Shown piece by piece: positions 1 to 64,000 of a stretch of DNA of 64,000 nucleotides (position 1 is the stretch's first letter; the number at the start of each line of letters is the position of its first letter). The DNA lies in assembly GCA_038396585.1 (NCBI GenBank), contig CP121691.1, positions 1,426,001 through 1,490,000 on the forward strand, given 5' to 3'. This stretch comes from Vallitaleaceae bacterium 9-2. GTDB taxonomy: Bacteria > Bacillota > Clostridia > Lachnospirales > Vallitaleaceae. Under the pieces are notes generated by a model, which had not been told where the DNA came from, made no database searches, and saw nothing but the letters and a program-made list of their open reading frames with translations. Position numbers and translations under genes: made by a program.

Positions 1-1122
1 TATATTGGAATTTTGAGCCTATATATTCTTGTGTTTATTATCGCCGTCATAAAATCTGTAGATTATATTGAATATATTAGTATTGCATGGTCGGATAATC
101 TTTCCGTGTTACGTTTAATGAGTAATTTTTTAATTACTCCCTTAGTCAATATATTTCCAGTCCTTATGATCTTGCTGTTTTATAACTATGAAGACAAGCA
201 TTTAATTATTGATGGATTTATTATGGCTTTGTTGGTTTTGTCACTAGCGATTATTTTTGTATATATTTTTATGGTTCCTTCAAAAATGAATTTTAGTATG
301 ATTCGAGGTCAAATTGGCGTGGTACTTGGATTACATGGAAATGATTTGGCTAATTTTTATATTATGGGATTCCCATTGATTTTGGCCATGTATATAAATT
401 CTAAAAACCGATTTGTTCAATTGACATTTTATCTTTCTTTGTTTGCCATTGCGATTTTATTTTCCAGGACAGCCTATGTGTGCGTGATTCTTACCTTTTT
501 GTCCTATGGAGTGTTGCGTGGGAAGATTGATATAAAGTATTTTTTGACAATTATCGCAGTTGGTATTATGCTGCTTTTTCTACCAGAACAGGTATACGCA
601 CGTTTTTTAACCTTGGTTGCCGGGACCGATATTCAGACATTATCTGCCGGACGATCCGGAGATATTTGGCTACCGCTATGGTGGGAATGGATTCGACATC
701 CTTTAAGTATTAAATTATTTGGGATTGGAAGATATTCTATTGTGGAGTCTTTTGCCTACCGCAATGGATTGATTCTAAATGTAGAGCATCCACATAATAT
801 GTATTTTGAAGTGTTGATGGACAGTGGAATTATTGGACTCATTACGTATGCTTTTGTGTTTGCATATATAAACTTAAACATTTTCTTTTCATTTATCAAG
901 AATCGACTTCCTTTTGACCGAGATATATTACTAGCAGTTCTCATTTCTTTTGTGATGTATTTATTAGCAGGAATGAGTGGACGGACTTTTTTTCCATCAA
1001 CAATTACGATACATGAGTGGACTTTACTTGGACTTGGAATTTTAATTATTCGCTATCAACGTTTTACTGATAATTATGCACATCTAAAAATCGAGGTGTC
1101 AAAAAATGAAAAAACAAATTAA
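1..1122 (+). CDS. O-antigen polymerase/ligase-like membrane protein (Wzy family), 5' partial
   Basis: Polytopic membrane protein with about nine to ten hydrophobic segments. It resembles the Wzy/O-antigen ligase family, which polymerises or transfers lipid-linked repeat units on the outer face of the membrane. The family hallmark is a large extracytoplasmic loop followed by a H-P-H-N-x-Y-x-x-x-L-x-x-x-G-I-I-G-L type motif, seen here as HPHNMYFEVLMDSGIIGL. The frame is open from base 1 (codons tat att gga att ttg) with no start plus RBS visible, so the gene begins upstream of the window. It overlaps the next glycosyltransferase gene by 17 nt, which indicates translational coupling in an EPS operon. 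Polymerase rather than ligase is an inference from the surrounding EPS genes. Confidence 0.8.
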   Translation, partial: YIGILSLYILVFIIAVIKSVDYIEYISIAWSDNLSVLRLMSNFLITPLVNIFPVLMILLFYNYEDKHLIIDGFIMALLVLSLAIIFVYIFMVPSKMNFSMIRGQIGVVLGLHGNDLANFYIMGFPLILAMYINSKNRFVQLTFYLSLFAIAILFSRTAYVCVILTFLSYGVLRGKIDIKYFLTIIAVGIMLLFLPEQVYARFLTLVAGTDIQTLSAGRSGDIWLPLWWEWIRHPLSIKLFGIGRYSIVESFAYRNGLILNVEHPHNMYFEVLMDSGIIGLITYAFVFAYINLNIFFSFIKNRLPFDRDILLAVLISFVMYLLAGMSGRTFFPSTITIHEWTLLGLGILIIRYQRFTDNYAHLKIEVSKNEKTN

Positions 1123-2233
1123 GGTAGGGATATATCTGCCTTCGGCAACTATATTATTTTATCCTAATGAAGGAGCAGAAGTTGCAGGAGGTGCTGAAAT
1201 TAATTGTTATAACTTAGCGCTGGAAATGGCAAAGAGTCCAAATTACAACGTATCCTTTTATGTTATGGATGAAGGTCAAAAAGATAAAGTCTTCGCAGGT
1301 GTTGCAATTAAAAAAATAAGGTTTCTAAATAAACGACAGGGGAAATTAAATAAACTTATTCGCCAATTGGCTTTGATTTTTCAGATATTACTTTTTAAAG
1401 AAGATGTTGTTATTACCACAACGGCAAGTGATCATCTTGGCCTCTTAGTACTGATTCATCAAAAGCTTAAGCGAAAAAAAATAATTTTTCGATTGGCCCA
1501 TGACTACAATTATGATGTTGAACATTATCGCTTTAAAGGATCGCGGTTTTATTGGTTGTATAAGTATGGGTTATTTCATGCAACCGCCTTAGTTGCTCAA
1601 ACCAATGATCAAAAAGAAGCGCTAAATCAACTCGGACGACCAAGCACAATTATAAAAAATGGATTTGAAGTACCTAAAAACATAAAGACTGAAAAAAGTC
1701 TTGACCAAGGATATATTTTATGGGTTGCAAGAGCCCAACCAATGAAGCGGCCAGAGCTTTTTGTGGAGCTGGCAAAAAAAAATCCACAATGGTCATTTTT
1801 AATGATTATGCCAACCAATAACCAACAGGAAAGTATTCGTCTAAAAGATCATATAGTAGAGCAAATATCCGAGCTTTCGAACATAGAATATATTCCCTAT
1901 GTTGAAGCATCAAAAATTCAATCTTTTTTTAATCAGGCACTACTTTTTGTTAATACGTCATCAGCAGAAGGATTTCCAAATACATTTATACAGTCTGGAT
2001 TAGGACATACACCTATATTATCTCTTGGCATCAATCCGGATCGTATGTTTGACAACTACAGTTTAGGGCAATATTGCCATAATGACCTGTCAGTGGCTAA
2101 CCAATTTATTCAGGCTTTTGACCAAGAAAAGATGATTAGAATGGGCCAAGCAAGTTATCGCTATGTTGAAGAAAATCATAGTATTTCTCATGTGTGCCAT
2201 CAATATAAAGCGATTGTGGAGGCGATTATATGA
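1106..2233 (+). CDS. Glycosyltransferase family 4
   Basis: GT-B fold glycosyltransferase of 375 aa that probably adds one sugar to the lipid-linked EPS repeat unit at the cytoplasmic membrane face. The N-terminal acceptor domain has a glycine-rich loop (AGGAEINCYNLA). The C-terminal nucleotide-sugar domain has the ILWVARAQPMKRPELF segment and an EGFPNTFIQS motif. The usual EX7E second Glu is Gln here (E-G-F-P-N-T-F-I-Q), which is a mild deviation. The gene overlaps its upstream neighbour by 17 nt and the following glycosyltransferase by 4 nt, so it sits inside one tightly packed operon. The sugar specificity cannot be read from the sequence. Confidence 0.85.
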   Translation: MKKQIKVGIYLPSATILFYPNEGAEVAGGAEINCYNLALEMAKSPNYNVSFYVMDEGQKDKVFAGVAIKKIRFLNKRQGKLNKLIRQLALIFQILLFKEDVVITTTASDHLGLLVLIHQKLKRKKIIFRLAHDYNYDVEHYRFKGSRFYWLYKYGLFHATALVAQTNDQKEALNQLGRPSTIIKNGFEVPKNIKTEKSLDQGYILWVARAQPMKRPELFVELAKKNPQWSFLMIMPTNNQQESIRLKDHIVEQISELSNIEYIPYVEASKIQSFFNQALLFVNTSSAEGFPNTFIQSGLGHTPILSLGINPDRMFDNYSLGQYCHNDLSVANQFIQAFDQEKMIRMGQASYRYVEENHSISHVCHQYKAIVEAII

Positions 2234-3381
2234 AAAAAATAGCATTAATCATAAGTTCGTTGACAGGCGGAGGCGCAGAACGAGTGGCCATTAATTTGTG
2301 CGAGTATTTTAATGAACAGTATGAGGATAAACTCCAGTGTGACCTTATCGTTTTAAATAATACAGGGGACTATATCTATCATGGTCCAAAACACATAATT
2401 AATAAGAACTATAATGACAAGAATCTTGTGAAAAAAATCTTTTATCATTGGATAGGCTATCGCTGGAAATTAGCCCGGCTAAAGAAAAAACAGGACTATG
2501 ATCAAGTCATTAGTTTTGCATCACTTGCCAATACACTCAATCTTCAAACATATGGCAAAGAGGACACAATTGTATCGGTGCGTAATTACTTATCTTTAAA
2601 TTTAAATGCGCGGCAAAAAGAACAGATTAAACGGCATTATCAAAAAGCCGATAAGATTATTGCTGTATCAAAAGCATGTAAACAAGATTTAGTGGATAAT
2701 TTTTATTTGGATGAGAAAAAGATAGAGGTGATTTATAATCCATATCAAATCCATAAAATTCAACAGGCACAAGCGGCATCTATAGGTGGGGACAGTTTAT
2801 ATTATAAAAAGAAGAAAACAATTATTGCGGTCGGACGTATCTCGCGGCAAAAAGCTTTTTGGCGAATTATTAAAGCCATAGCTTATCTAAAAGAAGATGA
2901 TCCTGAGATTCGACTTCTGATTTTGGGTAAAGAACTAAATGGTCAGGAAATAACACATAAATTGGAGGCATTAATTGATGCCTATCATCTTCATGAACAG
3001 GTGCATTTGTTAGGATTTAAGTCCAACCCATATGCTTATGTATCAAGAGCTGATCTTTATGTCATGTCCTCTTTATACGAAGGATTTCCAAATGGAATGA
3101 CTGAAGCTATGATTTTGGGTAAGCCTATTATAAGTGTGGATTGTTTATCAGGTCCTTCAGAAATACTTCATCAAGGGGAATATGGTATATTGATCCCCCA
3201 ATATGCACAAGATGAACATACCCAGGAGATAACTGAAGGTGATATAAAAATAGCCCAATCCATTCAAAAATTATTACAAGAACCTGAATTGTTGGCACAC
3301 TATGAACAAAAATCAAAACAACGGGGCAATGACTTTCTAATTGACACCATTGCATTACAATGGCTGAATCTGGAGGTATAA
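2230..3381 (+). CDS. Glycosyltransferase family 4
   Basis: 383-aa GT4 enzyme. The N-terminal GGGAERVA loop is typical of the acceptor domain. The C-terminal donor domain has AVGRISRQKAF and the full EX7E motif in YEGFPNGMTEAM. It starts with ATG at 2230, overlapping the preceding gene by 4 nt (ATGA arrangement), and is followed 1 nt later by the heparinase-like gene. It is predicted to be cytoplasmic and membrane-associated, acting in EPS repeat-unit assembly. Donor and linkage are unknown. Confidence 0.88.
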   Translation: MKKIALIISSLTGGGAERVAINLCEYFNEQYEDKLQCDLIVLNNTGDYIYHGPKHIINKNYNDKNLVKKIFYHWIGYRWKLARLKKKQDYDQVISFASLANTLNLQTYGKEDTIVSVRNYLSLNLNARQKEQIKRHYQKADKIIAVSKACKQDLVDNFYLDEKKIEVIYNPYQIHKIQQAQAASIGGDSLYYKKKKTIIAVGRISRQKAFWRIIKAIAYLKEDDPEIRLLILGKELNGQEITHKLEALIDAYHLHEQVHLLGFKSNPYAYVSRADLYVMSSLYEGFPNGMTEAMILGKPIISVDCLSGPSEILHQGEYGILIPQYAQDEHTQEITEGDIKIAQSIQKLLQEPELLAHYEQKSKQRGNDFLIDTIALQWLNLEV

Positions 3382-3382
3382 A

Positions 3383-5260
3383 ATGGGAAAAATACGTTGG
3401 TATCTTCACCGCTTAAAGGCAATGACATATAAAGAAGTTCTTTGGAGGATACAGCTTTTATTTTTGGAGTATGTTGATGGATTTACACGGCAAAATAAGT
3501 CAATACTTGATTCAAAACTTTACAAAAGAAATGGTGACTGCGTTCAACCATGGAAAATCAATCACGAGTTTGTAGATGCTCAATGTGGCGTGACACATCA
3601 GATTTTTCAAACACTCTCAACTAAAAATCAGTCGAGCCATGCCACATTTTATAATAATCAAGAGTGGCCGTTGGTTGCTTCTAGAAAATTACAATATAAA
3701 GGAAATAAAGAATTAGGAGATGCCCGAATTAATTGGGAATATAATCGTCATCACTATTTCCCAATTCTTGTAAAAAATTATTGGATTACAAAAGACAAAG
3801 ATTATATTAACACGCTATCCACAGCTTTTTACGCGTGGGTTGAGGCGAACCCTTTTTTGATGGGGATAAGTTACACAAGTGAGATGGAATTGGCAATTCG
3901 AGCTTTTTCATGGTATATAACGTTAGAATTATTGCCAAAAGAAAGAAAATATCATAAATTAAGGCGCGATTTGTCTCAAGGAATTATGAATCTACTTAAC
4001 CATGTGTCCATGTATCACTCAAGATATTCATCGGCAAATAATCACCTTATTGTTGAGATGGTGGTTCTTGGAATCGTAGGCGTTTCATTTAACCAAGAAG
4101 ACTGGGTTGAACGAAGTGTGGAGAGAATAAGCGAGGCATTAGACATTCAAAATCATGCAGATGGTGTGAACAAAGAACAATCCATTCACTATCAGTTTTT
4201 TATTATGGAGGCTATTGCACTTTTTATACTTCGACTGGAGGCGCAGGGGATGAACTATCCTAAGCAATGGGAAGATCAGCTATATAGGATGTGTGAATAT
4301 AGTGCAAGGTTGATGGATCGTCATGGGAAAGTACAGCATTTAGGAGATCATGATGAAGGAAAACTGTTGGATTTATATGGAAGTGACTTTAATTATGAAG
4401 ACTACGTACTACAGTTATGCAGTTATATTATCCATAAAAAGTACAATGTCTCAACACAGCCCTATGATCAATTAAAATGCTTGTTATCTAAGCGACAACT
4501 GCAGCAAAATTTTGATCATTTTCATCGTAAAAATTCAGTAACATATTCACAAGGTGGACATAGCATTTTAAAGGGGTTGGTTGAAGAAAAAGAAGTGACA
4601 ATAACCTTTGATCATGCGGAACTTGGATTTAATACAATTGCAGCGCATGGACACGCGGATGCATTACATATTACCCTGATGATTGATGGCGAAAAGATAT
4701 TTATTGATCCTGGAACGTATTGCTATCATAGCGATATAACATGGCGTAACTATTTTCGAAAAACAAAGAATCATAATACAGTAACAATTAATCAAGAAAA
4801 TCAATCTGAAATGAAAGGGGCTTTTTTGTGGGGGCGACGCGCAAATACATTGTTACATGAATCCAAGCTCGACATAGATTGCGATATTGTTGTTGCACAA
4901 CACGATGGTTATGCTCCCTTAATACATCAAAGATCACTGAGATATGAAAAACCTCGACAAATCACCATTGAAGATACAATTTATCCGATGCCAGAAAGTA
5001 CGATTGACGCCTATGCATATGAGGCGACTTATGTTTTAGGAAAACAGTGTGAAGTGATTCAAAAAGAAAAAAACCAAATCATTATTCAAGCTGAAAAGAC
5101 ACAGTTAAGGTTATTTACAGGGAATCATACGATTGAGGTTGAACCGATATATTTTTCAGAAAAATATGGCGTTCTGGAAAAAACATTGTGTATAAAACTA
5201 CGAGGTAAAGAAGAACAAAATAAAGCACATATTGTAACTGTTATAGAAATTTGCGAATGA
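3383..5260 (+). CDS. Heparinase II/III family polysaccharide lyase-like protein
   Basis: 625-aa protein with the two-domain layout of the heparinase II/III family. An N-terminal alpha/alpha-toroid includes the conserved SSANNHLIVE segment (around residues 212-221) that holds the family's neutralising Asn. A C-terminal beta-sandwich has the signature AAHGHADALHITL, then IDPGTYCYH and NHNTVTI. The family cleaves uronic-acid-containing polysaccharides (heparin, alginate) by beta-elimination. No signal peptide is visible, which fits the versions found inside EPS gene clusters rather than secreted scavenging enzymes. ATG 3383 follows a GGAGGT site. Its place between glycosyltransferases and a uronate-forming dehydrogenase suggests trimming or editing of a uronate polymer; this is inference. 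Confidence 0.82.
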   Translation: MGKIRWYLHRLKAMTYKEVLWRIQLLFLEYVDGFTRQNKSILDSKLYKRNGDCVQPWKINHEFVDAQCGVTHQIFQTLSTKNQSSHATFYNNQEWPLVASRKLQYKGNKELGDARINWEYNRHHYFPILVKNYWITKDKDYINTLSTAFYAWVEANPFLMGISYTSEMELAIRAFSWYITLELLPKERKYHKLRRDLSQGIMNLLNHVSMYHSRYSSANNHLIVEMVVLGIVGVSFNQEDWVERSVERISEALDIQNHADGVNKEQSIHYQFFIMEAIALFILRLEAQGMNYPKQWEDQLYRMCEYSARLMDRHGKVQHLGDHDEGKLLDLYGSDFNYEDYVLQLCSYIIHKKYNVSTQPYDQLKCLLSKRQLQQNFDHFHRKNSVTYSQGGHSILKGLVEEKEVTITFDHAELGFNTIAAHGHADALHITLMIDGEKIFIDPGTYCYHSDITWRNYFRKTKNHNTVTINQENQSEMKGAFLWGRRANTLLHESKLDIDCDIVVAQHDGYAPLIHQRSLRYEKPRQITIEDTIYPMPESTIDAYAYEATYVLGKQCEVIQKEKNQIIIQAEKTQLRLFTGNHTIEVEPIYFSEKYGVLEKTLCIKLRGKEEQNKAHIVTVIEICE

Positions 5261-5281
5261 GGTAGAGAGGTTGTGACAAAT

Positions 5282-6607
5282 ATGAAAATAAGTATTTTTG
5301 GATTAGGATATGTAGGGTGTGTTAGTGCAGGGTGTCTGGCGGGAATGGGACATACGGTTATTGGCGTGGACCCCAATCCGATTAAAATACGCCAAATTAA
5401 TGAAGGGAAACCCACAATCATCGAAAAAGATATTGAACAATTAATTAAGCAGGCACATGATCATCAGCAGTTATTTGCAACAATTGATGTTGAACAAGCT
5501 GTATTGGATACTGAGATAAGCATTATTTCCGTCGGCACACCAAGTACCAAAAATGGACATTTAAACTTAGAGTATATTTATAATGTGGCGAGAGAAATCG
5601 GTCAAGCCATTAAGAAAAAAGAAGGGTTTCATGTAGTCACGATTCGAAGTACAGTATTACCTGGAACGAACCAAAAGGTAGGCGAAATTATTGAACAAGA
5701 ATCTGGAAAGCAGCGAAATAAAGCGTTTACAGTGGTATCAAATCCGGAATTTTTAAGGGAAGGGACTGCAGTTCATGATTATTACAACCCTCCATTAACA
5801 CTTGTTGGAACCGATCATGAACTAGGCAAGAAAAAAATGGAAGAATTGTATAAAAAAATCCCGGGTGAAAAAGTATTTACGGATATTGAAGTTGCAGAAT
5901 TAATGAAGTATGTGAACAATACCTATCATGCGCTCAAAATTGTCTTTGGTAATGAGGTTGGAAATATATGTAAAGCGTTAAATATTGATAGCCATAAAGT
6001 CATGGAAATCTTTTGTATGGATAAACAATTAAATATTTCGCCGTACTACTTTAAGCCTGGATTTGCCTATGGAGGTTCATGCCTTCCAAAGGATTCCAAA
6101 GCATTAAAAACTCTAGCTTCAGAACTTTTTGTCAATACACCGGTGATTAATAATATTCACCAAAGTAATGAAATTCAAAAAGAGAATGCGTTAGAGATTA
6201 TTATGAGTAAGAAAAAACATAAAATCGGTATTTTAGGTTTGAGCTTTAAGGCTGGAACGGATGATTTGAGAAATAGTCCAATTGTAGATGTGGTGGAACG
6301 GTTGCTTGGAAAAGGATATGCCCTTGCCATTTATGATAAGCATGTAAAGCTATCCGAACTTACAGGGACAAATAAAGAATATATTGAATCGAAGATACCG
6401 CACTTACAACGATTTATAACCAACGACCTTGATCAAGTCATGCAAGAATCAGAAGTTATTGTTGTCACGAATAAGGAACGAGAGTTTGAACAACTGCTTG
6501 ATAATTATCCGAATAAAATCATTATCGATTTAGTTAGGATGTGGAAGACAGTGGATTATGAAGGAGACTATGAAGGCCTATGTTGGGGGAATGTGAATGA
6601 AAAATAA
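5282..6607 (+). CDS. GDP-mannose 6-dehydrogenase-like (AlgD type) nucleotide-sugar dehydrogenase
   Basis: NAD-dependent four-electron dehydrogenase that converts a nucleotide hexose to the uronate. The N-terminal Rossmann motif is FGLGYVG. The catalytic Cys is in GGSCLPKD at about residue 267, close to Cys268 of Pseudomonas AlgD. The C-terminal LSFKAGTDDLR and TNKEYIESKIPH segments, and the overall pattern, look closer to AlgD (GDP-mannose) than to UDP-glucose dehydrogenases. A GTG at 5273 lies only 2 nt after the GAGAGG site, so ATG 5282 (11 nt spacing) is preferred. The gene overlaps the next glycosyltransferase by 11 nt. GDP-mannose as substrate is inferred from similarity; a UDP-sugar cannot be excluded. 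Confidence 0.82.
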   Translation: MKISIFGLGYVGCVSAGCLAGMGHTVIGVDPNPIKIRQINEGKPTIIEKDIEQLIKQAHDHQQLFATIDVEQAVLDTEISIISVGTPSTKNGHLNLEYIYNVAREIGQAIKKKEGFHVVTIRSTVLPGTNQKVGEIIEQESGKQRNKAFTVVSNPEFLREGTAVHDYYNPPLTLVGTDHELGKKKMEELYKKIPGEKVFTDIEVAELMKYVNNTYHALKIVFGNEVGNICKALNIDSHKVMEIFCMDKQLNISPYYFKPGFAYGGSCLPKDSKALKTLASELFVNTPVINNIHQSNEIQKENALEIIMSKKKHKIGILGLSFKAGTDDLRNSPIVDVVERLLGKGYALAIYDKHVKLSELTGTNKEYIESKIPHLQRFITNDLDQVMQESEVIVVTNKEREFEQLLDNYPNKIIIDLVRMWKTVDYEGDYEGLCWGNVNEK

Positions 6608-7601
6608 AAGTATCGTCGTCTCGCGCTCAGATGCCGATTGGATTAAGCACTTTAAAATGACAGGAGACATCGACTATGTTCAAGTCCACAGAGATAAGCA
6701 GCAATCATCTCTTGTAGGTAAAATGGAGAATTTTTTAGGTGCCTACCATTTTATCAAATACTTGATTAGTCATCGGAAGATGATTAATCAATATCAAAGT
6801 TTGATTGTGACCGGAAATAATGTTGCGTTAGCAGCACTTCTCTTAAGAAAACTAGGGATATTAAAAAATCCTAAAGTTGTATGGTGGGGATTCTTTTTGC
6901 ATAGTCGTGCCTCAATTAATTTATATAGAACTTTACGTGTTTTCTTTGAGTCAAAGCATGTCGTGTATATTTTATTTTCTTACTTTGAAGAAAGCTTGTA
7001 TAAGAATGTGTTTGGAAAAAATACGACTACATTTATTTTACCCTATGGTATTTGGAATGAAACAATAAGCATATCTATGGAAGAACAAGCCTATTATTTT
7101 TCGGGAGGCTATAGTAACAGAGATTATCTTCCTTTGATTGAAGCGTTTCGAGGAACAACTTTTGAATTGGTCATCATTGCTTCAAAACTAAATGTTGAGT
7201 TAGATACCATTGAGATTCCTAATAATGTCAAGATACTTAAGGATGTTGACAAAGATACATTTCACAACTATATGGATAAGGCGGCAGGGGTCATTATTCC
7301 TCTAAAAAATGACCTAGGCTCGTCAGGGCAGATGGTTACATTAAATGCTATGGCAAGAGGTAAGCTCATTATCATTAATGACAATTCAATAATGAAAGAG
7401 TATATTATTCACAATGAGAGCGGGTTTGTCGTTCAACATATAGAAAGCGATTTGATCCCACTACTAAAAAAAATAAATAAAAATCCAATAGATAAAAAGA
7501 GAATTCAAGAGAATGTTCGCCAACGATACATAGATCTGTATTCCAAAAAACCATGTATTGAGAATACAGCGACAATATTAAAGGCTATAAACAAAACTTG
7601 A
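6597..7601 (+). CDS. Glycosyltransferase (GT-B, family not certain)
   Basis: 334-aa probable glycosyltransferase. The C-terminal half has a GT4-like donor-site region (GSSGQMVTLNAMARGKLIIIND, then EYIIHNESGFVV), as in GT4/GT1-like enzymes of EPS clusters. The usual EX7E first Glu is replaced in the LGSSGQMVTLNAM stretch. The start ATG lies inside the 3' end of the AlgD-like gene (11-nt overlap), so translation is probably coupled. It is likely to add a sugar to the EPS repeat unit. Specificity cannot be deduced. Confidence 0.7.
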   Translation: MKNKSIVVSRSDADWIKHFKMTGDIDYVQVHRDKQQSSLVGKMENFLGAYHFIKYLISHRKMINQYQSLIVTGNNVALAALLLRKLGILKNPKVVWWGFFLHSRASINLYRTLRVFFESKHVVYILFSYFEESLYKNVFGKNTTTFILPYGIWNETISISMEEQAYYFSGGYSNRDYLPLIEAFRGTTFELVIIASKLNVELDTIEIPNNVKILKDVDKDTFHNYMDKAAGVIIPLKNDLGSSGQMVTLNAMARGKLIIINDNSIMKEYIIHNESGFVVQHIESDLIPLLKKINKNPIDKKRIQENVRQRYIDLYSKKPCIENTATILKAINKT

Positions 7602-7622
7602 TGGTATGAGGAGGCAGAGTGG

Positions 7623-8816
7623 ATGAATAAAAAAATATTAATTATTGTAGAGAACTTACCAGTACCCTTTGATACACGGGTTTGGCAGGAAGCGACCACA
7701 TTAGTCAAAGAAGGGTATGAAGTCAGTGTAATATGCCCTACAGGTAAAGGATTTATGGATTTGTATGAACAAAAAGAAGGTGTACACATATATCGACACC
7801 ATTTACCGGAAGAGGGAAATGGGTTTTGGGGGTACCTTAAAGAATATTATATAGCGCTTCGAGAAGAGACAAAACTTGCAAAACGCATCTATAAAGAAAG
7901 AGGATTCGACGTTATTCATGGCTGTAACCCACCGGACAACATTTTTCTTATTGCAAGAAAGTTTAAAAAATATGGAGTACAATATATTTTTGATCATCAT
8001 GACATTTGTCCGGAGCTATATATTGCAAAGTTTGGGAAAAAGGGACTGCTGTATTGGTCACAAATCTTTTTTGAACGTATGACCTATAAGTATTCAGCTA
8101 TGGCATTTGTAACCAATGAGTCTTATAAGAAGATTGCTATTGAGCGTAATCATATGCAGCCTAAAGATGTTTTTGTTCTGCGTAGCGGACCTAAGACGGA
8201 ACGTTTAACGCTTAGACCGTCAAAAGTAGAGATAAAGCATGGAAAAAAATATATGGTTGGATATGTAGGTGTTATTGGAAAACAAGAAGGCATGGATTAT
8301 TTAGTTGACGCAGTCATGTATATTGTAAATACATGTCAACGCAAGGACATTTTTTTTGGAATTTGTGGTGGGGGACCTTATCTAGAAACAATAAAAAATC
8401 GGGTGCAAGACCTTGGATTATCGGAATATATTGAATTTACAGGGCGTGTATCGGATGACAAATTATTAGATTATCTAAATACCGCGGATTTATGTGTTAA
8501 TCCTGATGAATATAATGAAATGAATGATCGATCAACCATGAATAAGGTTTTAGAATACATGGCGCTAGCAAAGCCAATTGTCCAGTTTGATTTGACAGAA
8601 GGCAGATACTCAGCAAAAGATGCTTCATTATATGCCAAACCAAATGATGCAATAGATTTAGGAGATAAAATTCTTGAGCTACTTGAAGATGAAGGACGAA
8701 GAAAAGCGATGGGGGAAAGTGGATATCAACGTGTCCAAAATGAACTGAGTTGGAATCACACAAGTAAAGCGTTAATTGCAGGATATGAATATTATTTTGA
8801 GCAAAAGGCTAGGTGA
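7623..8816 (+). CDS. Glycosyltransferase family 4 (WecG/WbnK-like)
   Basis: 397-aa GT4 enzyme beginning with the characteristic ENLPVPFDTRVWQEA segment and containing FDHHDICPELY, both typical of a GT4 subgroup common in capsule and EPS clusters. The donor domain carries GVIGKQEGMDYLVDAV, CGGGPYLETIK and MNKVLEYMALAKPIVQFD. ATG 7623 follows an AGGAGGCAG site at good spacing. It is the fourth glycosyltransferase of the operon and ends just before the next one. The sugar transferred is unknown. Confidence 0.86.
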   Translation: MNKKILIIVENLPVPFDTRVWQEATTLVKEGYEVSVICPTGKGFMDLYEQKEGVHIYRHHLPEEGNGFWGYLKEYYIALREETKLAKRIYKERGFDVIHGCNPPDNIFLIARKFKKYGVQYIFDHHDICPELYIAKFGKKGLLYWSQIFFERMTYKYSAMAFVTNESYKKIAIERNHMQPKDVFVLRSGPKTERLTLRPSKVEIKHGKKYMVGYVGVIGKQEGMDYLVDAVMYIVNTCQRKDIFFGICGGGPYLETIKNRVQDLGLSEYIEFTGRVSDDKLLDYLNTADLCVNPDEYNEMNDRSTMNKVLEYMALAKPIVQFDLTEGRYSAKDASLYAKPNDAIDLGDKILELLEDEGRRKAMGESGYQRVQNELSWNHTSKALIAGYEYYFEQKAR

Positions 8817-8820
8817 TTAT

Positions 8821-9846
8821 ATGAAAATTCTCATGTTTGGACCAGGTAGAAAAGTTAAAGGTGGAATCTCAACAGTTGTTAATCTATATTATAGTATGTG
8901 GGATTTTGATAGATTTACACTTAAATATATATCTACGATGGAAGATGGTTCAACTATAAAAAAACTTGGTGTTTTTATCAAGGCTATTTTACAGGCAATA
9001 ATATATATGCCATCGTATGATCTTATTCATTTGCACATGGCATCAAATAATAGTTTTAATCGAAAGCGTTATCTATATAAAATCGCAAAAATATTTAAGA
9101 AAAAAGTAATTATTCATCTTCATGGAGCTGAATTTATGCAGTTTTATCATCTCGCAAAGCCGATCAAACAAGAACAGATTCGCAATGTTTTTGATGGAGC
9201 GGATGGAATTATAGCTCTTTCAGATCAATGGAAAACTAACATTAAAACATTTACGTCAACTCCGATTGAAGTAATATATAACGCTGTTCCCATCCCACAA
9301 GATATTCAACCAAAAACTAACAAGAATATATGTTTTTTGGGACGTATAGGTGAACGAAAAGGCATCTTTGATTTATTGGATGTTATTCAACGGTTAAATA
9401 AAGAAGTAAAAGACTTTCAAGTGTATATCGGCGGCGATGGTGAGATTGAACGCTTACGTACATACATTCAAAACAATAAGCTTTCTAACGTACATTATGT
9501 TGGATGGATTGGTGGCAAGGATAAGGAAAAGCTTTTAAGAGAGTGTGCTCTATTTGCACTGCCTTCAAGTAATGAAGGACTTCCGATGGCTTTACTTGAA
9601 GCCATGTCCTATGGTTGTATTCCAATTTCTACTTATGTAGGTGGCATTCCTGAAGTCATAGAAGATGGAAAAAATGGTTTTCTTATGGAACCTAAAGACC
9701 AAGAAAAATTATACGCTATTTTAAAGGATATTATGAATAATCAATATGATTTGCCAATGATGCGTAAAGAGGTTAGACTATGTATAGAGGCAAAATATAG
9801 TTTAGAGCAGTCAATAAAAAAACTATATGATTTTTACCAGCAATGA
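8821..9846 (+). CDS. Glycosyltransferase family 4
   Basis: 341-aa GT4 enzyme. It has the N-terminal acceptor loop VKGGISTVV, then IHLHMASNNSF and VIIHLHGAEFM, and a donor domain with FLGRIGERKGIFDLL and the EX7E motif in SNEGLPMALLEAMSYG. An upstream in-frame ATG at 8776 would overlap the previous gene by 41 nt. ATG 8821, preceded by AGGTGA at proper spacing and starting MKILMFGPG, is the better start. It is the last glycosyltransferase before the pectate-lyase genes. Confidence 0.86.
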   Translation: MKILMFGPGRKVKGGISTVVNLYYSMWDFDRFTLKYISTMEDGSTIKKLGVFIKAILQAIIYMPSYDLIHLHMASNNSFNRKRYLYKIAKIFKKKVIIHLHGAEFMQFYHLAKPIKQEQIRNVFDGADGIIALSDQWKTNIKTFTSTPIEVIYNAVPIPQDIQPKTNKNICFLGRIGERKGIFDLLDVIQRLNKEVKDFQVYIGGDGEIERLRTYIQNNKLSNVHYVGWIGGKDKEKLLRECALFALPSSNEGLPMALLEAMSYGCIPISTYVGGIPEVIEDGKNGFLMEPKDQEKLYAILKDIMNNQYDLPMMRKEVRLCIEAKYSLEQSIKKLYDFYQQ

Positions 9847-9877
9847 TGTTAAGAGTGATTTAGGAGTCGAATAAGAA

Positions 9878-10966
9878 ATGAAAGTAATAATCGCAAGTGC
9901 ACTTGCCATAATGATGATGTTTAATTTTAATATATCAAAGAGAATTGATCAATGGAGAAACATATTTGAAGAGGCAATATCTTTAGCTAATTCGGATAAT
10001 CCAAGCGAAACATATATACAAGGGAAAACGCAAGAACAGATATGTACGTTGGCGGATAATATTATGTCCTGGCAGCTTGAAAATGGAGGATGGTCTAAAG
10101 ACATGCCGCAAATTTTTGAACGTCAATGGAATAAAAAGGAAAATAAGTCCAAGTATTATCAAATGGATGGAAAAACACCGTTAGGAACCATTGATAATGA
10201 CGCCACCGTTAAGCAACTATATATTTTGGCGGAGTGTTATCAAGTAACAAAAGATGATGACGTTAAGCAAGCCATCAATAAAGGCCTTAATTTTTTAGTC
10301 GAGATGCAATATGATTTAGGCGGGTTTCCACAAGTTTACCCTGTTCAAGATTCAACTCATTCATTATATGAGAACATGGCCACCTTTAATGATGATGCTA
10401 CGATTCGAGTACTGACGCTTTTTCAAAACATTTCCTATCATTTGGCTCCATTTGATGATGATGTTATCGATCAAGATCTTAGGCATCAAGTCTATAATGC
10501 CTATGCTAAAGGTATCCAGTTTATCTTGAAGTCTCAAATTCGTGTTGACGGAAAATTGACGGGATGGTGTGCTCAACATGATCCCTACACATACGCTCCG
10601 GTGGCGGGGCGCCCATTTGAACCCAAGTCAATCTCTGGGCAAGAATCGGTGACGATTGCTAAGTTCTTACAAACGGTATGGCCGCGAACAGCAGAAGTTC
10701 AGATGGCTATTGATGGATTTGTCGAATGGCTTGAAACGGTTGCAGTGGAAGATGTGAAGTATTATCGTTATCCTGTGGATGGAAGCCATTTTGTTGAAAC
10801 ACCAGGCAAGTTGATGTGGTATAGATTTTATGAAATAGGAACGAATAAAGCTTTATTTGGAGATTCAGATGGAAGTATTTATTATACAATTGAAAAAATT
10901 AGCTTAGAACGCCGTAAAAATTATGGTTATGCAGGTGATTGGGGAAAAACTTTAGTCAGTAGGTGA
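9878..10966 (+). CDS. PL10-type pectate lyase paralogue 1
   Basis: 362-aa protein of the PelA/Pel-15E pectate lyase family (CAZy PL10), which cleaves polygalacturonate by beta-elimination with Ca2+. Family blocks in order are WQLENGGWSKD, GTIDNDAT, GGFPQVYP, TFNDDATIR, QHDPYTYA, RPFEPKSISGQES, WYRFYEIGTNKALFGD and YGYAGDWGK. A weak hydrophobic N-terminus (residues 1-17) may act as a signal sequence or anchor. The gene follows the last glycosyltransferase by 31 nt and its stop overlaps the region of the next lyase start, so the three lyases form a tandem paralogue set. Its context in an EPS locus points to remodelling of self-made polymer rather than plant pectin use, which is inference. Confidence 0.85.
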   Translation: MKVIIASALAIMMMFNFNISKRIDQWRNIFEEAISLANSDNPSETYIQGKTQEQICTLADNIMSWQLENGGWSKDMPQIFERQWNKKENKSKYYQMDGKTPLGTIDNDATVKQLYILAECYQVTKDDDVKQAINKGLNFLVEMQYDLGGFPQVYPVQDSTHSLYENMATFNDDATIRVLTLFQNISYHLAPFDDDVIDQDLRHQVYNAYAKGIQFILKSQIRVDGKLTGWCAQHDPYTYAPVAGRPFEPKSISGQESVTIAKFLQTVWPRTAEVQMAIDGFVEWLETVAVEDVKYYRYPVDGSHFVETPGKLMWYRFYEIGTNKALFGDSDGSIYYTIEKISLERRKNYGYAGDWGKTLVSR

Positions 10967-10971
10967 TGGCG

Positions 10972-12132
10972 ATGAAGCGTTATAAGATAAAGAACATGAC
11001 TTACATAGGTTGCATAATTTTGATTATTCTATTGATGTTAACGGTTAATAATATCAATGGGTCTCAACAAATGCGCCAAACAGCAGAGAATATTATGTCT
11101 TGGCAACTTGAAAATGGAGGCTGGACAAAAGATAATCCGGATATTTTTACGCGAACTTGGGATGGAAAAGAAAAAAAAGCCAAGTACTATCAGCAGGATG
11201 GAATTACGCCACTTGGGACAATTGATAATGGTGCGACAGTAACGGAACTAGATGCGTTGGCAAAAGCCTATCACCAATTAAAAGATCCAATGATTCAAGA
11301 AAGTTTTCGACGAGGGATAGAGTTTCTTCTATTGATGCAGTATGCATCTGGGGGTTTTCCACAAGTTTACCCAAAGCAAGATGCAAAAGTATCCCTATAT
11401 GAGAACATGGTGACGTATAATGATGATGCAATGATTAATGTGATGTATCTATTTCAAGAGATTATCTATGAAAAAAACTATTATGGTAATGGATTAGTGG
11501 AGGATACATTACGCCAAGAAGTGGAAAAAGCTTATAATAAAGGCGTTGAATATATGGTGGCTTCTCAAGTTCATGTTAATGATCAGTTAACAGCATGGGG
11601 AGGGCAACATGATCCAAATACCTACGAAACGGTACAAGGAAGAATTTTTGAGCCTAAATCTTTGATGAGTAAGGAATCTATTGATATTATATATTTTTTG
11701 GAAACGGTTCGACCTCAGACAGCCGCAATACGACAAAGTGTATTTTATGCTAAAAGCTGGGTTAAGGCAACTGCACTTGAGAATGTTCGCTATGAGCGAT
11801 ATGGGATAGATGGTGAGTACTTTATCGATAACCCGGGACATTTGACATGGTATAGATTCTATGAAATAGGAACAAATGAACCACTTTTTGCCGATTTTGA
11901 TGGGACGGTGTCTCATAGTATTTTGGATATTAGCATAGAGAGAAGACATGGTTATGGTTGGGCTGGTTCATGGGGAAAAGAAATCTATAATGAGCAGCAG
12001 GAAGCTTTATTGGAGACAACAGAAGATGAACGACACATATTATTCATAAATACATTGATTGGACTTATAAGTATACTTCTTATTTTGTTAATCATTAGGA
12101 CTAAGGTCCTAATAAAAAAGAAAAGAAAATAG
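10972..12132 (+). CDS. PL10-type pectate lyase paralogue 2, membrane-anchored at both ends
   Basis: About 386 aa. An N-terminal membrane segment (IGCIILIILLMLTV) precedes a PL10 domain with WQLENGGWTKD, GTIDNGAT, GGFPQVYP, TYNDDAM, QHDPNTYE, RIFEPKSLMSKES, WYRFYEIGTNE and YGWAGSWGK. A second hydrophobic helix (LIGLISILLILLII) and a KKKRK tail close the C-terminus, so the domain should sit outside the cell, tethered at both ends. The usual GTIDNDAT is GTIDNGAT, losing one acidic residue of a conserved block. GTG 10963 and ATG 10966 are possible starts. ATG 10972 is preferred because AGGTGA lies at the right distance. Catalytic competence is uncertain. Confidence 0.83.
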   Translation: MKRYKIKNMTYIGCIILIILLMLTVNNINGSQQMRQTAENIMSWQLENGGWTKDNPDIFTRTWDGKEKKAKYYQQDGITPLGTIDNGATVTELDALAKAYHQLKDPMIQESFRRGIEFLLLMQYASGGFPQVYPKQDAKVSLYENMVTYNDDAMINVMYLFQEIIYEKNYYGNGLVEDTLRQEVEKAYNKGVEYMVASQVHVNDQLTAWGGQHDPNTYETVQGRIFEPKSLMSKESIDIIYFLETVRPQTAAIRQSVFYAKSWVKATALENVRYERYGIDGEYFIDNPGHLTWYRFYEIGTNEPLFADFDGTVSHSILDISIERRHGYGWAGSWGKEIYNEQQEALLETTEDERHILFINTLIGLISILLILLIIRTKVLIKKKRK

Positions 12133-12211
12133 GACTTGAGGGTAAAAAAATATTGACCAATAAAGCCTTTGAACAAAGCGTGAACAAAGGGTTAAAAGAA
12201 TAGCTGACCTA

Positions 12212-12240
12212 TTTACGCATAGGTATCGGCGTGGTATAAT
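12212..12240 (+). promoter_or_regulatory. Sigma-A promoter with extended -10 before the tandem riboswitches
   Basis: TTTACG (12212-12217), a 17-nt spacer and TATAAT (12235-12240). The bases TGG just before the -10 give an extended TGnTATAAT element. It lies about 37 nt upstream of the first c-di-GMP aptamer, so transcripts from here carry both aptamers in the leader of the third lyase gene. Confidence 0.7.
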
Positions 12241-12276
12241 ATATTTGTAGTCAAGTACTTCGTATTTTACAACTTC

Positions 12277-12350
12277 AACTGATAAAGGCAAACTTACTGA
12301 AAAGTAAGGACGCAAAACTATAGGGCCTTCCAATAGGATGGTAGCCAGTC
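12277..12350 (+). ncRNA. Cyclic-di-GMP-I (GEMM-I) riboswitch, first of tandem pair
   Basis: The sequence has the GEMM-I landmarks: GATAAAGGCAAAC, a CTTACT/AGTAAG stem capped by a GAAA tetraloop, GACGCAAA, a P3-like CCTTCC/GGATGG hairpin with AATA loop, and GGTAGCC. The outer stem ACTG/CAGT (12278-12281 with 12346-12349) closes the aptamer. A run of seven T at 12362-12368 follows, with a short possible pairing TTCCA (12328-12332) with TGGAG (12357-12361). This may be a terminator-type expression platform, but the stem is weak and I cannot fix the switching mechanism by eye. Confidence 0.9.
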
Positions 12351-12446
12351 GCCAAATGGAGTTTTTTTGTTGTCAAATACACGTATTAATTTTTATAAAC
12401 AAAACAACACTCTTTCATAAAGGATCAAGAGAGTTCGACGAACTTC

Positions 12447-12520
12447 AACTGATAAAGGCAAACTTACTGAAAAGTAAGGACGCAAAACTATAGGGCCTTC
12501 CAATAGGATGGCAGCCAGTT
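12447..12520 (+). ncRNA. Cyclic-di-GMP-I (GEMM-I) riboswitch, second of tandem pair
   Basis: Second aptamer, identical to the first over 70 nt (12271-12340 against 12441-12510) and differing at two bases in the closing region (GCAGCCAGTT instead of GTAGCCAGTC). The closing stem is AACTG/CAGTT. It lies 54 nt upstream of the lyase start codon. TCCAAT in the P3 strand (12499-12504) can pair perfectly with ATTGGA (12553-12558) just before the AGGAGG site. An alternative fold affecting ribosome access is therefore possible; this is a by-eye inference. Confidence 0.9.
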
Positions 12521-12573
12521 TCCAAAGAGAATGTTTTGTTTTCGATTATTCGATTGGACTTAGGAGGTCTTTT

Positions 12574-15426
12574 ATGAAGCGGTTTTTAGTAGCGATTTTA
12601 GTTTTATTTATGTCAATGAATATTGTGAGCTTACCAGTAGAAGCAGGCACCGACGTGAACTTACAAGTTGCAGAATATATTATGTCCTGGCAGTTAGATA
12701 ATGGTGGTTGGTCAAAAGATAATCCAGATATGTTTACTCGATACTGGGATGGAACAGAAAAAAAAGCAAAATACTATCAACGTGATGGAGTTACTCCACT
12801 TGGAACGATTGATAATGATGCAACAGTTACACAAATCGAATATTTAGCAGCAGTATACAATACAACACGTAATGAAAAAGTGAAGGCATCAATCCTTAAA
12901 GGATTTGACTTTTTACTAAAAATGCAATACCCAACAGGTGGTTTTCCACAAGTTTATCCAGAACAACAAGCTTCTGTATCCTTATATGAAAATGATGCAA
13001 CATTCAATGATGATGCAACAGTAAATGTTCTTAATTTATATAAAAAGGTTTTAGATAAAAATAGTGAGTACAACAACGGATTGATCAGCACGACATTGTA
13101 TAATCAAATTAAGAATTCTTTTGATCGTGGTGTTGACTTTATATTAAAAGCGCAAGTTGAAGTCAATGGAGTTAAAACTGTATGGGGTGGACAACATGAT
13201 CCTTATACATACAAAACAACTCAAGGTCGTTCGTTTGAACCATTGTCTTTGATTAGTCAAGAATCTGCAAAAATCGTAGAATTTTTAGAATCACTAAACA
13301 GTTCAGACCCTGAAATCAAACGAAGTATTTTATCAGCAAAGATTTGGTTCCATGAAACTGTTTTAGAAGATGTAAAATATGTACGTGATGGTGTTAATGG
13401 AGAGTATTTCATTGATTCTCCGGGAACAAGAACATGGTATCGTTTTTATGAAATAGGAACAAATAAAGGATTATTTGGTGATAGAGACGGCTCAGTAGCA
13501 TACAGTATTTATGATATTAGTACTGAAAGAGCACTCGGCTATGGATGGGCAGGAACTTGGGGCAAAACAATCTACTATGCGGCATCAGCTGACGATTATA
13601 TGAGAGAGTTAGTTGCATTAAGCCCAGGTGTTGAAGAACCGAAAGAAGAGGTTAATGACGATCGTTTTTTTAGCCAAGGTGAGTGGATAGCAAGAGGTAA
13701 CAGTTATATTGATGAAAATGGTTTTCACTTTATAGAGAGTGGTGAAGACACTATTCAGTCACCAGTACTTACATCAGTTAACCAAGGTGATAAAATCACC
13801 ATAGAGATGGAAATAACACAAACAAATAGAGAATCTAGTATTTTAGTTATGAACAATGAAGGATTACGTTCTCAAAATTCAGAATGGCAAATTGGTTATG
13901 CAACGAAAACACGTATAATGAATTTTGATGTAAACGCAGATTTTGCCGAGGCGGATAAATTTGTAGCATTTAAAATTGACGGTGGAGTGAATGGAGAATC
14001 GATTGATGTTGGACATATTGATATCTATGTCAATGGTGAAAAACAACTTTTTACTACTGAAGAACCAGTCATCGAAGAACCAGTAGTTGAAGAACCGGTA
14101 ATTGAAGAACCGGTAATTGAAGAACCAGTCATCGAAGAACCAGTCATCGAAGAACCAGTGATTGAAGAACCGATCATCGAACAACCTTCATATCCGGTAA
14201 GTGCCATTGTATTTACACAAGGCACGAATAATACATATGTTTATGATAACTTTGATGCAGTGAATATTGGCGATACAGTTATTATTGATTTGGATATTAT
14301 TGAAGCAAATACTGCCGATGGAAAGCTTGTATTAAATAATAAAGGTTTACGAAGTGATAAATCAGAATGGGTCATTGGAAATGGAGTAAAATCACGACAT
14401 ATTGAATTTACAGTAACAAAAGAATTTAATAGTAGTGAACAATTTTTGGAGCTAGCTTTTATTGGTGGACAAACAGAGGACACACTTGTTATTGATAATC
14501 TTAACGTGACTTTTGATCGAGTGGTGGTTGAAGAGCCAGTAGTCGAAGAGCCAGTGATTGAAGAACCAGTGATTGAAGAGCCAGTGGTCGAAGAGCCAGT
14601 GATTGAAGAACCAGTGGTCGAAGAGCCAGTGATTGAAGAACCAGTGATTGAAGAGCCAGTGATTGAAGAACCAGTCATCGAAGAACCTTCATATCCATCA
14701 AGTGCTATTGTGTTTACAGATGGAAGTGACGATACATATATCTATGATGCATTTGATACGGTGAATGTAGGCGATACAGTCATTATTGACCTAGATATTA
14801 TTGCAGCAGACACAGTTGATGGAAAGCTTGTCTTAGATAATAAAGGTTTACGAAGTGATAAGTCAGAATGGGTTATTGGAAATGGAATAAAATCACGACA
14901 TGTTGAGTTTACAGTGACAGAAGAGTTTAACAGTAGTGACCAATACTTAGCATTAATCTTTGTTGGTGGACAAACGGAAGATACCTTGGTCATTGACAAC
15001 TTTGAGGTGACTTTTGATCGAGTAGTGATTGAAGAACCAGTGATTGAAGAACCAGTCATAGAAGAGCCGGAAGAAGATCCAGGTGTTAGTAGTTTCTCCG
15101 CTCGAAATATTGAATTTATTCAAGGGTCAGATGAAACCTTTGAAACAATTGATTTAACAGCAGCGCAACCAGGTGATACGGTTGTTGTAAAAATTACAAT
15201 TGGAAGTACTGAGCGTGAGTTAAGTGAATTGTACCTAAACAACACAGGTCTAAGAGAAGGAACAGACTTATGGAAAATTGGCCATGGTGTAAAAACAAAA
15301 ACATTTGATTTTGTAATAAATGTTGATGATTTAAGAGATTCTGATAAATTTTTGGAATTTATTATTGCCGATGGACAAGCTGGTGAAAGTATTTTTGTAG
15401 AAAGAATTGAAGTAACAATTAACTAA
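12574..15426 (+). CDS. Secreted modular PL10 pectate lyase with four beta-sandwich-like repeats
   Basis: 950-aa secreted protein. A signal peptide (residues 1 to about 25, ending VEA-G) is followed by a PL10 domain (about 28-360) with WQLDNGGWSKD, GTIDNDAT, TFNDDATVN, QHDPYTYK, SFEPLSLISQES, WYRFYEIGTNKGLFGD and YGWAGTWGK. Then come four related modules of roughly 110-125 residues (about 366-491, 540-651, 705-818, 838-950), each with an N-x-G-L-R ... W-x-I-G-x-G-x-K core. They are joined by EEPVI/EEPVV pentapeptide linkers. The modules look like carbohydrate-binding beta-sandwiches, but the family is not recognised. No LPXTG signal is seen. An in-frame ATG at 12508 lies inside the riboswitch and is rejected; ATG 12574 follows TAGGAGGT. 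Expression is probably c-di-GMP controlled through the two upstream aptamers. Confidence 0.88.
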   Translation: MKRFLVAILVLFMSMNIVSLPVEAGTDVNLQVAEYIMSWQLDNGGWSKDNPDMFTRYWDGTEKKAKYYQRDGVTPLGTIDNDATVTQIEYLAAVYNTTRNEKVKASILKGFDFLLKMQYPTGGFPQVYPEQQASVSLYENDATFNDDATVNVLNLYKKVLDKNSEYNNGLISTTLYNQIKNSFDRGVDFILKAQVEVNGVKTVWGGQHDPYTYKTTQGRSFEPLSLISQESAKIVEFLESLNSSDPEIKRSILSAKIWFHETVLEDVKYVRDGVNGEYFIDSPGTRTWYRFYEIGTNKGLFGDRDGSVAYSIYDISTERALGYGWAGTWGKTIYYAASADDYMRELVALSPGVEEPKEEVNDDRFFSQGEWIARGNSYIDENGFHFIESGEDTIQSPVLTSVNQGDKITIEMEITQTNRESSILVMNNEGLRSQNSEWQIGYATKTRIMNFDVNADFAEADKFVAFKIDGGVNGESIDVGHIDIYVNGEKQLFTTEEPVIEEPVVEEPVIEEPVIEEPVIEEPVIEEPVIEEPIIEQPSYPVSAIVFTQGTNNTYVYDNFDAVNIGDTVIIDLDIIEANTADGKLVLNNKGLRSDKSEWVIGNGVKSRHIEFTVTKEFNSSEQFLELAFIGGQTEDTLVIDNLNVTFDRVVVEEPVVEEPVIEEPVIEEPVVEEPVIEEPVVEEPVIEEPVIEEPVIEEPVIEEPSYPSSAIVFTDGSDDTYIYDAFDTVNVGDTVIIDLDIIAADTVDGKLVLDNKGLRSDKSEWVIGNGIKSRHVEFTVTEEFNSSDQYLALIFVGGQTEDTLVIDNFEVTFDRVVIEEPVIEEPVIEEPEEDPGVSSFSARNIEFIQGSDETFETIDLTAAQPGDTVVVKITIGSTERELSELYLNNTGLREGTDLWKIGHGVKTKTFDFVINVDDLRDSDKFLEFIIADGQAGESIFVERIEVTIN
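14059..14187 (+). repeat. 15-bp tandem coding repeat, EEPVI linker 1
   Basis: About eight units encoding E-E-P-V-I or E-E-P-V-V, built from a GAAGAACCAGTNNTN-like 15-nt unit. It links the first and second C-terminal modules of the modular lyase. Identical 15-mers recur within it, so the copy number may vary by slippage or recombination. Confidence 0.85.
14527..14685 (+). repeat. 15-bp tandem coding repeat, EEPVI linker 2
   Basis: About ten units of the same E-E-P-V-(I/V) linker between the second and third modules, with alternating GAAGAG and GAAGAA codons. A shorter three-unit version follows at about 15028-15069 before the last module. These repeats also create long open frames on the opposite strand, which are artefacts. 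Confidence 0.85.
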
Positions 15427-15440
15427 ATAACAATCGTCAA

Positions 15441-15469
15441 AAGCCTACCAATTCATTGGTAGGCTTTTT
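15441..15469 (+). terminator. Intrinsic terminator after the modular lyase
   Basis: Perfect hairpin AAGCCTACCAAT / ATTGGTAGGCTT with a two-base loop, followed by a T run. It ends the riboswitch-controlled lyase transcript. Confidence 0.92.
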
Positions 15470-15536
15470 CTTTACTTATAGAAATGAATGTGCTAATCTT
15501 AAATTATAAACCGATGGGTAGAAATGAGGGATATTT

Positions 15537-16544
15537 ATGAATAAACGCAAAACAATATTGACGATAGTCTTTAGTTTTATCGGAGCGCTTCTTCTTATTA
15601 TTATATTAACTTTTATATTTTCAAATACAAATAATATAGAAGGATCGGACAATAAAAAAAGTGAAAACCTTAATGAAGAAAAGATAGTTAGTGACTATCA
15701 AGATACTATAGCAGACAATGGGCTAACTTTGGATGTGGAAGTTCCTGTAGACAATACAATATCGCCAAGTGAAAAGCCTGAAAAAGTTGAAGAAGATATA
15801 AGAATGTTTTTGTTCTTGGGTATTGACCGTACAGAAGAAAGAGATTCACAATATAGTATTTATCGTGCAGATAGTATTTCAGTTTTGCGAGTGGATGTGG
15901 CTAATGCATGGGCAAAAGTCTTGTCTATACCTAGGGACACATATACCTATTTACCGATTAGGGAAAAAAATGATAAAATTAATCATGCGTACGCATTTGG
16001 GACATTAAAAGGGCGAGCAGAAGTGAGTATGGTAGAAGCGGTTAATTTGTTACTAGAAGAAGAAGAAATGCGTAAATATTTTACCCTTGAGATGGAACCG
16101 ATTGCAACAATTGTAGATCAAATTGGGGGCGTATGGATTGATGTTGAAGTAGATATGCATTCACATGGAGCAGATTTGTCAAAGGGATATCAAAAACTTG
16201 ATGGAGAAGAAGCCTTTGATTATGTACACTGGCGATATTCAGGTGATGGTGATATCGGGCGTATACGACGACAACAACAATTTGCAGTAGCACTCCTTAA
16301 AAAACTATCAGAAGAGTATAGTGATACAGATCTTACAAAATTCTTTATAAACAACAGTGAATATACAAATACGAACATACATGTTAACGAATTAGCTGAA
16401 GTGACGCTTGCTTTATCCAAAATTGAAGATATAGAATTTAAAACTTTGCAAGGAAGCTCTATAAAAATAGATGGAATATATTATTGGAAATTAGATGAGG
16501 ACGAACTAGAAGAAGCACTGACATGGTTTTATGACAATAAATAA
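15537..16544 (+). CDS. LytR-CpsA-Psr (LCP) family cell-wall polymer ligase
   Basis: 335-aa membrane-anchored protein with an N-terminal transmembrane helix (TIVFSFIGALLLIIILTFIF), an acidic linker and an LCP domain. The domain shows FLFLGIDRTE, YRADSISVLRVD, VLSIPRDTYTYL, KINHAYAFG, the DGEEAFDYVHWRYS block and GDIGRIRRQQQF, with the Arg residues that bind the polyprenyl pyrophosphate. LCP enzymes transfer lipid-linked glycopolymers to peptidoglycan outside the cell. Lying next to the UDP-GlcA epimerase gene (23 nt apart), it probably attaches the EPS or a related polymer to the wall. ATG 15537 follows GAGGG. Confidence 0.9.
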   Translation: MNKRKTILTIVFSFIGALLLIIILTFIFSNTNNIEGSDNKKSENLNEEKIVSDYQDTIADNGLTLDVEVPVDNTISPSEKPEKVEEDIRMFLFLGIDRTEERDSQYSIYRADSISVLRVDVANAWAKVLSIPRDTYTYLPIREKNDKINHAYAFGTLKGRAEVSMVEAVNLLLEEEEMRKYFTLEMEPIATIVDQIGGVWIDVEVDMHSHGADLSKGYQKLDGEEAFDYVHWRYSGDGDIGRIRRQQQFAVALLKKLSEEYSDTDLTKFFINNSEYTNTNIHVNELAEVTLALSKIEDIEFKTLQGSSIKIDGIYYWKLDEDELEEALTWFYDNK

Positions 16545-16567
16545 ATATAGGGAGAGAGGATAAAGAA

Positions 16568-17581
16568 ATGCAGAAAATTTTAGTAACAGGTGCGGTAGGC
16601 TTTATTGGGTTTCACTTATCGAAGCTTTTATGTAAGCAAGGATTTGAAGTTGTAGGTATTGATAATATCAATGACTACTATGATACGGCACTAAAGCAAG
16701 GGCGACTGGATATATTACTAGAAATTGAACAGTTTAGATTTGTAAAGATGGATGTAACAGATGATGTGGCTATTAATACACTTTTTATGGAGGAAGGATT
16801 TGATTATGTCGTTCATTTGGCAGCTCAAGCTGGCGTCCGATATAGTATTGAAAATCCAAAAGCGTATATTGATTCGAATATTGTTGGATTTATCAACGTG
16901 CTAGAAGCGTGCCGACATTATCCGGTTAAACATCTTTTATATGCATCATCAAGCTCTGTATATGGTGGAAATCAAAAAACACCTTTTTCAACTGAAGATA
17001 GCGTAGATCATCCAGTAAGTTTATACGCTGCTACGAAAAAATCTAATGAGCTGATGGCACATACATATAGCCACTTGTATAACATTCCAACAACAGGATT
17101 ACGTTTTTTTACTGTCTATGGGCCATGGGGAAGACCTGATATGGCTTATTTTTTGTTTGCAAAAGCGATAGTTAATGGCGAGGCAATAAAAGTTTTTAAT
17201 CAAGGAAAAATGGAAAGAGATTTTACTTATGTGGATGATATTGTAGAAGGAATATCAAAGTTACTTGAACATCCACCACATAAAAACAAAAAATGGAGTG
17301 AGACGGATGGAAAAGTGAGTGAAAGTTTTGCTCCTTATAAAATATACAACATAGGTAATAATCAGCCAGTCAAGCTTGAGTATTTTATCAAAGTTATTGA
17401 AAATGCTCTTGGCACAAAGGCTGAAAAGGTTTATATGGACATGCAGCCAGGGGATGTATATAAAACATTTGCAGATGTTAGTGACTTATCGGAGACAATT
17501 GGCTTTAAACCTCAAACAACGATAGAAGAAGGCATTAATAACTTTGTTCAATGGTTTAAAGAATTTTATAAAATACAGTAA
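16568..17581 (+). CDS. UDP-glucuronate 4-epimerase (NAD-dependent epimerase, CapI/GAE type)
   Basis: 337-aa extended short-chain dehydrogenase/epimerase. It has an N-terminal NAD motif (TGAVGFIG, where Ala is commoner than Val), DNINDYYD, VVHLAAQAGVRYSIENP, the catalytic SLYAATKKSNE (YxxxK), and FFTVYGPWGRPDMA, all typical of UDP-glucuronate 4-epimerases that make UDP-galacturonate. Together with the UDP-glucose dehydrogenase gene at 26095 the cell can form UDP-GlcA and then UDP-GalA. This gives a chemical reason for polygalacturonate-type lyases in the same locus. It probably shares an operon with the LCP gene. GalA rather than another product is a family-based inference. Confidence 0.86.
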   Translation: MQKILVTGAVGFIGFHLSKLLCKQGFEVVGIDNINDYYDTALKQGRLDILLEIEQFRFVKMDVTDDVAINTLFMEEGFDYVVHLAAQAGVRYSIENPKAYIDSNIVGFINVLEACRHYPVKHLLYASSSSVYGGNQKTPFSTEDSVDHPVSLYAATKKSNELMAHTYSHLYNIPTTGLRFFTVYGPWGRPDMAYFLFAKAIVNGEAIKVFNQGKMERDFTYVDDIVEGISKLLEHPPHKNKKWSETDGKVSESFAPYKIYNIGNNQPVKLEYFIKVIENALGTKAEKVYMDMQPGDVYKTFADVSDLSETIGFKPQTTIEEGINNFVQWFKEFYKIQ

Positions 17582-17642
17582 AATATAGAAAATTAAAAGA
17601 TTGCACCAAAGATATCTGACAATTAAATAACGCAATAAGAAA

Positions 17643-17671
17643 TTGACAAATTCTTTGGATGGGGCTATGAT
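17643..17671 (+). promoter_or_regulatory. Sigma-A promoter for the initiating transferase gene
   Basis: TTGACA (17643-17648), 17-nt spacer, TATGAT (17666-17671). It lies 67 nt upstream of the start of the polyprenyl glycosylphosphotransferase gene, which may therefore be transcribed apart from the epimerase gene. The rest of the 157-nt gap shows nothing else I recognise. Confidence 0.75.
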
Positions 17672-17738
17672 AAGGTTATAGAGATAGAGAAGATTAGAGA
17701 GTAATTTAATGAGTACGTAAAGGTAGTGAGGTGGTAAG

Positions 17739-19151
17739 ATGCTAAGGTGGAAGATAAGAATACGTAAACTTACCTATGTATTAGCAGACTTAATCTGCAT
17801 TTTGGCAGCATATATTTTGGCAGAGATTGCATACTTGGACTTTCAACTCGGAGTATTGACATTGACAGGTTTAGAAAAAATATCGTTTGTAATGTTAGTT
17901 GCTTTTTTTCTAATTACTTTTTTCTTGATTTTTGATATATACACAATTACGATTAAAAATTATGGAAATATGTATGTTATGACAGTGTTGAAAATGATGA
18001 TTTCTCTTCTAGGGACAAATATTTTGCTGGGTGCAGTGATGTTTTACTTAAAAGCAAATTTATCAAGATTGTTTTTGTTAGACTATATGATTGCGCTAAT
18101 TACATTGGTATTTATTAATCGACTTATACTAAGAAAGTTTTCGTATATCGATGTTAAAGACTATAAACATAGTAAGAATATACTAGTTATTGGATGGTCA
18201 AAACGGGGCGAGACATACATCAATGAGATTAAAAGGCATAACTATTTAAATTTTAATTTAGTTGGCTATGTAAGTATCAACGAACCAAGAGAGTATAAAG
18301 AACTTAAGCACATTGCAACGCTTGAAGAACTTGATTATATTGTTGATCAGTATGTTATTGATGAAATTGCTGTTGCGCGTCCATTAAGTTATGATGAACG
18401 TCTTAGAGATGCATTACATATGTGTCAAGATATGGGGATTACAATAACGATGCTTCTTGATATTCAAGATACACACACGTCAAAAGCCCAAGTCGCAATG
18501 GTTGGAGATCTACCAGTTTTAAAATTTCATGTAGTCAGCTTAAATGAAAGCCAATTATTTGTAAAACGTATTATTGATATTTTTGGAAGCTTGATTGGTA
18601 TGGTTTTATTTGGGCTTGCTTATATCATTGTAGGACCCCTCATTAAGCTTGAAAGTCCAGGACCTATTATCTTTAAACAAGATCGAGTAGGTCAAAATGG
18701 ACGTGTCTTTAAAGTGTGGAAGTTCCGCTCAATGGGCGTCAATGCCGAAGCTGAAAAAAAGGCGCTAATGGCCTCAAATGAAATGCATGGACATATGTTT
18801 AAAATGACAGATGATCCAAGAGTTACAAAAGTTGGAGCCTTTATCCGAAAAACAAGTATTGATGAATTACCACAATTTTATAATGTGTTAAAAGGTGACA
18901 TGAGTTTAGTGGGAACACGACCACCAACGGTGGCGGAAGTCAAAGCATATGAAAAGCATCATCGACGTCGTATAAGTATTGTTCCCGGAATTACAGGTAA
19001 GTGGCAAGTATCTGGAAGGTCCAATATTGAAGATTTTGAAGAGATTGTACGATTAGATTCGGAGTATATTTCTGAGTGGTGTGTATGGTTAGATATAAAA
19101 ATTTTGTTTAAAACGATACTTGTTGTATTTAAAAGAGATGGAAGTCATTGA
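17739..19151 (+). CDS. Polyprenyl-phosphate sugar-1-phosphate transferase (EPS initiating enzyme)
   Basis: 470-aa WcaJ/WbaP-type protein. It has four N-terminal membrane helices, a central CoA-binding-like domain (NILVIGWSKRGETYI), one more membrane segment, and the C-terminal bacterial sugar transferase domain with FKQDRVGQNGRVFKVWKFRSM, KTSIDELPQFYNVLKGDMS, LVGTRPPT and PGITGKWQVSGRS. It transfers a sugar-1-phosphate from a UDP-sugar to undecaprenyl phosphate, the first step of repeat-unit assembly. It has its own promoter and is ended by a strong hairpin. Confidence 0.92.
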   Translation: MLRWKIRIRKLTYVLADLICILAAYILAEIAYLDFQLGVLTLTGLEKISFVMLVAFFLITFFLIFDIYTITIKNYGNMYVMTVLKMMISLLGTNILLGAVMFYLKANLSRLFLLDYMIALITLVFINRLILRKFSYIDVKDYKHSKNILVIGWSKRGETYINEIKRHNYLNFNLVGYVSINEPREYKELKHIATLEELDYIVDQYVIDEIAVARPLSYDERLRDALHMCQDMGITITMLLDIQDTHTSKAQVAMVGDLPVLKFHVVSLNESQLFVKRIIDIFGSLIGMVLFGLAYIIVGPLIKLESPGPIIFKQDRVGQNGRVFKVWKFRSMGVNAEAEKKALMASNEMHGHMFKMTDDPRVTKVGAFIRKTSIDELPQFYNVLKGDMSLVGTRPPTVAEVKAYEKHHRRRISIVPGITGKWQVSGRSNIEDFEEIVRLDSEYISEWCVWLDIKILFKTILVVFKRDGSH

Positions 19152-19171
19152 CTTCCATCTCTTTAATTTTT
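19132..19171 (+). terminator. Terminator between convergent genes, overlapping the stop codon
   Basis: Stem AAAGAGATGGAAGTCA / TGACTTCCATCTCTTT with a minimal loop, then AATTTTT. It overlaps the 3' end of the initiating transferase and lies just before the convergent cytidylate-kinase-like gene, so it may act in both directions. Confidence 0.85.
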
Positions 19172-19185
19172 GTATCAGGATAGGA

Positions 19186-19782
19186 TTATTTGAATTTTGA
19201 TTGATAGGTTTTAATAAGATGAACTAAAAAATCAACGCTTTCATCAATACCAATACTACTATCAAGAGTGACATGGTAGTTTTGTGATTTTCCCCATTTT
19301 TCTTGTGTAAAGTAATTATAATAGGAAGAACGATTTTTGTCTTGCTTATGAAGGTAGTCTTCCCAATTCTTTGCTGTTTCATTGTATTCATGCTCTAAGC
19401 GTTCAATACGTGAAGCGATGGGTGCATGAATAAAAATATTGATACAGTTTGGAAAATCCTTTAAAACATAATCAGCGCAACGACCGACAATAACACAAGA
19501 ATTTTTGTTGGCTAATTCGCGAATTGTTTTTGACTGGGCTAAAAAGATTTGATCAGTTGCAGGCAGTTCTTGTTGGGTCATGTAAAGATTAGTAAAAAAA
19601 CTAATGCTTTTCTTTTGCTCCATTTTGCTGACAAAACTTTCAGCATATCCAGTTTCATCTGCGGCTAAGCGAATCAGTTCTTTGTCATAAAAATTGATTT
19701 GAAGTTTTTCAGCAATTTTTTTTCCTATGAGTCGTCCTCCTGAACCGTATTGCCTTGCGATGGTCACAACATAATTTTTCAT
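19186..19782 (-). CDS. Cytidylate kinase-like family protein
   Basis: 198-aa P-loop kinase of the cytidylate-kinase-like group. It has an N-terminal VTIARQYGSGGRLIGKKIAEKL (an ARxxGSGG P-loop typical of the group), CVIVGRCADYVL and IFIHAPIASRIERL. Such proteins resemble CMP kinase but are distinct from Cmk, and their substrate is unknown. ATG 19782 is preferred over an upstream ATG at 19842 because AAAGGGG lies just before it and the P-loop follows at residue 6. It lies 31 nt after the MarR-type gene and is probably co-transcribed with it. Confidence 0.82.
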   Translation of the reverse strand: MKNYVVTIARQYGSGGRLIGKKIAEKLQINFYDKELIRLAADETGYAESFVSKMEQKKSISFFTNLYMTQQELPATDQIFLAQSKTIRELANKNSCVIVGRCADYVLKDFPNCINIFIHAPIASRIERLEHEYNETAKNWEDYLHKQDKNRSSYYNYFTQEKWGKSQNYHVTLDSSIGIDESVDFLVHLIKTYQSKFK

Positions 19783-19813
19783 GATGATGTCCCCTTTCTT
19801 TGATATAAAAATA

Positions 19814-21166
19814 CTATTGAATGAGTGCAGATAGTCGAGCAATCTCTATATCTGTACTGATTTTTGTCTGGAAGGATGCATTGTTAAGTTCAATATTCAA
19901 TGTAAGTAGGTTTTCCATTGTTTCATCCGTTTGTATGGAGAAATCTTGAATATAGTCTAGCGGGATAAAGGTTTTTCGATAACCATAATCCGCATCCTTT
20001 TCAGATTTTACTTCTTGAACACGACTGAGAATAATCAGCTCTATTCCATTGGTTAAAAACATGGAATCTTGTAAAACCGGCTTGCTAATCAAATCGCTAA
20101 AAAAACTAAAGGCAGTTGTTTTTTGACGAATCAATTCAATAAAGGGTTGATATTCAATGAGTTTCACCTGATCTGAAGCCAGTTCAGACAATAAGATGGT
20201 TTTAAAAATAGGGGAGTGAATACTGACATGTTCATCAAGAGCTTCAATATCAAGGTGCTTAGGCTTATCATAATAACGTTTGCGAATATCCGTGACTAAC
20301 TTTTCAATAATTTCATGTGACACAGGATTATAAATAATGGAATAGGCTCTATCGGAGGTAGTGATAATAAGTTCTCCAAAAAGCAATTCTTGAAGAGATT
20401 GTATCATTAAAATCTCAGATAGAAGAATCGAAGTTTTTTGGATTGTATTGGTTTCGGTTCGGTCAAGGAGTATAAGTTCATCTTGAAAAAATGTAACAAC
20501 ATGATCATATAAAGGCATTCCAGGCTTGGCGTTACGGCGTTCTATTGGGCGAGGAATCTTAAAGGCATATGTAGCTTTTAGAATAAGGTCTTTTTCATGT
20601 TCAAATTGGGGTGGTACTTCAGTAGAATCATTGATCATTGCTATCCAAGGTCCAAATTCGTTGTATTCTTTTTTTATAATATCCATATGAATCCTCCTTA
20701 ATAAATCATAGTTTATATTATCGATAGCTACATTTAATTTTTGGATTATGTTTTGGATATATTGCGGATTAATATCTGTTTCAATAGAAGTAATTAAATA
20801 CTCATAGAGTTTTCGCTTTTCAAGGTGACGTAAATGAATAAAGTCATGCCCTTTAGAAGTTGGAAGGATTAAGTAGGTTCGCTTATCATCTTGAGAAATC
20901 TTGCGTCGAAGATATCCTTGGGTTTCTAAACGATTAAGAACGCTTGTAAGTGTGCTGTTGGGTAGCGTGAGTAGTTGATTGATTTGTTTTACTGAAAGTT
21001 CATCATGATAAGTAAACAATTCAAGTACATTGGATTCGAGAGTGCCTAATTTTTTACGTCCCGAAACAGGAAATTGGGTTTCGATGGTTGTCTTGTAGAA
21101 CGTATTGGTTTTGTAAACCAATCGAATGATTTCATCAATCCAATGCTTGCTATCAAAATCCATCAT
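19814..21166 (-). CDS. MarR-type regulator fused to a long uncharacterised domain
   Basis: About 450 aa. Residues 1 to about 150 form a MarR winged helix (LSVKQINQLLTLPNSTLTSV, then LRRKISQDDKRTYLI). The remaining ~290 residues contain two mainly beta segments (VVTFFQDELILLDRTE..., then GIELIILSRVQEV...) that look like paired PH-like folds, as in some bacterial bPH proteins; this is a weak structural guess. MarR proteins are normally about 150 aa, so the extension is unusual. The junction encodes a strong internal ribosome site before ATG 20686, so a separate ~290-aa C-terminal product is possible. The start follows AGAGGTG. Confidence 0.75.
   Translation of the reverse strand: MMDFDSKHWIDEIIRLVYKTNTFYKTTIETQFPVSGRKKLGTLESNVLELFTYHDELSVKQINQLLTLPNSTLTSVLNRLETQGYLRRKISQDDKRTYLILPTSKGHDFIHLRHLEKRKLYEYLITSIETDINPQYIQNIIQKLNVAIDNINYDLLRRIHMDIIKKEYNEFGPWIAMINDSTEVPPQFEHEKDLILKATYAFKIPRPIERRNAKPGMPLYDHVVTFFQDELILLDRTETNTIQKTSILLSEILMIQSLQELLFGELIITTSDRAYSIIYNPVSHEIIEKLVTDIRKRYYDKPKHLDIEALDEHVSIHSPIFKTILLSELASDQVKLIEYQPFIELIRQKTTAFSFFSDLISKPVLQDSMFLTNGIELIILSRVQEVKSEKDADYGYRKTFIPLDYIQDFSIQTDETMENLLTLNIELNNASFQTKISTDIEIARLSALIQ
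20684..20700 (-). promoter_or_regulatory. Strong internal ribosome binding site at the MarR-domain junction
   Basis: On the minus strand AAGGAGG is followed by ATTCAT and then ATG (start at 20686), in the reading frame of the long protein and exactly at the boundary between its MarR domain and second domain. This is an excellent Shine-Dalgarno at ideal spacing and could start a shorter protein of about 290 aa (19814-20686). Confidence 0.6.
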
Positions 21167-21194
21167 GTCGCACCTCTTTTCGAATAATAAATAA

Positions 21195-21207
21195 TACGAA
21201 TATCGTA
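21195..21207. promoter_or_regulatory. Palindromic operator candidate for the MarR-type regulator
   Basis: Perfect inverted repeat TACGA-ATA-TCGTA, located at and just after the expected transcription start of the MarR-type gene. This is a typical site for autorepression. Confidence 0.5.
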
Positions 21208-21212
21208 ATATA

Positions 21213-21241
21213 ATTATAACACACCCTATACATTTTTTCAA
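21213..21241 (-). promoter_or_regulatory. Sigma-A promoter of the MarR-type gene
   Basis: On the minus strand TTGAAA (21241-21236), 17-nt spacer, TATAAT (21218-21213), directly upstream of the palindrome at 21195-21207. Confidence 0.72.
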
Positions 21242-21330
21242 TGGAACAGAAAATAGCTTAACAAAAATAACTTTATTTTTAAGATATAAGATGCTATGCT
21301 AAGATAAATATACGCACTTAAGGAGGTCCT

Positions 21331-21714
21331 ATGATTACAATAGATGAAATGGAAATATTAATAGAAGAAATAGTGGAGAGTTTGCCAGAAGATTTGTTTA
21401 AAGGCCTTAATGGCGGCGTTATTTTATTACCGGATGAAAAAGAAAATAAGAATAGTCAAAAGAATGATTTATTTATTTTAGGGGAATATCATTCAGGTGG
21501 GGTTATGGGAAGATATATTGCGATATACTATGGATCGTTTATGCGCCTATATGGACATCTATCTATAAATAGATTAAGAAAAAAACTCATGCATACTATA
21601 AAGCATGAGTTTACCCATCACCTGGAGTCACTGGCAGGAGAAAAAGATTTGGAGATTGATGATGCTGTAAAGATGCAAAAGTACCTGTCAAAACACAAAA
21701 AGGATGCTAACTAG
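21331..21714 (+). CDS. Small zincin-like metallopeptidase-fold protein
   Basis: 127-aa protein with a C-terminal HEFTHHLE (HExxH) zinc motif and a downstream acidic segment, matching the small zincin-like family found widely in Firmicutes and Actinobacteria (COG3824-like). No signal peptide is visible, so it is probably cytoplasmic, and its natural substrate is not known. ATG 21331 follows AAGGAGGTCC. It is divergent from the MarR-type gene, and its 3' end overlaps the convergent MATE gene by 8 nt. Confidence 0.78.
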   Translation: MITIDEMEILIEEIVESLPEDLFKGLNGGVILLPDEKENKNSQKNDLFILGEYHSGGVMGRYIAIYYGSFMRLYGHLSINRLRKKLMHTIKHEFTHHLESLAGEKDLEIDDAVKMQKYLSKHKKDAN

Positions 21715-21719
21715 CATCC
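21697..21719 (-). terminator. Terminator hairpin at the convergent zincin/MATE ends
   Basis: GGATGCTA / AGCATCC hairpin. On the minus strand it is followed by TTTTTG, so it fits termination of the MATE transcript better than the plus-strand gene. It overlaps both coding 3' ends. Confidence 0.65.
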
Positions 21720-23065
21720 AGTTCTTTATCCAGTTTATGACTTAATAAAAATGGAATAAAAACAAAAGCCGTAACGATAAAAGTAAAAGCATCGGCAATA
21801 AGTTGAGAGCTTAAGATGCCATCAGCATCAAAGAACAAAGGGGCAATAAAAATTGCCGGGAGATAAAAAATGCCCTGGCGAGAAATGGATAATATCAAGG
21901 ATTCAATGCCTTTGCCAATGGCTTGATAAAATATGCTTATACAGTTGGTTACTGCAAGCAGAAGAATCGAACCTGCAAAATATTTAAGACCGCGTATACC
22001 ATATGCTGTTACCGATGGCGAGGCTTTAAAGATATGCATAAATATTTCGCCCCCAAAAATCAAAAATAGACTAGAAATAAAAGCCAGAATAAGGCTGATG
22101 GACAAAGTGTATTTTAGAGCATCAAGAATACGCTTTTTGTTTTTGGCTCCAAAATTGTAGCCGACGACAGGCTGAAAACCCTGACCGATTCCAAACAAGA
22201 TATATGTTGGAATCATTCCAATACGAAATACAATGCCTACTGCAGCCAATAAGTCGTTTCCACCATATAAAAATGCACGATTATTTAAAAAACCAATAGT
22301 GATGCTAAAGAGGGTTTGTCGTAAAAATGTTGGGATTCCAACTTTAAAAATCTCTGTATACATAGCAAGAGAAGGTTTAAAATTCGAAAGTTTTATGGAA
22401 AGAACAGAACGTTTCATTAAGTAATGTGACAAAAGAATTAAGAAGGAAAAACCCTGTGAAAGAGCGGTTGCAAACCCTGCACCTGAAACACCCCAGCCAA
22501 AGGTAAAGATAAACAGTGGGTCAAGAGCAACATTTAAGACTGAACCGGCAGCCATTCCAAGCATAGATAGCTTTGAACTACCTTCAGAACGCAAGATGTT
22601 ATTCATAGTCATATTACCCATAGTGAATATGCTACCAATAATAATAAAAAATGCATAATTTTTTGAAGTCTCAATAATTGAATCATTGGCGCCGAAAAGA
22701 TAAAGTAAATTCTCTAAATTAAGTAAGCTGACAATAACAAAGACTAGCCCTGCACCGACGGCAGTGAAAAAAGAGACGGATGTTGTGATTTGGGCTTTTT
22801 TCATATCATTTTGTCCAAGTAATCTTGAGACATAGCTTCCACCACCAATGCCAAAAGCTAGTCCAAAAGCTGAGGTAAGCATCATGATAGGAAGAACGAC
22901 TTGGGTAGCGCTTGTAGCACTTGTTCCGAGCCATGCAACAAACATAGTATCAACAACATTATATATGGCCATAACAAGCATTCCTATAATAGCAGGAATA
23001 GACATTGTATTGATTGCCTTAGATATTTTTGTGTCACGTAGTAATACAATTCTTTGATCATCCAT
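21707..23065 (-). CDS. MATE family efflux transporter
   Basis: 452-aa, about 12 membrane helices. It shows the MATE N-terminal pattern SKAINTMSIPAIIGMLVMAIYNVVDT and the second-half repeat GIGQGFQPVVGYNFGAKN, which is highly typical of the family. It acts as a Na+ or H+ antiporter exporting drugs or metabolites; the substrate is unknown. It lies 1 nt downstream of the MFS gene and is probably in the same operon, driven from the promoter upstream of the MFS gene. Confidence 0.92.
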   Translation of the reverse strand: MDDQRIVLLRDTKISKAINTMSIPAIIGMLVMAIYNVVDTMFVAWLGTSATSATQVVLPIMMLTSAFGLAFGIGGGSYVSRLLGQNDMKKAQITTSVSFFTAVGAGLVFVIVSLLNLENLLYLFGANDSIIETSKNYAFFIIIGSIFTMGNMTMNNILRSEGSSKLSMLGMAAGSVLNVALDPLFIFTFGWGVSGAGFATALSQGFSFLILLSHYLMKRSVLSIKLSNFKPSLAMYTEIFKVGIPTFLRQTLFSITIGFLNNRAFLYGGNDLLAAVGIVFRIGMIPTYILFGIGQGFQPVVGYNFGAKNKKRILDALKYTLSISLILAFISSLFLIFGGEIFMHIFKASPSVTAYGIRGLKYFAGSILLLAVTNCISIFYQAIGKGIESLILSISRQGIFYLPAIFIAPLFFDADGILSSQLIADAFTFIVTAFVFIPFLLSHKLDKELDAS

Positions 23066-23066
23066 T

Positions 23067-24239
23067 CTATGTATCTCCTTTTATGCGATTGAGCTTTGTT
23101 GTACTTAACAATATGAAAACTAAACAAAGCAGAATAAATGGCGGAAATATGCTCATACTAGTGTTTTGAGCGATCACACCAAAAAGTGGAGGTAAAGTTG
23201 CACCACCTAAATATGCCGCAGCAATTTGATAGCCTATAATATCTTGAGAATGGGCTTTTCCAAAACGCTCCGGTGTTTCGTGAATTAGACTTGGAAAAAT
23301 AGGCGCAAAGCCTAAACCAATAAAAACCAAACCTACAGGAATTACAAAATTAGGTAAAGGTAAAATAAGCATCAAAACGCCGAATAGACTAACAACAATA
23401 CCGTAGAAAACGAGCTGTTGATTGGATAGTCTAAAAGAAATAAAACCGGAAATAAATCGTCCCAGGGTTATACCGCCATAGTACATGGCAATCCATGTAG
23501 CAGCCATACCAATGGAGATGCCTCTAATCTGAACAAGATAACTACTTCCCCAAAGACCAACAGCTGCTTCTCCAGCTACGTAAAACAAAAAAGCAATGAG
23601 AGCAAAAGGTACGCCTTTTATACGTAGTTTTTGGGTAAAACTTATTGAACGGTCGGGTTCCACATGCTCTTGAGTTGCATGTGTAGTGGTGTGATGCATC
23701 TTCCAAAGAGGGAGGCTAATCAAAAGGATAAAAGCCAAGATCAGCTGTATGGATCCTATAAAACGGTAGCCATATTGCCAGGTACTCATAAGAAGATACT
23801 GTCCCATAATAATAGGTCCAATGGTTGCGCCAACGCCCCAAAAAGAATGCAACCAGTTCATATGATGGGATTTAAAGTGAAGTGAAACAAAGTTATTTAA
23901 AGCGGTATCAACACTACCAGCGCCAAAACCTAAGGGGATTGCGAATAGAAAAATCCATGAAAAAGAAGGAGACACGGATATGCCAAGGAGTGCTCCTGCG
24001 GTCATAAGACAACTAAGAAATGTAACCTTTCCCGTGCCAAAGCGTGCAATGATGCGCCCGCTAAAAAGACTGGATAAAATCGTTGAACCAATTGTAACTG
24101 TAGCAATCATTCCTGCATAGTCTAGCGGAAGAGACCACTCTTCACGAATCATTGGCCATGCAACACCTAATAATGAGTCGGGGAGTCCCAAACTAATAAA
24201 AGCTAAATAAATAATAAATAGTAATAATATTGTCGTCAT
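23067..24239 (-). CDS. MFS transporter
   Basis: About 390 aa with 12 predicted membrane helices. It has the MFS loop pattern SGRIIARFGTGKV between helices 2 and 3, and GFGAGSVDTALNNFV, as in the FucP/YfkF-like sugar or drug MFS proteins. A first ATG at 24251 exists, but GAGGTG lies directly before ATG 24239. It is co-directional with the MATE gene. Substrate unknown. Confidence 0.88.
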   Translation of the reverse strand: MTTILLLFIIYLAFISLGLPDSLLGVAWPMIREEWSLPLDYAGMIATVTIGSTILSSLFSGRIIARFGTGKVTFLSCLMTAGALLGISVSPSFSWIFLFAIPLGFGAGSVDTALNNFVSLHFKSHHMNWLHSFWGVGATIGPIIMGQYLLMSTWQYGYRFIGSIQLILAFILLISLPLWKMHHTTTHATQEHVEPDRSISFTQKLRIKGVPFALIAFLFYVAGEAAVGLWGSSYLVQIRGISIGMAATWIAMYYGGITLGRFISGFISFRLSNQQLVFYGIVVSLFGVLMLILPLPNFVIPVGLVFIGLGFAPIFPSLIHETPERFGKAHSQDIIGYQIAAAYLGGATLPPLFGVIAQNTSMSIFPPFILLCLVFILLSTTKLNRIKGDT

Positions 24240-24273
24240 TTCGCACCTCATCTTCTAACCTTATATAGGTGCT

Positions 24274-24302
24274 ATAGTAAGCTTTTTCTTATGTTTTGTC
24301 AA
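24274..24302 (-). promoter_or_regulatory. Sigma-A promoter of the MFS-MATE operon
   Basis: On the minus strand TTGACA (24302-24297), 17-nt spacer, TACTAT (24279-24274). Its first -35 base is also the first base of the left target duplication of the neighbouring insertion sequence, so the insertion left this promoter intact. Confidence 0.65.
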
Positions 24303-24328
24303 GTGATTGATTTGTATATTAAATTACG
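24302..24328 (+). repeat. 27-bp target-site duplication, left copy
   Basis: The 27 bp starting AGTGATTGATTTG and ending TTACG are repeated exactly at 25973-25999. Flanking bases differ on both sides, so the duplication is exactly 27 bp, matching the unusually long duplications reported for IS1202. Confidence 0.93.
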
Positions 24329-25972
24329 TCTGATTCATATCTGATAATGTCTTAAGTAACCACATTTGATTATGTCCCAAAGGGAAAGGATGTCGTATAA
24401 TAGAAACTCACTAAACGAACGAGGTTATATTATGCGAAAAATTGAACTTAACATGAAAGAACATCACAAATATGAAATTATCAAGAAACTTGTTGAAACT
24501 AACGGTAACAAACTCAATGCTTCCATCAAGATCGGCTGTTCCGTTCGCCATGTGAACCGAATGATTGCCGGCTACAAAGCAAACGGCAAAGGTTATTTCC
24601 AGCATGGTAACAAAGGGCGAAAGCCTAGCATCACACTTGATGACGAAACCCGTCAGAAGATTTTGGATCTCTACCGCAACAAGTACTATGATGCCAACTT
24701 CTCACATTTCCAAGAACTCTTGGCAAAGTACGAACATATTCAGGTTTCTGCCACAACCATCAACAACATTCTAAGTACCGAATTCATCCTATCACCCAAG
24801 GCCAACCGAAAAACCAAACGAAGGATGAAGGAAAGGCTCAAGGCTATGAAAAAAATGGCAAAAGCGAAAAAGGACATCAAAAGAATCGACACTGCCTTGG
24901 TCGACATCGATGATGCCCATCCCCGCCGTCCCCGCTGTTCCTTCTTTGGTGAAATGTTGCAGATGGACGCCTCCATCCACCAATGGTACGGTCAGACAAA
25001 GTCCCAACTTCACATCGCCATCGATGATGCTACTGGCTCTATTGTAGGCGCCTATTTCGACGAACAGGAGACACTTAACGGCTATTACAACGTATTCCAT
25101 CAAATCCTATCCAATTATGGAATTCCCTATATGTTTTATACCGACCGACGCACTGTTTTTGAATACAAACAAAAAAGATCCGCTTCTATCGAAGCCGATA
25201 CCTTCACTCAGTTCAGTTATGCTTGTCATCAGTTGGGAGTTGATATTAAGACCACCAGTATCCCCCAAGCCAAAGGTCGGGTTGAACGGTTGTTCCAGAC
25301 TTTGCAATCACGCCTTCCAGTCGAACTTCGACTGAAAGGTGTGACAACGACTAAGCAAGCCAACGTATTCTTGAACTCCTACATAAAAGAATACAATGCT
25401 CAGTTCGCAATAGACTCCAAGCATATCAAAAGTGTCTTTGAAAAGCAACCCCCTCAGGAAAAAATTAACCTCATTCTTGCCGTGCTTTCTGACCGCAAAA
25501 TCGATAATGGTCATTGCATCCGTTACAACAAGCATTATTACATGCCAACAGGTCGAGATGGTTTGCCTAAGCACTTTTATAAAGGTACTAAATCTCTAGT
25601 TATCCAAGCTTTCGATAACCAGCTCTATACTTCAATCAATGATGAAACCTATGCCCTAAGGCTCATTCCTGAACATGAATACTCTTCGATTAACTTTGAC
25701 AGCCTATCAAAAATATCCGAGCCTAAGAAGCAAACCATTCCCCCTATCAACCATCCATGGCGCCAGGCTACATTTGCGAACTTTGCAAAACAGCAACGCC
25801 ATCGGATTGACTTTGAGTCTGCCTGCTATACGCAGGAAGTACTGTCCAACTAGGACGACTCCGGTGCCTGCCTTACGGCGAGGATGGGGACGAAGCACCA
25901 TAAAGAAAAAAGCCATGCACCTGACAGTGCTAATTATTAATTTTTTTTGGGACATTCTCAAAAACGGTTGAC
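24329..25972 (+). mobile_element. IS1202/ISNCY-type insertion sequence, 1,644 bp, apparently complete
   Basis: The element is bounded by an exact 27-bp target duplication and contains one intact transposase. Imperfect inverted end sequences are seen. Right end (reverse complement) TTTGAGAATGTCCCAAA matches left subterminal TTTGATTATGTCCCAAA (24365-24381), and a second weaker copy, TCTGATAATGTCTTAA, lies nearer the left end. Base composition and codon use (more C and G at third positions) differ clearly from the AT-rich neighbours, indicating recent acquisition. The right end finishes TTGAC, so with the first base of the duplication it forms a consensus -35 hexamer pointing outward toward ugd. 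Confidence 0.9.
24432..25853 (+). CDS. ISNCY/IS1202-type DDE transposase
   Basis: 473 aa. N-terminal helix-turn-helix region (LNASIKIGCSVRHVNRMI), a basic stretch (SPKANRKTKRRMKERLKAM), then the catalytic integrase-like core: QMDASIHQWYG (first Asp), YTDRRTVFEYKQ (second Asp) and QAKGRVERLFQTLQSRLP (Glu). Upstream in-frame ATGs at 24366, 24372 and 24390 lie within the terminal repeat or promoter. ATG 24432 after ACGAGG gives the family's usual N-terminus. The reading frame is intact, so the element may be active. Confidence 0.9.
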   Translation: MRKIELNMKEHHKYEIIKKLVETNGNKLNASIKIGCSVRHVNRMIAGYKANGKGYFQHGNKGRKPSITLDDETRQKILDLYRNKYYDANFSHFQELLAKYEHIQVSATTINNILSTEFILSPKANRKTKRRMKERLKAMKKMAKAKKDIKRIDTALVDIDDAHPRRPRCSFFGEMLQMDASIHQWYGQTKSQLHIAIDDATGSIVGAYFDEQETLNGYYNVFHQILSNYGIPYMFYTDRRTVFEYKQKRSASIEADTFTQFSYACHQLGVDIKTTSIPQAKGRVERLFQTLQSRLPVELRLKGVTTTKQANVFLNSYIKEYNAQFAIDSKHIKSVFEKQPPQEKINLILAVLSDRKIDNGHCIRYNKHYYMPTGRDGLPKHFYKGTKSLVIQAFDNQLYTSINDETYALRLIPEHEYSSINFDSLSKISEPKKQTIPPINHPWRQATFANFAKQQRHRIDFESACYTQEVLSN

Positions 25973-25999
25973 AGTGATTGATTTGTATATTAAATTACG
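25973..25999 (+). repeat. 27-bp target-site duplication, right copy, carrying the ugd -35 region
   Basis: Exact copy of 24302-24328. It contains TTGATT (the -35 of the ugd promoter) and all but one base of the 17-nt spacer. The TATAAT -10 lies two bases outside it. Confidence 0.93.
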
Positions 26000-26006
26000 A
26001 TATAAT
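25978..26006 (+). promoter_or_regulatory. Promoter of ugd, spanning the target duplication and native flank
   Basis: TTGATT (25978-25983), 17-nt spacer, TATAAT (26001-26006). The duplication restored this promoter after insertion. A second combination, TTGACA (25968-25973, mostly from the IS end) with TAAATT at 17-nt spacing, could give a hybrid IS promoter. Confidence 0.72.
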
Positions 26007-26094
26007 ATTGCTATTCACAGGCATATATAATAAGTAGAAACTAAGGAAAATTTACGGTATATAAACCAAAAGGACAAAAAAAAGGGAGAAAAAA

Positions 26095-27261
26095 ATGAAA
26101 ATTACAATCGCAGGAACGGGATATGTTGGTCTTTCTAATGCAATTTTACTTGCACAAAATAATGAAGTAATTGCATTAGATATTATTCAGGAAAAAGTGG
26201 ATATGATTAATCAAAGGCAATCGCCAATTATTGATCCTGAAATTGAAGACTATCTTAAAAATAAAGAATTGAATTTAACGGCAACAACAGATAATTTTTT
26301 GGCATATAAAGATGCTGAGTACGTCATTATCTCAACACCGACAAACTATGATCCGGATAAAAATTATTTTAATACGCGAACGGTAGAAGCGGTTATTGCA
26401 AATGTACTTTCAATTAATCCAAAAGCGATTATGGTTATAAAATCAACAGTTCCCGTAGGATATACAGAGACGGTTAGAGAAAAATTTGATACAGATAATA
26501 TTATTTTTTCACCTGAATTTTTAAGAGAAGGAAAGGCTTTATATGACAATTTGTACCCATCCAGAATTGTTGTTGGAGAAAAGTCGAAACGTGCAGAAGT
26601 TTTTGCCGACTTGTTACAAGAAGGTGCCCTAAAAGAAGAAATACCTGTTCTATATACAGATTCAACAGAGGCAGAGGCGATTAAATTGTTCGCCAATACA
26701 TATTTGGCTCTTCGCGTAGCATACTTTAATGAGTTAGATTCATATGCGGAAGTTCGTGGATTGGATACAAAACAAATTATTGAAGGTGTGGGGCTAGACC
26801 CTCGTATTGGAACGCACTACAACAATCCTTCTTTTGGATACGGTGGATATTGCTTGCCCAAAGATACAAAGCAGCTATTGGCAAATTATTCAGATATTCC
26901 CCAAAATATTATGTCAGCTATTGTGGATGCGAATCGCACACGCAAAGACCATATAGCGGATATGATTATTAAGAAAAATCCGGACGTTGTCGGGGTGTAT
27001 CGATTGACCATGAAAATGGATTCGGATAACTTTAGGCAATCCGCCATTCAAGGCGTCATGAAAAGGATTAAAGCCAAAGGAATAGAAGTTGTTGTTTTTG
27101 AACCTGCATTACAAGAAGAGACGTTCTTTAAATCAAGAGTGATAAAAGACTTTGAAGAGTTTAAAAGGATTTCGGATGTTATTGTAGCCAATCGACTATC
27201 AAAAGAATTACTGGATGTAAAAGACAAGATTTACACAAGGGATTTGTTTTCTCGGGATTAG
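26095..27261 (+). CDS. ugd: UDP-glucose 6-dehydrogenase (HasB-type, short form)
   Basis: 388-aa NAD-dependent dehydrogenase oxidising UDP-glucose to UDP-glucuronate in the cytoplasm. It has the N-terminal GTGYVGL Rossmann motif, [35 protein letters not shown] and the catalytic Cys in [14 protein letters not shown] (about Cys253). Its length and pattern match the streptococcal HasB group, not the AlgD-like enzyme at 5282. ATG follows GGGAGAAAAA. It supplies UDP-GlcA, the substrate of the epimerase at 16568. An insertion sequence lies directly upstream, but the promoter is intact. Confidence 0.93.
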
Positions 27262-27280
27262 CAAGAGTTAGGAGAAGCTC

Positions 27281-28063
27281 ATGGAACGAAAAATGTTTTG
27301 CTTTGATTTAGACAATACATTGCTCAATCATAAAAAATATAAGATATCCGAACGTATCCTTCATGCGTTAGAGAGGCTAAAGCAACAAGGGCATATTGTT
27401 GTACTAGCCTCAGGGCGGGATTTTGATACACCTAATAGTAAACCCTTTGCTGACATGATTAATCCTCAAGCGATTGTTCATGCCAATGGATTAAAAGTAA
27501 CGGCAAATGCGGAACTGCTTTTTGAGCATTATTTTGATAAGCAGTTAATGAAAAAGGTGCTTGATTATGGAACGTATAATAACCTATGCGTTGGTGCGTC
27601 CATCGAAGGCGGAGAATACTATACACATTATGAAATTATACGTGAATTTGAAATCAACATGTATGGATATTGTCATAAGACGTATCACGAGTCTTATGAA
27701 TTATTAAATCGACAGGTCCATTCATTGCATATTGTTGCCGATAAAGAAGAAATTCTTGAGTTGGTTCGAGAGATTCAAGGTTTACATTATTTTTTGTTTA
27801 ATGGAAACTTTGGTGCAGATTTAATGGATGTTGTTTGGTCTAAAGCAGAAGGAATTCAAGTACTTCATGATTATTACGGCATGACGTGGGAAGATACGAT
27901 TTGCTTTGGTGATAGTATGAATGACTTGTCAATGATTCAAAAGGCAAAGCGAGGTTTTGCCGTTGAAAATGGGACCCAAATTTTAAAAGATGCTGCGGAT
28001 ATGATTATAAAAAGTGTTGATGAAGACGGTGTTGCTTTAGCAATAGAGACTTTTTTTCTATAA
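27281..28063 (+). CDS. HAD-IIB (Cof-type) phosphatase
   Basis: 260-aa haloacid-dehalogenase phosphatase. Motif I is FDLDNTLL, motif II ASGRDFDTP, and motif IV CFGDSMNDLSMI, with a Cof-type C2 cap between. The family hydrolyses sugar phosphates or phosphorylated cofactors; the substrate here is unknown. It starts 19 nt after ugd with an AGGAG site, so it is probably co-transcribed. Confidence 0.88.
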   Translation: MERKMFCFDLDNTLLNHKKYKISERILHALERLKQQGHIVVLASGRDFDTPNSKPFADMINPQAIVHANGLKVTANAELLFEHYFDKQLMKKVLDYGTYNNLCVGASIEGGEYYTHYEIIREFEINMYGYCHKTYHESYELLNRQVHSLHIVADKEEILELVREIQGLHYFLFNGNFGADLMDVVWSKAEGIQVLHDYYGMTWEDTICFGDSMNDLSMIQKAKRGFAVENGTQILKDAADMIIKSVDEDGVALAIETFFL

Positions 28064-28107
28064 TGATATAGGCGCATTGATAGCTCAAGTCAAGAAAGTG
28101 TGAATAA

Positions 28108-28551
28108 ATGTTTAAGAATAAATTTAAATTACGATACTGGATTTTGCCTATTTTTTGGATGGGACTTATTTTTATGTTTTCTCATCAACCGGCAACACAG
28201 TCAGGAAAACTTAGCTCTTCAATTACAGAGAAAGTACTTCAAGTACTTGAGAACTTTGTTCCAAATATAACATCAGAGCTAGACTGGTGGCATGGATTCA
28301 TTCGTAAAAACGCACATTTTTTTATATATTTTATTCTAGGGATTTTATTAATGAATCCACTAAAAAAATCACAGGTGAAACGTCCCTATACAGCAGCATT
28401 TGTCATATCAGCATTGTATGCGGTTAGCGATGAGACGCACCAGCTGTTTATTGAAGGAAGAGTAGGAACGATTTATGATGTACTTATTGACACATCAGGT
28501 GCATTAACAGGGCTCTTATTGTATAAGACATATAAAAAAATTACGCATTAA
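28108..28551 (+). CDS. VanZ-like family membrane protein
   Basis: 147-aa protein with four hydrophobic segments and the VanZ-family pattern: FWMGLIFMFSHQPA near the N-terminus, RKNAHFFIYFILGILL, AVSDETHQLFIEGRVGT and DVLIDTSGALTGLLL. The family's role is poorly known; VanZ itself gives low-level teicoplanin resistance. The 3' end overlaps the convergent AraC gene by 11 nt. Confidence 0.85.
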   Translation: MFKNKFKLRYWILPIFWMGLIFMFSHQPATQSGKLSSSITEKVLQVLENFVPNITSELDWWHGFIRKNAHFFIYFILGILLMNPLKKSQVKRPYTAAFVISALYAVSDETHQLFIEGRVGTIYDVLIDTSGALTGLLLYKTYKKITH

Positions 28552-29380
28552 ATGTTATACTACGTCGGTGTTTTCGATACTCAGAAGGCGAAACACCGAT
28601 ATTTTTTTTGAAGATTTTTGAAAAATGGTAAGGGTTTTCATAGCCAATTGAGTTACCGATAGTTCCAATGGCAATATTTGTTGTCGCAAGTAAATATGTG
28701 GCTTGTTGCATACGATAGCGGATAAGATAATTTTGCGGTGAATAGCCGGTATATTTTTTAAAAAGCCTGGAAAAATAACTGCGTTCAAGATCGACATAGG
28801 AGGTAATATCATCCACACGAATATTTTGAGTATAGTTTTTGGCGATATAATTACAGGCTGAATCAACATAAGGATCACCTTGGGTGGATTCGCGTAATGC
28901 AATAAAGTCCGTTGAACCGTTGAGTTCTTGGAATAATTCATCAATAATCAGATGGAGTAACCCAGTGCTTTTGTAATAGGAGCTTAGTGCTCGGGTAGAT
29001 AGATCGGTTAACTGGGTGATATATTGCCATAACATGTGGGTGTCATTAAAACTTAAAATGGGATGATCAACATCGATGCCAATATTTTCAAGTTGCCAAA
29101 CGACATCCGTACTTTTAAAACCGACCCAGTAATAATGCCAGGGGTCAAAGGCATCGGCTTCATAGTAGGTGATCACATCAGGAAAAATAATAAAGGCCTG
29201 ATTCTTTTTGACAAAAAAGGTCTGATTGTTGACGTGAAAGGTACCACATCCTTCTTTGATAAAATGTATTAACACATGGGTCCGGACAAACGGACCAAAG
29301 CTATGTTTGGGTGCGCATATTTCTGAGCCTTTATTAAAAAGCTCCAAAGGTTCGTGAGACATTTTCTCCTCCAAAATCAC
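28541..29380 (-). CDS. AraC family transcriptional regulator
   Basis: 279 aa with an N-terminal cupin-like sensor (VLIHFIKEGCGTFHVNN, then PDVITYYEADAFDPWHYYWVGF) and a C-terminal double helix-turn-helix (VDLERSYFSRLFKKYTGYSPQNYL, then GYENPYHFSKIFKKNIGVSPSEYRK). This layout is typical of regulators that sense plant or oligosaccharide sugars. It is divergent from the GH4 gene, whose promoter region it probably controls. The start follows GGAGAAA. Confidence 0.9.
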   Translation of the reverse strand: MILEEKMSHEPLELFNKGSEICAPKHSFGPFVRTHVLIHFIKEGCGTFHVNNQTFFVKKNQAFIIFPDVITYYEADAFDPWHYYWVGFKSTDVVWQLENIGIDVDHPILSFNDTHMLWQYITQLTDLSTRALSSYYKSTGLLHLIIDELFQELNGSTDFIALRESTQGDPYVDSACNYIAKNYTQNIRVDDITSYVDLERSYFSRLFKKYTGYSPQNYLIRYRMQQATYLLATTNIAIGTIGNSIGYENPYHFSKIFKKNIGVSPSEYRKHRRSITFNA

Positions 29381-29483
29381 ATAAAGACAAATTTAGGTCA
29401 CATTTTTCAATGTTCATTTTACTCTGTTTTGATTAAAATAACAATAGATATAACAATATTCATTGACTAATAGGAGGAAAATG

Positions 29484-30785
29484 ATGACAAAAATTACGTT
29501 TATGGGTGCAGGAAGTACTGTGTTTGCAAAAAATGTGTTAGGGGACTGTATGGTCACTGACAGCTTACGTGATGCAGAGATTGCATTGTATGATATTGAT
29601 GAAAAACGCCTAAAAGAATCCGAGATGATTCTTAGAAATATTAATCAAAATTCAAATGCAGGTCGAGCAAAAATTATAACGTATACGCAACGAAAAGAAG
29701 CGCTTCGTGGAGCAAAGTATGTTATTAATGCTATTCAAGTTGGAGGCTATGATCCGTGTACAATTACTGACTTTGAAATCCCTAAAAAATATGGGTTACG
29801 TCAAACCATTGCTGACACATTGGGAATCGGAGGAATATTTCGAGCATTAAGAACGATTCCGGTGATGTTAGATTTTGCAAAAGATATGGAAGAAGTATGC
29901 CCAGATGCTTGGTTTTTGAACTATACAAATCCTATGGCAATGCTTACAGGTGCCATGTTAAGAGCCACATCTATAAAGACGATTGGATTGTGCCACAGTG
30001 TTCAAGTGTGCCCGCAAAATCTTTATGAAGGCTTAGGTTGGGAAGAAGATAAAGAAATACAAACACTTATTGCCGGAATTAATCATATGGCATGGCTTTT
30101 GGAGATAAAAAAAGATGGCGTGGATTTGTATCCAAAGATAAAGGAGCATGTAAAAAACAATGGATTACCTCAAAAAGATGCTGTTCGCTTTGAGATGATG
30201 CAAACATTTGGATATTATGTAACGGAGTCAAGTGAACATAATGCAGAATATTTGCCTTATTTTATCAAAAGTAAATACCCAGAACTGATTGAACGTTATC
30301 ATATCCCATTAGATGAGTACCCACGTCGTTGTATAAAACAAATTGACGAATGGAATAAAACGCGTGAAGAACTGTTAGGTGATGTAAAATTAACACATGA
30401 AAGAACCCATGAGTACGGTTCTTATATTATCGAGGCGATGGAGACAAATGTACCATATAAAATAGGTGGAAATGTCTTAAATACAGGATTGATAACGAAC
30501 TTGCCCTATGACGCCGTTGTTGAAGTCCCTTGTATGGTCGATGCATCAGGTATTTCGCCAACCTATGTTGGAAAGTTACCAGAACAATTAGCTGCGTTAA
30601 ATCGCACCAATGTGAATGTGCAGCTTTTAACAATAGAAGCTGCACTGACACAAAAGCGTGAATATATTTATCATGCGGCGATGCTCGATCCCCATACGTC
30701 GTCGGAACTATCCATGGATGAAATCAAGAATCTTGTTGATGATCTTATACAAGCCCATGGAGACTGGCTGCCAGAATATAGATAA
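29484..30785 (+). CDS. GH4 family glycosidase, alpha-galactosidase-like (MelA type)
   Basis: About 434-aa NAD+ and metal-dependent glycoside hydrolase of family 4, acting by an oxidation-elimination mechanism in the cytoplasm. It has an N-terminal NAD motif (FMGAGSTVFAKN), GGYDPCTITDFE, QTIADTLGIGGI, LNYTNPMAM, the metal-binding Cys in GLCHSVQ, and GINHMAW. It is closest by eye to MelA alpha-galactosidases; the CHSV motif is also seen in alpha-galacturonidases of the family, which would suit the uronate theme. AGGAGG lies 3 nt before ATG 29481 and 6 nt before ATG 29484. It is divergent from the AraC gene and convergent with the GH3 gene. Confidence 0.87.
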   Translation: MTKITFMGAGSTVFAKNVLGDCMVTDSLRDAEIALYDIDEKRLKESEMILRNINQNSNAGRAKIITYTQRKEALRGAKYVINAIQVGGYDPCTITDFEIPKKYGLRQTIADTLGIGGIFRALRTIPVMLDFAKDMEEVCPDAWFLNYTNPMAMLTGAMLRATSIKTIGLCHSVQVCPQNLYEGLGWEEDKEIQTLIAGINHMAWLLEIKKDGVDLYPKIKEHVKNNGLPQKDAVRFEMMQTFGYYVTESSEHNAEYLPYFIKSKYPELIERYHIPLDEYPRRCIKQIDEWNKTREELLGDVKLTHERTHEYGSYIIEAMETNVPYKIGGNVLNTGLITNLPYDAVVEVPCMVDASGISPTYVGKLPEQLAALNRTNVNVQLLTIEAALTQKREYIYHAAMLDPHTSSELSMDEIKNLVDDLIQAHGDWLPEYR

Positions 30786-30797
30786 ATATCCAAAGTA

Positions 30798-33002
30798 TTA
30801 GTCATGTAATGTAAAAGGCATCGCATCATATGTGGCTGAGTTTGGACCAATCATAACAATAAATTGTCCGGGTTCAGATTGATAATCCATTGTAGCTGTG
30901 TAGAATCTAAGCATTTCTTCAGAAATGACAAATTCAACAGTTACAGTGGATTGTTTTTTTATATGGATTTTTTCAAATCCTTTTAATTCTTTTACAGGAC
31001 GTGCAACGCTACCTGCACAATCTCTAATATAAAGTTGAACGACTTCGCTGCCATCAAATTTTCCGGTGTTGGTCACATCAATTGAAGCAGTGATGGTATC
31101 GGTATAGCCCATTTCACAACTGGATAACCTTAGGTTGCTATATTCAAAAGTTGTGTAGCTTAAGCCATAGCCAAAAGGATAGAGTGGACTATTTGGCTGA
31201 TCGATATAGTGAGAGCGATAGCGAAGCCCAGGATCATATGCCTTGCCATATGTATAGTGCTCAGTTTCCAAAGGACGGCCTGTATTAAAGTGATTATAGT
31301 ATAGAGGAATCTGACCGACACGGCGTGGAAAGGTCATCGTAAGGTGTCCGCTTGGATTGATATCGCCAAAAAGTATGTCAGCGATAGCATTACCGCCTTC
31401 AGTACCTGGAAACCAGGCTTCTATAAGGGCAGGAACGTTGGCATCAAACCATTCTAGGTCTAAGGGGCGACCATTGAATAATACGGCAACGGTTGGTTTG
31501 TTAATTTCTAAGATGACTTGAGCTAATTGTTGCTGTATATGGGGAATCTGGATATTTCCACGATTGGCGCCTTCACCGGACATATCTTGACTTTCACCTA
31601 ACGCTAAGATGATAACATCTGCATCTTCAGCTATTTTTTTTGCGTCGTGAAAGGTTGGATCATCTGCTGTAAATATGTCACATCCTTTTGAAGTGGTTAC
31701 AATCCCATCAGGTCCAAGTTGATTTTTGATGCCTTGAGTTAACGTAACGGTATCCTTATTATCACCAAGAGCGTTCCACCAACCGAGTAAATCACCAGAA
31801 TCTGCATGGGGACCAATCACGGCAATGCGTTGTGTCGTCTTGGATAATGGAAGTATATTATCATTTTTAAGTAATACCATTGTCTCGCTTGCGACTTCTC
31901 TAGCTTCTGCGCGATGAGCAAGAGACAGGTGAAGTTTTTTTTCTTCTTTTTCGTTAGCAAAACGGTAAGGATTATCAAATAAACCTAGATCTTCTTTTAA
32001 TTGGAGAATGCGTAAAACAGCAGTATCTAGAAGCTCAATAGAAATTGTTTTGTCCTCGACTAAGTTTTTTAATTGAGTATAATAGATGTTTGATGTCATC
32101 TCGATATCCACACCGGCAGTGATTGCTTTGTGGGCACAATCATAGCTATCTGTAGCTGCACCATGAACAAGTGCTTCATAAATAGAGTCCCAATCAGATA
32201 TAATAAGTTTGTCATAGGCCCATTCTTTTCTCAAAATAGTTTGAAGAAGAAATGTGTTAATACTTGCCGGAATTCCATCATATAAATTGAAAGAAGTCAT
32301 AATCATAGAACTGCCGGCTTCAAGTGCTGCGCGGTAACCGGGCAGATAATATTCACGAAGCCAACGCTCTGAGATATCGACTGTATTATAATCACGACCG
32401 CCCTCAGCAGCTCCATACGCAGCAAAATGTTTTGTGCATGCAACCATCGAATAGGGTGAAGCATATGTATCGGTTTGAAAACCTTTAACCGTCGCACTGG
32501 CCATTAATCCGTTGAGATAGGCGTCTTCGCCAGGGCTTTCCATGACACGTCCCCAACGTGGGTCGCGTACCAAGTCAACCATTGGGGCGAAGGTTACGTG
32601 TTGACCGCTGACACTACCTTCAATAGAGGCAACACGAGCACAGCGCATTGCAGCTTCAGGATTCCATGATGCGCTAAGGGCAAGGTTAATGGGGAAGATG
32701 GTCTTATACCCATGTATAATATCATACATAAATAATAACGGAATGGATAAACGATGATTTTTAATATAGTCGGATTGAATTCGAATCATATCAGCGGCTG
32801 TCTCAACTGAAAGAAAAGAGCCTACATTATAGAGGTCCTTTTTTTTCATAAGTACTTCACCGGTAGGACCTGTGAAATTTTCTGAAGCATCTTTTTTCCC
32901 AATAAGCCCCTCATATGTTGAAGGGTGAATTTGAATCATTTGTCCGATTTTTTCTTCTAAAGTCATTTGTTGTAGTAAGTCTTGTATGCGTTGACTAAAC
33001 AT
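30798..33002 (-). CDS. GH3 family beta-glucosidase/beta-xylosidase (BglX-like)
   Basis: About 734 aa. It has an N-terminal TIM barrel with the nucleophile region KLIISDWDSI (Asp in the family SDW motif), KHFAAYGAAEGGRDYN, a second alpha/beta domain (RIAVIGPHADSGDLLGWW, LGESQDMSGEGANR) and a C-terminal fibronectin-III-like domain. No signal peptide is visible, suggesting a cytoplasmic enzyme for imported oligosaccharides. ATG 33002 follows GGAGGT; the in-frame ATG at 33014 overlaps that site. It is divergent from the next AraC gene. Confidence 0.92.
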   Translation of the reverse strand: MFSQRIQDLLQQMTLEEKIGQMIQIHPSTYEGLIGKKDASENFTGPTGEVLMKKKDLYNVGSFLSVETAADMIRIQSDYIKNHRLSIPLLFMYDIIHGYKTIFPINLALSASWNPEAAMRCARVASIEGSVSGQHVTFAPMVDLVRDPRWGRVMESPGEDAYLNGLMASATVKGFQTDTYASPYSMVACTKHFAAYGAAEGGRDYNTVDISERWLREYYLPGYRAALEAGSSMIMTSFNLYDGIPASINTFLLQTILRKEWAYDKLIISDWDSIYEALVHGAATDSYDCAHKAITAGVDIEMTSNIYYTQLKNLVEDKTISIELLDTAVLRILQLKEDLGLFDNPYRFANEKEEKKLHLSLAHRAEAREVASETMVLLKNDNILPLSKTTQRIAVIGPHADSGDLLGWWNALGDNKDTVTLTQGIKNQLGPDGIVTTSKGCDIFTADDPTFHDAKKIAEDADVIILALGESQDMSGEGANRGNIQIPHIQQQLAQVILEINKPTVAVLFNGRPLDLEWFDANVPALIEAWFPGTEGGNAIADILFGDINPSGHLTMTFPRRVGQIPLYYNHFNTGRPLETEHYTYGKAYDPGLRYRSHYIDQPNSPLYPFGYGLSYTTFEYSNLRLSSCEMGYTDTITASIDVTNTGKFDGSEVVQLYIRDCAGSVARPVKELKGFEKIHIKKQSTVTVEFVISEEMLRFYTATMDYQSEPGQFIVMIGPNSATYDAMPFTLHD

Positions 33003-33120
33003 AGCAACCTCCATTTAAAAATAATGTTATTTCGTTGGGTTTATGATATAGTAATATAGGAGAAAAACATATAAAATGTTCGCAAATGTTAAAAATCTTG
33101 TGATGAAAAGAGTGAGAAAT

Positions 33121-33996
33121 ATGCATATAAAAAATATTGTGATTGATGCGAGTGAACTGAATCCGACCCTCATGCGCATGTATTTTTTTAATCAATCTCA
33201 AGAGTATTTTCCAGGTGAAAAACTTGAAAAACGTCATGTTTTGGATTTTGAATTTGAATTTTTTACGGAAAGTACGGGAGGGATGTATATTGATGATACA
33301 TATTATACGATTCAAGCGGGGGATGTTGTTTTAAAAAGGCCAGGTCAGTTTACACGTGCTGTCATGCCATATTCATGTTATCTATTAGGCATTGACCCGA
33401 CAGATAGGGCACAAAAAATCCAGCAAAGTACGCCGTATATTATGAACGGATACTTTGTTCCCTATTATAGGCACCATATTCTTGATCAACTACCGACTCG
33501 AATGCATCCAAAACAGCCGCAGATTTTTGCAGGCTTATTTGAAGAAATATTAAAGGAACGTCTAAATCCTAGTAAAATAAGTACAATTAAAATCAAAAAT
33601 CTGATCATGTCGATTATCATTCACATGTATGAAGAAACGGTTGAAAATAATGTGAATCAACCATCACCATATCGCAAAACATTTCAATTATTTAAAGAAT
33701 ATGTAGAAAATCATTTGGATGAGCAATTAACACTTGATCAAATCGCAAAACAATTGAAAGTGAGTCCGGCGCACTTTCATAAAATTTACAAAAAAACATT
33801 CCAACAAACACCGAATGAATATATTCTTCAAGAGCGTCTGAAAAAATCAAAAGAGCTGTTAATTCGATCGGATCAAAAAATTATAGATATTGCACTTACT
33901 ATCGGCTTTGCTTCAGCAACATATTTTTCGACAGTGTTTAAAAAATATGAAGGGATGACGCCGCGAGAGTATAGAAAACAATATACATATTATTAA
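33121..33996 (+). CDS. AraC family transcriptional regulator
   Basis: About 291 aa. An N-terminal cupin-like region (YTIQAGDVVLKRPGQFTRAV) is followed by a C-terminal AraC DNA-binding domain: LTLDQIAKQLKVSPAHFHKIYKKTFQQTPNEYI and IGFASATYFSTVFKKYEGMTPREY. Several in-frame starts exist (33076, 33103, 33121). ATG 33121 after GAGTGAG is a reasonable choice but not certain. It is divergent from the GH3 gene and probably its regulator. Confidence 0.86.
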   Translation: MHIKNIVIDASELNPTLMRMYFFNQSQEYFPGEKLEKRHVLDFEFEFFTESTGGMYIDDTYYTIQAGDVVLKRPGQFTRAVMPYSCYLLGIDPTDRAQKIQQSTPYIMNGYFVPYYRHHILDQLPTRMHPKQPQIFAGLFEEILKERLNPSKISTIKIKNLIMSIIIHMYEETVENNVNQPSPYRKTFQLFKEYVENHLDEQLTLDQIAKQLKVSPAHFHKIYKKTFQQTPNEYILQERLKKSKELLIRSDQKIIDIALTIGFASATYFSTVFKKYEGMTPREYRKQYTYY

Positions 33997-34020
33997 TATA
34001 CACAGAGAAAGGAGAACGTG

Positions 34021-34857
34021 ATGAAAAAGAAAAAAGTCGCGCTTGTAGTAGGGGCATCCTCAGGGATTGGAGAAAAGGTCGCTCGGCGCCTTGCTACATC
34101 TAAGTGTATAGTTTATGGTGTGGCAAGACGAACCAAACGCTTAGAACACCTAAAAAAGGCAGGCGTACATATAGCTTATATGGATGTGACAAAGACAGAA
34201 TCAATTGAAGCGGTTATCCGACATATTCTAGATCAGCATGGATATATTGATATTGTTATTAATAACGCAGGTTATGGGGAATATGGTATACTTGAAGAAG
34301 TGTCTATTGAGAATGCCAAGCAACAGTTTGATGTTAATCTATTTGGAGTAGCTCGTGTCAACCAGTGCGTGCTACCTGTGATGCGTAAGCAAAAAAGCGG
34401 ACGTATTATTGTTGTTGCTTCATCAGCTAGCCACGTAGCCACCTTAGGCTCAGGTTGGTACGGGGCGTCAAAACATGCCCTAAAAGGATTGGTAGAAGCC
34501 CAGCGAATGGAAGTATACCCTTTTAATATTCAACTCGTTCAAATAGAACCGGGACCGATTAAGACGGAATTTGAAACAACTGCAATCGAGACATTAAATG
34601 CTCAAGAAGCTATTGAAGACTATAAGGAATTAAGATATAATTACATGTGGTTCTTAAAGCATATGTTTGCCAAGGCACCAAGTGCTTTTTCAACAGTGGA
34701 TACAATTGTTAAAGCATCCCTAATCAAAAAACCTAAAAACACCTACCGTACGACAGGCTCAGCAAAATTGCTTCCCATCCTTAGAGGTATTCTTGGAAGT
34801 CATATGTATTTAAAAAGTGTTCATCATGTGATTTTGCGTAAAGGAAGAATAAAGTGA
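34021..34857 (+). CDS. Short-chain dehydrogenase/reductase
   Basis: About 278-aa classical SDR with the NAD(P) motif GASSGIGEKVARRLA, NNAGYGEYG, ASSASHVATLGSGWYGASKHALKG (catalytic Ser and YxxxK) and the EPGPIKTEF block. Substrate unknown. ATG 34021 is directly preceded by GTG 34018; AAGGAG lies at better spacing from the ATG. It follows the AraC gene by 24 nt and may be read from the same transcript. Confidence 0.88.
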   Translation: MKKKKVALVVGASSGIGEKVARRLATSKCIVYGVARRTKRLEHLKKAGVHIAYMDVTKTESIEAVIRHILDQHGYIDIVINNAGYGEYGILEEVSIENAKQQFDVNLFGVARVNQCVLPVMRKQKSGRIIVVASSASHVATLGSGWYGASKHALKGLVEAQRMEVYPFNIQLVQIEPGPIKTEFETTAIETLNAQEAIEDYKELRYNYMWFLKHMFAKAPSAFSTVDTIVKASLIKKPKNTYRTTGSAKLLPILRGILGSHMYLKSVHHVILRKGRIK

Positions 34858-34960
34858 CAGTGTTGCACATAGCTTGACAGACGGTTCATAATCATAAAGT
34901 TGAATGCGAGACAAATAAAGTTTTGTTATCGTACAAATAAGCAAAAAAAAGGAGTAAACA

Positions 34961-35461
34961 ATGAAAACAAACAAATTAACAAGAAGTGCTATGTTACTTG
35001 CATTAACCCTCGTTTTTCAAATTGGTTTTAGACAATTTGCGCAACCTTTAGTCGGTCCATTAGTCAATATGATGCTTTTATTATCGACAATGATTGTCGG
35101 AATTCCAATGGCTATCGTCATAGGGTGCTTAACGCCTATCATTGCTTTTTTATCTGGAATAATGGGGGTCTTGCCTTTGGTTCCGATGATTGCTGTTGCC
35201 AATACAATATATATAGTTGTTTTTGGATTAATCATCAAGAAAAAAGAAGGCATACTATACGAAGCAATTGCTTTAGCTTTAGGGGCAGGGGCAAAGTTCC
35301 TCTTTCTATTTATTGCAGTGCGCACGTTACTTCCGTTATTTATTGCACAGGTTAAGCCACCAGTTATTGCGGCATTTTCATTCCCACAATTATGGACCGC
35401 GCTTATTGGAGGTCTACTAGCACTTGTTATTATTAAATTATTGCCTAAATCAATGCAATAA
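34961..35461 (+). CDS. Membrane protein resembling an ECF transporter S component
   Basis: 166-aa protein with five to six hydrophobic helices and the S-component-like N-terminus (TRSAMLLALTLVFQIGFRQ) and PLVNMMLLLSTMIVG. S components bind a vitamin or small metabolite and use shared EcfA/EcfT energising subunits, which are not in this window. Vitamin specificity cannot be called, and no riboswitch was recognised in the 103 nt upstream. ATG follows AAAAGGAG. Confidence 0.72.
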   Translation: MKTNKLTRSAMLLALTLVFQIGFRQFAQPLVGPLVNMMLLLSTMIVGIPMAIVIGCLTPIIAFLSGIMGVLPLVPMIAVANTIYIVVFGLIIKKKEGILYEAIALALGAGAKFLFLFIAVRTLLPLFIAQVKPPVIAAFSFPQLWTALIGGLLALVIIKLLPKSMQ

Positions 35462-35479
35462 TTTCGAATTCGTCAAAAA

Positions 35480-35518
35480 TTCATAAATTATTCATATTAA
35501 GTTCATAAATCTAACATA
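35480..35518 (+). promoter_or_regulatory. Tandem 11-bp-spaced TTCATA repeats, OmpR/PhoP-family box candidate
   Basis: TTCATA occurs at 35480, 35491 and 35502 at exact 11-bp intervals, with a degenerate fourth copy (AACATA) at 35513. This matches the geometry of binding sites for PhoP-type response regulators, one helical turn per repeat, upstream of the flavodoxin-like gene. No biochemical support is available from sequence alone. Confidence 0.45.
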
Positions 35519-35589
35519 CCATGAAAATAAGTGTTTAATATCATAGGATGATTATGTGCTGTGTTATTAAAATGGTGGGAGGGAGACGA

Positions 35590-36096
35590 ATGAAAATAAT
35601 ATTGTTTTATGCGACAAAAAATCCTGAAGCTATAAAATTGATTCAACACTTTAACGATAAAATCAAAGAAAAAGGACATGAGGTTACTTTAATTGAAGCA
35701 AATAAATACATGCAATTAAATGCATCGATTGATCTTTCTGAGCCGGATACAATGTATGGCTTTGGAATATCGGGTTTAGATGAAGCGTCTAAACGAGAAA
35801 TTTTATGTTTGGCTAAGATGTTAAAGAATAGATATGTCAATAAGCCAGCGTTTATATATTCAGGAACACATAAGGATTTTCACAAAACGAAGCGTCAATT
35901 GCACAAGATTTTAAAAGATAAAAATTTTGATGTTGTCATTAGTCAAGTTAAGACATATAATTTGGTTGAAATGGAAAAAGTAATTGAACGATTACACGAT
36001 GTATATCGAAAATATTATTTAAGTAAAAGCCGCCAAAGGGATAAATCGATATTGTCTTGCGACATATGTGAGGTTTGTACAGAAAAAACAGAATAA
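35590..36096 (+). CDS. Flavodoxin-like fold protein with C-terminal cysteine motif
   Basis: 168-aa protein. The N-terminal MKIILFYATKNPEAIKLIQ resembles the first strand-loop of flavodoxin-like domains, and the central FIYSGTHKDFHKTKRQL has the shape of the third loop. It ends in a SCDICEVC cluster that could bind a metal or form disulfides. I do not recognise a named family. ATG 35590 after GGAGGGAG is preferred over the upstream ATG at 35548. It is preceded by the TTCATA tandem repeats and followed by a terminator. Confidence 0.6.
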   Translation: MKIILFYATKNPEAIKLIQHFNDKIKEKGHEVTLIEANKYMQLNASIDLSEPDTMYGFGISGLDEASKREILCLAKMLKNRYVNKPAFIYSGTHKDFHKTKRQLHKILKDKNFDVVISQVKTYNLVEMEKVIERLHDVYRKYYLSKSRQRDKSILSCDICEVCTEKTE

Positions 36097-36113
36097 AAAA
36101 TGTAAATTAAAAT

Positions 36114-36144
36114 AGGCTGTCCACATTTGTGTGGGTGGCCTTTT
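36114..36144 (+). terminator. Intrinsic terminator after the flavodoxin-like gene
   Basis: 12-bp stem, AGGCTGTCCACA with TGTGGGTGGCCT (three wobble pairs), loop TTTG, followed by TTTT. It separates the flavodoxin-like gene from the RiPP operon. Confidence 0.75.
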
Positions 36145-36145
36145 G

Positions 36146-36154
36146 TGGTATAAT
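36146..36154 (+). promoter_or_regulatory. Extended -10 promoter of the RiPP accessory operon
   Basis: TGGTATAAT (TATAAT at 36149-36154) lies 23 nt upstream of the first gene of the operon, right after the preceding terminator. The -35 region (TTTGTG at 36126-36131) is poor, which fits an extended -10 promoter. Confidence 0.55.
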
Positions 36155-36176
36155 AGTAAAAAAAGGGAAGAGGGAG

Positions 36177-37391
36177 ATGACCATTAAAGAGATAGCGTCG
36201 ACTATGTTTTTATTAGATGAACAAAGAACCGGACGATTAAAACATCGCATTCATTCATATGAGCTGACACCAGAGTTTTCTTTTACATTACGTGCATATC
36301 CACTCAAAGGGCCAGAAGCTTCACCGGTTTTTGATGCAGATGGCAATATATACTTTGCATCCCATGATGGATGCTTTTATTCAATTAGCAGCCAAGGCCA
36401 GTTACGTTGGATGTTTAATTCTGGGAAGACAAAAAATTATGGAAGCCCTTCGATATCAGAAAATTATGTGATTTTTACATCAGGAGAGGGGAATGTCCAT
36501 TGTTTTACAACACAAGGGGAGCTAATGTGGACCTATTATTTGGGTGCATACTTTGATGCAATATCTAATCGGTACTTAAGAAAGATGCGCAAAGGGATTA
36601 ATGCATTAGCTACATATGATTGGCATACAAAAAAGTTTCGCTTAAATAAATGCTGGTCTTCTCCCCTTATTAATAAAAACCAAATTTTGATTACAGGTTA
36701 TGGTATCGGACTGCATTGTATTGACTTGATATCGGGTCAATGCGAATGGACATTTGATTTAGGCATGCCTAGATATCCATTAAGTGGTGTAGCCATAGAC
36801 GAAGACAACAATATCTATGTGGCGGCAAATAGACATCGATTATATGGATTACATGCCAATGGACAAATGAAATGGGAGTATACACTTAAAGAAAACTATA
36901 TGTTTTGGGGCAATCCAACAGTAGATATAGAACATCAAAGTGTTTATTTTACAGGAGGGATTGGAGAAGATCGGGGCATTGTTTTATGCTTGGGATATGA
37001 TGGACAGTTAAAATGGAAGAAAGAGCTTGCAGGGGCCATTCGAGGAAGTGTAAGTATATCCTATGAAAACTATGTGGTTTTAGGGACATTAAGCGGCCAA
37101 TTAATGGCGCTAAATAAAGAGGATGGTTCAATAATCTTTAGTCATCGCCTAACGCAAGCTAAAAGAGGTTTATGGACAACTCCAAGCATTGATTTAGATG
37201 GGCATATTCTAATAACAACAAAAGATAGTAATACAAAAGGTCGCATACTGATATTTAATTCAGAAGGAAAACAAAAAAGTTCTTTGGACATAGGAAAAGC
37301 CCTTTCCGTTCCTATTGTTGATCAGAAAGGTATTATCTATGTTGGCTCATGGAATGGAACGATGATGGCTATCAGCACAAAAAAAGGGTGA
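36177..37391 (+). CDS. PQQ-like beta-propeller repeat protein in the RiPP locus
   Basis: About 404 aa made of repeated PQQ/quinoprotein-type blades, for example SPVFDADGNIYFASHDGCFYS, GQLRWMFNSGK, GQMKWEYTL, GQLKWKKELAG and the closing GIIYVGSWNGTMMAIS. There is no signal peptide, so it is probably cytoplasmic, where such propellers commonly act as protein-binding platforms. It is the first gene of an operon with the nucleotidyltransferase, PqqD-like and kinase genes (gaps of 4, 1 and overlapping). Its role in peptide maturation is unknown. ATG 36177 is favoured, although the GAGGGAG site lies very close to it. Confidence 0.75.
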   Translation: MTIKEIASTMFLLDEQRTGRLKHRIHSYELTPEFSFTLRAYPLKGPEASPVFDADGNIYFASHDGCFYSISSQGQLRWMFNSGKTKNYGSPSISENYVIFTSGEGNVHCFTTQGELMWTYYLGAYFDAISNRYLRKMRKGINALATYDWHTKKFRLNKCWSSPLINKNQILITGYGIGLHCIDLISGQCEWTFDLGMPRYPLSGVAIDEDNNIYVAANRHRLYGLHANGQMKWEYTLKENYMFWGNPTVDIEHQSVYFTGGIGEDRGIVLCLGYDGQLKWKKELAGAIRGSVSISYENYVVLGTLSGQLMALNKEDGSIIFSHRLTQAKRGLWTTPSIDLDGHILITTKDSNTKGRILIFNSEGKQKSSLDIGKALSVPIVDQKGIIYVGSWNGTMMAISTKKG

Positions 37392-37395
37392 GCGT

Positions 37396-38589
37396 ATGGA
37401 TTTTAGAGTGACGATGTTGTTACAGGCGTTAAATCAAATCAAGGAGCCAAAGGTTGAATTGTCACATGAACAGTGGAATCAATGCTTACAATTTGCAGCG
37501 GAGCATGGATTAGAGTGTGTCTTCTTTGATTATTATCAACTTTTTTTTCCTGACGACTTTAAGCAATCGGATATTTATCAAAAATGGCAAGGAAAAATCA
37601 TCCATCGTCTATTTTGGACAAAACAATCAGAAAGAAGAGCTAGAGAGGTTTTAGCACAGCTAGAGAAACAAGGCGTCTTTGCCATTGTATTAAAGGGGAT
37701 TGACTGTGCTTCATATTATATAAAGCCTGAAAATCGTACCATGAGTGATATGGATATTTTTCTTCATTGGGATGATCTAGAGCAAGCGGATAAGGTTTTC
37801 CAATCATTAGACTATATACATGCGCAAGATCAAGATACAGATAAAGAATATATATATTATCCTAAAGAGGAAGGGTATTTTTTTGAAGTACATTTTGCAT
37901 TGTTTAAGAAAGAGCTATCGGATTATACCCAAGCATTTGGGTATAATGCACTGCAAACAGCAGTTCGATCAAAAGATGGGGAATTTAATGTGTTGGAACC
38001 AACATTAGCGACAGCTTATATGCTCGTTCATATGGTGAAGCATTTGTACGGAACAGGAATAGGTTTAAAGGGATTATATGACCTGGCTCTATATGTGAGA
38101 GCACAAAAAGAGCATATTGATGAACAAAAGCTTAAGTTATATCTGACAAAATTTCACATGTTAAAAACAGGTGCATATATTTTAGCGTGTGCCAATAGAT
38201 TTTTAGCAAGTGGGTTTGTTCTAGACTATGAAATACAAGATGCGTTTTGCAATAACCTTTTTGGGATTATTGCGCGTTCGGGTGATACAGGGATGCGTGA
38301 AGAGTATGTTATAGAACAACGTTATGAAGTTTTGGCTCAGGGACCTTATAAGGGAAAAAAAGATAAAATGCATCTGTTGACATTTGTTTTTTTACCCTTA
38401 GACCAAATGAAAAAAAGATATTCTAGTTTAAATAAGCATTCTTGGTTGCTACCTGTGTTTTGGGGCGTTCGGATTGTTCGAGTAGTTTTCAAATCGCGTC
38501 AAAATCTAAAAAAATGGATTCGACGCGATATTAATCACCGTAATATTATGACACATCAAGAAACCATAACTTTTTTAAAGGAGGAATAA
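37396..38589 (+). CDS. NTP_transf_5-type nucleotidyltransferase of the RiPP locus
   Basis: 397-aa protein of the uncharacterised nucleotidyltransferase family (PF14907-like). The signature is VLKGIDCASYYIKPENRT followed by MSDMDIFL (paired Asp residues of a polymerase-beta-like site). Homologues occur in lasso-peptide clusters that also carry an HPr-kinase-like gene, where they act on the phosphorylated peptide (known for the pseudomycoidin-type cluster). It is co-transcribed with the PqqD-like and kinase genes. What it adds here is not known. Confidence 0.8.
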   Translation: MDFRVTMLLQALNQIKEPKVELSHEQWNQCLQFAAEHGLECVFFDYYQLFFPDDFKQSDIYQKWQGKIIHRLFWTKQSERRAREVLAQLEKQGVFAIVLKGIDCASYYIKPENRTMSDMDIFLHWDDLEQADKVFQSLDYIHAQDQDTDKEYIYYPKEEGYFFEVHFALFKKELSDYTQAFGYNALQTAVRSKDGEFNVLEPTLATAYMLVHMVKHLYGTGIGLKGLYDLALYVRAQKEHIDEQKLKLYLTKFHMLKTGAYILACANRFLASGFVLDYEIQDAFCNNLFGIIARSGDTGMREEYVIEQRYEVLAQGPYKGKKDKMHLLTFVFLPLDQMKKRYSSLNKHSWLLPVFWGVRIVRVVFKSRQNLKKWIRRDINHRNIMTHQETITFLKEE

Positions 38590-38590
38590 A

Positions 38591-38872
38591 ATGGAAAAAG
38601 GAAGAGTATTTAAGCAAAAACCAGATGTTCAGCCATCAAACCTTGGTGGAGAGCTAGCCATGCTAAATATTGACTCAGGGGAATACTTTGTCATTAATGA
38701 AGTGGGCAAAGATATTTGGGAATGTATTAATGGCATACGAAATGTTAGCCAAATTATTGAAGAATTAACACAAGTATATGCAGCAGATTCAGAAGAGATA
38801 GCAGATGATGTTATGCGTTTTATTCAAGAGCTTGAAGAGGCGAAGGTTATCGTAGAGGTTGCGTATGAGTAA
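38591..38872 (+). CDS. PqqD family RiPP recognition element (lasso B1-like)
   Basis: 93-aa PqqD-type winged-helix domain. It has GGELAMLNIDSGEYFVINEVGKDIWECI and VSQIIEELTQVYAAD, the standard B1/PqqD layout. These proteins bind the leader peptide of a RiPP precursor and deliver it to the protease or modifying enzymes. Stand-alone B1 proteins pair with a separate B2 protease in Firmicute lasso clusters; here the B2-type gene is at 41911. It is separated by 1 nt from the nucleotidyltransferase gene and overlaps the kinase gene. Confidence 0.88.
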   Translation: MEKGRVFKQKPDVQPSNLGGELAMLNIDSGEYFVINEVGKDIWECINGIRNVSQIIEELTQVYAADSEEIADDVMRFIQELEEAKVIVEVAYE

Positions 38873-39773
38873 TCTACGATATTACAAACTGTTTGGTCTG
38901 AATGTAGAGGCCAATATCAACTTGAATATAATGGAATGCAAACCGTGTAAAGCGGATGTTATTATTGAAGTTGAGGCATGGGAGCCGGCGTGTGTTGATG
39001 ATGACTTGGGCGAATTTCATATTCATGGAATAAATGATATTGGCGTAGATATTCATAATCTTGCGCGGTTTAGAATTCAAGATGGAAAGTCGATGCTCAT
39101 AACGCCTCATAAACCAACATATTGGGAAAATGAGTTGGTAACATATATCGTTGGAGTTGCATTTGCAACACTTTTGTTACAACGTGATATTTTTTCCATT
39201 CACGGCAGTGCAGTTTGTGCGAATGATTTGGCTTTTATTATTTTAGGGGAAGCAGGTGCTGGCAAGTCTTCACTGGCACGGCAAAGCATTCGATCAGGCT
39301 ATAAGCTTTTAAGTGATGATTTGTCCGCAATATCTACAAAAAATCAATTGTATGTCATACCAAGTTTTCCTACGCAAAAGATGTGGAAAGATACGATGGA
39401 TGTCTATGAGTATTTACCAGACCCTAAGAAACAAATTTTCCCAAATGCAGAAAAATTTTATGTGGATATACAGGAGGATTTTGAAGAAACGAGTAAGCGC
39501 TTAGGGGCAATTATTTGGCTTGAAGCGAGTAATGTAGACCAAGTGACCTTAACTCGACTGAATAAGACCAAAGCACTCGAAGTGTTATTAACCCATGCAT
39601 ATATTGAAGAAATGGTAGAACGCTTAGCATTGAAGGCACAACAATTGAACCTGTTAAGTTATGTCCTGTCACATGTAGATGTATATCATCTTGAGCGTCC
39701 ACGGGAAGGCTTTACTTCAAAGGAACAGTTACACTTAATTGAACAGGAACTGTTTTTTCATAAAAAAATGTAA
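38865..39773 (+). CDS. HPr-kinase-like peptide kinase of the RiPP locus
   Basis: 302-aa protein related to HPr kinase/phosphorylase and to the kinases of paeninodin-type lasso clusters. The Walker A loop is GEAGAGKSS (about residues 128-136), preceded by FSIHGSAV and followed by LLSDDLSAI. The N-terminal half differs from housekeeping HprK. In paeninodin the homologue phosphorylates a Ser of the precursor. ATG 38865 overlaps the PqqD-like stop codon region (upstream TTG 38859 is rejected). It is the last gene of the operon, 135 nt before the precursor gene. Confidence 0.85.
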   Translation: MSNLRYYKLFGLNVEANINLNIMECKPCKADVIIEVEAWEPACVDDDLGEFHIHGINDIGVDIHNLARFRIQDGKSMLITPHKPTYWENELVTYIVGVAFATLLLQRDIFSIHGSAVCANDLAFIILGEAGAGKSSLARQSIRSGYKLLSDDLSAISTKNQLYVIPSFPTQKMWKDTMDVYEYLPDPKKQIFPNAEKFYVDIQEDFEETSKRLGAIIWLEASNVDQVTLTRLNKTKALEVLLTHAYIEEMVERLALKAQQLNLLSYVLSHVDVYHLERPREGFTSKEQLHLIEQELFFHKKM

Positions 39774-39814
39774 AAAACATTTGAATAAAGTATGAACAAA
39801 TTGTAAACTTTTTC

Positions 39815-39843
39815 TTGTGGTTTTTTTTCTTTGATGGTATAAT
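39815..39843 (+). promoter_or_regulatory. Promoter of the RiPP precursor gene
   Basis: TTGTGG (39815-39820), 17-nt spacer, TATAAT (39838-39843) with TGG before it (extended -10). It lies 65 nt upstream of the precursor start codon, giving the precursor its own transcript. Confidence 0.7.
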
Positions 39844-39908
39844 AAACCTATAGCAAATACTTGCTAAAAGTAGTGAGTAACATTTTATTCGTTATAGGAG
39901 GTAATATT

Positions 39909-40022
39909 ATGAAAAAATGGGAAGTTCCAAAAATCAAAAAATTAGACATTAAACAAACAGAAATGCGCCCAGGTAACGGCTATGGACGTACACATAGCAA
40001 TTGGAAGTGGGGACGCGACTAA
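39909..40022 (+). CDS. RiPP precursor peptide, lasso-like leader with atypical core (37 aa)
   Basis: Small gene preceded by a strong AGGAGGTAA site. The leader MKKWEVPKIKKLDIKQTE has the WxxPxI pattern bound by B1/PqqD proteins and a Thr 10 residues after the Pro, as in paeninodin-type leaders (Thr at -2). The following 19 residues, MRPGNGYGRT then HSNWKWGRD, would be the core. A lasso core needs Asp or Glu at position 7-9 for the macrolactam; here those positions are Tyr, Gly and Arg, and the only acid is the last residue. Thr and Ser in the core are possible phosphorylation sites. The gene sits between the accessory operon and the exporter, with its own promoter and strong terminator. Precursor identity is inferred from context and leader. 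Confidence 0.78.
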   Translation: MKKWEVPKIKKLDIKQTEMRPGNGYGRTHSNWKWGRD

Positions 40023-40033
40023 TTATATATATT

Positions 40034-40068
40034 AAAGAGTATCTGATGATTCAGATACTCTTTTTTTT
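40034..40068 (+). terminator. Strong intrinsic terminator after the precursor gene
   Basis: 13-bp perfect stem, AAAGAGTATCTGA / TCAGATACTCTTT, four-base loop and a run of eight or more T. It makes the precursor transcript monocistronic and short. Confidence 0.95.
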
Positions 40069-40121
40069 GATACTATAGGTGCGTTCAATAGTTCTAAAAA
40101 GTATGGCCAATAGTTTATATA

Positions 40122-41819
40122 TTATTCGTATGCTTTGGCTGGGACTAATTGCTTTTCTTTGATTTCATAAATTTCATCACATATAGTTAGTAATTGAGTG
40201 CCATGCGTGATTGCAATCAATGTGGTATTCGGGTAATAATGGGTAATGTTTCGTATAAGCTGACGCTCGGTTTCACGATCAAGTGATGAGGTGGCTTCAT
40301 CAAGAATTAAGAACGGTTTATTATGAACGAGCGCACGAGCTATATTGATACGCTGGGCTTGACCTTGAGAAATGCCAACTCCACGTTCGTGGATGAATGA
40401 ATCAATGCCATTGTCCAACTGACGAATAAACTCGTCGCAGCATGCAGCAGTGAGTGCGGTTTGAATCTGATCAGGGGTTATGGTTTCGTTTAAAAAAAGG
40501 TTTTCGCGAAGACTTCCCGAAAACAGCGGGTTTGATTGAGAAACGTAGCTAAAGTAGTTACGTGATGCAAAGGTAAGTGGAAGCTTTTTACCTGAATCAA
40601 AAGAAATAAATAAGGATCCCTCAGATGGTTCTATCAGGGATAAGACTAAATGGATGAGGGTGGTTTTCCCACTACCGGAAGGTCCTATAATGCCGATGCG
40701 GCGTCCGGAGGTAATGGATAAATTAACCTTATCTAGTACACGGGTATTTTCATCATATGCAAAGGATAAATTATGAATATGTAGCCCGTTGATTGTTTCG
40801 TTTTCATTTATGGTATAATGATTTTGTGATGTTTCATCGGGGAGTGCAATAATTTCTTCGATACGTTCTAGAGAAGAAAGGGAAGAGATAAGTCGAGGAA
40901 TCGAACGTGTCATTTCATGAATAGGTCCTTGTATTTCGCCAACAAGCTGTAAAAAAGCAGTAAATGTTCCAAAACTAATAGCTGATTGAGCTAAGCGATA
41001 TGCACCTAATGTCAACGCAAAGAAAAAACCAACATTATATCCACTTTCAAGAATAACATTTGCCTTGATGCTTGTAATATTTTTATGTTTGATAAGTTTA
41101 AAGCGATTGTTTTGTAAAGTTGAAATCTGGAATAAGTTCTCATGAAGGAAATTGAAGGTTTTTAGTAATATAAGATTTTGTAGCGATTCATTAATTTTTG
41201 AACGTTGTATGCCATCAGCATTTTGAATCTTATATTGAATATCGCGAAGCTTGCGACCAATAATAAGACTAATAAGTACAGTAAAAGGTGTGATAAGAAA
41301 AGTAAGCATTGCCAGTAACCAGTCAAAATAGGCAAGCATCGCAAAAGCAGCAACAAATTGTAGCAAAAGGGCAATCATTGTCGGAATAATTGTCGTTATG
41401 CTTTGAATAACATGGCGGACATCTTCATATAGACGTGTTAATAAATCGCCAGTATTATATTGACTGATTGTTGCCCATTTTTTATGATAGATTTTTGTGA
41501 GTACTTTAAGCTGCAAGTCATTAATCATGGTATTTTCAAGTTTCACACTATTGTGTGATAAAAGGCTATACAGGCTTAAATCGATAATTAAAAGTAAGGC
41601 GAAAAATATTCCGCTGCGAAGTGCAGCAATGTAGTTGCCATCAATGGCGTAGTCAATCATCATTTTTGTTATAAAGGCAATAAGTACATTAAGTAAAGCC
41701 TGTAAAATGCTTAATGATGTGATCAGCATAATTTTTGAACGATATCCGTTGGTATATTGGTATAGTATACGATAGATATTAATATCGATTAACTTTTTTA
41801 ACTTTTCCAGTGTTTGCAT
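40122..41819 (-). CDS. ABC transporter (fused permease-ATPase), RiPP exporter candidate
   Basis: 565-aa half-transporter. Six N-terminal membrane helices (about residues 30-320) and a C-terminal ATPase with Walker A GPSGSGKTT, signature GISQGQAQRINIARA and Walker B LILDEATSSLD. There is no C39 peptidase domain, as expected when the leader is removed by a separate B2 protease. It lies on the opposite strand between the precursor and the B2-type gene and probably forms a homodimer that exports the mature peptide or gives self-protection. The start is preceded by AAGGAGAG. Confidence 0.9.
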   Translation of the reverse strand: MQTLEKLKKLIDINIYRILYQYTNGYRSKIMLITSLSILQALLNVLIAFITKMMIDYAIDGNYIAALRSGIFFALLLIIDLSLYSLLSHNSVKLENTMINDLQLKVLTKIYHKKWATISQYNTGDLLTRLYEDVRHVIQSITTIIPTMIALLLQFVAAFAMLAYFDWLLAMLTFLITPFTVLISLIIGRKLRDIQYKIQNADGIQRSKINESLQNLILLKTFNFLHENLFQISTLQNNRFKLIKHKNITSIKANVILESGYNVGFFFALTLGAYRLAQSAISFGTFTAFLQLVGEIQGPIHEMTRSIPRLISSLSSLERIEEIIALPDETSQNHYTINENETINGLHIHNLSFAYDENTRVLDKVNLSITSGRRIGIIGPSGSGKTTLIHLVLSLIEPSEGSLFISFDSGKKLPLTFASRNYFSYVSQSNPLFSGSLRENLFLNETITPDQIQTALTAACCDEFIRQLDNGIDSFIHERGVGISQGQAQRINIARALVHNKPFLILDEATSSLDRETERQLIRNITHYYPNTTLIAITHGTQLLTICDEIYEIKEKQLVPAKAYE

Positions 41820-41910
41820 AGAACTCTCCTTTTCATCTGCAAAATATCTATAGTTCTATTGTATGTGAAGTTAAGGCTGGCGTCAATATATCTAAAAACA
41901 GGAGGTTAAT

Positions 41911-42372
41911 ATGGTAAAAATCAAGCTTGTGTTTTGGTATGGTATTATATATGTGTTGTCTTTTGGTTCATATGTTGCAATTAAGATTATCCCTTTTAAA
42001 TCCCTCATTACAAGAGTTACAAATACTGAAAAAATTATTGCATCGGATTTAAGCTTAACAAAACGTCAACAACAGCGCCTACTTCGAGTGCAAGAAATCC
42101 TTGAACGTGTAAGTGAAAAGGTGCCATGGCGCGTACTTTGTTTTGAACAGGCACTTGTGGCTTTATGGATTGCAAGAGTACTAAAGCTTAATATGAATAT
42201 ATATTTTGGCATTAAACATGAAGAGGGGAACTTATTAGCCCATGCGTGGACTGAGGCGGGAAATCAAATTTTTACTGGGGAACAAGGAAGAGAAGAGTTT
42301 TTGCCTGTATATATTCGAGGGTATAAACGTGAGATTCCAACATTTGACAATGAGCCTAAAAAAAGGAGCTGA
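41911..42372 (+). CDS. Lasso B2-type (transglutaminase-like) leader peptidase
   Basis: 153-aa protein of the lasso-peptide B2 family (transglutaminase-like cysteine protease, PF13471-like). It has an N-terminal hydrophobic segment, then VPWRVLCFEQALVAL with the catalytic Cys (Cys77) and NLLAHAWTEAGNQ with the His (His111). In lasso pathways B2 removes the leader delivered by B1. It lies downstream of the divergent ABC gene with its own AGGAGG site. Its last codons overlap a long hairpin terminator. Finding B1, B2, kinase and nucleotidyltransferase without a cyclase is unusual. Confidence 0.86.
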   Translation: MVKIKLVFWYGIIYVLSFGSYVAIKIIPFKSLITRVTNTEKIIASDLSLTKRQQQRLLRVQEILERVSEKVPWRVLCFEQALVALWIARVLKLNMNIYFGIKHEEGNLLAHAWTEAGNQIFTGEQGREEFLPVYIRGYKREIPTFDNEPKKRS

Positions 42373-42413
42373 GCGTCAGCAAATTTTATTTGCTAACGCA
42401 ACAGCTCCTTTTT
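42361..42413 (+). terminator. Long repeated hairpin terminator, copy 1
   Basis: AAAAGGAGCTGAGCGTCAGC, an AAAT/ATTT inner part and the return arm GCTAACGCAACAGCTCC followed by TTTTT. The stem is about 20 bp with small internal bulges. It starts inside the last codons of the B2-type gene. A nearly identical sequence is at 48976-49030. Confidence 0.88.
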
Positions 42414-42444
42414 GATTAATCGAATAGATCAAATGAACAACGGC

Positions 42445-43443
42445 TTATAGTTCGTTGAAGTATTTGATTGTTCTAACCATTTGGCTAGTGTATGAGTTTT
42501 CGTTGTCATACCATGAAGTTACTTTTACTAATGTTTTGCCATTTCCAAGTGGAGTAGCTTTAGTAAGTGTAGCGTCAAATAATGAACCGTAACGAATTCC
42601 GATAATGTCTGAAGATACAATTTCATCTGTAGTGTAACCGAATGATTCATTTGAAGCAGCTTTCATTGCCGCATTGATTTCATCAGCAGTAACTTCTCCG
42701 CTAACAACAGCAGTAAGTTCAGTTAATGAACCTGTTACAACTGGAACACGTTGTGCATTACCGTCTAATTTACCTTTAAGTTCAGGAATAACTAAACCGA
42801 TTGCAGCAGCAGCACCTGTTGTTGCTGGAACGATGTTAGCAGCAGCAGCTCTTGCTCTTCTAAGACCTTTGCTGTGAGGTGCATCAAGTGTGTTTTGGTC
42901 ATTAGTATATGCATGGATAGTTGTCATGAATCCTGAATCAATAGCAACTAATTTGTTAAGTGCATCTGCCATTGGTGCAAGACAGTTTGTTGTACATGAA
43001 GCAGCAGAGATAACTTTTTCTGAACCGTCAAGCACGTTTTCGTTTGTTCCGAAAACAACAGTCTTAAGATCACCTTTAGCTGGAGCAGAGATAACAACTT
43101 TTTTAGCACCTGCTTCGATGTGTGCTGATGCAGATTCTAATGAAGTAAAGAATCCTGTACACTCAAGTACAACGTCAACATCTAAGTCGCCCCATGGAAG
43201 ATCTTTAGGATCTCTTTGAGCATAAATTGTGATTTCTTTACCATCTACAGTGATTGAATTATCAGAGCTTGTGATCTCTTTTTCAAATCTACCTTGAGCG
43301 GTATCATATTTTAGTAAATGTGCAAGTGTTGCTGCATCTGTTAAGTCGTTGATTGCAACCACTTCATACCCTTCAGCGTCAAACATTTGTCTGAAAGCAA
43401 GACGACCAATACGTCCAAAACCATTAATAGCTACTTTAGTCAT
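42445..43443 (-). CDS. gap: Glyceraldehyde-3-phosphate dehydrogenase, type I
   Basis: 332-aa glycolytic enzyme converting glyceraldehyde 3-phosphate, NAD+ and phosphate to 1,3-bisphosphoglycerate. It has NAD motif [13 protein letters not shown], catalytic Cys in [12 protein letters not shown] and the C-terminal [16 protein letters not shown]. It starts with ATG after AGGAGG. It stands alone; pgk and tpi are not adjacent, unlike many Firmicute gap operons. The upstream region carries a perfect palindrome that may regulate it. Confidence 0.97.
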
Positions 43444-43907
43444 TGTAATTCCTCCTAAAATTTAAATTTATCCCAAAGTGAATTGAGATTATTGTTAACT
43501 GTATCATATGATACGGTTGTCAACTATTCTTTATACATTACGTATAATCTTATTTAGGTAAATGGTTTTTAATTAAGACGTTTTGCTAAGCGGGCTTAAA
43601 TTTATCCCAGCTGACGAAGTAAGTCCCATAATATCCTAAATAAATAGCATGCAAAGTCATTATTGAATTCACATAGCTCTATATAATTATAACATTAAGT
43701 CATCTAAAATCAAGCGAAAATGATAAAATTTCTTAAAATTATTTTTTTGAACCGATGTCCATAAGTTGGATATCGAAAATCATTGTTTTGAAGAATAATC
43801 AGTGATAAGATATAGGCGGAAACATCAAAAAACATCAAAAGATAGAAAGAAAATATGGACTGTATAGTTATTATGCAGTCGTAGAAAATAGAAGGAGAAA
43901 AAAGATA
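43444..43907. promoter_or_regulatory. 464-nt divergent region between gap and ispF
   Basis: Contains a perfect 14-bp palindrome GTATCATATGATAC (43501-43514), immediately downstream (on the minus strand) of a consensus TTGACA (43523-43518). The matching -10 at 17 nt (AGTTAA) is poor, so the exact gap promoter is unclear. A 13-nt direct repeat, GGGATAAATTTAA on the minus strand, occurs at 43462-43474 and 43596-43608. I see no RNA gene or known riboswitch and no convincing small gene here. Confidence 0.5.
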
Positions 43908-44381
43908 ATGAGAATAGGACACGGTTATGATGTACATCGTTTAGTTAAGGATAGAGCATTAATTATAGGAGGCGTAAAGATTGACTACGAGTATGGATTG
44001 TTAGGACATTCAGATGCAGATGTTGCTTTGCACGCATTAATGGATGCGATTTTAGGTGCATTAGGATTAGGCGATATCGGAAGTCACTTTTCGGATCAGG
44101 ATGAGGAATTTAAAGATATCGATAGTAAGGTGCTCCTAGAACGGGTAGTAGATATGATGAAGAAGACAGGATATCAAGTGGGAAATGTGGATGTGACGAT
44201 TATTGCACAACGACCTAAAATGGCACCACATATTCATGAGATGAAAAAAATACTTGCGTCATATCTGGAAGTGGATATAACGCAAGTTAATGTAAAAGCT
44301 ACAACGGAAGAGCATCTTGGATTTACAGGGCAGCTTGAAGGTATCAAAAGTCATGCTGTATGCCTTTTGATACCTCGTTAA
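43908..44381 (+). CDS. ispF: 2-C-methyl-D-erythritol 2,4-cyclodiphosphate synthase
   Basis: 157-aa enzyme of the non-mevalonate (MEP) isoprenoid pathway, forming the cyclic diphosphate from CDP-ME 2-phosphate. It has the zinc-site motif [29 protein letters not shown] and a C-terminal [15 protein letters not shown] 43908 follows AGAAGGAG. Its 3' end contains an 11-bp inverted repeat close to the convergent M23 gene. Confidence 0.96.
44340..44374. terminator. Hairpin in the 3' end of ispF between convergent genes
   Basis: Perfect 11-bp stem GGTATCAAAAG / CTTTTGATACC with a 13-nt loop, entirely inside ispF codons. There is no T-run on either strand, so a terminator role is uncertain. Confidence 0.4.
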
Positions 44382-44385
44382 TATC

Positions 44386-46104
44386 TTAAAATGGAGCCGA
44401 TTCAAAGAATTTCCATGGATTAACATAGACTCCATTATTGTACATAGAAAAATGAAGGTGAGGTCCGGTGGAAAAACCAGTGGAACCAACAGTTCCTATG
44501 ACATCACCTTTTTCAACATAATCCCCAACACCAACATCAAGTGTTTCAAGATGATAGTACTGACTATAAATTCCAACACCATGATCGATAAAAATAGTGT
44601 TACCGGTGATGGCAAGGTGTTCGCTCATACGAACATATCCGCTTTCTGTGGCAAGAATAGGTGTTCCGGTAGGATTGGCAAAATCAATACCATTATGCCT
44701 AGAACTTTCAACGGCATCATTGGTATAACGTATAACGCCATATTCTGTGGAAATTCTGCCACCCACGGGTTGCAAAAAAGCGCCTGTCCACAAAGGTTGA
44801 TCATGGTTTAACTCTCGAGCACGCTTGAAAGCTTCAGCTAAAGCAATTTCATTTTCATTTGAACGTATACTTGCTGTTGTTGAAGAGGTCTTTAATTGTT
44901 GAGTTGGAAATTCCTTATCAATAACTTCAATAGGTAATTGTGTTGTTTTTACAGTGTTTCCAGCACGTTCTTCATGTATTTTTAAGACGTACGCACCAGA
45001 AGATAACTTACTTGTCAGCGGCAGAAATAAATAATTGGCATCGTCTTGTTTAATCCATGTAAGTTCTTCATGATATATGTCGGATTCAAAAGTGTAGACA
45101 GCATCGGAACTTACATGATCTGCTTTTACGACAACAAGATCACCAGGTTCATAAGTGCTATGGTTAAGGGCGTAAGTAGTAGGTAGCTCAATACTAAAGG
45201 AAGTATTTTGAGTTAATGTCCCGTAATCCATTTGGGATGTTTTTGGCCAATTATAATCAATGGCTAAATGATAATTTCCATTGGTATTTGGTAATATAAT
45301 GGAGGCTTTTTTGTTTTCAAAAAGGAGCGCTTTTTGTTCAATGAGATTTTGTGATGCATCATAGAGTGCATAAGTAGCAGAAGGTATGTCCAGTGTCTGG
45401 TCAGATTCTACAATGGATAACTCAATGGTTTGAGGTTCTGTTTCAATGACATATGCACTATAGTCTGGTGTTGCAATAAAATCATCGCTGATAATTTCGT
45501 GGGAATAATAGGATTGATATATATAATAATTCCATGTTCCGCTAAGCTGTGTATCAAGTTCCTCAAGATTATGGGAAAGGGTTATTTGTGGAAGTTTACG
45601 CTTAGGGAAAAAATATTCAAGTATTCCTGATTGAATAAGTTCATCAAAAGATTCATCAGAGTATATGAGCATATCCTTATCCGCAGTAATTTGAAAACGT
45701 TGCGTATTAAAATCAATGGCTACAGAATAATTATCATATTTTTTTTCACTGGAAAATGCATTCATCTTTAATGTGAATACATCGTTATCTTCATGAAGCT
45801 TGTCCGTTGCATCTTTTGATGGATAGCTTTCTTGGGAAAATGCATTCAATAATTTTTCTAAGGTTACAGATTTAGCAGCATCACTTGCATTACTTGCAAC
45901 AATCGTTTCAAATAGTTCGCCACTATGATCATAGAGTTCATAAAAGAGGTAAGCTTCATCGGTGATGGAGGTTAATTGCTTATTTGAATTAGTGGTTGTG
46001 AAAAAGTGACAGGAAGAAACTAATAGTAATATGCTTACAAGAACAAAGAAAAAAAGGAGCCTTTGTCTTGGTGATTTAAAGTGCTTAGAAAAAAATAGTT
46101 TCAT
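44386..46104 (-). CDS. M23 family metallopeptidase lipoprotein
   Basis: 572-aa protein. It begins with a lipoprotein signal peptide (hydrophobic stretch ending LLLVSSC, so lipidation at that Cys). A long extracellular middle part has two or three beta-rich segments of no recognised family, and a C-terminal LytM/M23 domain contains HNGIDFANPTGTPI, GNTIFIDHG and TGPHLHFSM (zinc ligands H, D, HxH). M23 enzymes cleave peptidoglycan cross-bridges or act as regulators. ATG 46104 follows GGAGGATTT; an upstream in-frame ATG at 46143 is rejected. It is convergent with ispF, 4 nt apart. Confidence 0.9.
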   Translation of the reverse strand: MKLFFSKHFKSPRQRLLFFFVLVSILLLVSSCHFFTTTNSNKQLTSITDEAYLFYELYDHSGELFETIVASNASDAAKSVTLEKLLNAFSQESYPSKDATDKLHEDNDVFTLKMNAFSSEKKYDNYSVAIDFNTQRFQITADKDMLIYSDESFDELIQSGILEYFFPKRKLPQITLSHNLEELDTQLSGTWNYYIYQSYYSHEIISDDFIATPDYSAYVIETEPQTIELSIVESDQTLDIPSATYALYDASQNLIEQKALLFENKKASIILPNTNGNYHLAIDYNWPKTSQMDYGTLTQNTSFSIELPTTYALNHSTYEPGDLVVVKADHVSSDAVYTFESDIYHEELTWIKQDDANYLFLPLTSKLSSGAYVLKIHEERAGNTVKTTQLPIEVIDKEFPTQQLKTSSTTASIRSNENEIALAEAFKRARELNHDQPLWTGAFLQPVGGRISTEYGVIRYTNDAVESSRHNGIDFANPTGTPILATESGYVRMSEHLAITGNTIFIDHGVGIYSQYYHLETLDVGVGDYVEKGDVIGTVGSTGFSTGPHLHFSMYNNGVYVNPWKFFESAPF

Positions 46105-46269
46105 TGTAAATCCTCCGTTAAAATATTTGTAGCTGAAATACACCTATTATAGCAGATTTTGAAAGATAATAAAGTAAATAAACTAAATAAATTAGAATTG
46201 TTGTAAATTTCGTGATATAATAATCTGTGATTTATATTTACGAAAATTCATGGTTAAAGGAGTTTCAAG

Positions 46270-47739
46270 ATGAGTAATAAAATAAGAACGCGTTATGCAC
46301 CAAGTCCAACAGGGAAAATGCATGTAGGGAATTTACGAACGGCACTATATGCGTATTTAATTGCAAAACATGAGAATGGAGATTTTTTGTTACGTATAGA
46401 AGATACTGATCAGGAGCGATTGGTTGAAGGCGCAACAGATATTATATATAATACGTTAATTGATGCGAAGCTTATTCATGACGAAGGACCGGATAAGGAT
46501 GGTGGCGTAGGACCATATGTTCAAAGTGAACGTCAACATCAAGGGATTTATTTGGAATATGCAAAAAAATTAGTGGAAAAAGGGGAAGCCTATTATTGTT
46601 TTTGCCAAAAAGAGCGTTTAGATGGACTACGCCAAGAGGCAGAAGAAAAAAAAGAGGCATATCGTTATGACAAGCATTGTTTAAATCTGTCAGATGAAGA
46701 GATTAAAGCTAAACTTGCAAATAATGAAGCCTATGTAATCCGACAAAATAATCCTATTGAAGGGACTACGGTTTTTTCAGATGTGCTTTATGGAGATATA
46801 GCCGTTGACAATAAAGAGCTTGAAGATATGGTTCTTATTAAAACCGATGGATATCCAACATATAACTTTGCCAATGTCGTTGATGACCATTTAATGGGGA
46901 TCACACATGTAGTTCGTGGAAATGAATACTTGTCATCATCGCCAAAGTATAATCGTTTATACAATGCTTTTGGCTGGGAGGTTCCAGTATATGTACATTG
47001 TCCATTGATTACAGATGAAAATCACAAAAAATTAAGTAAACGTTTAGGACATGCTTCGTATGAAGACCTTATAGATTTAGGTTTTTTAAGTGAAGCAATT
47101 GTTAATTATGTGGCATTACTTGGATGGAGTCCTTCATCTAATGAAGAAATTTTTTCAATGGATGAATTAATTGAGTTATTTGACTATCATAATATTAATA
47201 AAGCACCGGCTGTTTTTGACATGAAGAAGTTTCGATGGATGAACAGCGAATATATTAAACGCATGGATCCAGATGCCTTTTATGAAATGGTGCAGGACCG
47301 TATAAAGAAAGTTGTACCAAATGAAGCGTTAGACCACAAGAAGATAGCAGCATTAGCTCAGACACGCCTTGAAACATTAGTAGACATTGATGATATCATC
47401 GACTTTTTCCAAGCTGTTCCTGAGTATGATAAGGCTATCTATACACATAAAAAAATGAAGACGAATCCGGAAAATTCATGTGGATTTATGCAGCAAGTCT
47501 TACCGGTATTAGAAGCACATGAAGACTGGACGGTTGAAGCACTACATGATGCGGTTATGGCATTTATAAAAACAACGGATTTAAAAAATGGTCAAGTATT
47601 ATGGCCTTTAAGAACGGCGCTATCTGGTAAACAGTCAACACCAGGAGGTGCATTTGATATTATGGGGATTCTAGGTAAAGATGAATCGATTAAACGTATA
47701 AAGGCAGGAATTCAAAAATTACAAGATGAAATGGAGTAA
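46270..47739 (+). CDS. gltX: Glutamyl-tRNA synthetase
   Basis: 489-aa class I aminoacyl-tRNA synthetase. It has the HIGH-type motif in [18 protein letters not shown] (HVGN), a zinc-type CFC...C cluster after [10 protein letters not shown], and the KLSKR loop ([11 protein letters not shown]). The C-terminal anticodon-binding domain is full length. ATG follows AAAGGAG. It is 3 nt from ung and probably co-transcribed. No T-box leader was seen in the 165 nt upstream; a TATAAT at 46216-46221 is the likely -10. Confidence 0.97.
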
Positions 47740-47742
47740 AAA

Positions 47743-48420
47743 ATGAGTAAAGTTTTTATGAATGATTGGCAAGAGCTTCTAAACGATGAACTTCAGCAAG
47801 ATTATTACATTAAAATGCGTGAATTCTTAATTCAGGAGTACAAAACAAAGCAAATCTTTCCGAAAGCAAAAGACATTTATAATGCATTTCATTTAACACC
47901 ATATCATGAGGTTAAAGTGGTGATTATTGGTCAGGACCCATATCATAATGATTTTCAGGCACATGGATTGTGCTTTTCAGTTCAAAAAAATGTAGATATT
48001 CCTCCAAGCTTACGAAATATATACAAAGAGTTGGCTTCGGATTGTGGATGCTATATTCCAAAACATGGAAACCTTGAAAAGTGGGCGAAGCAAGGCGTAT
48101 TGCTTTTGAATGCAGTATTAACTGTACGGGCCCATGAAGCAGCTTCACACGCAAAAATTGGCTGGGAGCGGTTTACCGATCATGTGATTTCTGTATTGAA
48201 TGCACGTGAAGAACCGATTGTTTTCTTGCTGTGGGGGAACTTTGCCCGATCGAAAAAGAAATTAATAACAAATAGTCAACATATCATTATTGAATCGGCC
48301 CACCCAAGTCCTCTTTCAGCATCGAGAGGATTCTTTGGGAGCCGACCATTTTCAAAAATCAATACCATATTATCAGAGCGTAATCAAGCAGTCATTGATT
48401 GGCAAATCGAGGATGAGTAA
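47743..48420 (+). CDS. ung: Uracil-DNA glycosylase
   Basis: 225-aa family 1 uracil-DNA glycosylase, excising uracil from DNA. Water-activating loop is GQDPYHNDFQAHGLCFSV, with SLRNIYKEL, LLLNAVLTVRAHEAASH and the HPSPLSASRGFFG leucine loop. It follows gltX by 3 nt. The length is normal for the family. Confidence 0.97.
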   Translation: MSKVFMNDWQELLNDELQQDYYIKMREFLIQEYKTKQIFPKAKDIYNAFHLTPYHEVKVVIIGQDPYHNDFQAHGLCFSVQKNVDIPPSLRNIYKELASDCGCYIPKHGNLEKWAKQGVLLLNAVLTVRAHEAASHAKIGWERFTDHVISVLNAREEPIVFLLWGNFARSKKKLITNSQHIIIESAHPSPLSASRGFFGSRPFSKINTILSERNQAVIDWQIEDE

Positions 48421-48478
48421 CCTCTTGTGACTAAGAGGACCAAATAAAATGAGGAGACGGTAAGAGGAGGGTGTATCG

Positions 48479-48952
48479 TTGAAGGATGGAGAAAAAGAGA
48501 CAATTGTCATACTAGATAACCATGAGGAAACACTTATTTGGTTATCGCAAATTTTTGAAGAAAATGGGTACAATGTAAATGTAGCAACAAATCTAGAACA
48601 ATTAATGTTTTGCCTTGAAGAAGAAAAAACAGACTTACTTGTTATTAACTTTTGCTGTGAAGTGAAAAAGAAAAAGGAAATTTTTCTAAAGGTACGTGGA
48701 GAAGAAAGATATTTTCAAATTCCTATATTGGGACTTTTTCGTGATGAGCCTATAGAAGTAATAGACTTATACCTTGAATTAGGAGTAGACCATATTTGCA
48801 CACATCCTTTTTCGAAGAAAAATATCCGTATTCATGCAGAACAGCTTATTGAAGCGGTGCAGACAAGAGAACTCATTGATGATTTAAATCAAAAAAACCT
48901 ATTTTTGGAAAGAGAAAATGCATATCTAAAAGGAAAAATGGTTCGAAAATAA
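48479..48952 (+). CDS. Degenerate response-regulator receiver protein
   Basis: 157-aa CheY-like domain with a C-terminal coiled coil (LIDDLNQKNLFLERENAYLKGK). The acidic-pocket position reads ILDN. The phospho-acceptor strand is LLVINFC, with Asn where Asp is expected, and the conserved Lys-Pro turn is HPF instead of KPF. It is therefore probably a pseudo-receiver that is not phosphorylated in the normal way. There is no output domain. It starts at TTG 48479 after AGGAGGG; no in-frame ATG lies nearby. It ends just before the second copy of the repeated hairpin. Confidence 0.72.
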   Translation: MKDGEKETIVILDNHEETLIWLSQIFEENGYNVNVATNLEQLMFCLEEEKTDLLVINFCCEVKKKKEIFLKVRGEERYFQIPILGLFRDEPIEVIDLYLELGVDHICTHPFSKKNIRIHAEQLIEAVQTRELIDDLNQKNLFLERENAYLKGKMVRK

Positions 48953-48975
48953 GAAGACGAATAAAAAGTAGCATT

Positions 48976-49030
48976 AAAAAGGGAGCTGAGCGTCAGCAAA
49001 TTTCATTTGTTAACGCAACAGCCCCTTTTA
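48976..49030 (+). terminator. Long repeated hairpin terminator, copy 2
   Basis: Near-identical to 42361-42413: GGGAGCTGAGCGTCAGC, AAATTTCATTTG and TAACGCAACAGCCCC, followed by TTTT. It differs by a handful of bases, one of which introduces a mismatch in the outer stem. It lies between the receiver-like gene and a convergent membrane-protein gene. Confidence 0.85.
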
Positions 49031-49044
49031 TTATTTTTAGAATA

Positions 49045-49446
49045 TTAATATAAGGAACTCATATTGTTTAATGCATATGCGATATATAGTAGAATACTTA
49101 GTGTCGATACAATAAGTGAAATGACGAGTGAAATACTGATGTGATCAGTTTTTCGTTTTAAGCGTCGTGTATTGATGATTAATGAAAGTAAAGAAAAGAA
49201 AAAGAGTACGACAGCGACGATAAAAGAAATAACCATCATCTGTTCATCCCATACGGTTCGCCTGGATACATCAAAGAGACGATCAAAAAAAGTGGTTTGT
49301 TCCGGACGAGCCATGTCAGTGATTAGAAAAAAGGTGCCCAATAGAAGCCAAACGACAAAACTTGATACACGAATCCAGTAAACAAGGAAATCAGGGCCAA
49401 TACGTTTTTCATAGAAATTAGACCTATGGCTATCCATCATAGTCAT
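49045..49446 (-). CDS. Small membrane protein of unknown function
   Basis: 133-aa protein with three hydrophobic segments (VSSFVVWLLLGTFFLI, MVISFIVAVVLFFFSLLSLI, ISLVISLIVSTLSILLYIAY) and charged loops. I do not recognise a named family. ATG 49446 follows AAAGGAGGG; an in-frame ATG at 49485 is upstream of that site and rejected. It is convergent with the receiver-like gene across the repeated hairpin and divergent from ilvE. Confidence 0.7.
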   Translation of the reverse strand: MTMMDSHRSNFYEKRIGPDFLVYWIRVSSFVVWLLLGTFFLITDMARPEQTTFFDRLFDVSRRTVWDEQMMVISFIVAVVLFFFSLLSLIINTRRLKRKTDHISISLVISLIVSTLSILLYIAYALNNMSSLY

Positions 49447-49569
49447 GACAAACCCTCCTTTAAAATAAAAACAATCTATGAACATATTATATCATAATTG
49501 TGAACAAAATAAAAGATAATATTAAGTGCGCTATAACGCACAAAAATTGTAAAAAAGTGTTTTTTGTCA

Positions 49570-49598
49570 TTGTAAGTTCATTGTATATCTGATATAAT
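49570..49598 (+). promoter_or_regulatory. Sigma-A promoter of ilvE
   Basis: TTGTAA (49570-49575), 17-nt spacer, TATAAT (49593-49598), 32 nt before the GTG start of ilvE. Confidence 0.65.
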
Positions 49599-49630
49599 GT
49601 CTGCAATGAAAGTGATTAAGGAGGTATACA

Positions 49631-50692
49631 GTGAATATTCAAGTGACTAGAGCAGACAAATTAAAAGAAAAACCCTCTTCAAGTAATCTCGGGTTTGGTA
49701 ATGTTTTTACGGATCATATGTTTATTATGGATTATACAGAAGGACAAGGATGGCATGATGCTCGTATTGTACCTTATCAGCCACTAACACTAGATCCGGC
49801 AACGATGGTCTTTCATTATGGGCAAGAAATGTTTGAAGGGCTTAAGGCTTATAAAAATCCAGAAGGAGATATATTGCTGTTTCGACCAGAGAAAAATGCG
49901 GATCGTTTAAACATTACTAATGACCGTATCTGTATGCCGCAATTACCAGTAGAAGATTTTATAGAGGCGGTAAAGGCTGTTGTTGATATAGACCGAGAAT
50001 GGATTCCAGAAGGGCTTGGCAATGCTTTATATATTCGTCCTTTTATTATTGCGACAGATCCTTTTTTAGGGGTACGTCCATCGTTGACATATAAATTTAT
50101 GATTATATTATCTCCGGTAGGTCCATATTATAAAGAGGGGATTAATCCTGTTAAGATATGGGTTGAGCAAGAATATGTACGTGCGGTACCTGGGGGAATC
50201 GGATTTGCCAAAACAGGCGGAAATTATGTTGCAAGTATCAAGGCACAAGCCAATGCTAAAAACCGAGGGTATGCGCAAGTGCTTTGGTTGGATGGTATTG
50301 AGCGTAAGTACATTGAAGAAGTAGGAACAATGAATGTGTTCTTCAAGATTGATGGACGGGTCATTACGCCTAGTTTAACAGGAAGTATTTTAGCTGGAGT
50401 TACTAGAGACACAGTTATAGAGTTATTAAAAATGTGGAATGTTCCTGTTTCAGAAGAGCGTATCACTATTGAAGAGCTGATAGAATACGGAAAAAAAGGC
50501 CTTCTTGAAGAGGCCTTTGGGACTGGAACCGCAGCCGTTATATCGCCAATTGGTGAATTTAGATATAACGATCAGGTCGTGGTAGTTCATGATGGGATTA
50601 TTGGAGAATTGTCTCAGAGAATCTACGAAGAATTAACCAGTATACAAATGGGAAAAATCGAAGATACATTTGGCTGGACAATAAAGATTTGA
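49631..50692 (+). CDS. ilvE: Branched-chain amino acid aminotransferase
   Basis: 353-aa PLP enzyme of fold type IV (type II BCAT length). It catalyses the last step of Leu, Ile and Val synthesis and the first step of their breakdown. It has FHYGQEMFEGLKAY, LYIRPFIIATD, the PLP-binding Lys in GFAKTGGNYVASIKAQ, and EEVGTMNVFF. It starts at GTG 49631 after AGGAGGT. No T-box or leader-peptide attenuator was seen in the upstream gap. Confidence 0.95.
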   Translation: MNIQVTRADKLKEKPSSSNLGFGNVFTDHMFIMDYTEGQGWHDARIVPYQPLTLDPATMVFHYGQEMFEGLKAYKNPEGDILLFRPEKNADRLNITNDRICMPQLPVEDFIEAVKAVVDIDREWIPEGLGNALYIRPFIIATDPFLGVRPSLTYKFMIILSPVGPYYKEGINPVKIWVEQEYVRAVPGGIGFAKTGGNYVASIKAQANAKNRGYAQVLWLDGIERKYIEEVGTMNVFFKIDGRVITPSLTGSILAGVTRDTVIELLKMWNVPVSEERITIEELIEYGKKGLLEEAFGTGTAAVISPIGEFRYNDQVVVVHDGIIGELSQRIYEELTSIQMGKIEDTFGWTIKI

Positions 50693-50726
50693 TAGAGGTG
50701 TAAAGTGTAGGAACTACGTGTGAAAA

Positions 50727-50750
50727 GTATCCGTATAAAAAGTGCACCGA
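50727..50750 (+). repeat. Left arm of a 24-bp inverted repeat beside the RAYT gene
   Basis: GTATCCGTATAAAAAGTGCA plus CCGA; its reverse complement, with one mismatch, is at 50865-50888. The 114 nt between the arms show no gene. The arms could form a large stem-loop just 3' of the transposase-like gene. Confidence 0.8.
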
Positions 50751-50864
50751 CATTGACGTTTGAAAAGACAAGATATTAATTAGATCATTAGGGTATAGGG
50801 TTTTCATTGTAAGATGATAAAAGATTTGGATTTTTTTGAAGTAGTATAGAATTAAAATAAGAAA

Positions 50865-50888
50865 TCGGTACACTTTTTATACGGATAC
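50865..50888 (+). repeat. Right arm of the 24-bp inverted repeat beside the RAYT gene
   Basis: TCGGTACACTTTTTATACGG plus ATAC, complementary to 50727-50750 at 23 of 24 positions. It ends 6 nt before the 3' end of the transposase-like gene. Confidence 0.8.
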
Positions 50889-50894
50889 GAAAAA

Positions 50895-51686
50895 TTATAT
50901 ATTTCTGGTGCGAATAACACGTCCTACGATATGGCGACTTAGATTTAATAGGTCGCCTATTTCTTTTTGAGTCAGTTCCGACTCCTGATAAATTCTTCGA
51001 ATCAGATGGTTACGTATGGGATTTGCTTCTTGAAGCTTATCATAGGATAGTTGATAGGTTTCTAATTCCTCCTTTAATATTTCTTTGGCTTTATTGACAC
51101 GATGATACAAGTGATCTTTTATATCAAAATTAACAGTTTCATCCATTTCATGATGAATGCTGCTTAAAAGTCTACTGGCTTTTACTGCGTCATTTTTATC
51201 AAAAAAATCATAGATAAAATTCTTATGAATCATAGATAAACGGGACGGATCAAGATAATCTTGATAGCTAGAATAAGGATAACTTAATCCAGCGCATAAT
51301 CCGAGACGCTTTGGCTTTTGGTGAATAAACCGCAAACGGCAAATGAGTTCTTTTCTTAAGTGAATGCTTTCGCTTTGATAACGGCCTGAAAACACAATAC
51401 CATGGGATGCATATTTTTTTTGATAATATTTTGCGTAGAGTGAAGAAGTCGTTCTTAGTATTATTGGCAAAGAGTTCTTTGTCGTTTCTTCAATAAGAAG
51501 ATGAATATGATCTTCGACTAAGCAATATGCATATAAATGAAAAGCGTATTGTCGTTGTTTTCCAGCAAGTATCTTTAGAAAAGCTTGATAGTCAGAGTCA
51601 TTTCGAAAAAGGGATTGGTTTTCTGGTGCCTTAAGTAATATGTGATAAAATTTACTTGATGAGTAGTAGCTTGTTCGACGTGCCAT
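50895..51686 (-). CDS. REP-associated tyrosine transposase-like (Y1/HUH) protein
   Basis: 263-aa protein. The N-terminal Y1 transposase-like domain has the HUH motif in EDHIHLLIEE and Tyr residues in the LYAKYYQKKY segment, followed by GRYQSESI. A C-terminal extension ends in a helix-turn-helix resembling the DnaA/Chp-type tail (SELTQKEIGDLLNLSRHIVGRVI). This matches RAYT/TnpA-REP proteins, single-copy domesticated relatives of IS200/IS605 transposases that act on palindromic DNA. A 24-bp inverted repeat lies directly at its 3' side. The start follows AGGAGGAC. Confidence 0.82.
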   Translation of the reverse strand: MARRTSYYSSSKFYHILLKAPENQSLFRNDSDYQAFLKILAGKQRQYAFHLYAYCLVEDHIHLLIEETTKNSLPIILRTTSSLYAKYYQKKYASHGIVFSGRYQSESIHLRKELICRLRFIHQKPKRLGLCAGLSYPYSSYQDYLDPSRLSMIHKNFIYDFFDKNDAVKASRLLSSIHHEMDETVNFDIKDHLYHRVNKAKEILKEELETYQLSYDKLQEANPIRNHLIRRIYQESELTQKEIGDLLNLSRHIVGRVIRTRNI

Positions 51687-51879
51687 ATCGTCCTCCTGTA
51701 CGTAGTTTTTTTGTTGCGATGAATGTATTATATTACATCTAAAAAAGCTTTTGGTCAGCTCGCAGCAGACAATGAAAAATTTTGTTGCTAAATCAAAAAA
51801 GCTATATTATAATTGGCATATAAATCATAGAGATTCTTTTGATTTAAAAAACTTGTAAAACATGCATTTGGAGGTTGTT

Positions 51880-52383
51880 ATGTTAAAGAGTAATAAGAAT
51901 CATTTTGTGCCTGAATTTGACAAACCAAAACACGCGATGAAAAATTTTGGCGGATATGATGAGTATGATCCGATGTCTGAATTGGATCCGATTGAACTGG
52001 GGTTAGAGAGAATAGAAGTAATTAAGCAGTGGCTTGTAAAGGAGAATCGAATTTTAGGTGCATTATTGATTGGCTCTTATGCAAGAAGTGAACAAAGAGA
52101 AGACTCAGATATTGACTTGATTTTTATTGTGGAAAACATTGATGAGTGGATTGATACTCCCCAATGGGTAAAACGTTTTGGCCCTGTAATGAGTCAAACC
52201 GACGAGGTTTATGAAGATATTAAGGCCTTACGTGTATACTATAAGGATAATGTTGAAATCGAATTTGGATTTACAAGTAAAGCGTGGCTGGACAAACCTT
52301 TTAAGGAAACCACAAAAGAAGCTCTTGATGGAGGATATGTAATACTTTCAAATAAACGACATCTTTTAGATGATTTGGGTTGA
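51880..52383 (+). CDS. MNT-type nucleotidyltransferase domain protein
   Basis: 167-aa protein with the polymerase-beta-like nucleotidyltransferase motif GSYARSEQREDSDIDLIF (GSxARGE...SDxDL), as in minimal nucleotidyltransferases and aminoglycoside adenylyltransferase-like proteins. The EIEFGFTSKAWLDKPF stretch downstream resembles the third acidic site. There is no HEPN partner gene next to it, so a toxin-antitoxin pair is not supported. ATG 51880 follows GGAGG; ATG 51862 lies upstream of it. Substrate unknown. Confidence 0.78.
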   Translation: MLKSNKNHFVPEFDKPKHAMKNFGGYDEYDPMSELDPIELGLERIEVIKQWLVKENRILGALLIGSYARSEQREDSDIDLIFIVENIDEWIDTPQWVKRFGPVMSQTDEVYEDIKALRVYYKDNVEIEFGFTSKAWLDKPFKETTKEALDGGYVILSNKRHLLDDLG

Positions 52384-52408
52384 TTTTTATCAACAGATAC
52401 TTTATAAT
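52380..52408 (+). promoter_or_regulatory. Sigma-A promoter of the xpt transcript
   Basis: TTGATT (52380-52385), 17-nt spacer, TATAAT (52403-52408), about 25 nt upstream of the purine aptamer and overlapping the stop codon of the preceding gene. Confidence 0.72.
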
Positions 52409-52432
52409 GCAACTTATCATAATTGAATAGTT

Positions 52433-52500
52433 CTCGTATAAATTTGACAATATGGGTCAAACGTTTCTACAAACTACCGTAAATAGTTATAGGCTACGAG
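52433..52500 (+). ncRNA. Purine (guanine-type) riboswitch
   Basis: P1 is CTCGTA / TACGAG, P2 TTTGAC / GTCAAA with loop AATATGG, P3 AACTA / TAGTT with loop CCGTAAA. Joining segments TATAAA, ACGTTTCTAC and GGCTACG match the purine aptamer. The discriminating pyrimidine in GGCTACG is C, which pairs with guanine rather than adenine. It lies upstream of xpt and is followed by a terminator. Confidence 0.95.
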
Positions 52501-52539
52501 TTTAATTCTTACACGCAAACTATTTGCGTCTAGAAGAGG

Positions 52540-52568
52540 GCTCTACTATATTTTAGTAGAGCTTTTTT
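52540..52568 (+). terminator. Riboswitch-controlled terminator before xpt
   Basis: Stem GCTCTACTA / TAGTAGAGC with a short T-rich loop, followed by TTTTTT. When guanine is bound the terminator is expected to form (OFF switch). A further hairpin ACGCAAA / TTTGCGT lies at 52513-52529 between aptamer and terminator. Confidence 0.9.
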
Positions 52569-52589
52569 ATCTTTTTAAGGAGAAAGTCA

Positions 52590-53159
52590 ATGAAATTATT
52601 ACATGAACGTATTAAACAAAATGGTTCGGTTGTATCAGAAGAAATACTCAAAGTAGATTCATTTTTAAATCATCAAATCGATGCAAATCTTATGATGGAA
52701 ATGGGAAAAGAATTCAAACGACGGTTTGAGGATGAAAAAATTACAAAAATTGTTACGATAGAGGCATCTGGAATTGCTATTGCAGCATTGGCGGCCTTAT
52801 CCTTTCAAGTTCCCGTTGTTTTTGCAAAAAAAACACAAAGCCGGAATTTGGATGCGCAAGTCTATACCTATCCAGTATATTCATTTACCAAGCAGCAAAC
52901 CTATGATATTCATATATCAAAAAAATATATTCAATCGACAGACCGTGTACTTATTTTGGACGATTTTTTAGCTAATGGGCAAGCTGTTGAAGGGCTTATA
53001 CAGCTTGTAAATCAAGGTGGCGGTGAAGTTGCCGGTGTTGGTATTGTTATTGAGAAAGGGTTTCAACCAGGCGGAAAAACTCTCCGTGATCAAGGTGTTC
53101 GTGTAGAATCCCTTGCGATTATTGACCGTATGAAAGATGGAGAAATCCATTTTTTATAG
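52590..53159 (+). CDS. xpt: Xanthine phosphoribosyltransferase
   Basis: 189-aa purine salvage enzyme converting xanthine and PRPP to XMP. It starts LLHERIKQNGSVVSEEILKV, and has EASGIAIAALAAL and the PRPP loop RVLILDDFLANGQA. ATG follows AAGGAG. It is controlled by the guanine riboswitch and terminator upstream. The BMP-type transporter operon begins 55 nt downstream and may be partly co-regulated by read-through. Confidence 0.96.
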   Translation: MKLLHERIKQNGSVVSEEILKVDSFLNHQIDANLMMEMGKEFKRRFEDEKITKIVTIEASGIAIAALAALSFQVPVVFAKKTQSRNLDAQVYTYPVYSFTKQQTYDIHISKKYIQSTDRVLILDDFLANGQAVEGLIQLVNQGGGEVAGVGIVIEKGFQPGGKTLRDQGVRVESLAIIDRMKDGEIHFL

Positions 53160-53214
53160 ATGTGTAGGGGTGACCCTATCAAATTATATCTATGTATAAA
53201 TTCTAGGAGGAATT

Positions 53215-54342
53215 ATGAAAAAAATCACAGCACTATTACTAATGTTAACAATGGTACTTATGATGAGCGCATGTGGAAATGATGCGCCAGCAGATCAAGC
53301 AACAACGGAAACAGGAGCCGGAGCGAATGAGACAGCACAGACAGAAGATGCGGCTGATGCAAGTGATGTAACCGTTGGATTTATTTTAGTTGGACCTGTT
53401 GGAGATGGGGGATGGTCATATTCTCACAACGAAGGTCGATTAGCACTTGAACAAGAGTTAGGTGTTAAAACACTATATAAAGAGTCTGTACCTGAAAACC
53501 AAGAAGTTGAAGGTGAGATTCGAAATATGATCGATCAAGGTGCAAGTATCATTTTTGCAACAAGTTATGGATATATGAACTACGTGGAAGAACTATCAAA
53601 AGAATTCCCAGATGTAACTTTTTTCCACTGCTCTGGATATAAACAAACAGATAATATGTCAAACTATTTTGGGCGTATCTATGAAGCAAGATACTTATCA
53701 GGTATTGTTGCCGGTTTAAAAACAGAAACAAATCATATCGGTTATGTAGGTGCATTCCCAATTCCAGAAGTTGTACGTGGAATCAATGCTTTTACTTTAG
53801 GGGCACGTTCAGTAAACCCGGACGTAGAAGTAGAAGTAGTATGGACATCAACATGGTATGACCCAGCGATTGAAAAAGAAGCGGCCATTGCATTATTAGA
53901 TAATGGAGCGGATATTATTGCACAACATCAAGATACAGGTGGTCCTCAACAAGCGGCACAAGAGCGTGGTGCATATTCAATTGGATACCATACGGATATG
54001 TCAGATGTAGCTCCAAATGCAGTATTAACATCTGTTGTTTGGAACTGGAATGATTTTTATATTGATCGTGTATCCGCAGTTATTGATGGAACATATGAAT
54101 CCGAAGCTTATTGGGGTGGAATGGACTCAGGTATGGTCGGCCTTACCGATATTTCTGATTTTGCAGCTGACGGTACACAAGAAGCATTAGATGCAGCGAT
54201 TGCAGAAGGTGTTCACGTGTTTACAGGTGAGATCAAAGATCAAGAAGGTAATGTAAAAGTTGCTGAAGGCGAAACATTAACAGATGATGAACTTTTAGGT
54301 ATGTCATGGTTTGTCGAAGGCGTTAAAGGAAAGATTCAATAA
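53215..54342 (+). CDS. BMP family ABC transporter substrate-binding lipoprotein
   Basis: 375 aa. A lipoprotein signal peptide with lipobox LMMSAC is followed by an acidic Ala/Thr-rich linker (about residues 22-55) and a PnrA/Med-type binding domain (GFILVGPVGDGGWSYSHNEGRLALE). This family binds purine nucleosides. The order lipoprotein, ATPase, permease, permease next to xpt supports nucleoside uptake. ATG follows AGGAGG. Ligand assignment is inferred from family and context. Confidence 0.9.
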   Translation: MKKITALLLMLTMVLMMSACGNDAPADQATTETGAGANETAQTEDAADASDVTVGFILVGPVGDGGWSYSHNEGRLALEQELGVKTLYKESVPENQEVEGEIRNMIDQGASIIFATSYGYMNYVEELSKEFPDVTFFHCSGYKQTDNMSNYFGRIYEARYLSGIVAGLKTETNHIGYVGAFPIPEVVRGINAFTLGARSVNPDVEVEVVWTSTWYDPAIEKEAAIALLDNGADIIAQHQDTGGPQQAAQERGAYSIGYHTDMSDVAPNAVLTSVVWNWNDFYIDRVSAVIDGTYESEAYWGGMDSGMVGLTDISDFAADGTQEALDAAIAEGVHVFTGEIKDQEGNVKVAEGETLTDDELLGMSWFVEGVKGKIQ

Positions 54343-54380
54343 TTGCCTTGTTGTTAATTTTATATTAGATTGGAGCCAAT

Positions 54381-55910
54381 ATGCATAAAGATATATTCGT
54401 AAAAATGGAAAATATCAGTAAGAGCTTTGGAACGGTACAAGCCAATGATGGAGTAAGTTTTGAGGTTCAAAAAGGAGAAATACATGCATTGCTTGGTGAA
54501 AATGGTGCGGGAAAGAGCACATTAATGAACATGCTGTCAGGTATCTACAAACCTGACAGCGGTTTTATTTATATCCATGGACAGCCGGTCTCTTTTCAAA
54601 GCCCCAAAGAGTCGATTCAAAAAGGAATTGGCATGATTCACCAACATGTAAAGCTTGTGGACGTGCAGACGGCACGCGACAACATTATTATGGGGTTAAA
54701 AAATACACTTTTTATTAATAAGAAGAAAGTGTCCCATGAACTTAAAGAAAAAGCAGCACATTTTGGTTTGGCTGTTGATCCCGATAAGAAGATATACAAT
54801 ATGTCCATTGGAGAAAAACAAAATGTTGAGATTTTGAAAGTTCTTTACCGAGGCGCGGACATATTAATTATGGATGAACCCACAGCGGTGCTAACACCAC
54901 AAGAAACCAAAGAGCTGTTTGTCATCATGCGCAAAATGGCACAAGAAGGTTGTGCGATTATCATTATTACACATAAATTAAATGAAGTTATGGAAATTTC
55001 TGACCGAGTAACGGTATTGCGTCATGGACGTACTGTGGGAACGTTGGAGACGAAAAATACAACGCCTAAAGAAATGACCGATTTAATGGTTGGAGCGGTT
55101 ACCGATTTATCTATTAAACGTCCTCAGGTAAAAAGAGGAAAACCTGTCTTAAAAATCAAGGATTTGGTGGCAGAAGACATAGACCATGTACCTGTTCTCA
55201 AGAATATTTCATTTGATATATTTGAAGGAGAAATTCTTGGCGTTGCAGGTGTCTCAGGAAGTGGACAAAAAGAATTATGTGAATCCATAGCCGGATTATA
55301 TCCGATCAAACAAGGGGAGATTCACTATAAGGATGAAAATATTATTGGATTGTCTCCACGAGACATTATTCGTCGAGGCATCAGTATGAGTTTTATTCCT
55401 GAAGACCGATTAGGGATGGGATTAGTAGCATCAATGGATATGATTGATAACTTTTTACTCAAAGAATATCACAATCAAAAAGGACCGTTGATTCATCGAA
55501 AAACTGTAGAACCACATTGTGAAGACATGATAAAGCGGCTGGATATACGTACGCCGGGAATTTACCATCCTGTGAAGCAACTTTCAGGGGGAAATATTCA
55601 AAAAGTATTGATTGGACGTGAGATTGATACAAATCCACATGTTTTAATTACTGCTTATGCGGTACGTGGATTGGATATTGGTGCTTCTCATAATATCTAT
55701 GATCTTATCAACGAACAAAAAGAAAAAAATGTAGGCATCTTATTTATCGGCGAAGACTTAGATGTTCTTATGGAACTATGTGATCGAATCATGGTGTTAT
55801 GCGAAGGAGAGATTACAGGAATTGTTCATGCCGCAGATGTAACAAAAGAAGAATTAGGTCTTATGATGGCCGGAGAAAAAATGACGATTAAGGGTGGTGA
55901 AGCATCATGA
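54381..55910 (+). CDS. Nucleoside-type ABC transporter ATPase (two-domain)
   Basis: 509 aa with two fused ATPase domains of the sugar/nucleoside importer type. The first has Walker A GENGAGKSTLM, signature MSIGEKQNVEIL and Walker B LIMDEPTAVL. The second has GVSGSGQKELCES, LSGGNIQKVLIGR and a degenerate Walker B (TAYAVRGLDIGA). Asymmetric degeneration of the second site is normal for this family. The 3' end overlaps the permease gene by 4 nt. Confidence 0.94.
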   Translation: MHKDIFVKMENISKSFGTVQANDGVSFEVQKGEIHALLGENGAGKSTLMNMLSGIYKPDSGFIYIHGQPVSFQSPKESIQKGIGMIHQHVKLVDVQTARDNIIMGLKNTLFINKKKVSHELKEKAAHFGLAVDPDKKIYNMSIGEKQNVEILKVLYRGADILIMDEPTAVLTPQETKELFVIMRKMAQEGCAIIIITHKLNEVMEISDRVTVLRHGRTVGTLETKNTTPKEMTDLMVGAVTDLSIKRPQVKRGKPVLKIKDLVAEDIDHVPVLKNISFDIFEGEILGVAGVSGSGQKELCESIAGLYPIKQGEIHYKDENIIGLSPRDIIRRGISMSFIPEDRLGMGLVASMDMIDNFLLKEYHNQKGPLIHRKTVEPHCEDMIKRLDIRTPGIYHPVKQLSGGNIQKVLIGREIDTNPHVLITAYAVRGLDIGASHNIYDLINEQKEKNVGILFIGEDLDVLMELCDRIMVLCEGEITGIVHAADVTKEELGLMMAGEKMTIKGGEAS

Positions 55911-56965
55911 GAATGATTCAAAGAACGAATATATCTAAGAAAAAAGTTATCATGATTCGTGTAGTTTCGATTCTTTTATCACTGCTGACAGCGTCTTTGT
56001 TTTTGCAATTTATGGGGCACAATCCTATTGAGGTCTTTGTATCCTTGGCTATCGGAGCTTATGGATCGGCATATCGACTAAGAGAAACGCTAACGACAGC
56101 AATACCCCTTGTGGTGACATCCATAGGGATTATGATTGCCTTTAAAATGAAGTTTTGGAATATCGGTGGTGAAGGTCAAATTCTCATGGGAGCTTTTGCG
56201 GCAAGCTACATTGCACTTAATTTTAGTACGCTTCCAAAACCTATATTGCTAATGCTCATGTTTATGGCAGGTTTTATTGGTGGTGGCTTATGGGCCCTTA
56301 TTCCGGCGCTGTTAAAAGTCCACTTAGGTACGAACGAAACAATTATTACCCTTATGCTGAATTATGTTGCCATTAAATGGATTACATATTTACAATATGG
56401 TCCTTGGAAAGACCCAAATGGTATGGGGTTTCCACAGATTGCAACATTTGATCAAAATGCGCTTTTACCAAAGGTTTTTGGGATTCATATCGGTTGGATT
56501 ATTGCAATTATCATTGTTGTGATTGTATCGTTTATTTTAGCTAAAACCAAAAAAGGGTTTGAAATTAGTGTTATTGGTGAAAGTATTGATACAGCAAGAT
56601 ATGCAGGAATGAATGTAAAGCATGTTATTGTATTGGCAATCATATTAAGTGGCGGTATTTGCGGTATTGTTGGCATGATGGAAGCGTCAGGTGTGAATCG
56701 AACCTTATCAAGTAATGTTTCAGCAGGATATGGGTTTACGGCAATTATTACAACATGGTTGTCAGGTCTTAAAGCATCTATTATTATTCCTGTTTCTATT
56801 TTGTTTGCCGGATTGATTAAAGGCGGAAGTTTTATTCAGACAGCCTATGGAATTCCCCAATCGGCTTCAGATGTGCTTCAAGCACTGATCCTATTTTTTA
56901 TTATTGGAAGCGAATTCTTTGTACAATATCGGTTGGTGCGAAATACCGTGAAGGAGGCACTATAA
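55907..56965 (+). CDS. Nucleoside-type ABC transporter permease 1
   Basis: 352-aa integral membrane protein with about 8-10 helices of the BPD_transp_2 family (FWNIGGEGQILMGAFAA, GTNETIITLMLNYVA, IGESIDTARYAGMNV). Homologues in this gene order import purine nucleosides. It overlaps the ATPase gene by 4 nt and is followed 1 nt later by the second permease. Confidence 0.93.
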   Translation: MRMIQRTNISKKKVIMIRVVSILLSLLTASLFLQFMGHNPIEVFVSLAIGAYGSAYRLRETLTTAIPLVVTSIGIMIAFKMKFWNIGGEGQILMGAFAASYIALNFSTLPKPILLMLMFMAGFIGGGLWALIPALLKVHLGTNETIITLMLNYVAIKWITYLQYGPWKDPNGMGFPQIATFDQNALLPKVFGIHIGWIIAIIIVVIVSFILAKTKKGFEISVIGESIDTARYAGMNVKHVIVLAIILSGGICGIVGMMEASGVNRTLSSNVSAGYGFTAIITTWLSGLKASIIIPVSILFAGLIKGGSFIQTAYGIPQSASDVLQALILFFIIGSEFFVQYRLVRNTVKEAL

Positions 56966-56966
56966 T

Positions 56967-57890
56967 ATGAATACAAGTTTTTTAGTCGCGGCAGTCATTG
57001 CTTCGACACCACTTTTATTGGCAACATTAGGTGAACTACTTACAGAAAAAGCGGGACATCTTAATCTTGGTGTTGAGGGAATGATGCTTCTTGGAGCAGT
57101 GGCAGGATTTGCTACCGGATTTTATACTAATAATCCTTTACTTATGCTTTTAGGTGCTGGGGCAGCGGGTGGCTTAGGCGGCTTGATTTTTGGTTTTTTA
57201 ACCATCACCCTAAGAGCAAATCATACAGTATCTGGCTTGACATTGACAATTTTTGGGACAGGCGTATCAAGTTTTGCCGGAACAACCTTTATCGGACAAA
57301 AGATGAGTAGTGAATTTATTGATTTTTTCAAACCGGTACCGATCCCTCTTTTAAGTAAAATACCTGTAATCGGACCGATGTTTTTTCAGCAAGATTTTTT
57401 TGTGTATTTAGCATTAGCGTTAGCCGTTTTTTTAGGAATCTATTTATATCGAACACGATATGGAATCAATTTGATTGCTATTGGTGAAAATCCGGGAGCT
57501 GCAGATGCATCCGGAATTAATGTTGACTTATATAAATATGTTCATGTTGTTGCTGGAGGAGCTTTATGTGGTCTGGGAGGAGCATATCTTGCAACCGTTG
57601 ATGTTCCTCAATGGCAAGAGCAAATCACAGCAGGACGCGGTTGGATTGCTATTGCATTAGTTATTTTTGTGTCATGGAGTCCATATAAAGCGGTTTTTGG
57701 AGCGCTGCTATTTGGAGGATTAAGTATTGTAGGATTCCGCCTTCAACATTTGAATATTTCACAAAACTTATTAGACGCATTACCTTACCTGGTAACGATA
57801 TTTGTTCTAGTGATTAGCTCGTTTAGACAATCTAAAAAAAATGCACCGCCTAAGGCACTAGGTGTTCCATATTTTAGAGAAGAACGTTAA
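56967..57890 (+). CDS. Nucleoside-type ABC transporter permease 2
   Basis: 307-aa BPD_transp_2 family permease (GHLNLGVEGMMLLGAVAGF, NHTVSGLTLTIFGTG, IGENPGAADASGINV). It pairs with the preceding permease to form the translocation pore. It is the last gene of the uptake operon. Confidence 0.93.
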   Translation: MNTSFLVAAVIASTPLLLATLGELLTEKAGHLNLGVEGMMLLGAVAGFATGFYTNNPLLMLLGAGAAGGLGGLIFGFLTITLRANHTVSGLTLTIFGTGVSSFAGTTFIGQKMSSEFIDFFKPVPIPLLSKIPVIGPMFFQQDFFVYLALALAVFLGIYLYRTRYGINLIAIGENPGAADASGINVDLYKYVHVVAGGALCGLGGAYLATVDVPQWQEQITAGRGWIAIALVIFVSWSPYKAVFGALLFGGLSIVGFRLQHLNISQNLLDALPYLVTIFVLVISSFRQSKKNAPPKALGVPYFREER

Positions 57891-57978
57891 GGATATTCAA
57901 GTAAAATAAATTTTAACTTCACAAATAGGCTAAAATGCGTTATTATTAGATGTAGAAATTAACGAAGGGATGTTTAAA

Positions 57979-59181
57979 ATGGAAGAAAACAAGAATGAAA
58001 CAAACAATGTTGTCGAAGAGACAATGGATGATTACAAAGATATGATCGATTCATCAATGATGAAATTCTCCACAGGTGATGTTGTAGAGGGTGAAGTTAT
58101 TGGTGTTACTGATGAAGAAATACTAATGAACTTTGGATATATTGCTGATGGGGTCATTCCAGTTAATGAAACGTTTGCTGACGCAGAGAATCCATTATCA
58201 GCTCAATATCAAGTTGGCGATAAGATCAAAGCGGAAGTCATCCGAAAAGATGATGGTGATGGGAATGTACTCTTATCATTAAAAAAAGCGCAACAAGAGA
58301 TTATCTGGGACCAATTGCAAGAAATCATGGAAGCAGACAAGCAAGTTGAAGCAACAGTTGTTGAAGTAGTAAAAGGTGGTCTTGTATGTAAAGTATTACA
58401 AACAAGAGGATTTATGCCTGGGTCAATGATTTCAACATCCTATGTTCAAGATTTAAATGAATATAGTGACAAAACATTTAATGTAAAAGTTATGGAACTT
58501 GATCGTGAGAAAAATCGTGTGATTTTATCCCATAAAGAAATCGAAAAAGTTGAACTTGCAAAACAACAAGATGAATTGTTTGCAACGATTAAAAAAGGCG
58601 ATGCGTTTAAAGGAACTGTCAAAAAGAATATGAATTACGGTTCTTTTGTGAACATTGGATGTGTAGACGGACTTGTGCATATTAATGAAATGAGTTGGAA
58701 AAACATCTCTCATCCTTCAGATGTTGTTAAAGAAGGTGATGTTGTTAACGTTACAGTTGTTAACGTAGATTATGATAAGAAAAAAATCGGTCTTTCGATG
58801 AAAAATGCAGAAGACGATCCTTGGAATGTATCTAATGAAAGTTTAAAAGTAGGTCAATCCTATGAAGGGAAAGTAAAAAGAGTCTTAGACTTTGGTGCTT
58901 TCGTAGAGATTTTACCAGGCGTAGAAGGACTTGTACACATTTCTCAAATCAGTAACGAGCACATTAATCATCCTTCAGATGTATTAAAAGAAGGCGATAC
59001 TGTAACGGTAAAAGTACTTGGCATTGATAATAAAGAACGTAAATTACGTCTTAGCATGAAAACAGATGAACAAGAGACAGTACGTGAAGAGTATGTTGAT
59101 GTTAAAGAATATCAAACAGAAGAGCAAGCAACAACGAGTTTAAAAAATGTCTTTGCTGATATATTAAAGGACATGAAATAG
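57979..59181 (+). CDS. rpsA: S1 RNA-binding domain protein (ribosomal protein S1 homologue)
   Basis: About 400 aa with four S1 domains. The first two are divergent; the last two are canonical (YGSFVNIGCVDGLVHINEMSW, FGAFVEILPGVEGLVHISQIS). This four-domain form is usual in Firmicutes (YpfD-like), where the link to translation is weaker than for E. coli S1. It starts at ATG 57979 (GAAGGG at 11 nt); ATG 57970 lies almost on the ribosome site. It is followed by a strong terminator. Confidence 0.92.
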   Translation: MEENKNETNNVVEETMDDYKDMIDSSMMKFSTGDVVEGEVIGVTDEEILMNFGYIADGVIPVNETFADAENPLSAQYQVGDKIKAEVIRKDDGDGNVLLSLKKAQQEIIWDQLQEIMEADKQVEATVVEVVKGGLVCKVLQTRGFMPGSMISTSYVQDLNEYSDKTFNVKVMELDREKNRVILSHKEIEKVELAKQQDELFATIKKGDAFKGTVKKNMNYGSFVNIGCVDGLVHINEMSWKNISHPSDVVKEGDVVNVTVVNVDYDKKKIGLSMKNAEDDPWNVSNESLKVGQSYEGKVKRVLDFGAFVEILPGVEGLVHISQISNEHINHPSDVLKEGDTVTVKVLGIDNKERKLRLSMKTDEQETVREEYVDVKEYQTEEQATTSLKNVFADILKDMK

Positions 59182-59213
59182 TTTAATTAAGAATTTAAGC
59201 GAATAAAGTATAG

Positions 59214-59248
59214 ATAAGGTGACTGCATGATGCAGTCACCTTATTTTT
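59214..59248 (+). terminator. Intrinsic terminator after the S1-domain gene
   Basis: Long hairpin, ATAAGGTGACTGCAT with ATGCAGTCACCTTAT, a very small loop and TTTT. Confidence 0.93.
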
Positions 59249-59327
59249 ATACACGAGTAAAGATTGTCTTTGGGATAATGGATATGCTATACTTAGAAAA
59301 AACATGATTTTACTGGAGAGGACATAT

Positions 59328-60452
59328 ATGAAGAAAAGAAATAGTGTAATAATGACATTAGCGATTATTGTAATTTGTATAACAAGCGCCTTGATACTCT
59401 ATATGTCTGTGTTCCATAAAACAGATGAAGAAAAGTTATCTATGGCTTTTCGCAATCAACGCATAGGTGAATCAATGTCCGTTGCAGGTGCTATCGGCTT
59501 TGAAGAACTAACAGTGGAACAAGTGCGTGTTTTTGAAAAAACAATTGTAGAAAATATTATAAAGAATATGCGCCTGCACTATCGATTAAATGTAAATGCA
59601 AAACGTACACAGATGGACTTGAGTGGAACATTGGAGCTTAATGGAAGTAATCTTTTGGATATGAACATATATGCAGATGATACACTTATAGCTGTAAGCA
59701 TTCCCAAACTCTATCACAATACATTGTATATAGCTTGGGAAGATGTAGATGTGGTGCTGCAAAGGTATGGCATACTAGGCGATGAACATCTAAGTGACTT
59801 TCCAATTCAAGACATTCTATTTCCTGTAATTGAAGTAATCCTTGATGAGGCAAAAGTATATGAAGAGGAGAATATGGTTATAGCTTTAGACGAATTTATT
59901 CATGCAAATTTAGTGAATGTTGAAGAGGCAACGTTCGTATTCGATTCCAGATATATGCTAGAACCAATAAGCCTTGATACGAAAAACTATGTAGTGGAGT
60001 CTAGTGCAAAAGCAGCATATGATTTTTATGGAGGAATTGTCTTTCCTCTCTATTTAGATAAATATATGCATACACAAAACAATGTGTTAAAAACACTATA
60101 TACTACAGAGGCGGTTAAGATGTATGAGGATTTGCTGCGGGATGTATTTGCGGATGCAAGACTTCGAAAAGAGTATAGTCTAATAAAAGGCGATGTGATT
60201 GGTAGCGCAGAGACGTTGCATGTGGATGAGACGATTTTAGATGTGCTAAATGGATACAATCCATTTATTGAAGAGCTTGAATTAGATGCAAGTCTTGTGC
60301 ATCAAAAATATTATATTTATGATGCAGATGTTGTGTTTAAGCAAGTCGATGATCGAGCGATAGATATAGGCAAGGTTGAACCGATGGAGCTTATGAATAT
60401 TTTTATAGAGATTCAATATAATATCGAACAATTGACGGGGCAGTTCAATTAG
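59328..60452 (+). CDS. Membrane-anchored extracellular protein next to ABC-2 permeases, unknown family
   Basis: 374-aa protein with one N-terminal helix (VIMTLAIIVICITSALILYM) and a long outside domain of mixed alpha/beta content without a motif I recognise. There is no lipobox Cys. It begins an operon with two ABC-2 type permeases, 25 nt before the first, which suggests an accessory role in export. ATG 59328 follows GGAGAGGA; an in-frame ATG at 59304 is upstream. Confidence 0.7.
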   Translation: MKKRNSVIMTLAIIVICITSALILYMSVFHKTDEEKLSMAFRNQRIGESMSVAGAIGFEELTVEQVRVFEKTIVENIIKNMRLHYRLNVNAKRTQMDLSGTLELNGSNLLDMNIYADDTLIAVSIPKLYHNTLYIAWEDVDVVLQRYGILGDEHLSDFPIQDILFPVIEVILDEAKVYEEENMVIALDEFIHANLVNVEEATFVFDSRYMLEPISLDTKNYVVESSAKAAYDFYGGIVFPLYLDKYMHTQNNVLKTLYTTEAVKMYEDLLRDVFADARLRKEYSLIKGDVIGSAETLHVDETILDVLNGYNPFIEELELDASLVHQKYYIYDADVVFKQVDDRAIDIGKVEPMELMNIFIEIQYNIEQLTGQFN

Positions 60453-60477
60453 TTGACGCATGCGGTGGGGAAAAAGG

Positions 60478-61701
60478 ATGAGTATGTTTTTATATTTAGT
60501 TAAAAAAAACCTAATGGAAATCCTACGTGATCTTAAAAAAAATATATTGCTTTTCAGTGTTCCTATTCTTATATTTAGCGCAATCTATACCTATGTTGAA
60601 GTTAGTGAAATTGAAGTGGAGTTTGTAAAACCCATTACCATTGGCGTGGTTGTAGAAGATGAATCGCCCTATAGTCAAATGTTGGTTAATGACTTCCAAG
60701 GGCAAAAAAACTTATCGGATTTTCTGCAAATTATTGAAGGAGAACCCAGAAATATACAAGATCAATTTGAAAATAAGGCGATAGATGCAATGGTTGTTAT
60801 TCCCAATGGATATGTGGAAGCATTAATGCGGTTTGAGTACTTGCCAATGGACATACGCATACGCAATGAGGATCCGTTAAAAGCGATGGTTCTATATAAT
60901 GGATTAAGAGGTTATGAAGCATATATAAGCAGTGTCGAACTAGGAGTGACTGCTTTTTATGATTTGATGCGAGACACGCTGGATGAAAAGACTTACTGGG
61001 ATTATAATGATGGATTGTCTGTTGAGCTTATCATGACGGTATTACAAAGAAATCAAATCTATAATGATTACGTAATCACCAATATACCTAGGACAACATC
61101 GGGAACGTATTATTTTCTAGCCCTTTTGATGACATTCATTATGTATTTATCCTTATTTGGAGCAATAAGTCTGTTAAGAGAGAGCAAAACCATGAGCTAT
61201 CAACGACTGATGTTGACCGATGTATCTGTTACAACATACCTGTTAGCTAAGAGTGTGACCTATGTAGTAGGCATTGCTTTTTTAACAAGTATATGGACAA
61301 ATATATTTAATCTATTGATGACATCCGAGACCATAAATTATAGTATTGAATTTATCCTTTTTATTTTTTCAATAATTTTTGTGTCTGTACTTGCGAGCAT
61401 GTGTTTAACTATTTTTATAAAAGAAGAGGAAGTTGTGCTGCTGTTTTCGGGTGTGTTTATTTTTTTTACGACGATTTTAGGTGGGGCAATCATTCCTATT
61501 CATTACATGCCCGAAGGGTTAAAAAACATCGGACAATGGACACCTAATTTTCATATGACGCGTATCGCTTTATTTTTAGGCCTTGAATATGCATATCCTG
61601 CGTATATATATATTCAATGTGGGATTGTCCTTCTAGGATGTATTCTGTTTTATATCCTAATTAAGCATTACAAAAAATTCTATATGAAGGGGACGTTATG
61701 A
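60478..61701 (+). CDS. ABC-2 type transporter permease 1
   Basis: About 407 aa with one N-terminal helix, a long extracytoplasmic loop (about residues 40-200) and five C-terminal helices, the layout of the ABC-2 (YhgE/YhaP-like) family. It has GAISLLRESKTMSYQRLMLTD and GAIIPIHYMPEGLKNIGQWTPN. Start choices are ATG 60478 or 60484; an in-frame ATG at 60460 has no good site. It overlaps the next permease by 4 nt. Confidence 0.85.
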   Translation: MSMFLYLVKKNLMEILRDLKKNILLFSVPILIFSAIYTYVEVSEIEVEFVKPITIGVVVEDESPYSQMLVNDFQGQKNLSDFLQIIEGEPRNIQDQFENKAIDAMVVIPNGYVEALMRFEYLPMDIRIRNEDPLKAMVLYNGLRGYEAYISSVELGVTAFYDLMRDTLDEKTYWDYNDGLSVELIMTVLQRNQIYNDYVITNIPRTTSGTYYFLALLMTFIMYLSLFGAISLLRESKTMSYQRLMLTDVSVTTYLLAKSVTYVVGIAFLTSIWTNIFNLLMTSETINYSIEFILFIFSIIFVSVLASMCLTIFIKEEEVVLLFSGVFIFFTTILGGAIIPIHYMPEGLKNIGQWTPNFHMTRIALFLGLEYAYPAYIYIQCGIVLLGCILFYILIKHYKKFYMKGTL

Positions 61702-62909
61702 GAGTTTTTTTATCGATGTTAAAATTACGTTGTCTTTTGCTTTTACGGTCAAAAGCTTTTTGGGGAGTATATGTAATTATTATACTCAGTGTTGGATATA
61801 TGTTGATAAACTTATATAGCCAAGTAGATAAAGGGATACTTATTCCGATTGCCATAGTTGACAATGATCAAACACAACTATCTAGGTATATTGTACAAGC
61901 AGTGCAAAGCAGTAGTCTATTGGCTGTACATGAAGTGACAGAAAATGAAGGGTTTGATATGCTAGAAAACCAAACGGCTGAATCGCTTTTTATTATTGTA
62001 CAAGGTGCAGAGGAAAAAATAGATGCTGGCGATCGTCAGGGAATTATGGATGTCTACTCTCTTGAGGGAAATTACTTTTCGGCAATGCTTTCAGATATAG
62101 TGGCTGGAGAGTTTTTAGATGAGATAGCGATACGGATTGCGTCTTCGTATTATTATCAAGCGATGGAAAAAGAAGAAAATGTACTTCTTGATGAACAGAT
62201 ATATAATGCTCTATACCTACATGGGCAGACCCTAAAACAACGACAACGGACAAATTATTATTTGGATATAGCTTTTGAAGGCGAAGGAGAGCGACGGGAG
62301 CTTTCTTGGTATAATCAACAGCTTTTACTTGAAAAGATAACCACTGGGATTATGTATATTTTTGTAGCCTTCTTTATGCTATATGCAGGAATGTCTATAT
62401 TACATGATCGAGAATCTTTTATTTATTTTCGGTTTCGGATGACAGGAATGAAGATATTTGATATGATGTTAAGTGAATACTGCACAATGCTAATTAGCGG
62501 TTTACTTGCCATACTTCCCTTATCAATTATCAGCATTTTATATGGTTCTAAGGTTATGCATACATTAGGCGTCAATGTGCTTTATATAATAGGGACAAGT
62601 AGTATGCTATATCTGTTTTTGCATTTGGTTCATGGAACATTATATTATTTGCTGACCGGATCGACATTGATTATTACGATGGGAATTTTAAGTGGAAGCT
62701 TTTTTTCCATTGATACACTGGGCAAGCAGGCAACATATGTTGCACGAATTTTTCCGGTATTTTACAGTATAAAAGCCTATTTTGATGAACCATTTATTAA
62801 AGAGTTATTGAATTATACGGTAATATATTCGGTATTAACATTGGGTATCTGTTATTTTTTAGCGAAGTATGGGATGATATTAAAACATTATAGAGGAGTC
62901 GAAAAATAG
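61698..62909 (+). CDS. ABC-2 type transporter permease 2
   Basis: 403-aa protein with the same layout as the preceding permease (N-terminal helix, large loop, five C-terminal helices, YAGMSILHDRESFIYFRFRMTG). The two probably form a heterodimer. No ATPase gene is seen in the window for this pair; it may lie beyond the window end. Substrate unknown. Confidence 0.85.
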   Translation: MRVFLSMLKLRCLLLLRSKAFWGVYVIIILSVGYMLINLYSQVDKGILIPIAIVDNDQTQLSRYIVQAVQSSSLLAVHEVTENEGFDMLENQTAESLFIIVQGAEEKIDAGDRQGIMDVYSLEGNYFSAMLSDIVAGEFLDEIAIRIASSYYYQAMEKEENVLLDEQIYNALYLHGQTLKQRQRTNYYLDIAFEGEGERRELSWYNQQLLLEKITTGIMYIFVAFFMLYAGMSILHDRESFIYFRFRMTGMKIFDMMLSEYCTMLISGLLAILPLSIISILYGSKVMHTLGVNVLYIIGTSSMLYLFLHLVHGTLYYLLTGSTLIITMGILSGSFFSIDTLGKQATYVARIFPVFYSIKAYFDEPFIKELLNYTVIYSVLTLGICYFLAKYGMILKHYRGVEK

Positions 62910-62911
62910 TT

Positions 62912-64000
62912 ATGAAGCGATTTAACCATGTAATAAAACAATTTTCTAAAAAGTTAGATAATCATGAGTTCTCTAAAGAATTATATGAAGAAGTCATTGA
63001 AGAAAGTAAAATGAAACTTAACAATTTTCATATGTATTCACTAGGCTTAAAGTATTATAGTTTTTTAGAACGTGAAGAGGATATGGCTAGTGATATAGCA
63101 ACACAAACATGTGAGCATGTCCACCATCATGATTATCATCATGACCATGATATGGATTTACCTATATCCAATGATGATGAGACTGCATTAGAAAAGAAGC
63201 TATGCCCTGAAATCATTGAGGTACAGCAACGTTTACAAGAGATTGTTGACCAATTTAGAGACACAATGATGATTCCAAGTATAGATGAGTTAGATGCCCT
63301 AAGAAAGAGTTTGGAAAATCAGGTATTTGCGTTAACCGCGTATGGTGACCAAATTTCCTTATTGGAAAATGTATACTATAAAAGCAGATATAAGAACACA
63401 ACTATGGTTTCTATGGAAACAGATGAAGTGTTTGCTCGAAAAGTAACAGAGATGCTAATGTCTTTTGAACAATCGGCAGATATTCGAGAGCATCTTAAGT
63501 ATATCTACCCTGAACTTCCTATGCGAATGCACAAAAATAAATTTTTGGGAATGATTGACCAATACTTTGAGAAGCTAAAAGGCATTGCATATGATGATTT
63601 GCATAATCATATAAAAATTCTTAAGGAAAGCTTTGACCCTAAAACAGTTGAAGGCTATGGATTAATTGCTCCAAATATTGCAACGGATTTAGAGAAAATT
63701 GAAAAAGTTTTAATTGAAGGCAGTGATGAAGAAAAAGACAGTGCATACCATCATATGTTTCACTTGACTGAGGACAAAAATATATGTCTTGAAAAAGCGC
63801 TGGACATTGCTGAGATCATTAACCATTTAATAGGGATTGTCTTGACTTATGACGAGGCTTATTTGAATGTGGATGTATATGAAAAGCTTAAATGTCTACT
63901 AACATTAGACACGTCAGAGGACGAACTGGCAGAAGTGTTTAAGCTAGTAGAAGAAAAATATGAACCCCTTGGTGAAGCGATGCTGCATATAGGGATGGTT
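62912..64000 (+). CDS. His-rich helical protein, 3' partial, unknown family
   Basis: Open frame from ATG 62912 (AGAGGAG upstream) to the window end, 363 codons without a stop. The product is acidic, strongly helical and without membrane segments. A His/Asp cluster CEHVHHHDYHHDHDMDLP (about residues 69-86) could bind a divalent metal. I do not recognise a family. It starts 2 nt after the second ABC-2 permease, so it is in the same operon. Confidence 0.7.
   Translation, partial: MKRFNHVIKQFSKKLDNHEFSKELYEEVIEESKMKLNNFHMYSLGLKYYSFLEREEDMASDIATQTCEHVHHHDYHHDHDMDLPISNDDETALEKKLCPEIIEVQQRLQEIVDQFRDTMMIPSIDELDALRKSLENQVFALTAYGDQISLLENVYYKSRYKNTTMVSMETDEVFARKVTEMLMSFEQSADIREHLKYIYPELPMRMHKNKFLGMIDQYFEKLKGIAYDDLHNHIKILKESFDPKTVEGYGLIAPNIATDLEKIEKVLIEGSDEEKDSAYHHMFHLTEDKNICLEKALDIAEIINHLIGIVLTYDEAYLNVDVYEKLKCLLTLDTSEDELAEVFKLVEEKYEPLGEAMLHIGMV

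Follow-up and report, generated by a model that had tools for sequence, protein, structure and literature searches.

Gene content of the locus

At 36177-42372, the window, the whole 64,000-nucleotide stretch of DNA that was analysed, encodes a precursor of 37 aa together with a B1 RRE, B2 peptidase, HprK-like kinase, NTP_transf_5 protein, ABC exporter and propeller. All of these parts had been named in a preliminary description of the DNA; profile matches confirmed the enzymes, the exporter and the propeller, and the precursor was located at 39909-40022. In the following, G000 is the window's genome, G096 is a second genome of the same species with an identical precursor, and G001 is a related species of the same genus. 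The features were as follows.

36114-36154 (+): terminator-like hairpin (36114-36141), then an extended -10 TGGTATAAT ending at 36154, 5' of the enzyme genes; this -10 was read by eye and is absent from the scan list
36177-37391 (+): beta-propeller protein, 404 aa, PQQ_2/BamB-like; clear PQQ_2 match, this genus only, dN/dS 0.11 versus G001
37396-38589 (+): NTP_transf_5 nucleotidyltransferase-fold protein, 397 aa, PsmN/LppN type; NTP_transf_5 profile, invariant motif residues and fold comparison
38591-38872 (+): B1, stand-alone PqqD-type RRE, 93 aa; profile matches
38865-39773 (+): HprK-like peptide kinase, ATG at 38865 with an in-frame TTG at 38859; Hpr_kinase_C profile and invariant motifs
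39815-39843 (+): promoter-like element of the precursor gene, TTGTGG-17-TATAAT with extended -10 TGGTATAAT; TGnTATAATA conserved in the genus
39896-39902 (+): Shine-Dalgarno AGGAGGT of the precursor gene; conserved in the genus
39909-40022 (+): precursor, 37 aa, with leader 1-18 (W4, P7, L12, T17, E18) and predicted core 19-37, MRPGNGYGRTHSNWKWGRD; leader pattern and conservation
40034-40063 (+): terminator hairpin of the precursor transcript; conserved in the genus
40122-41819 (-): ABC exporter, MsbA-like, permease plus ATPase, 565 aa; clear profile match, dN/dS 0.05
41911-42372 (+): B2, lasso-type leader cysteine peptidase, 153 aa, C77 and H111; profile match, C and H invariant

B2 matched NF033537 ('lasso peptide biosynthesis B2 protein') at 55.5 bits (cut-off 33), B1 matched PqqD PF05402 at 69.1 bits (cut-off 23.4), and the NTP_transf_5 protein scored 119.1 bits (cut-off 31.2). 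The kinase, B1 and the precursor fell below several curated profile cut-offs: the kinase reached 29.8 bits with Hpr_kinase_C (cut-off 33.3), the best NCBIfam match of B1 was lasso_PqqD_Bac, below cut-off, and the only NCBIfam match of the precursor was 'paeninodin family lasso peptide' (E=0.018), also below cut-off, with no match in Pfam. The HGS, GxxGxGK and DD motifs of the kinase were invariant in 10/10 sequences, C77 and H111 of B2 (two residues of the triad) in 13/13 aligned, and K100-G101, D118 and D120 of the NTP_transf_5 protein in 6/6. PDB sequence searches with B2 and with an NTP_transf_5 alignment returned no useful match. For the NTP_transf_5 protein, the best Foldseek match had an E of 2e-3, short of the 0.001 threshold, and VIA-align listed FKRP among its matches with a Z of 7.8, a range where a match may mean a mere common arrangement. 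A signal peptide was not seen by eye in the propeller.

The leader of the window's precursor reads MKKWEVPKIKKLDIKQTE. The motif TGnTATAATA stands 5' of all three precursor genes in the genus, and G001 carries two copies of the gene with a promoter-like box and a terminator. Across the genus copies the extended -10, Shine-Dalgarno, leader and terminator are kept and the core is variable, except that a second Thr is conserved (core T10, within GRTx[S/C]xW). Since the Shine-Dalgarno, leader, extended -10 and terminator are conserved with the two copies in G001, the precursor is unlikely to be a chance ORF. The -35 box of the window's element was too weak to pass the promoter scan, which itself gave 30 sites versus 30.2 in shuffled sequences, no excess over chance. 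By sequence, the precursor gene has a promoter-like box and a terminator of its own, both conserved. The SNWK of the core resembles the AQSNWK of LppA (PMC13381572), a likeness that may be due to chance.

Search for a cyclase

Lasso clusters of rumen bacteria that tools call incomplete are often complete after curation, according to the accessible part of PMC7533575. As the preliminary description had stated, no cyclase was found in the window. A six-frame PF00733 search of the whole genome G000 gave 0 matches, and a search with NF033535 found an Asn-synthetase-like ORF (G000:C1:3183385-3184986) that the former had overlooked; PF00733 alone was thus rejected as proof of absence. This ORF was the sole one found in the genome, and it lies 1.7 Mb from the locus in a polysaccharide locus.

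If this ORF acted in trans, its product would close a ring on the precursor. The product has an SGGYDSR PP-loop and scored 28.9 bits with PF00733 (cut-off 21) and 27 bits with NF033535 (cut-off 525); however, it scored higher, at 57.6 bits each, with the XrtA/PEP-CTERM amidotransferase and asparagine synthase models, both results being far below the cut-offs. Its neighbours, read by eye, resemble flippase, polymerase, glycosyltransferase and sugar-modifying genes. In the precursor, moreover, none of the ring positions holds an acid. With the protein as query, no match was obtained in G096, G001, G009, G013 or G016. Because G096, of the same species and with an identical precursor, gave no match, the ORF appears to be unpaired with the RiPP locus, and we consider ring closure in trans highly improbable. 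The genome-wide check proposed in the preliminary description thus returned one distant ORF and no cyclase clearly paired with the locus.

Absence in G001, G009, G013 and G016 was assessed with PF00733, NF033535 and the G000 protein as a direct query, and in G096 with NF033535 and the direct query. NF033535 gave one match in each of these five genomes; no match extended beyond profile positions 38-168, and the matched ORFs, 474-503 aa long, are taken to be glutamine amidotransferases such as PurF. Asn-synthetase-like proteins are encoded elsewhere in the genomes G006 and G011. No lasso cyclase was found in the stretches read from the eight kinase-bearing genomes of the family.

Cyclase-free sets in relatives

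Among 22 sampled genomes of the family, eight, from three genera, encode a full-length kinase. B2 was searched in 12 family genomes: the eight with the kinase had exactly one match over cut-off each, and the other four had none. G001 has the gene set and order of the window, with identities of 69% for the kinase, 81% for the ABC exporter and 52-56% for B2. In some other genomes B2 is distant from the kinase: the two are 12 kb apart in G011 and on different contigs in G009 and G013, and in G016 the distance to the kinases is 26-33 kb.

Outside the family, 21 loci of the order and class were annotated, of which 15 were cyclase-linked and four (L119, L123, L172 and L175) had B1, B2 and kinase without a nearby cyclase. 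In these four, loss of the acid was not seen (5/8 precursors have an acid in T+8..T+11) and the genomes hold other Asn-synthetase-like proteins; a cyclase may act there in trans. L128 and L130 are lone kinases. The 21 loci do not include L088 (G070, same order), whose kinase was under the threshold (E=3e-13), or the weaker kinase matches (E 1e-10 to 1.5e-15), which were assumed to be housekeeping HprK. L088 has B1-like, NTP5-like and kinase ORFs, and B2 and cyclase were not found with the models used; L085 (G020) and L086 (G014), which were likewise not counted, have NTP_transf_5 without kinase. Among five records of the nearest plasmid-borne kinases, the two examined (Butyrivibrio and Priestia) were cyclase-linked. 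The kinase tree required six changes of state.

Cyclase-free sets therefore recur in other genomes, namely in 8/22 same-family genomes and at 4/21 annotated loci outside the family, and relatives do not always have a cyclase; a cyclase in every relative would, by the preliminary description, have counted against it. Its inclusion of the propeller in the cyclase-free class did not hold: of 392 genomes of the order, three had the propeller, and these belong to a single genus, which makes it a genus-level accessory rather than a hallmark of the class.

The precursors were collected by leader pattern, and ORFs that looked like chance occurrences were removed on visual inspection; L125, L126, L128, L130, L134 and L173 contributed none (no accepted match), and the cyclase-linked count includes G338c, read by hand (T at +13). 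In all 11 family precursors, W is followed at +13 by T and then by E; these peptides are 31-48 aa long, and their cores, of 12-30 residues, are basic. The register of PbaA is W-15 and P-12 in the accessible text of PMC13381572; because the W-to-T spacing fits this register, the family T was assigned to position -2. As in the paeninodin family, there is a B1/B2 pair and a WxxP leader whose Thr falls in register -2. Asp or Glu at T+8..T+11 occurred in 0/11 family precursors versus 14/15 cyclase-linked precursors, the mean core charge was +5.0 versus -3.3, and a C-terminal Ser was present in only 4/11 family precursors.

These data bear on whether the locus is a decayed lasso cluster, in which the cyclase was recently deleted and the remainder is being lost. 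Such decay would be in line with the 15/21 cyclase-linked loci outside the family and with the NTP_transf_5 gene of G016, which is interrupted by a stop codon. Because of this stop codon, NTP_transf_5 may be dispensable. Within the species, the two genomes show 6 synonymous and 6 non-synonymous codon differences in B2, and 0 and 2 in B1, with no excess of synonymous change and no sign of strong constraint on these two proteins; the dN/dS of the precursors was 0.38-0.48. Against decay, dN/dS versus G001 was 0.05-0.22 for the propeller, NTP_transf_5, B1 and ABC proteins (dS was saturated for the kinase and B2). Moreover, the cyclase-free set is kept in eight genomes of three genera, all 11 precursors retain the leader and lack the ring acid, and G001 has the precursor gene, along with its promoter-like box and terminator, in two copies. 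We therefore regard decay as very unlikely.

Proposed pathway and comparison with known systems

Our preferred reading, to which we assign a probability of about 0.7, is that the locus encodes a RiPP pathway, a relative of the paeninodin-type lasso clusters, and would make a linear phosphorylated peptide, cut by B2 and exported. B1 would bind the WxxP leader, and by analogy the HprK-like kinase would phosphorylate a core Ser or Thr (T10 or S12 in the window core). The NTP_transf_5 protein may then add a hexose or nucleotidyl group to the phosphate, as for PsmN, which in pseudomycoidin reportedly elaborates the phosphate with a hexose or nucleotidyl group. B2 would cut after T(-2)-E(-1), a predicted site placed by register alone, and the ABC exporter would secrete a 19-residue basic peptide; the window core cut after TE has a calculated monoisotopic mass of 2274.061 Da when unmodified. 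What the sequence shows is the parts and their conservation, with no paired cyclase found and no ring-closing acid; every chemical step, the cut site and export are inferred. Instead of a secreted RiPP, the small protein could be a phospho-acceptor or signal that the set processes inside the cell, as the kinship of the kinase to HPr kinase and a propeller with no signal peptide by eye might indicate. The ABC exporter gene adjoining the precursor gene, and B2, are however kept in G001, and we judge this alternative improbable.

In two of three genera, a gene for a surface protein with a thioester domain (TED) adjoins the precursor genes, and capsule-type genes surround them. As a tentative and rather doubtful extension of the linear-peptide pathway, lasso clusters of the paeninodin type could have given rise, several times within Clostridia, to a B2-processed, cyclase-free RiPP superfamily. 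Its products would be linear phospho- or glycophospho-peptides with a role at the cell surface, where the peptide might be attached to the TED protein or capsule.

With paeninodin and pseudomycoidin, the window set shares the WxxP leader, T 13 residues after W, B1, B2, HprK-like kinase, NTP_transf_5 and ABC exporter, but its family lacks a cyclase and Asp or Glu at the core ring position, and has a C-terminal Ser in 4/11 only. In the Bsf lasso cluster (Bradymonas sediminis), as described in the accessible text of PMC10368454, the kinase phosphorylates an internal Ser with the help of B1 and B2 cuts the leader; the window set has kinase, B1 and B2 genes, whereas Bsf has a cyclase, Ile at leader -2 and a YxxP leader. 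The HPr-rel-A system (NCBIfam TIGR04352/TIGR04353) likewise combines an HprK-related kinase with a PqqD-family protein, but the window proteins score below its cut-offs, with 27.1 bits against 200 for the kinase and 13 bits against 35 for B1.

The closest published arrangement is that of the linear polyphosphorylated peptides (LPP; lppAKBSDN of Paenibacillus alginolyticus), reported in May 2026 as a cyclase-free, kinase-based RiPP family from lasso-type parts; in the accessible text, a SipW/SpI-like serine peptidase, LppS, cuts a YxxPxVLxHQxIxFETxxS leader after T-1, and the studied case has phosphorylated S3 in a 45-residue core (PMC13381572). HprK-like enzymes phosphorylate Ser in paeninodin, pseudomycoidin, Bsf and LPP, as far as the accessible parts of the reports describe (PMC9266682, PMC10368454, PMC13381572). 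Both the LPP and window sets occur in Bacillota and have a discrete RRE, HprK-like kinase, NTP transferase and MsbA-like exporter without a macrolactam cyclase; LPP genes are often at capsule loci (PMC13381572), a setting also seen here in G009, G006 and G011. These parts, equal save the peptidase, and N37 and D73 of the window B1, which align with N33 and D70 of LppB, would fit membership of the window set in the LPP family. The window set, however, has a B2 cysteine peptidase, WxxP...TE leaders and basic cores of 12-30 residues in place of the serine peptidase and YxxP leaders (PMC13381572, accessible text), and its B1 profile is nearer PbaB1 (84.3 bits) than LppB (42.9 bits). The SipW-type model TIGR02228 gave 0 matches in G000, G096 and G001; overall it matched in 6/9 genomes searched (one over cut-off, none in the stretches read around the loci) and, as a control, in 8/14 genomes (four over cut-off). 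We thus find LPP membership quite unlikely.

A literature search, with most subscription papers out of reach, found no recognised report of a B2-containing cyclase-free cluster. The cyclase-free RiPP class put forward in the preliminary description gains from the recurrence in relatives, from genes that are open and from cores without a ring-closing acid, but the idea is not new given LPP (May 2026; PMC13381572, accessible text). The comparison suggests that the ring-forming enzyme was lost not only in the LPP lineage, which has a serine peptidase: ring-less gene sets with B2, the classic lasso leader peptidase, occur in several families. The very short precursors offer a way to study the kinase target and the B2 cleavage rule apart from cyclisation, and the set raises the role of the NTP_transf_5 protein, a question shared with LppN and PsmN. 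By its gene content and leaders, the B2/WxxP cyclase-free set differs from the published LPP arrangement and appears to be a separate variant.

Gene content and precursor of the locus

Every gene named in the preliminary description (B1, B2, kinase, NTP_transf_5, ABC exporter, propeller and small precursor) was located, with the family matches given below.

Genes of the locus (window coordinates, strand, feature)
36177-37391, +, propeller, 404 aa; PQQ_2 over Pfam cut-off
37396-38589, +, NTP_transf_5; over Pfam cut-off
38591-38872, +, B1; over Pfam cut-off
38865-39773, +, kinase; slightly under Hpr_kinase_C cut-off
39909-40022, +, precursor, 37 aa, after a gap 3' of the kinase; weak match to paeninodin family, E=0.018
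41819-40122, -, ABC exporter; ABC domains over Pfam cut-offs
41911-42372, +, B2; over Pfam cut-off

The next gene after B2 encoded a GAPDH-like protein (named by eye). Against G001, a genome of the same genus, dN/dS was 0.11 for the propeller, 0.15 for NTP_transf_5, 0.22 for B1, 0.05 for the ABC exporter and 0.38-0.48 for the short precursors; dS was saturated for the kinase and B2. Judged from its sequence, the precursor ORF is a genuine gene. G001 carried two precursor genes at the position of the window's single one, and the extended -10 box, Shine-Dalgarno and terminator hairpin were kept across the three copies, as was most of the leader, while the core varied except for GRTx[S/C]xW. The precursor gene of G096, from the same species, was identical to the window's. 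The propeller model resembled designed PQQ-type propellers and BamB in structure comparison.

Search for a partner cyclase and recurrence of the set

The whole-genome cyclase search proposed earlier was run. The PF00733 profile gave no match in the 3.81-Mb single-contig genome, with the controls detected in 11 of 14 genomes. The NF033535 model led to a single 533-aa ORF (C1:3183385-3184986; L180:3386-4987), missed by the six-frame PF00733 search. This Asn-synthetase-like PP-loop protein (PF00733, 28.9 bits) scored 57.6 bits with exopolysaccharide-type amidotransferases/asparagine synthase versus 27 bits with lasso cyclases, and by eye its surroundings (flippase, polymerase, glycosyltransferase and sugar-modifying genes) looked like a polysaccharide locus. 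Its matches among 12 family genomes were in two, the window's own and, weakly, G011 (E=4e-5); G096 and G001, both retaining the RiPP locus, gave none. Based on these scores, neighbours and absences, the ORF was rejected as the partner cyclase.

The kinase profile found 30 full-length places (E < 1e-37) in 20 of the order's 392 genomes, and the remaining matches were at E 1.5e-15 and weaker. Eleven places lay in 8 of the 22 genomes sampled from the window's family (genera g5, g8 and g1, the last being the window's own). All eight carried NTP_transf_5 over cut-off (in G016 split by a stop codon, L079:9795-10986, with kinases, B1s and B2 open) and exactly one B2 over cut-off, and no cyclase was found in the stretches fetched from them. 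Four kinase-less family genomes tested (of 14) had no B2 over cut-off, G003 having two below it. Each of the three g8 genomes (L077, L078 and L080) carried its two kinases, both B1s and two types of precursor in one locus, with the sole B2 situated away from it.

Outside the family, we annotated 21 loci, 16 of them from the order and 5 from the class: 15 had a cyclase within the stretch, four (L119, L123, L172 and L175) had B1, B2 and kinase without one, and two consisted of a kinase alone. In a 35-kinase tree, with G096 omitted as a near copy, the cyclase label changed six times, and well-supported branches forced at least four of the changes; shuffled labels gave 11.8. Three genera of the family thus share the cyclase-free state, which switched repeatedly in the wider group; a deletion that happened only recently in the strain of the window is excluded. 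Relatives do not always carry a cyclase, the case that the preliminary description had named as refuting. It had also proposed to look for cyclase-lacking sets in other genomes, and these do recur; the propeller it counted as an added part was found in one genus (relatives at E<=1e-25 in 3 of 392 genomes).

L123 (G276:C3:48300-68000, family f6) held a B1/B2/kinase/NTP5/ABC set without cyclase in a genome with cyclase-linked loci elsewhere. At L088:10295-16482 (G070), divergent B1-like, NTP5-like and kinase-like ORFs lay together, without B2 or cyclase by the models used, and are perhaps a further relative.

Core peptides, putative pathway and surroundings

The T lay 13 residues past the W in all 34 precursors compared (33 computed, one re-read by hand). 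This spacing equals the PbaA register (W-15, P-12; PMC13381572), which would make T residue -2, with cleavage one residue further on, i.e. after E in the window's family (E in 11/11). The 11 family cores were basic (12-30 residues, mean charge +5.0), and seven were entirely without acid. None had D/E at T+8 to T+11, whereas 14 of 15 cyclase-linked precursors did (Fisher p=2e-5, computed with 13/15 and ignoring kinship of the sequences). This loss was not shared by the four other cyclase-free loci, where 5 of 8 precursors had an acid. A hydroxyl residue was retained in every family subgroup.

Core motifs with the hydroxyl residue
g1: GRTx[S/C]xW
g8, two precursor types: PSG; GxSG
g5: C-terminal NPES

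L119:8195-10726 (G127) and L172:8432-10824 (G678), cyclase-free and from two different families, each encoded three 75-81-aa precursors; Ser was C-terminal in 6/6, and several showed zinc-finger-like Cys/His core spacing by eye.

By analogy with PadeK/PsmK, BsfK and LppK, B1 would hold the leader as the kinase phosphorylates the core. The reported targets of these kinases are C-terminal Ser, Ser3 with B1 help, and Ser3, respectively (PMC9266682, PMC10368454, PMC13381572). Published work links PsmN to hexoses on the phosphorylated Ser of pseudomycoidin and describes no visible change on lppN deletion. The KG...DxD core of NTP_transf_5 was retained in 6/6 aligned proteins. Its predicted model (mean pLDDT 78; best Foldseek E 2e-3) aligned best with pol-beta-type nucleotidyltransferases (among them MenT1, ANT(2'')-Ia and LnuA; VIA Z 11-12 over 146-176 residues). 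Cys77 and His111 of B2 were invariant in 13/13 aligned, and the ABC exporter would release the finished peptide.

Scanned neighbours in G009, G006 and G011 included Wzz, polysaccharide flippase, glycosyltransferase, and UDP-sugar dehydrogenase or sugar-nucleotide genes; similar surroundings are reported for LPP and paeninodin clusters. In all five set-bearing g5/g8 genomes, a TED-domain (thioester-domain, PF08341) surface protein adjoined the precursor or lay at most one ORF from the kinase.

TED surface proteins
L077:10301-11809
L078:8433-9893
L080:6028-7521
L082:7872-9161
L084:6148-7863

The TED model matched at no other annotated locus; no such protein was found in g1, where the flanks held housekeeping-like genes by eye. 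A cell-surface role for the product is therefore a lead rather than a result.

Comparison with LPP and lasso peptides

The LPP paper of May 2026 (PMC13381572) had already described clusters that lack a cyclase and combine an RRE, HprK, an NTP transferase and an MsbA-like exporter. The window set differs in two LPP-defining features: the SpI-type peptidase model had no match in the genome, and the leader is WxxP...TE instead of the LPP leader. It also falls outside the lasso peptide definition on two counts, cyclase and acceptor acid. The window RRE profile was nearer PbaB1 (84.3 bits) than LppB (42.9 bits). The window B1 nevertheless differs from PbaB1 in having Asn and Asp at the positions of its Gly and Gln, while the window's leader has Trp. 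Within the family the first position varies by subgroup (Asn in g1 and one g8 type, Asp in the other g8 type, Gly in g5), so the W/Y rule of the LPP paper is not simply transferable.
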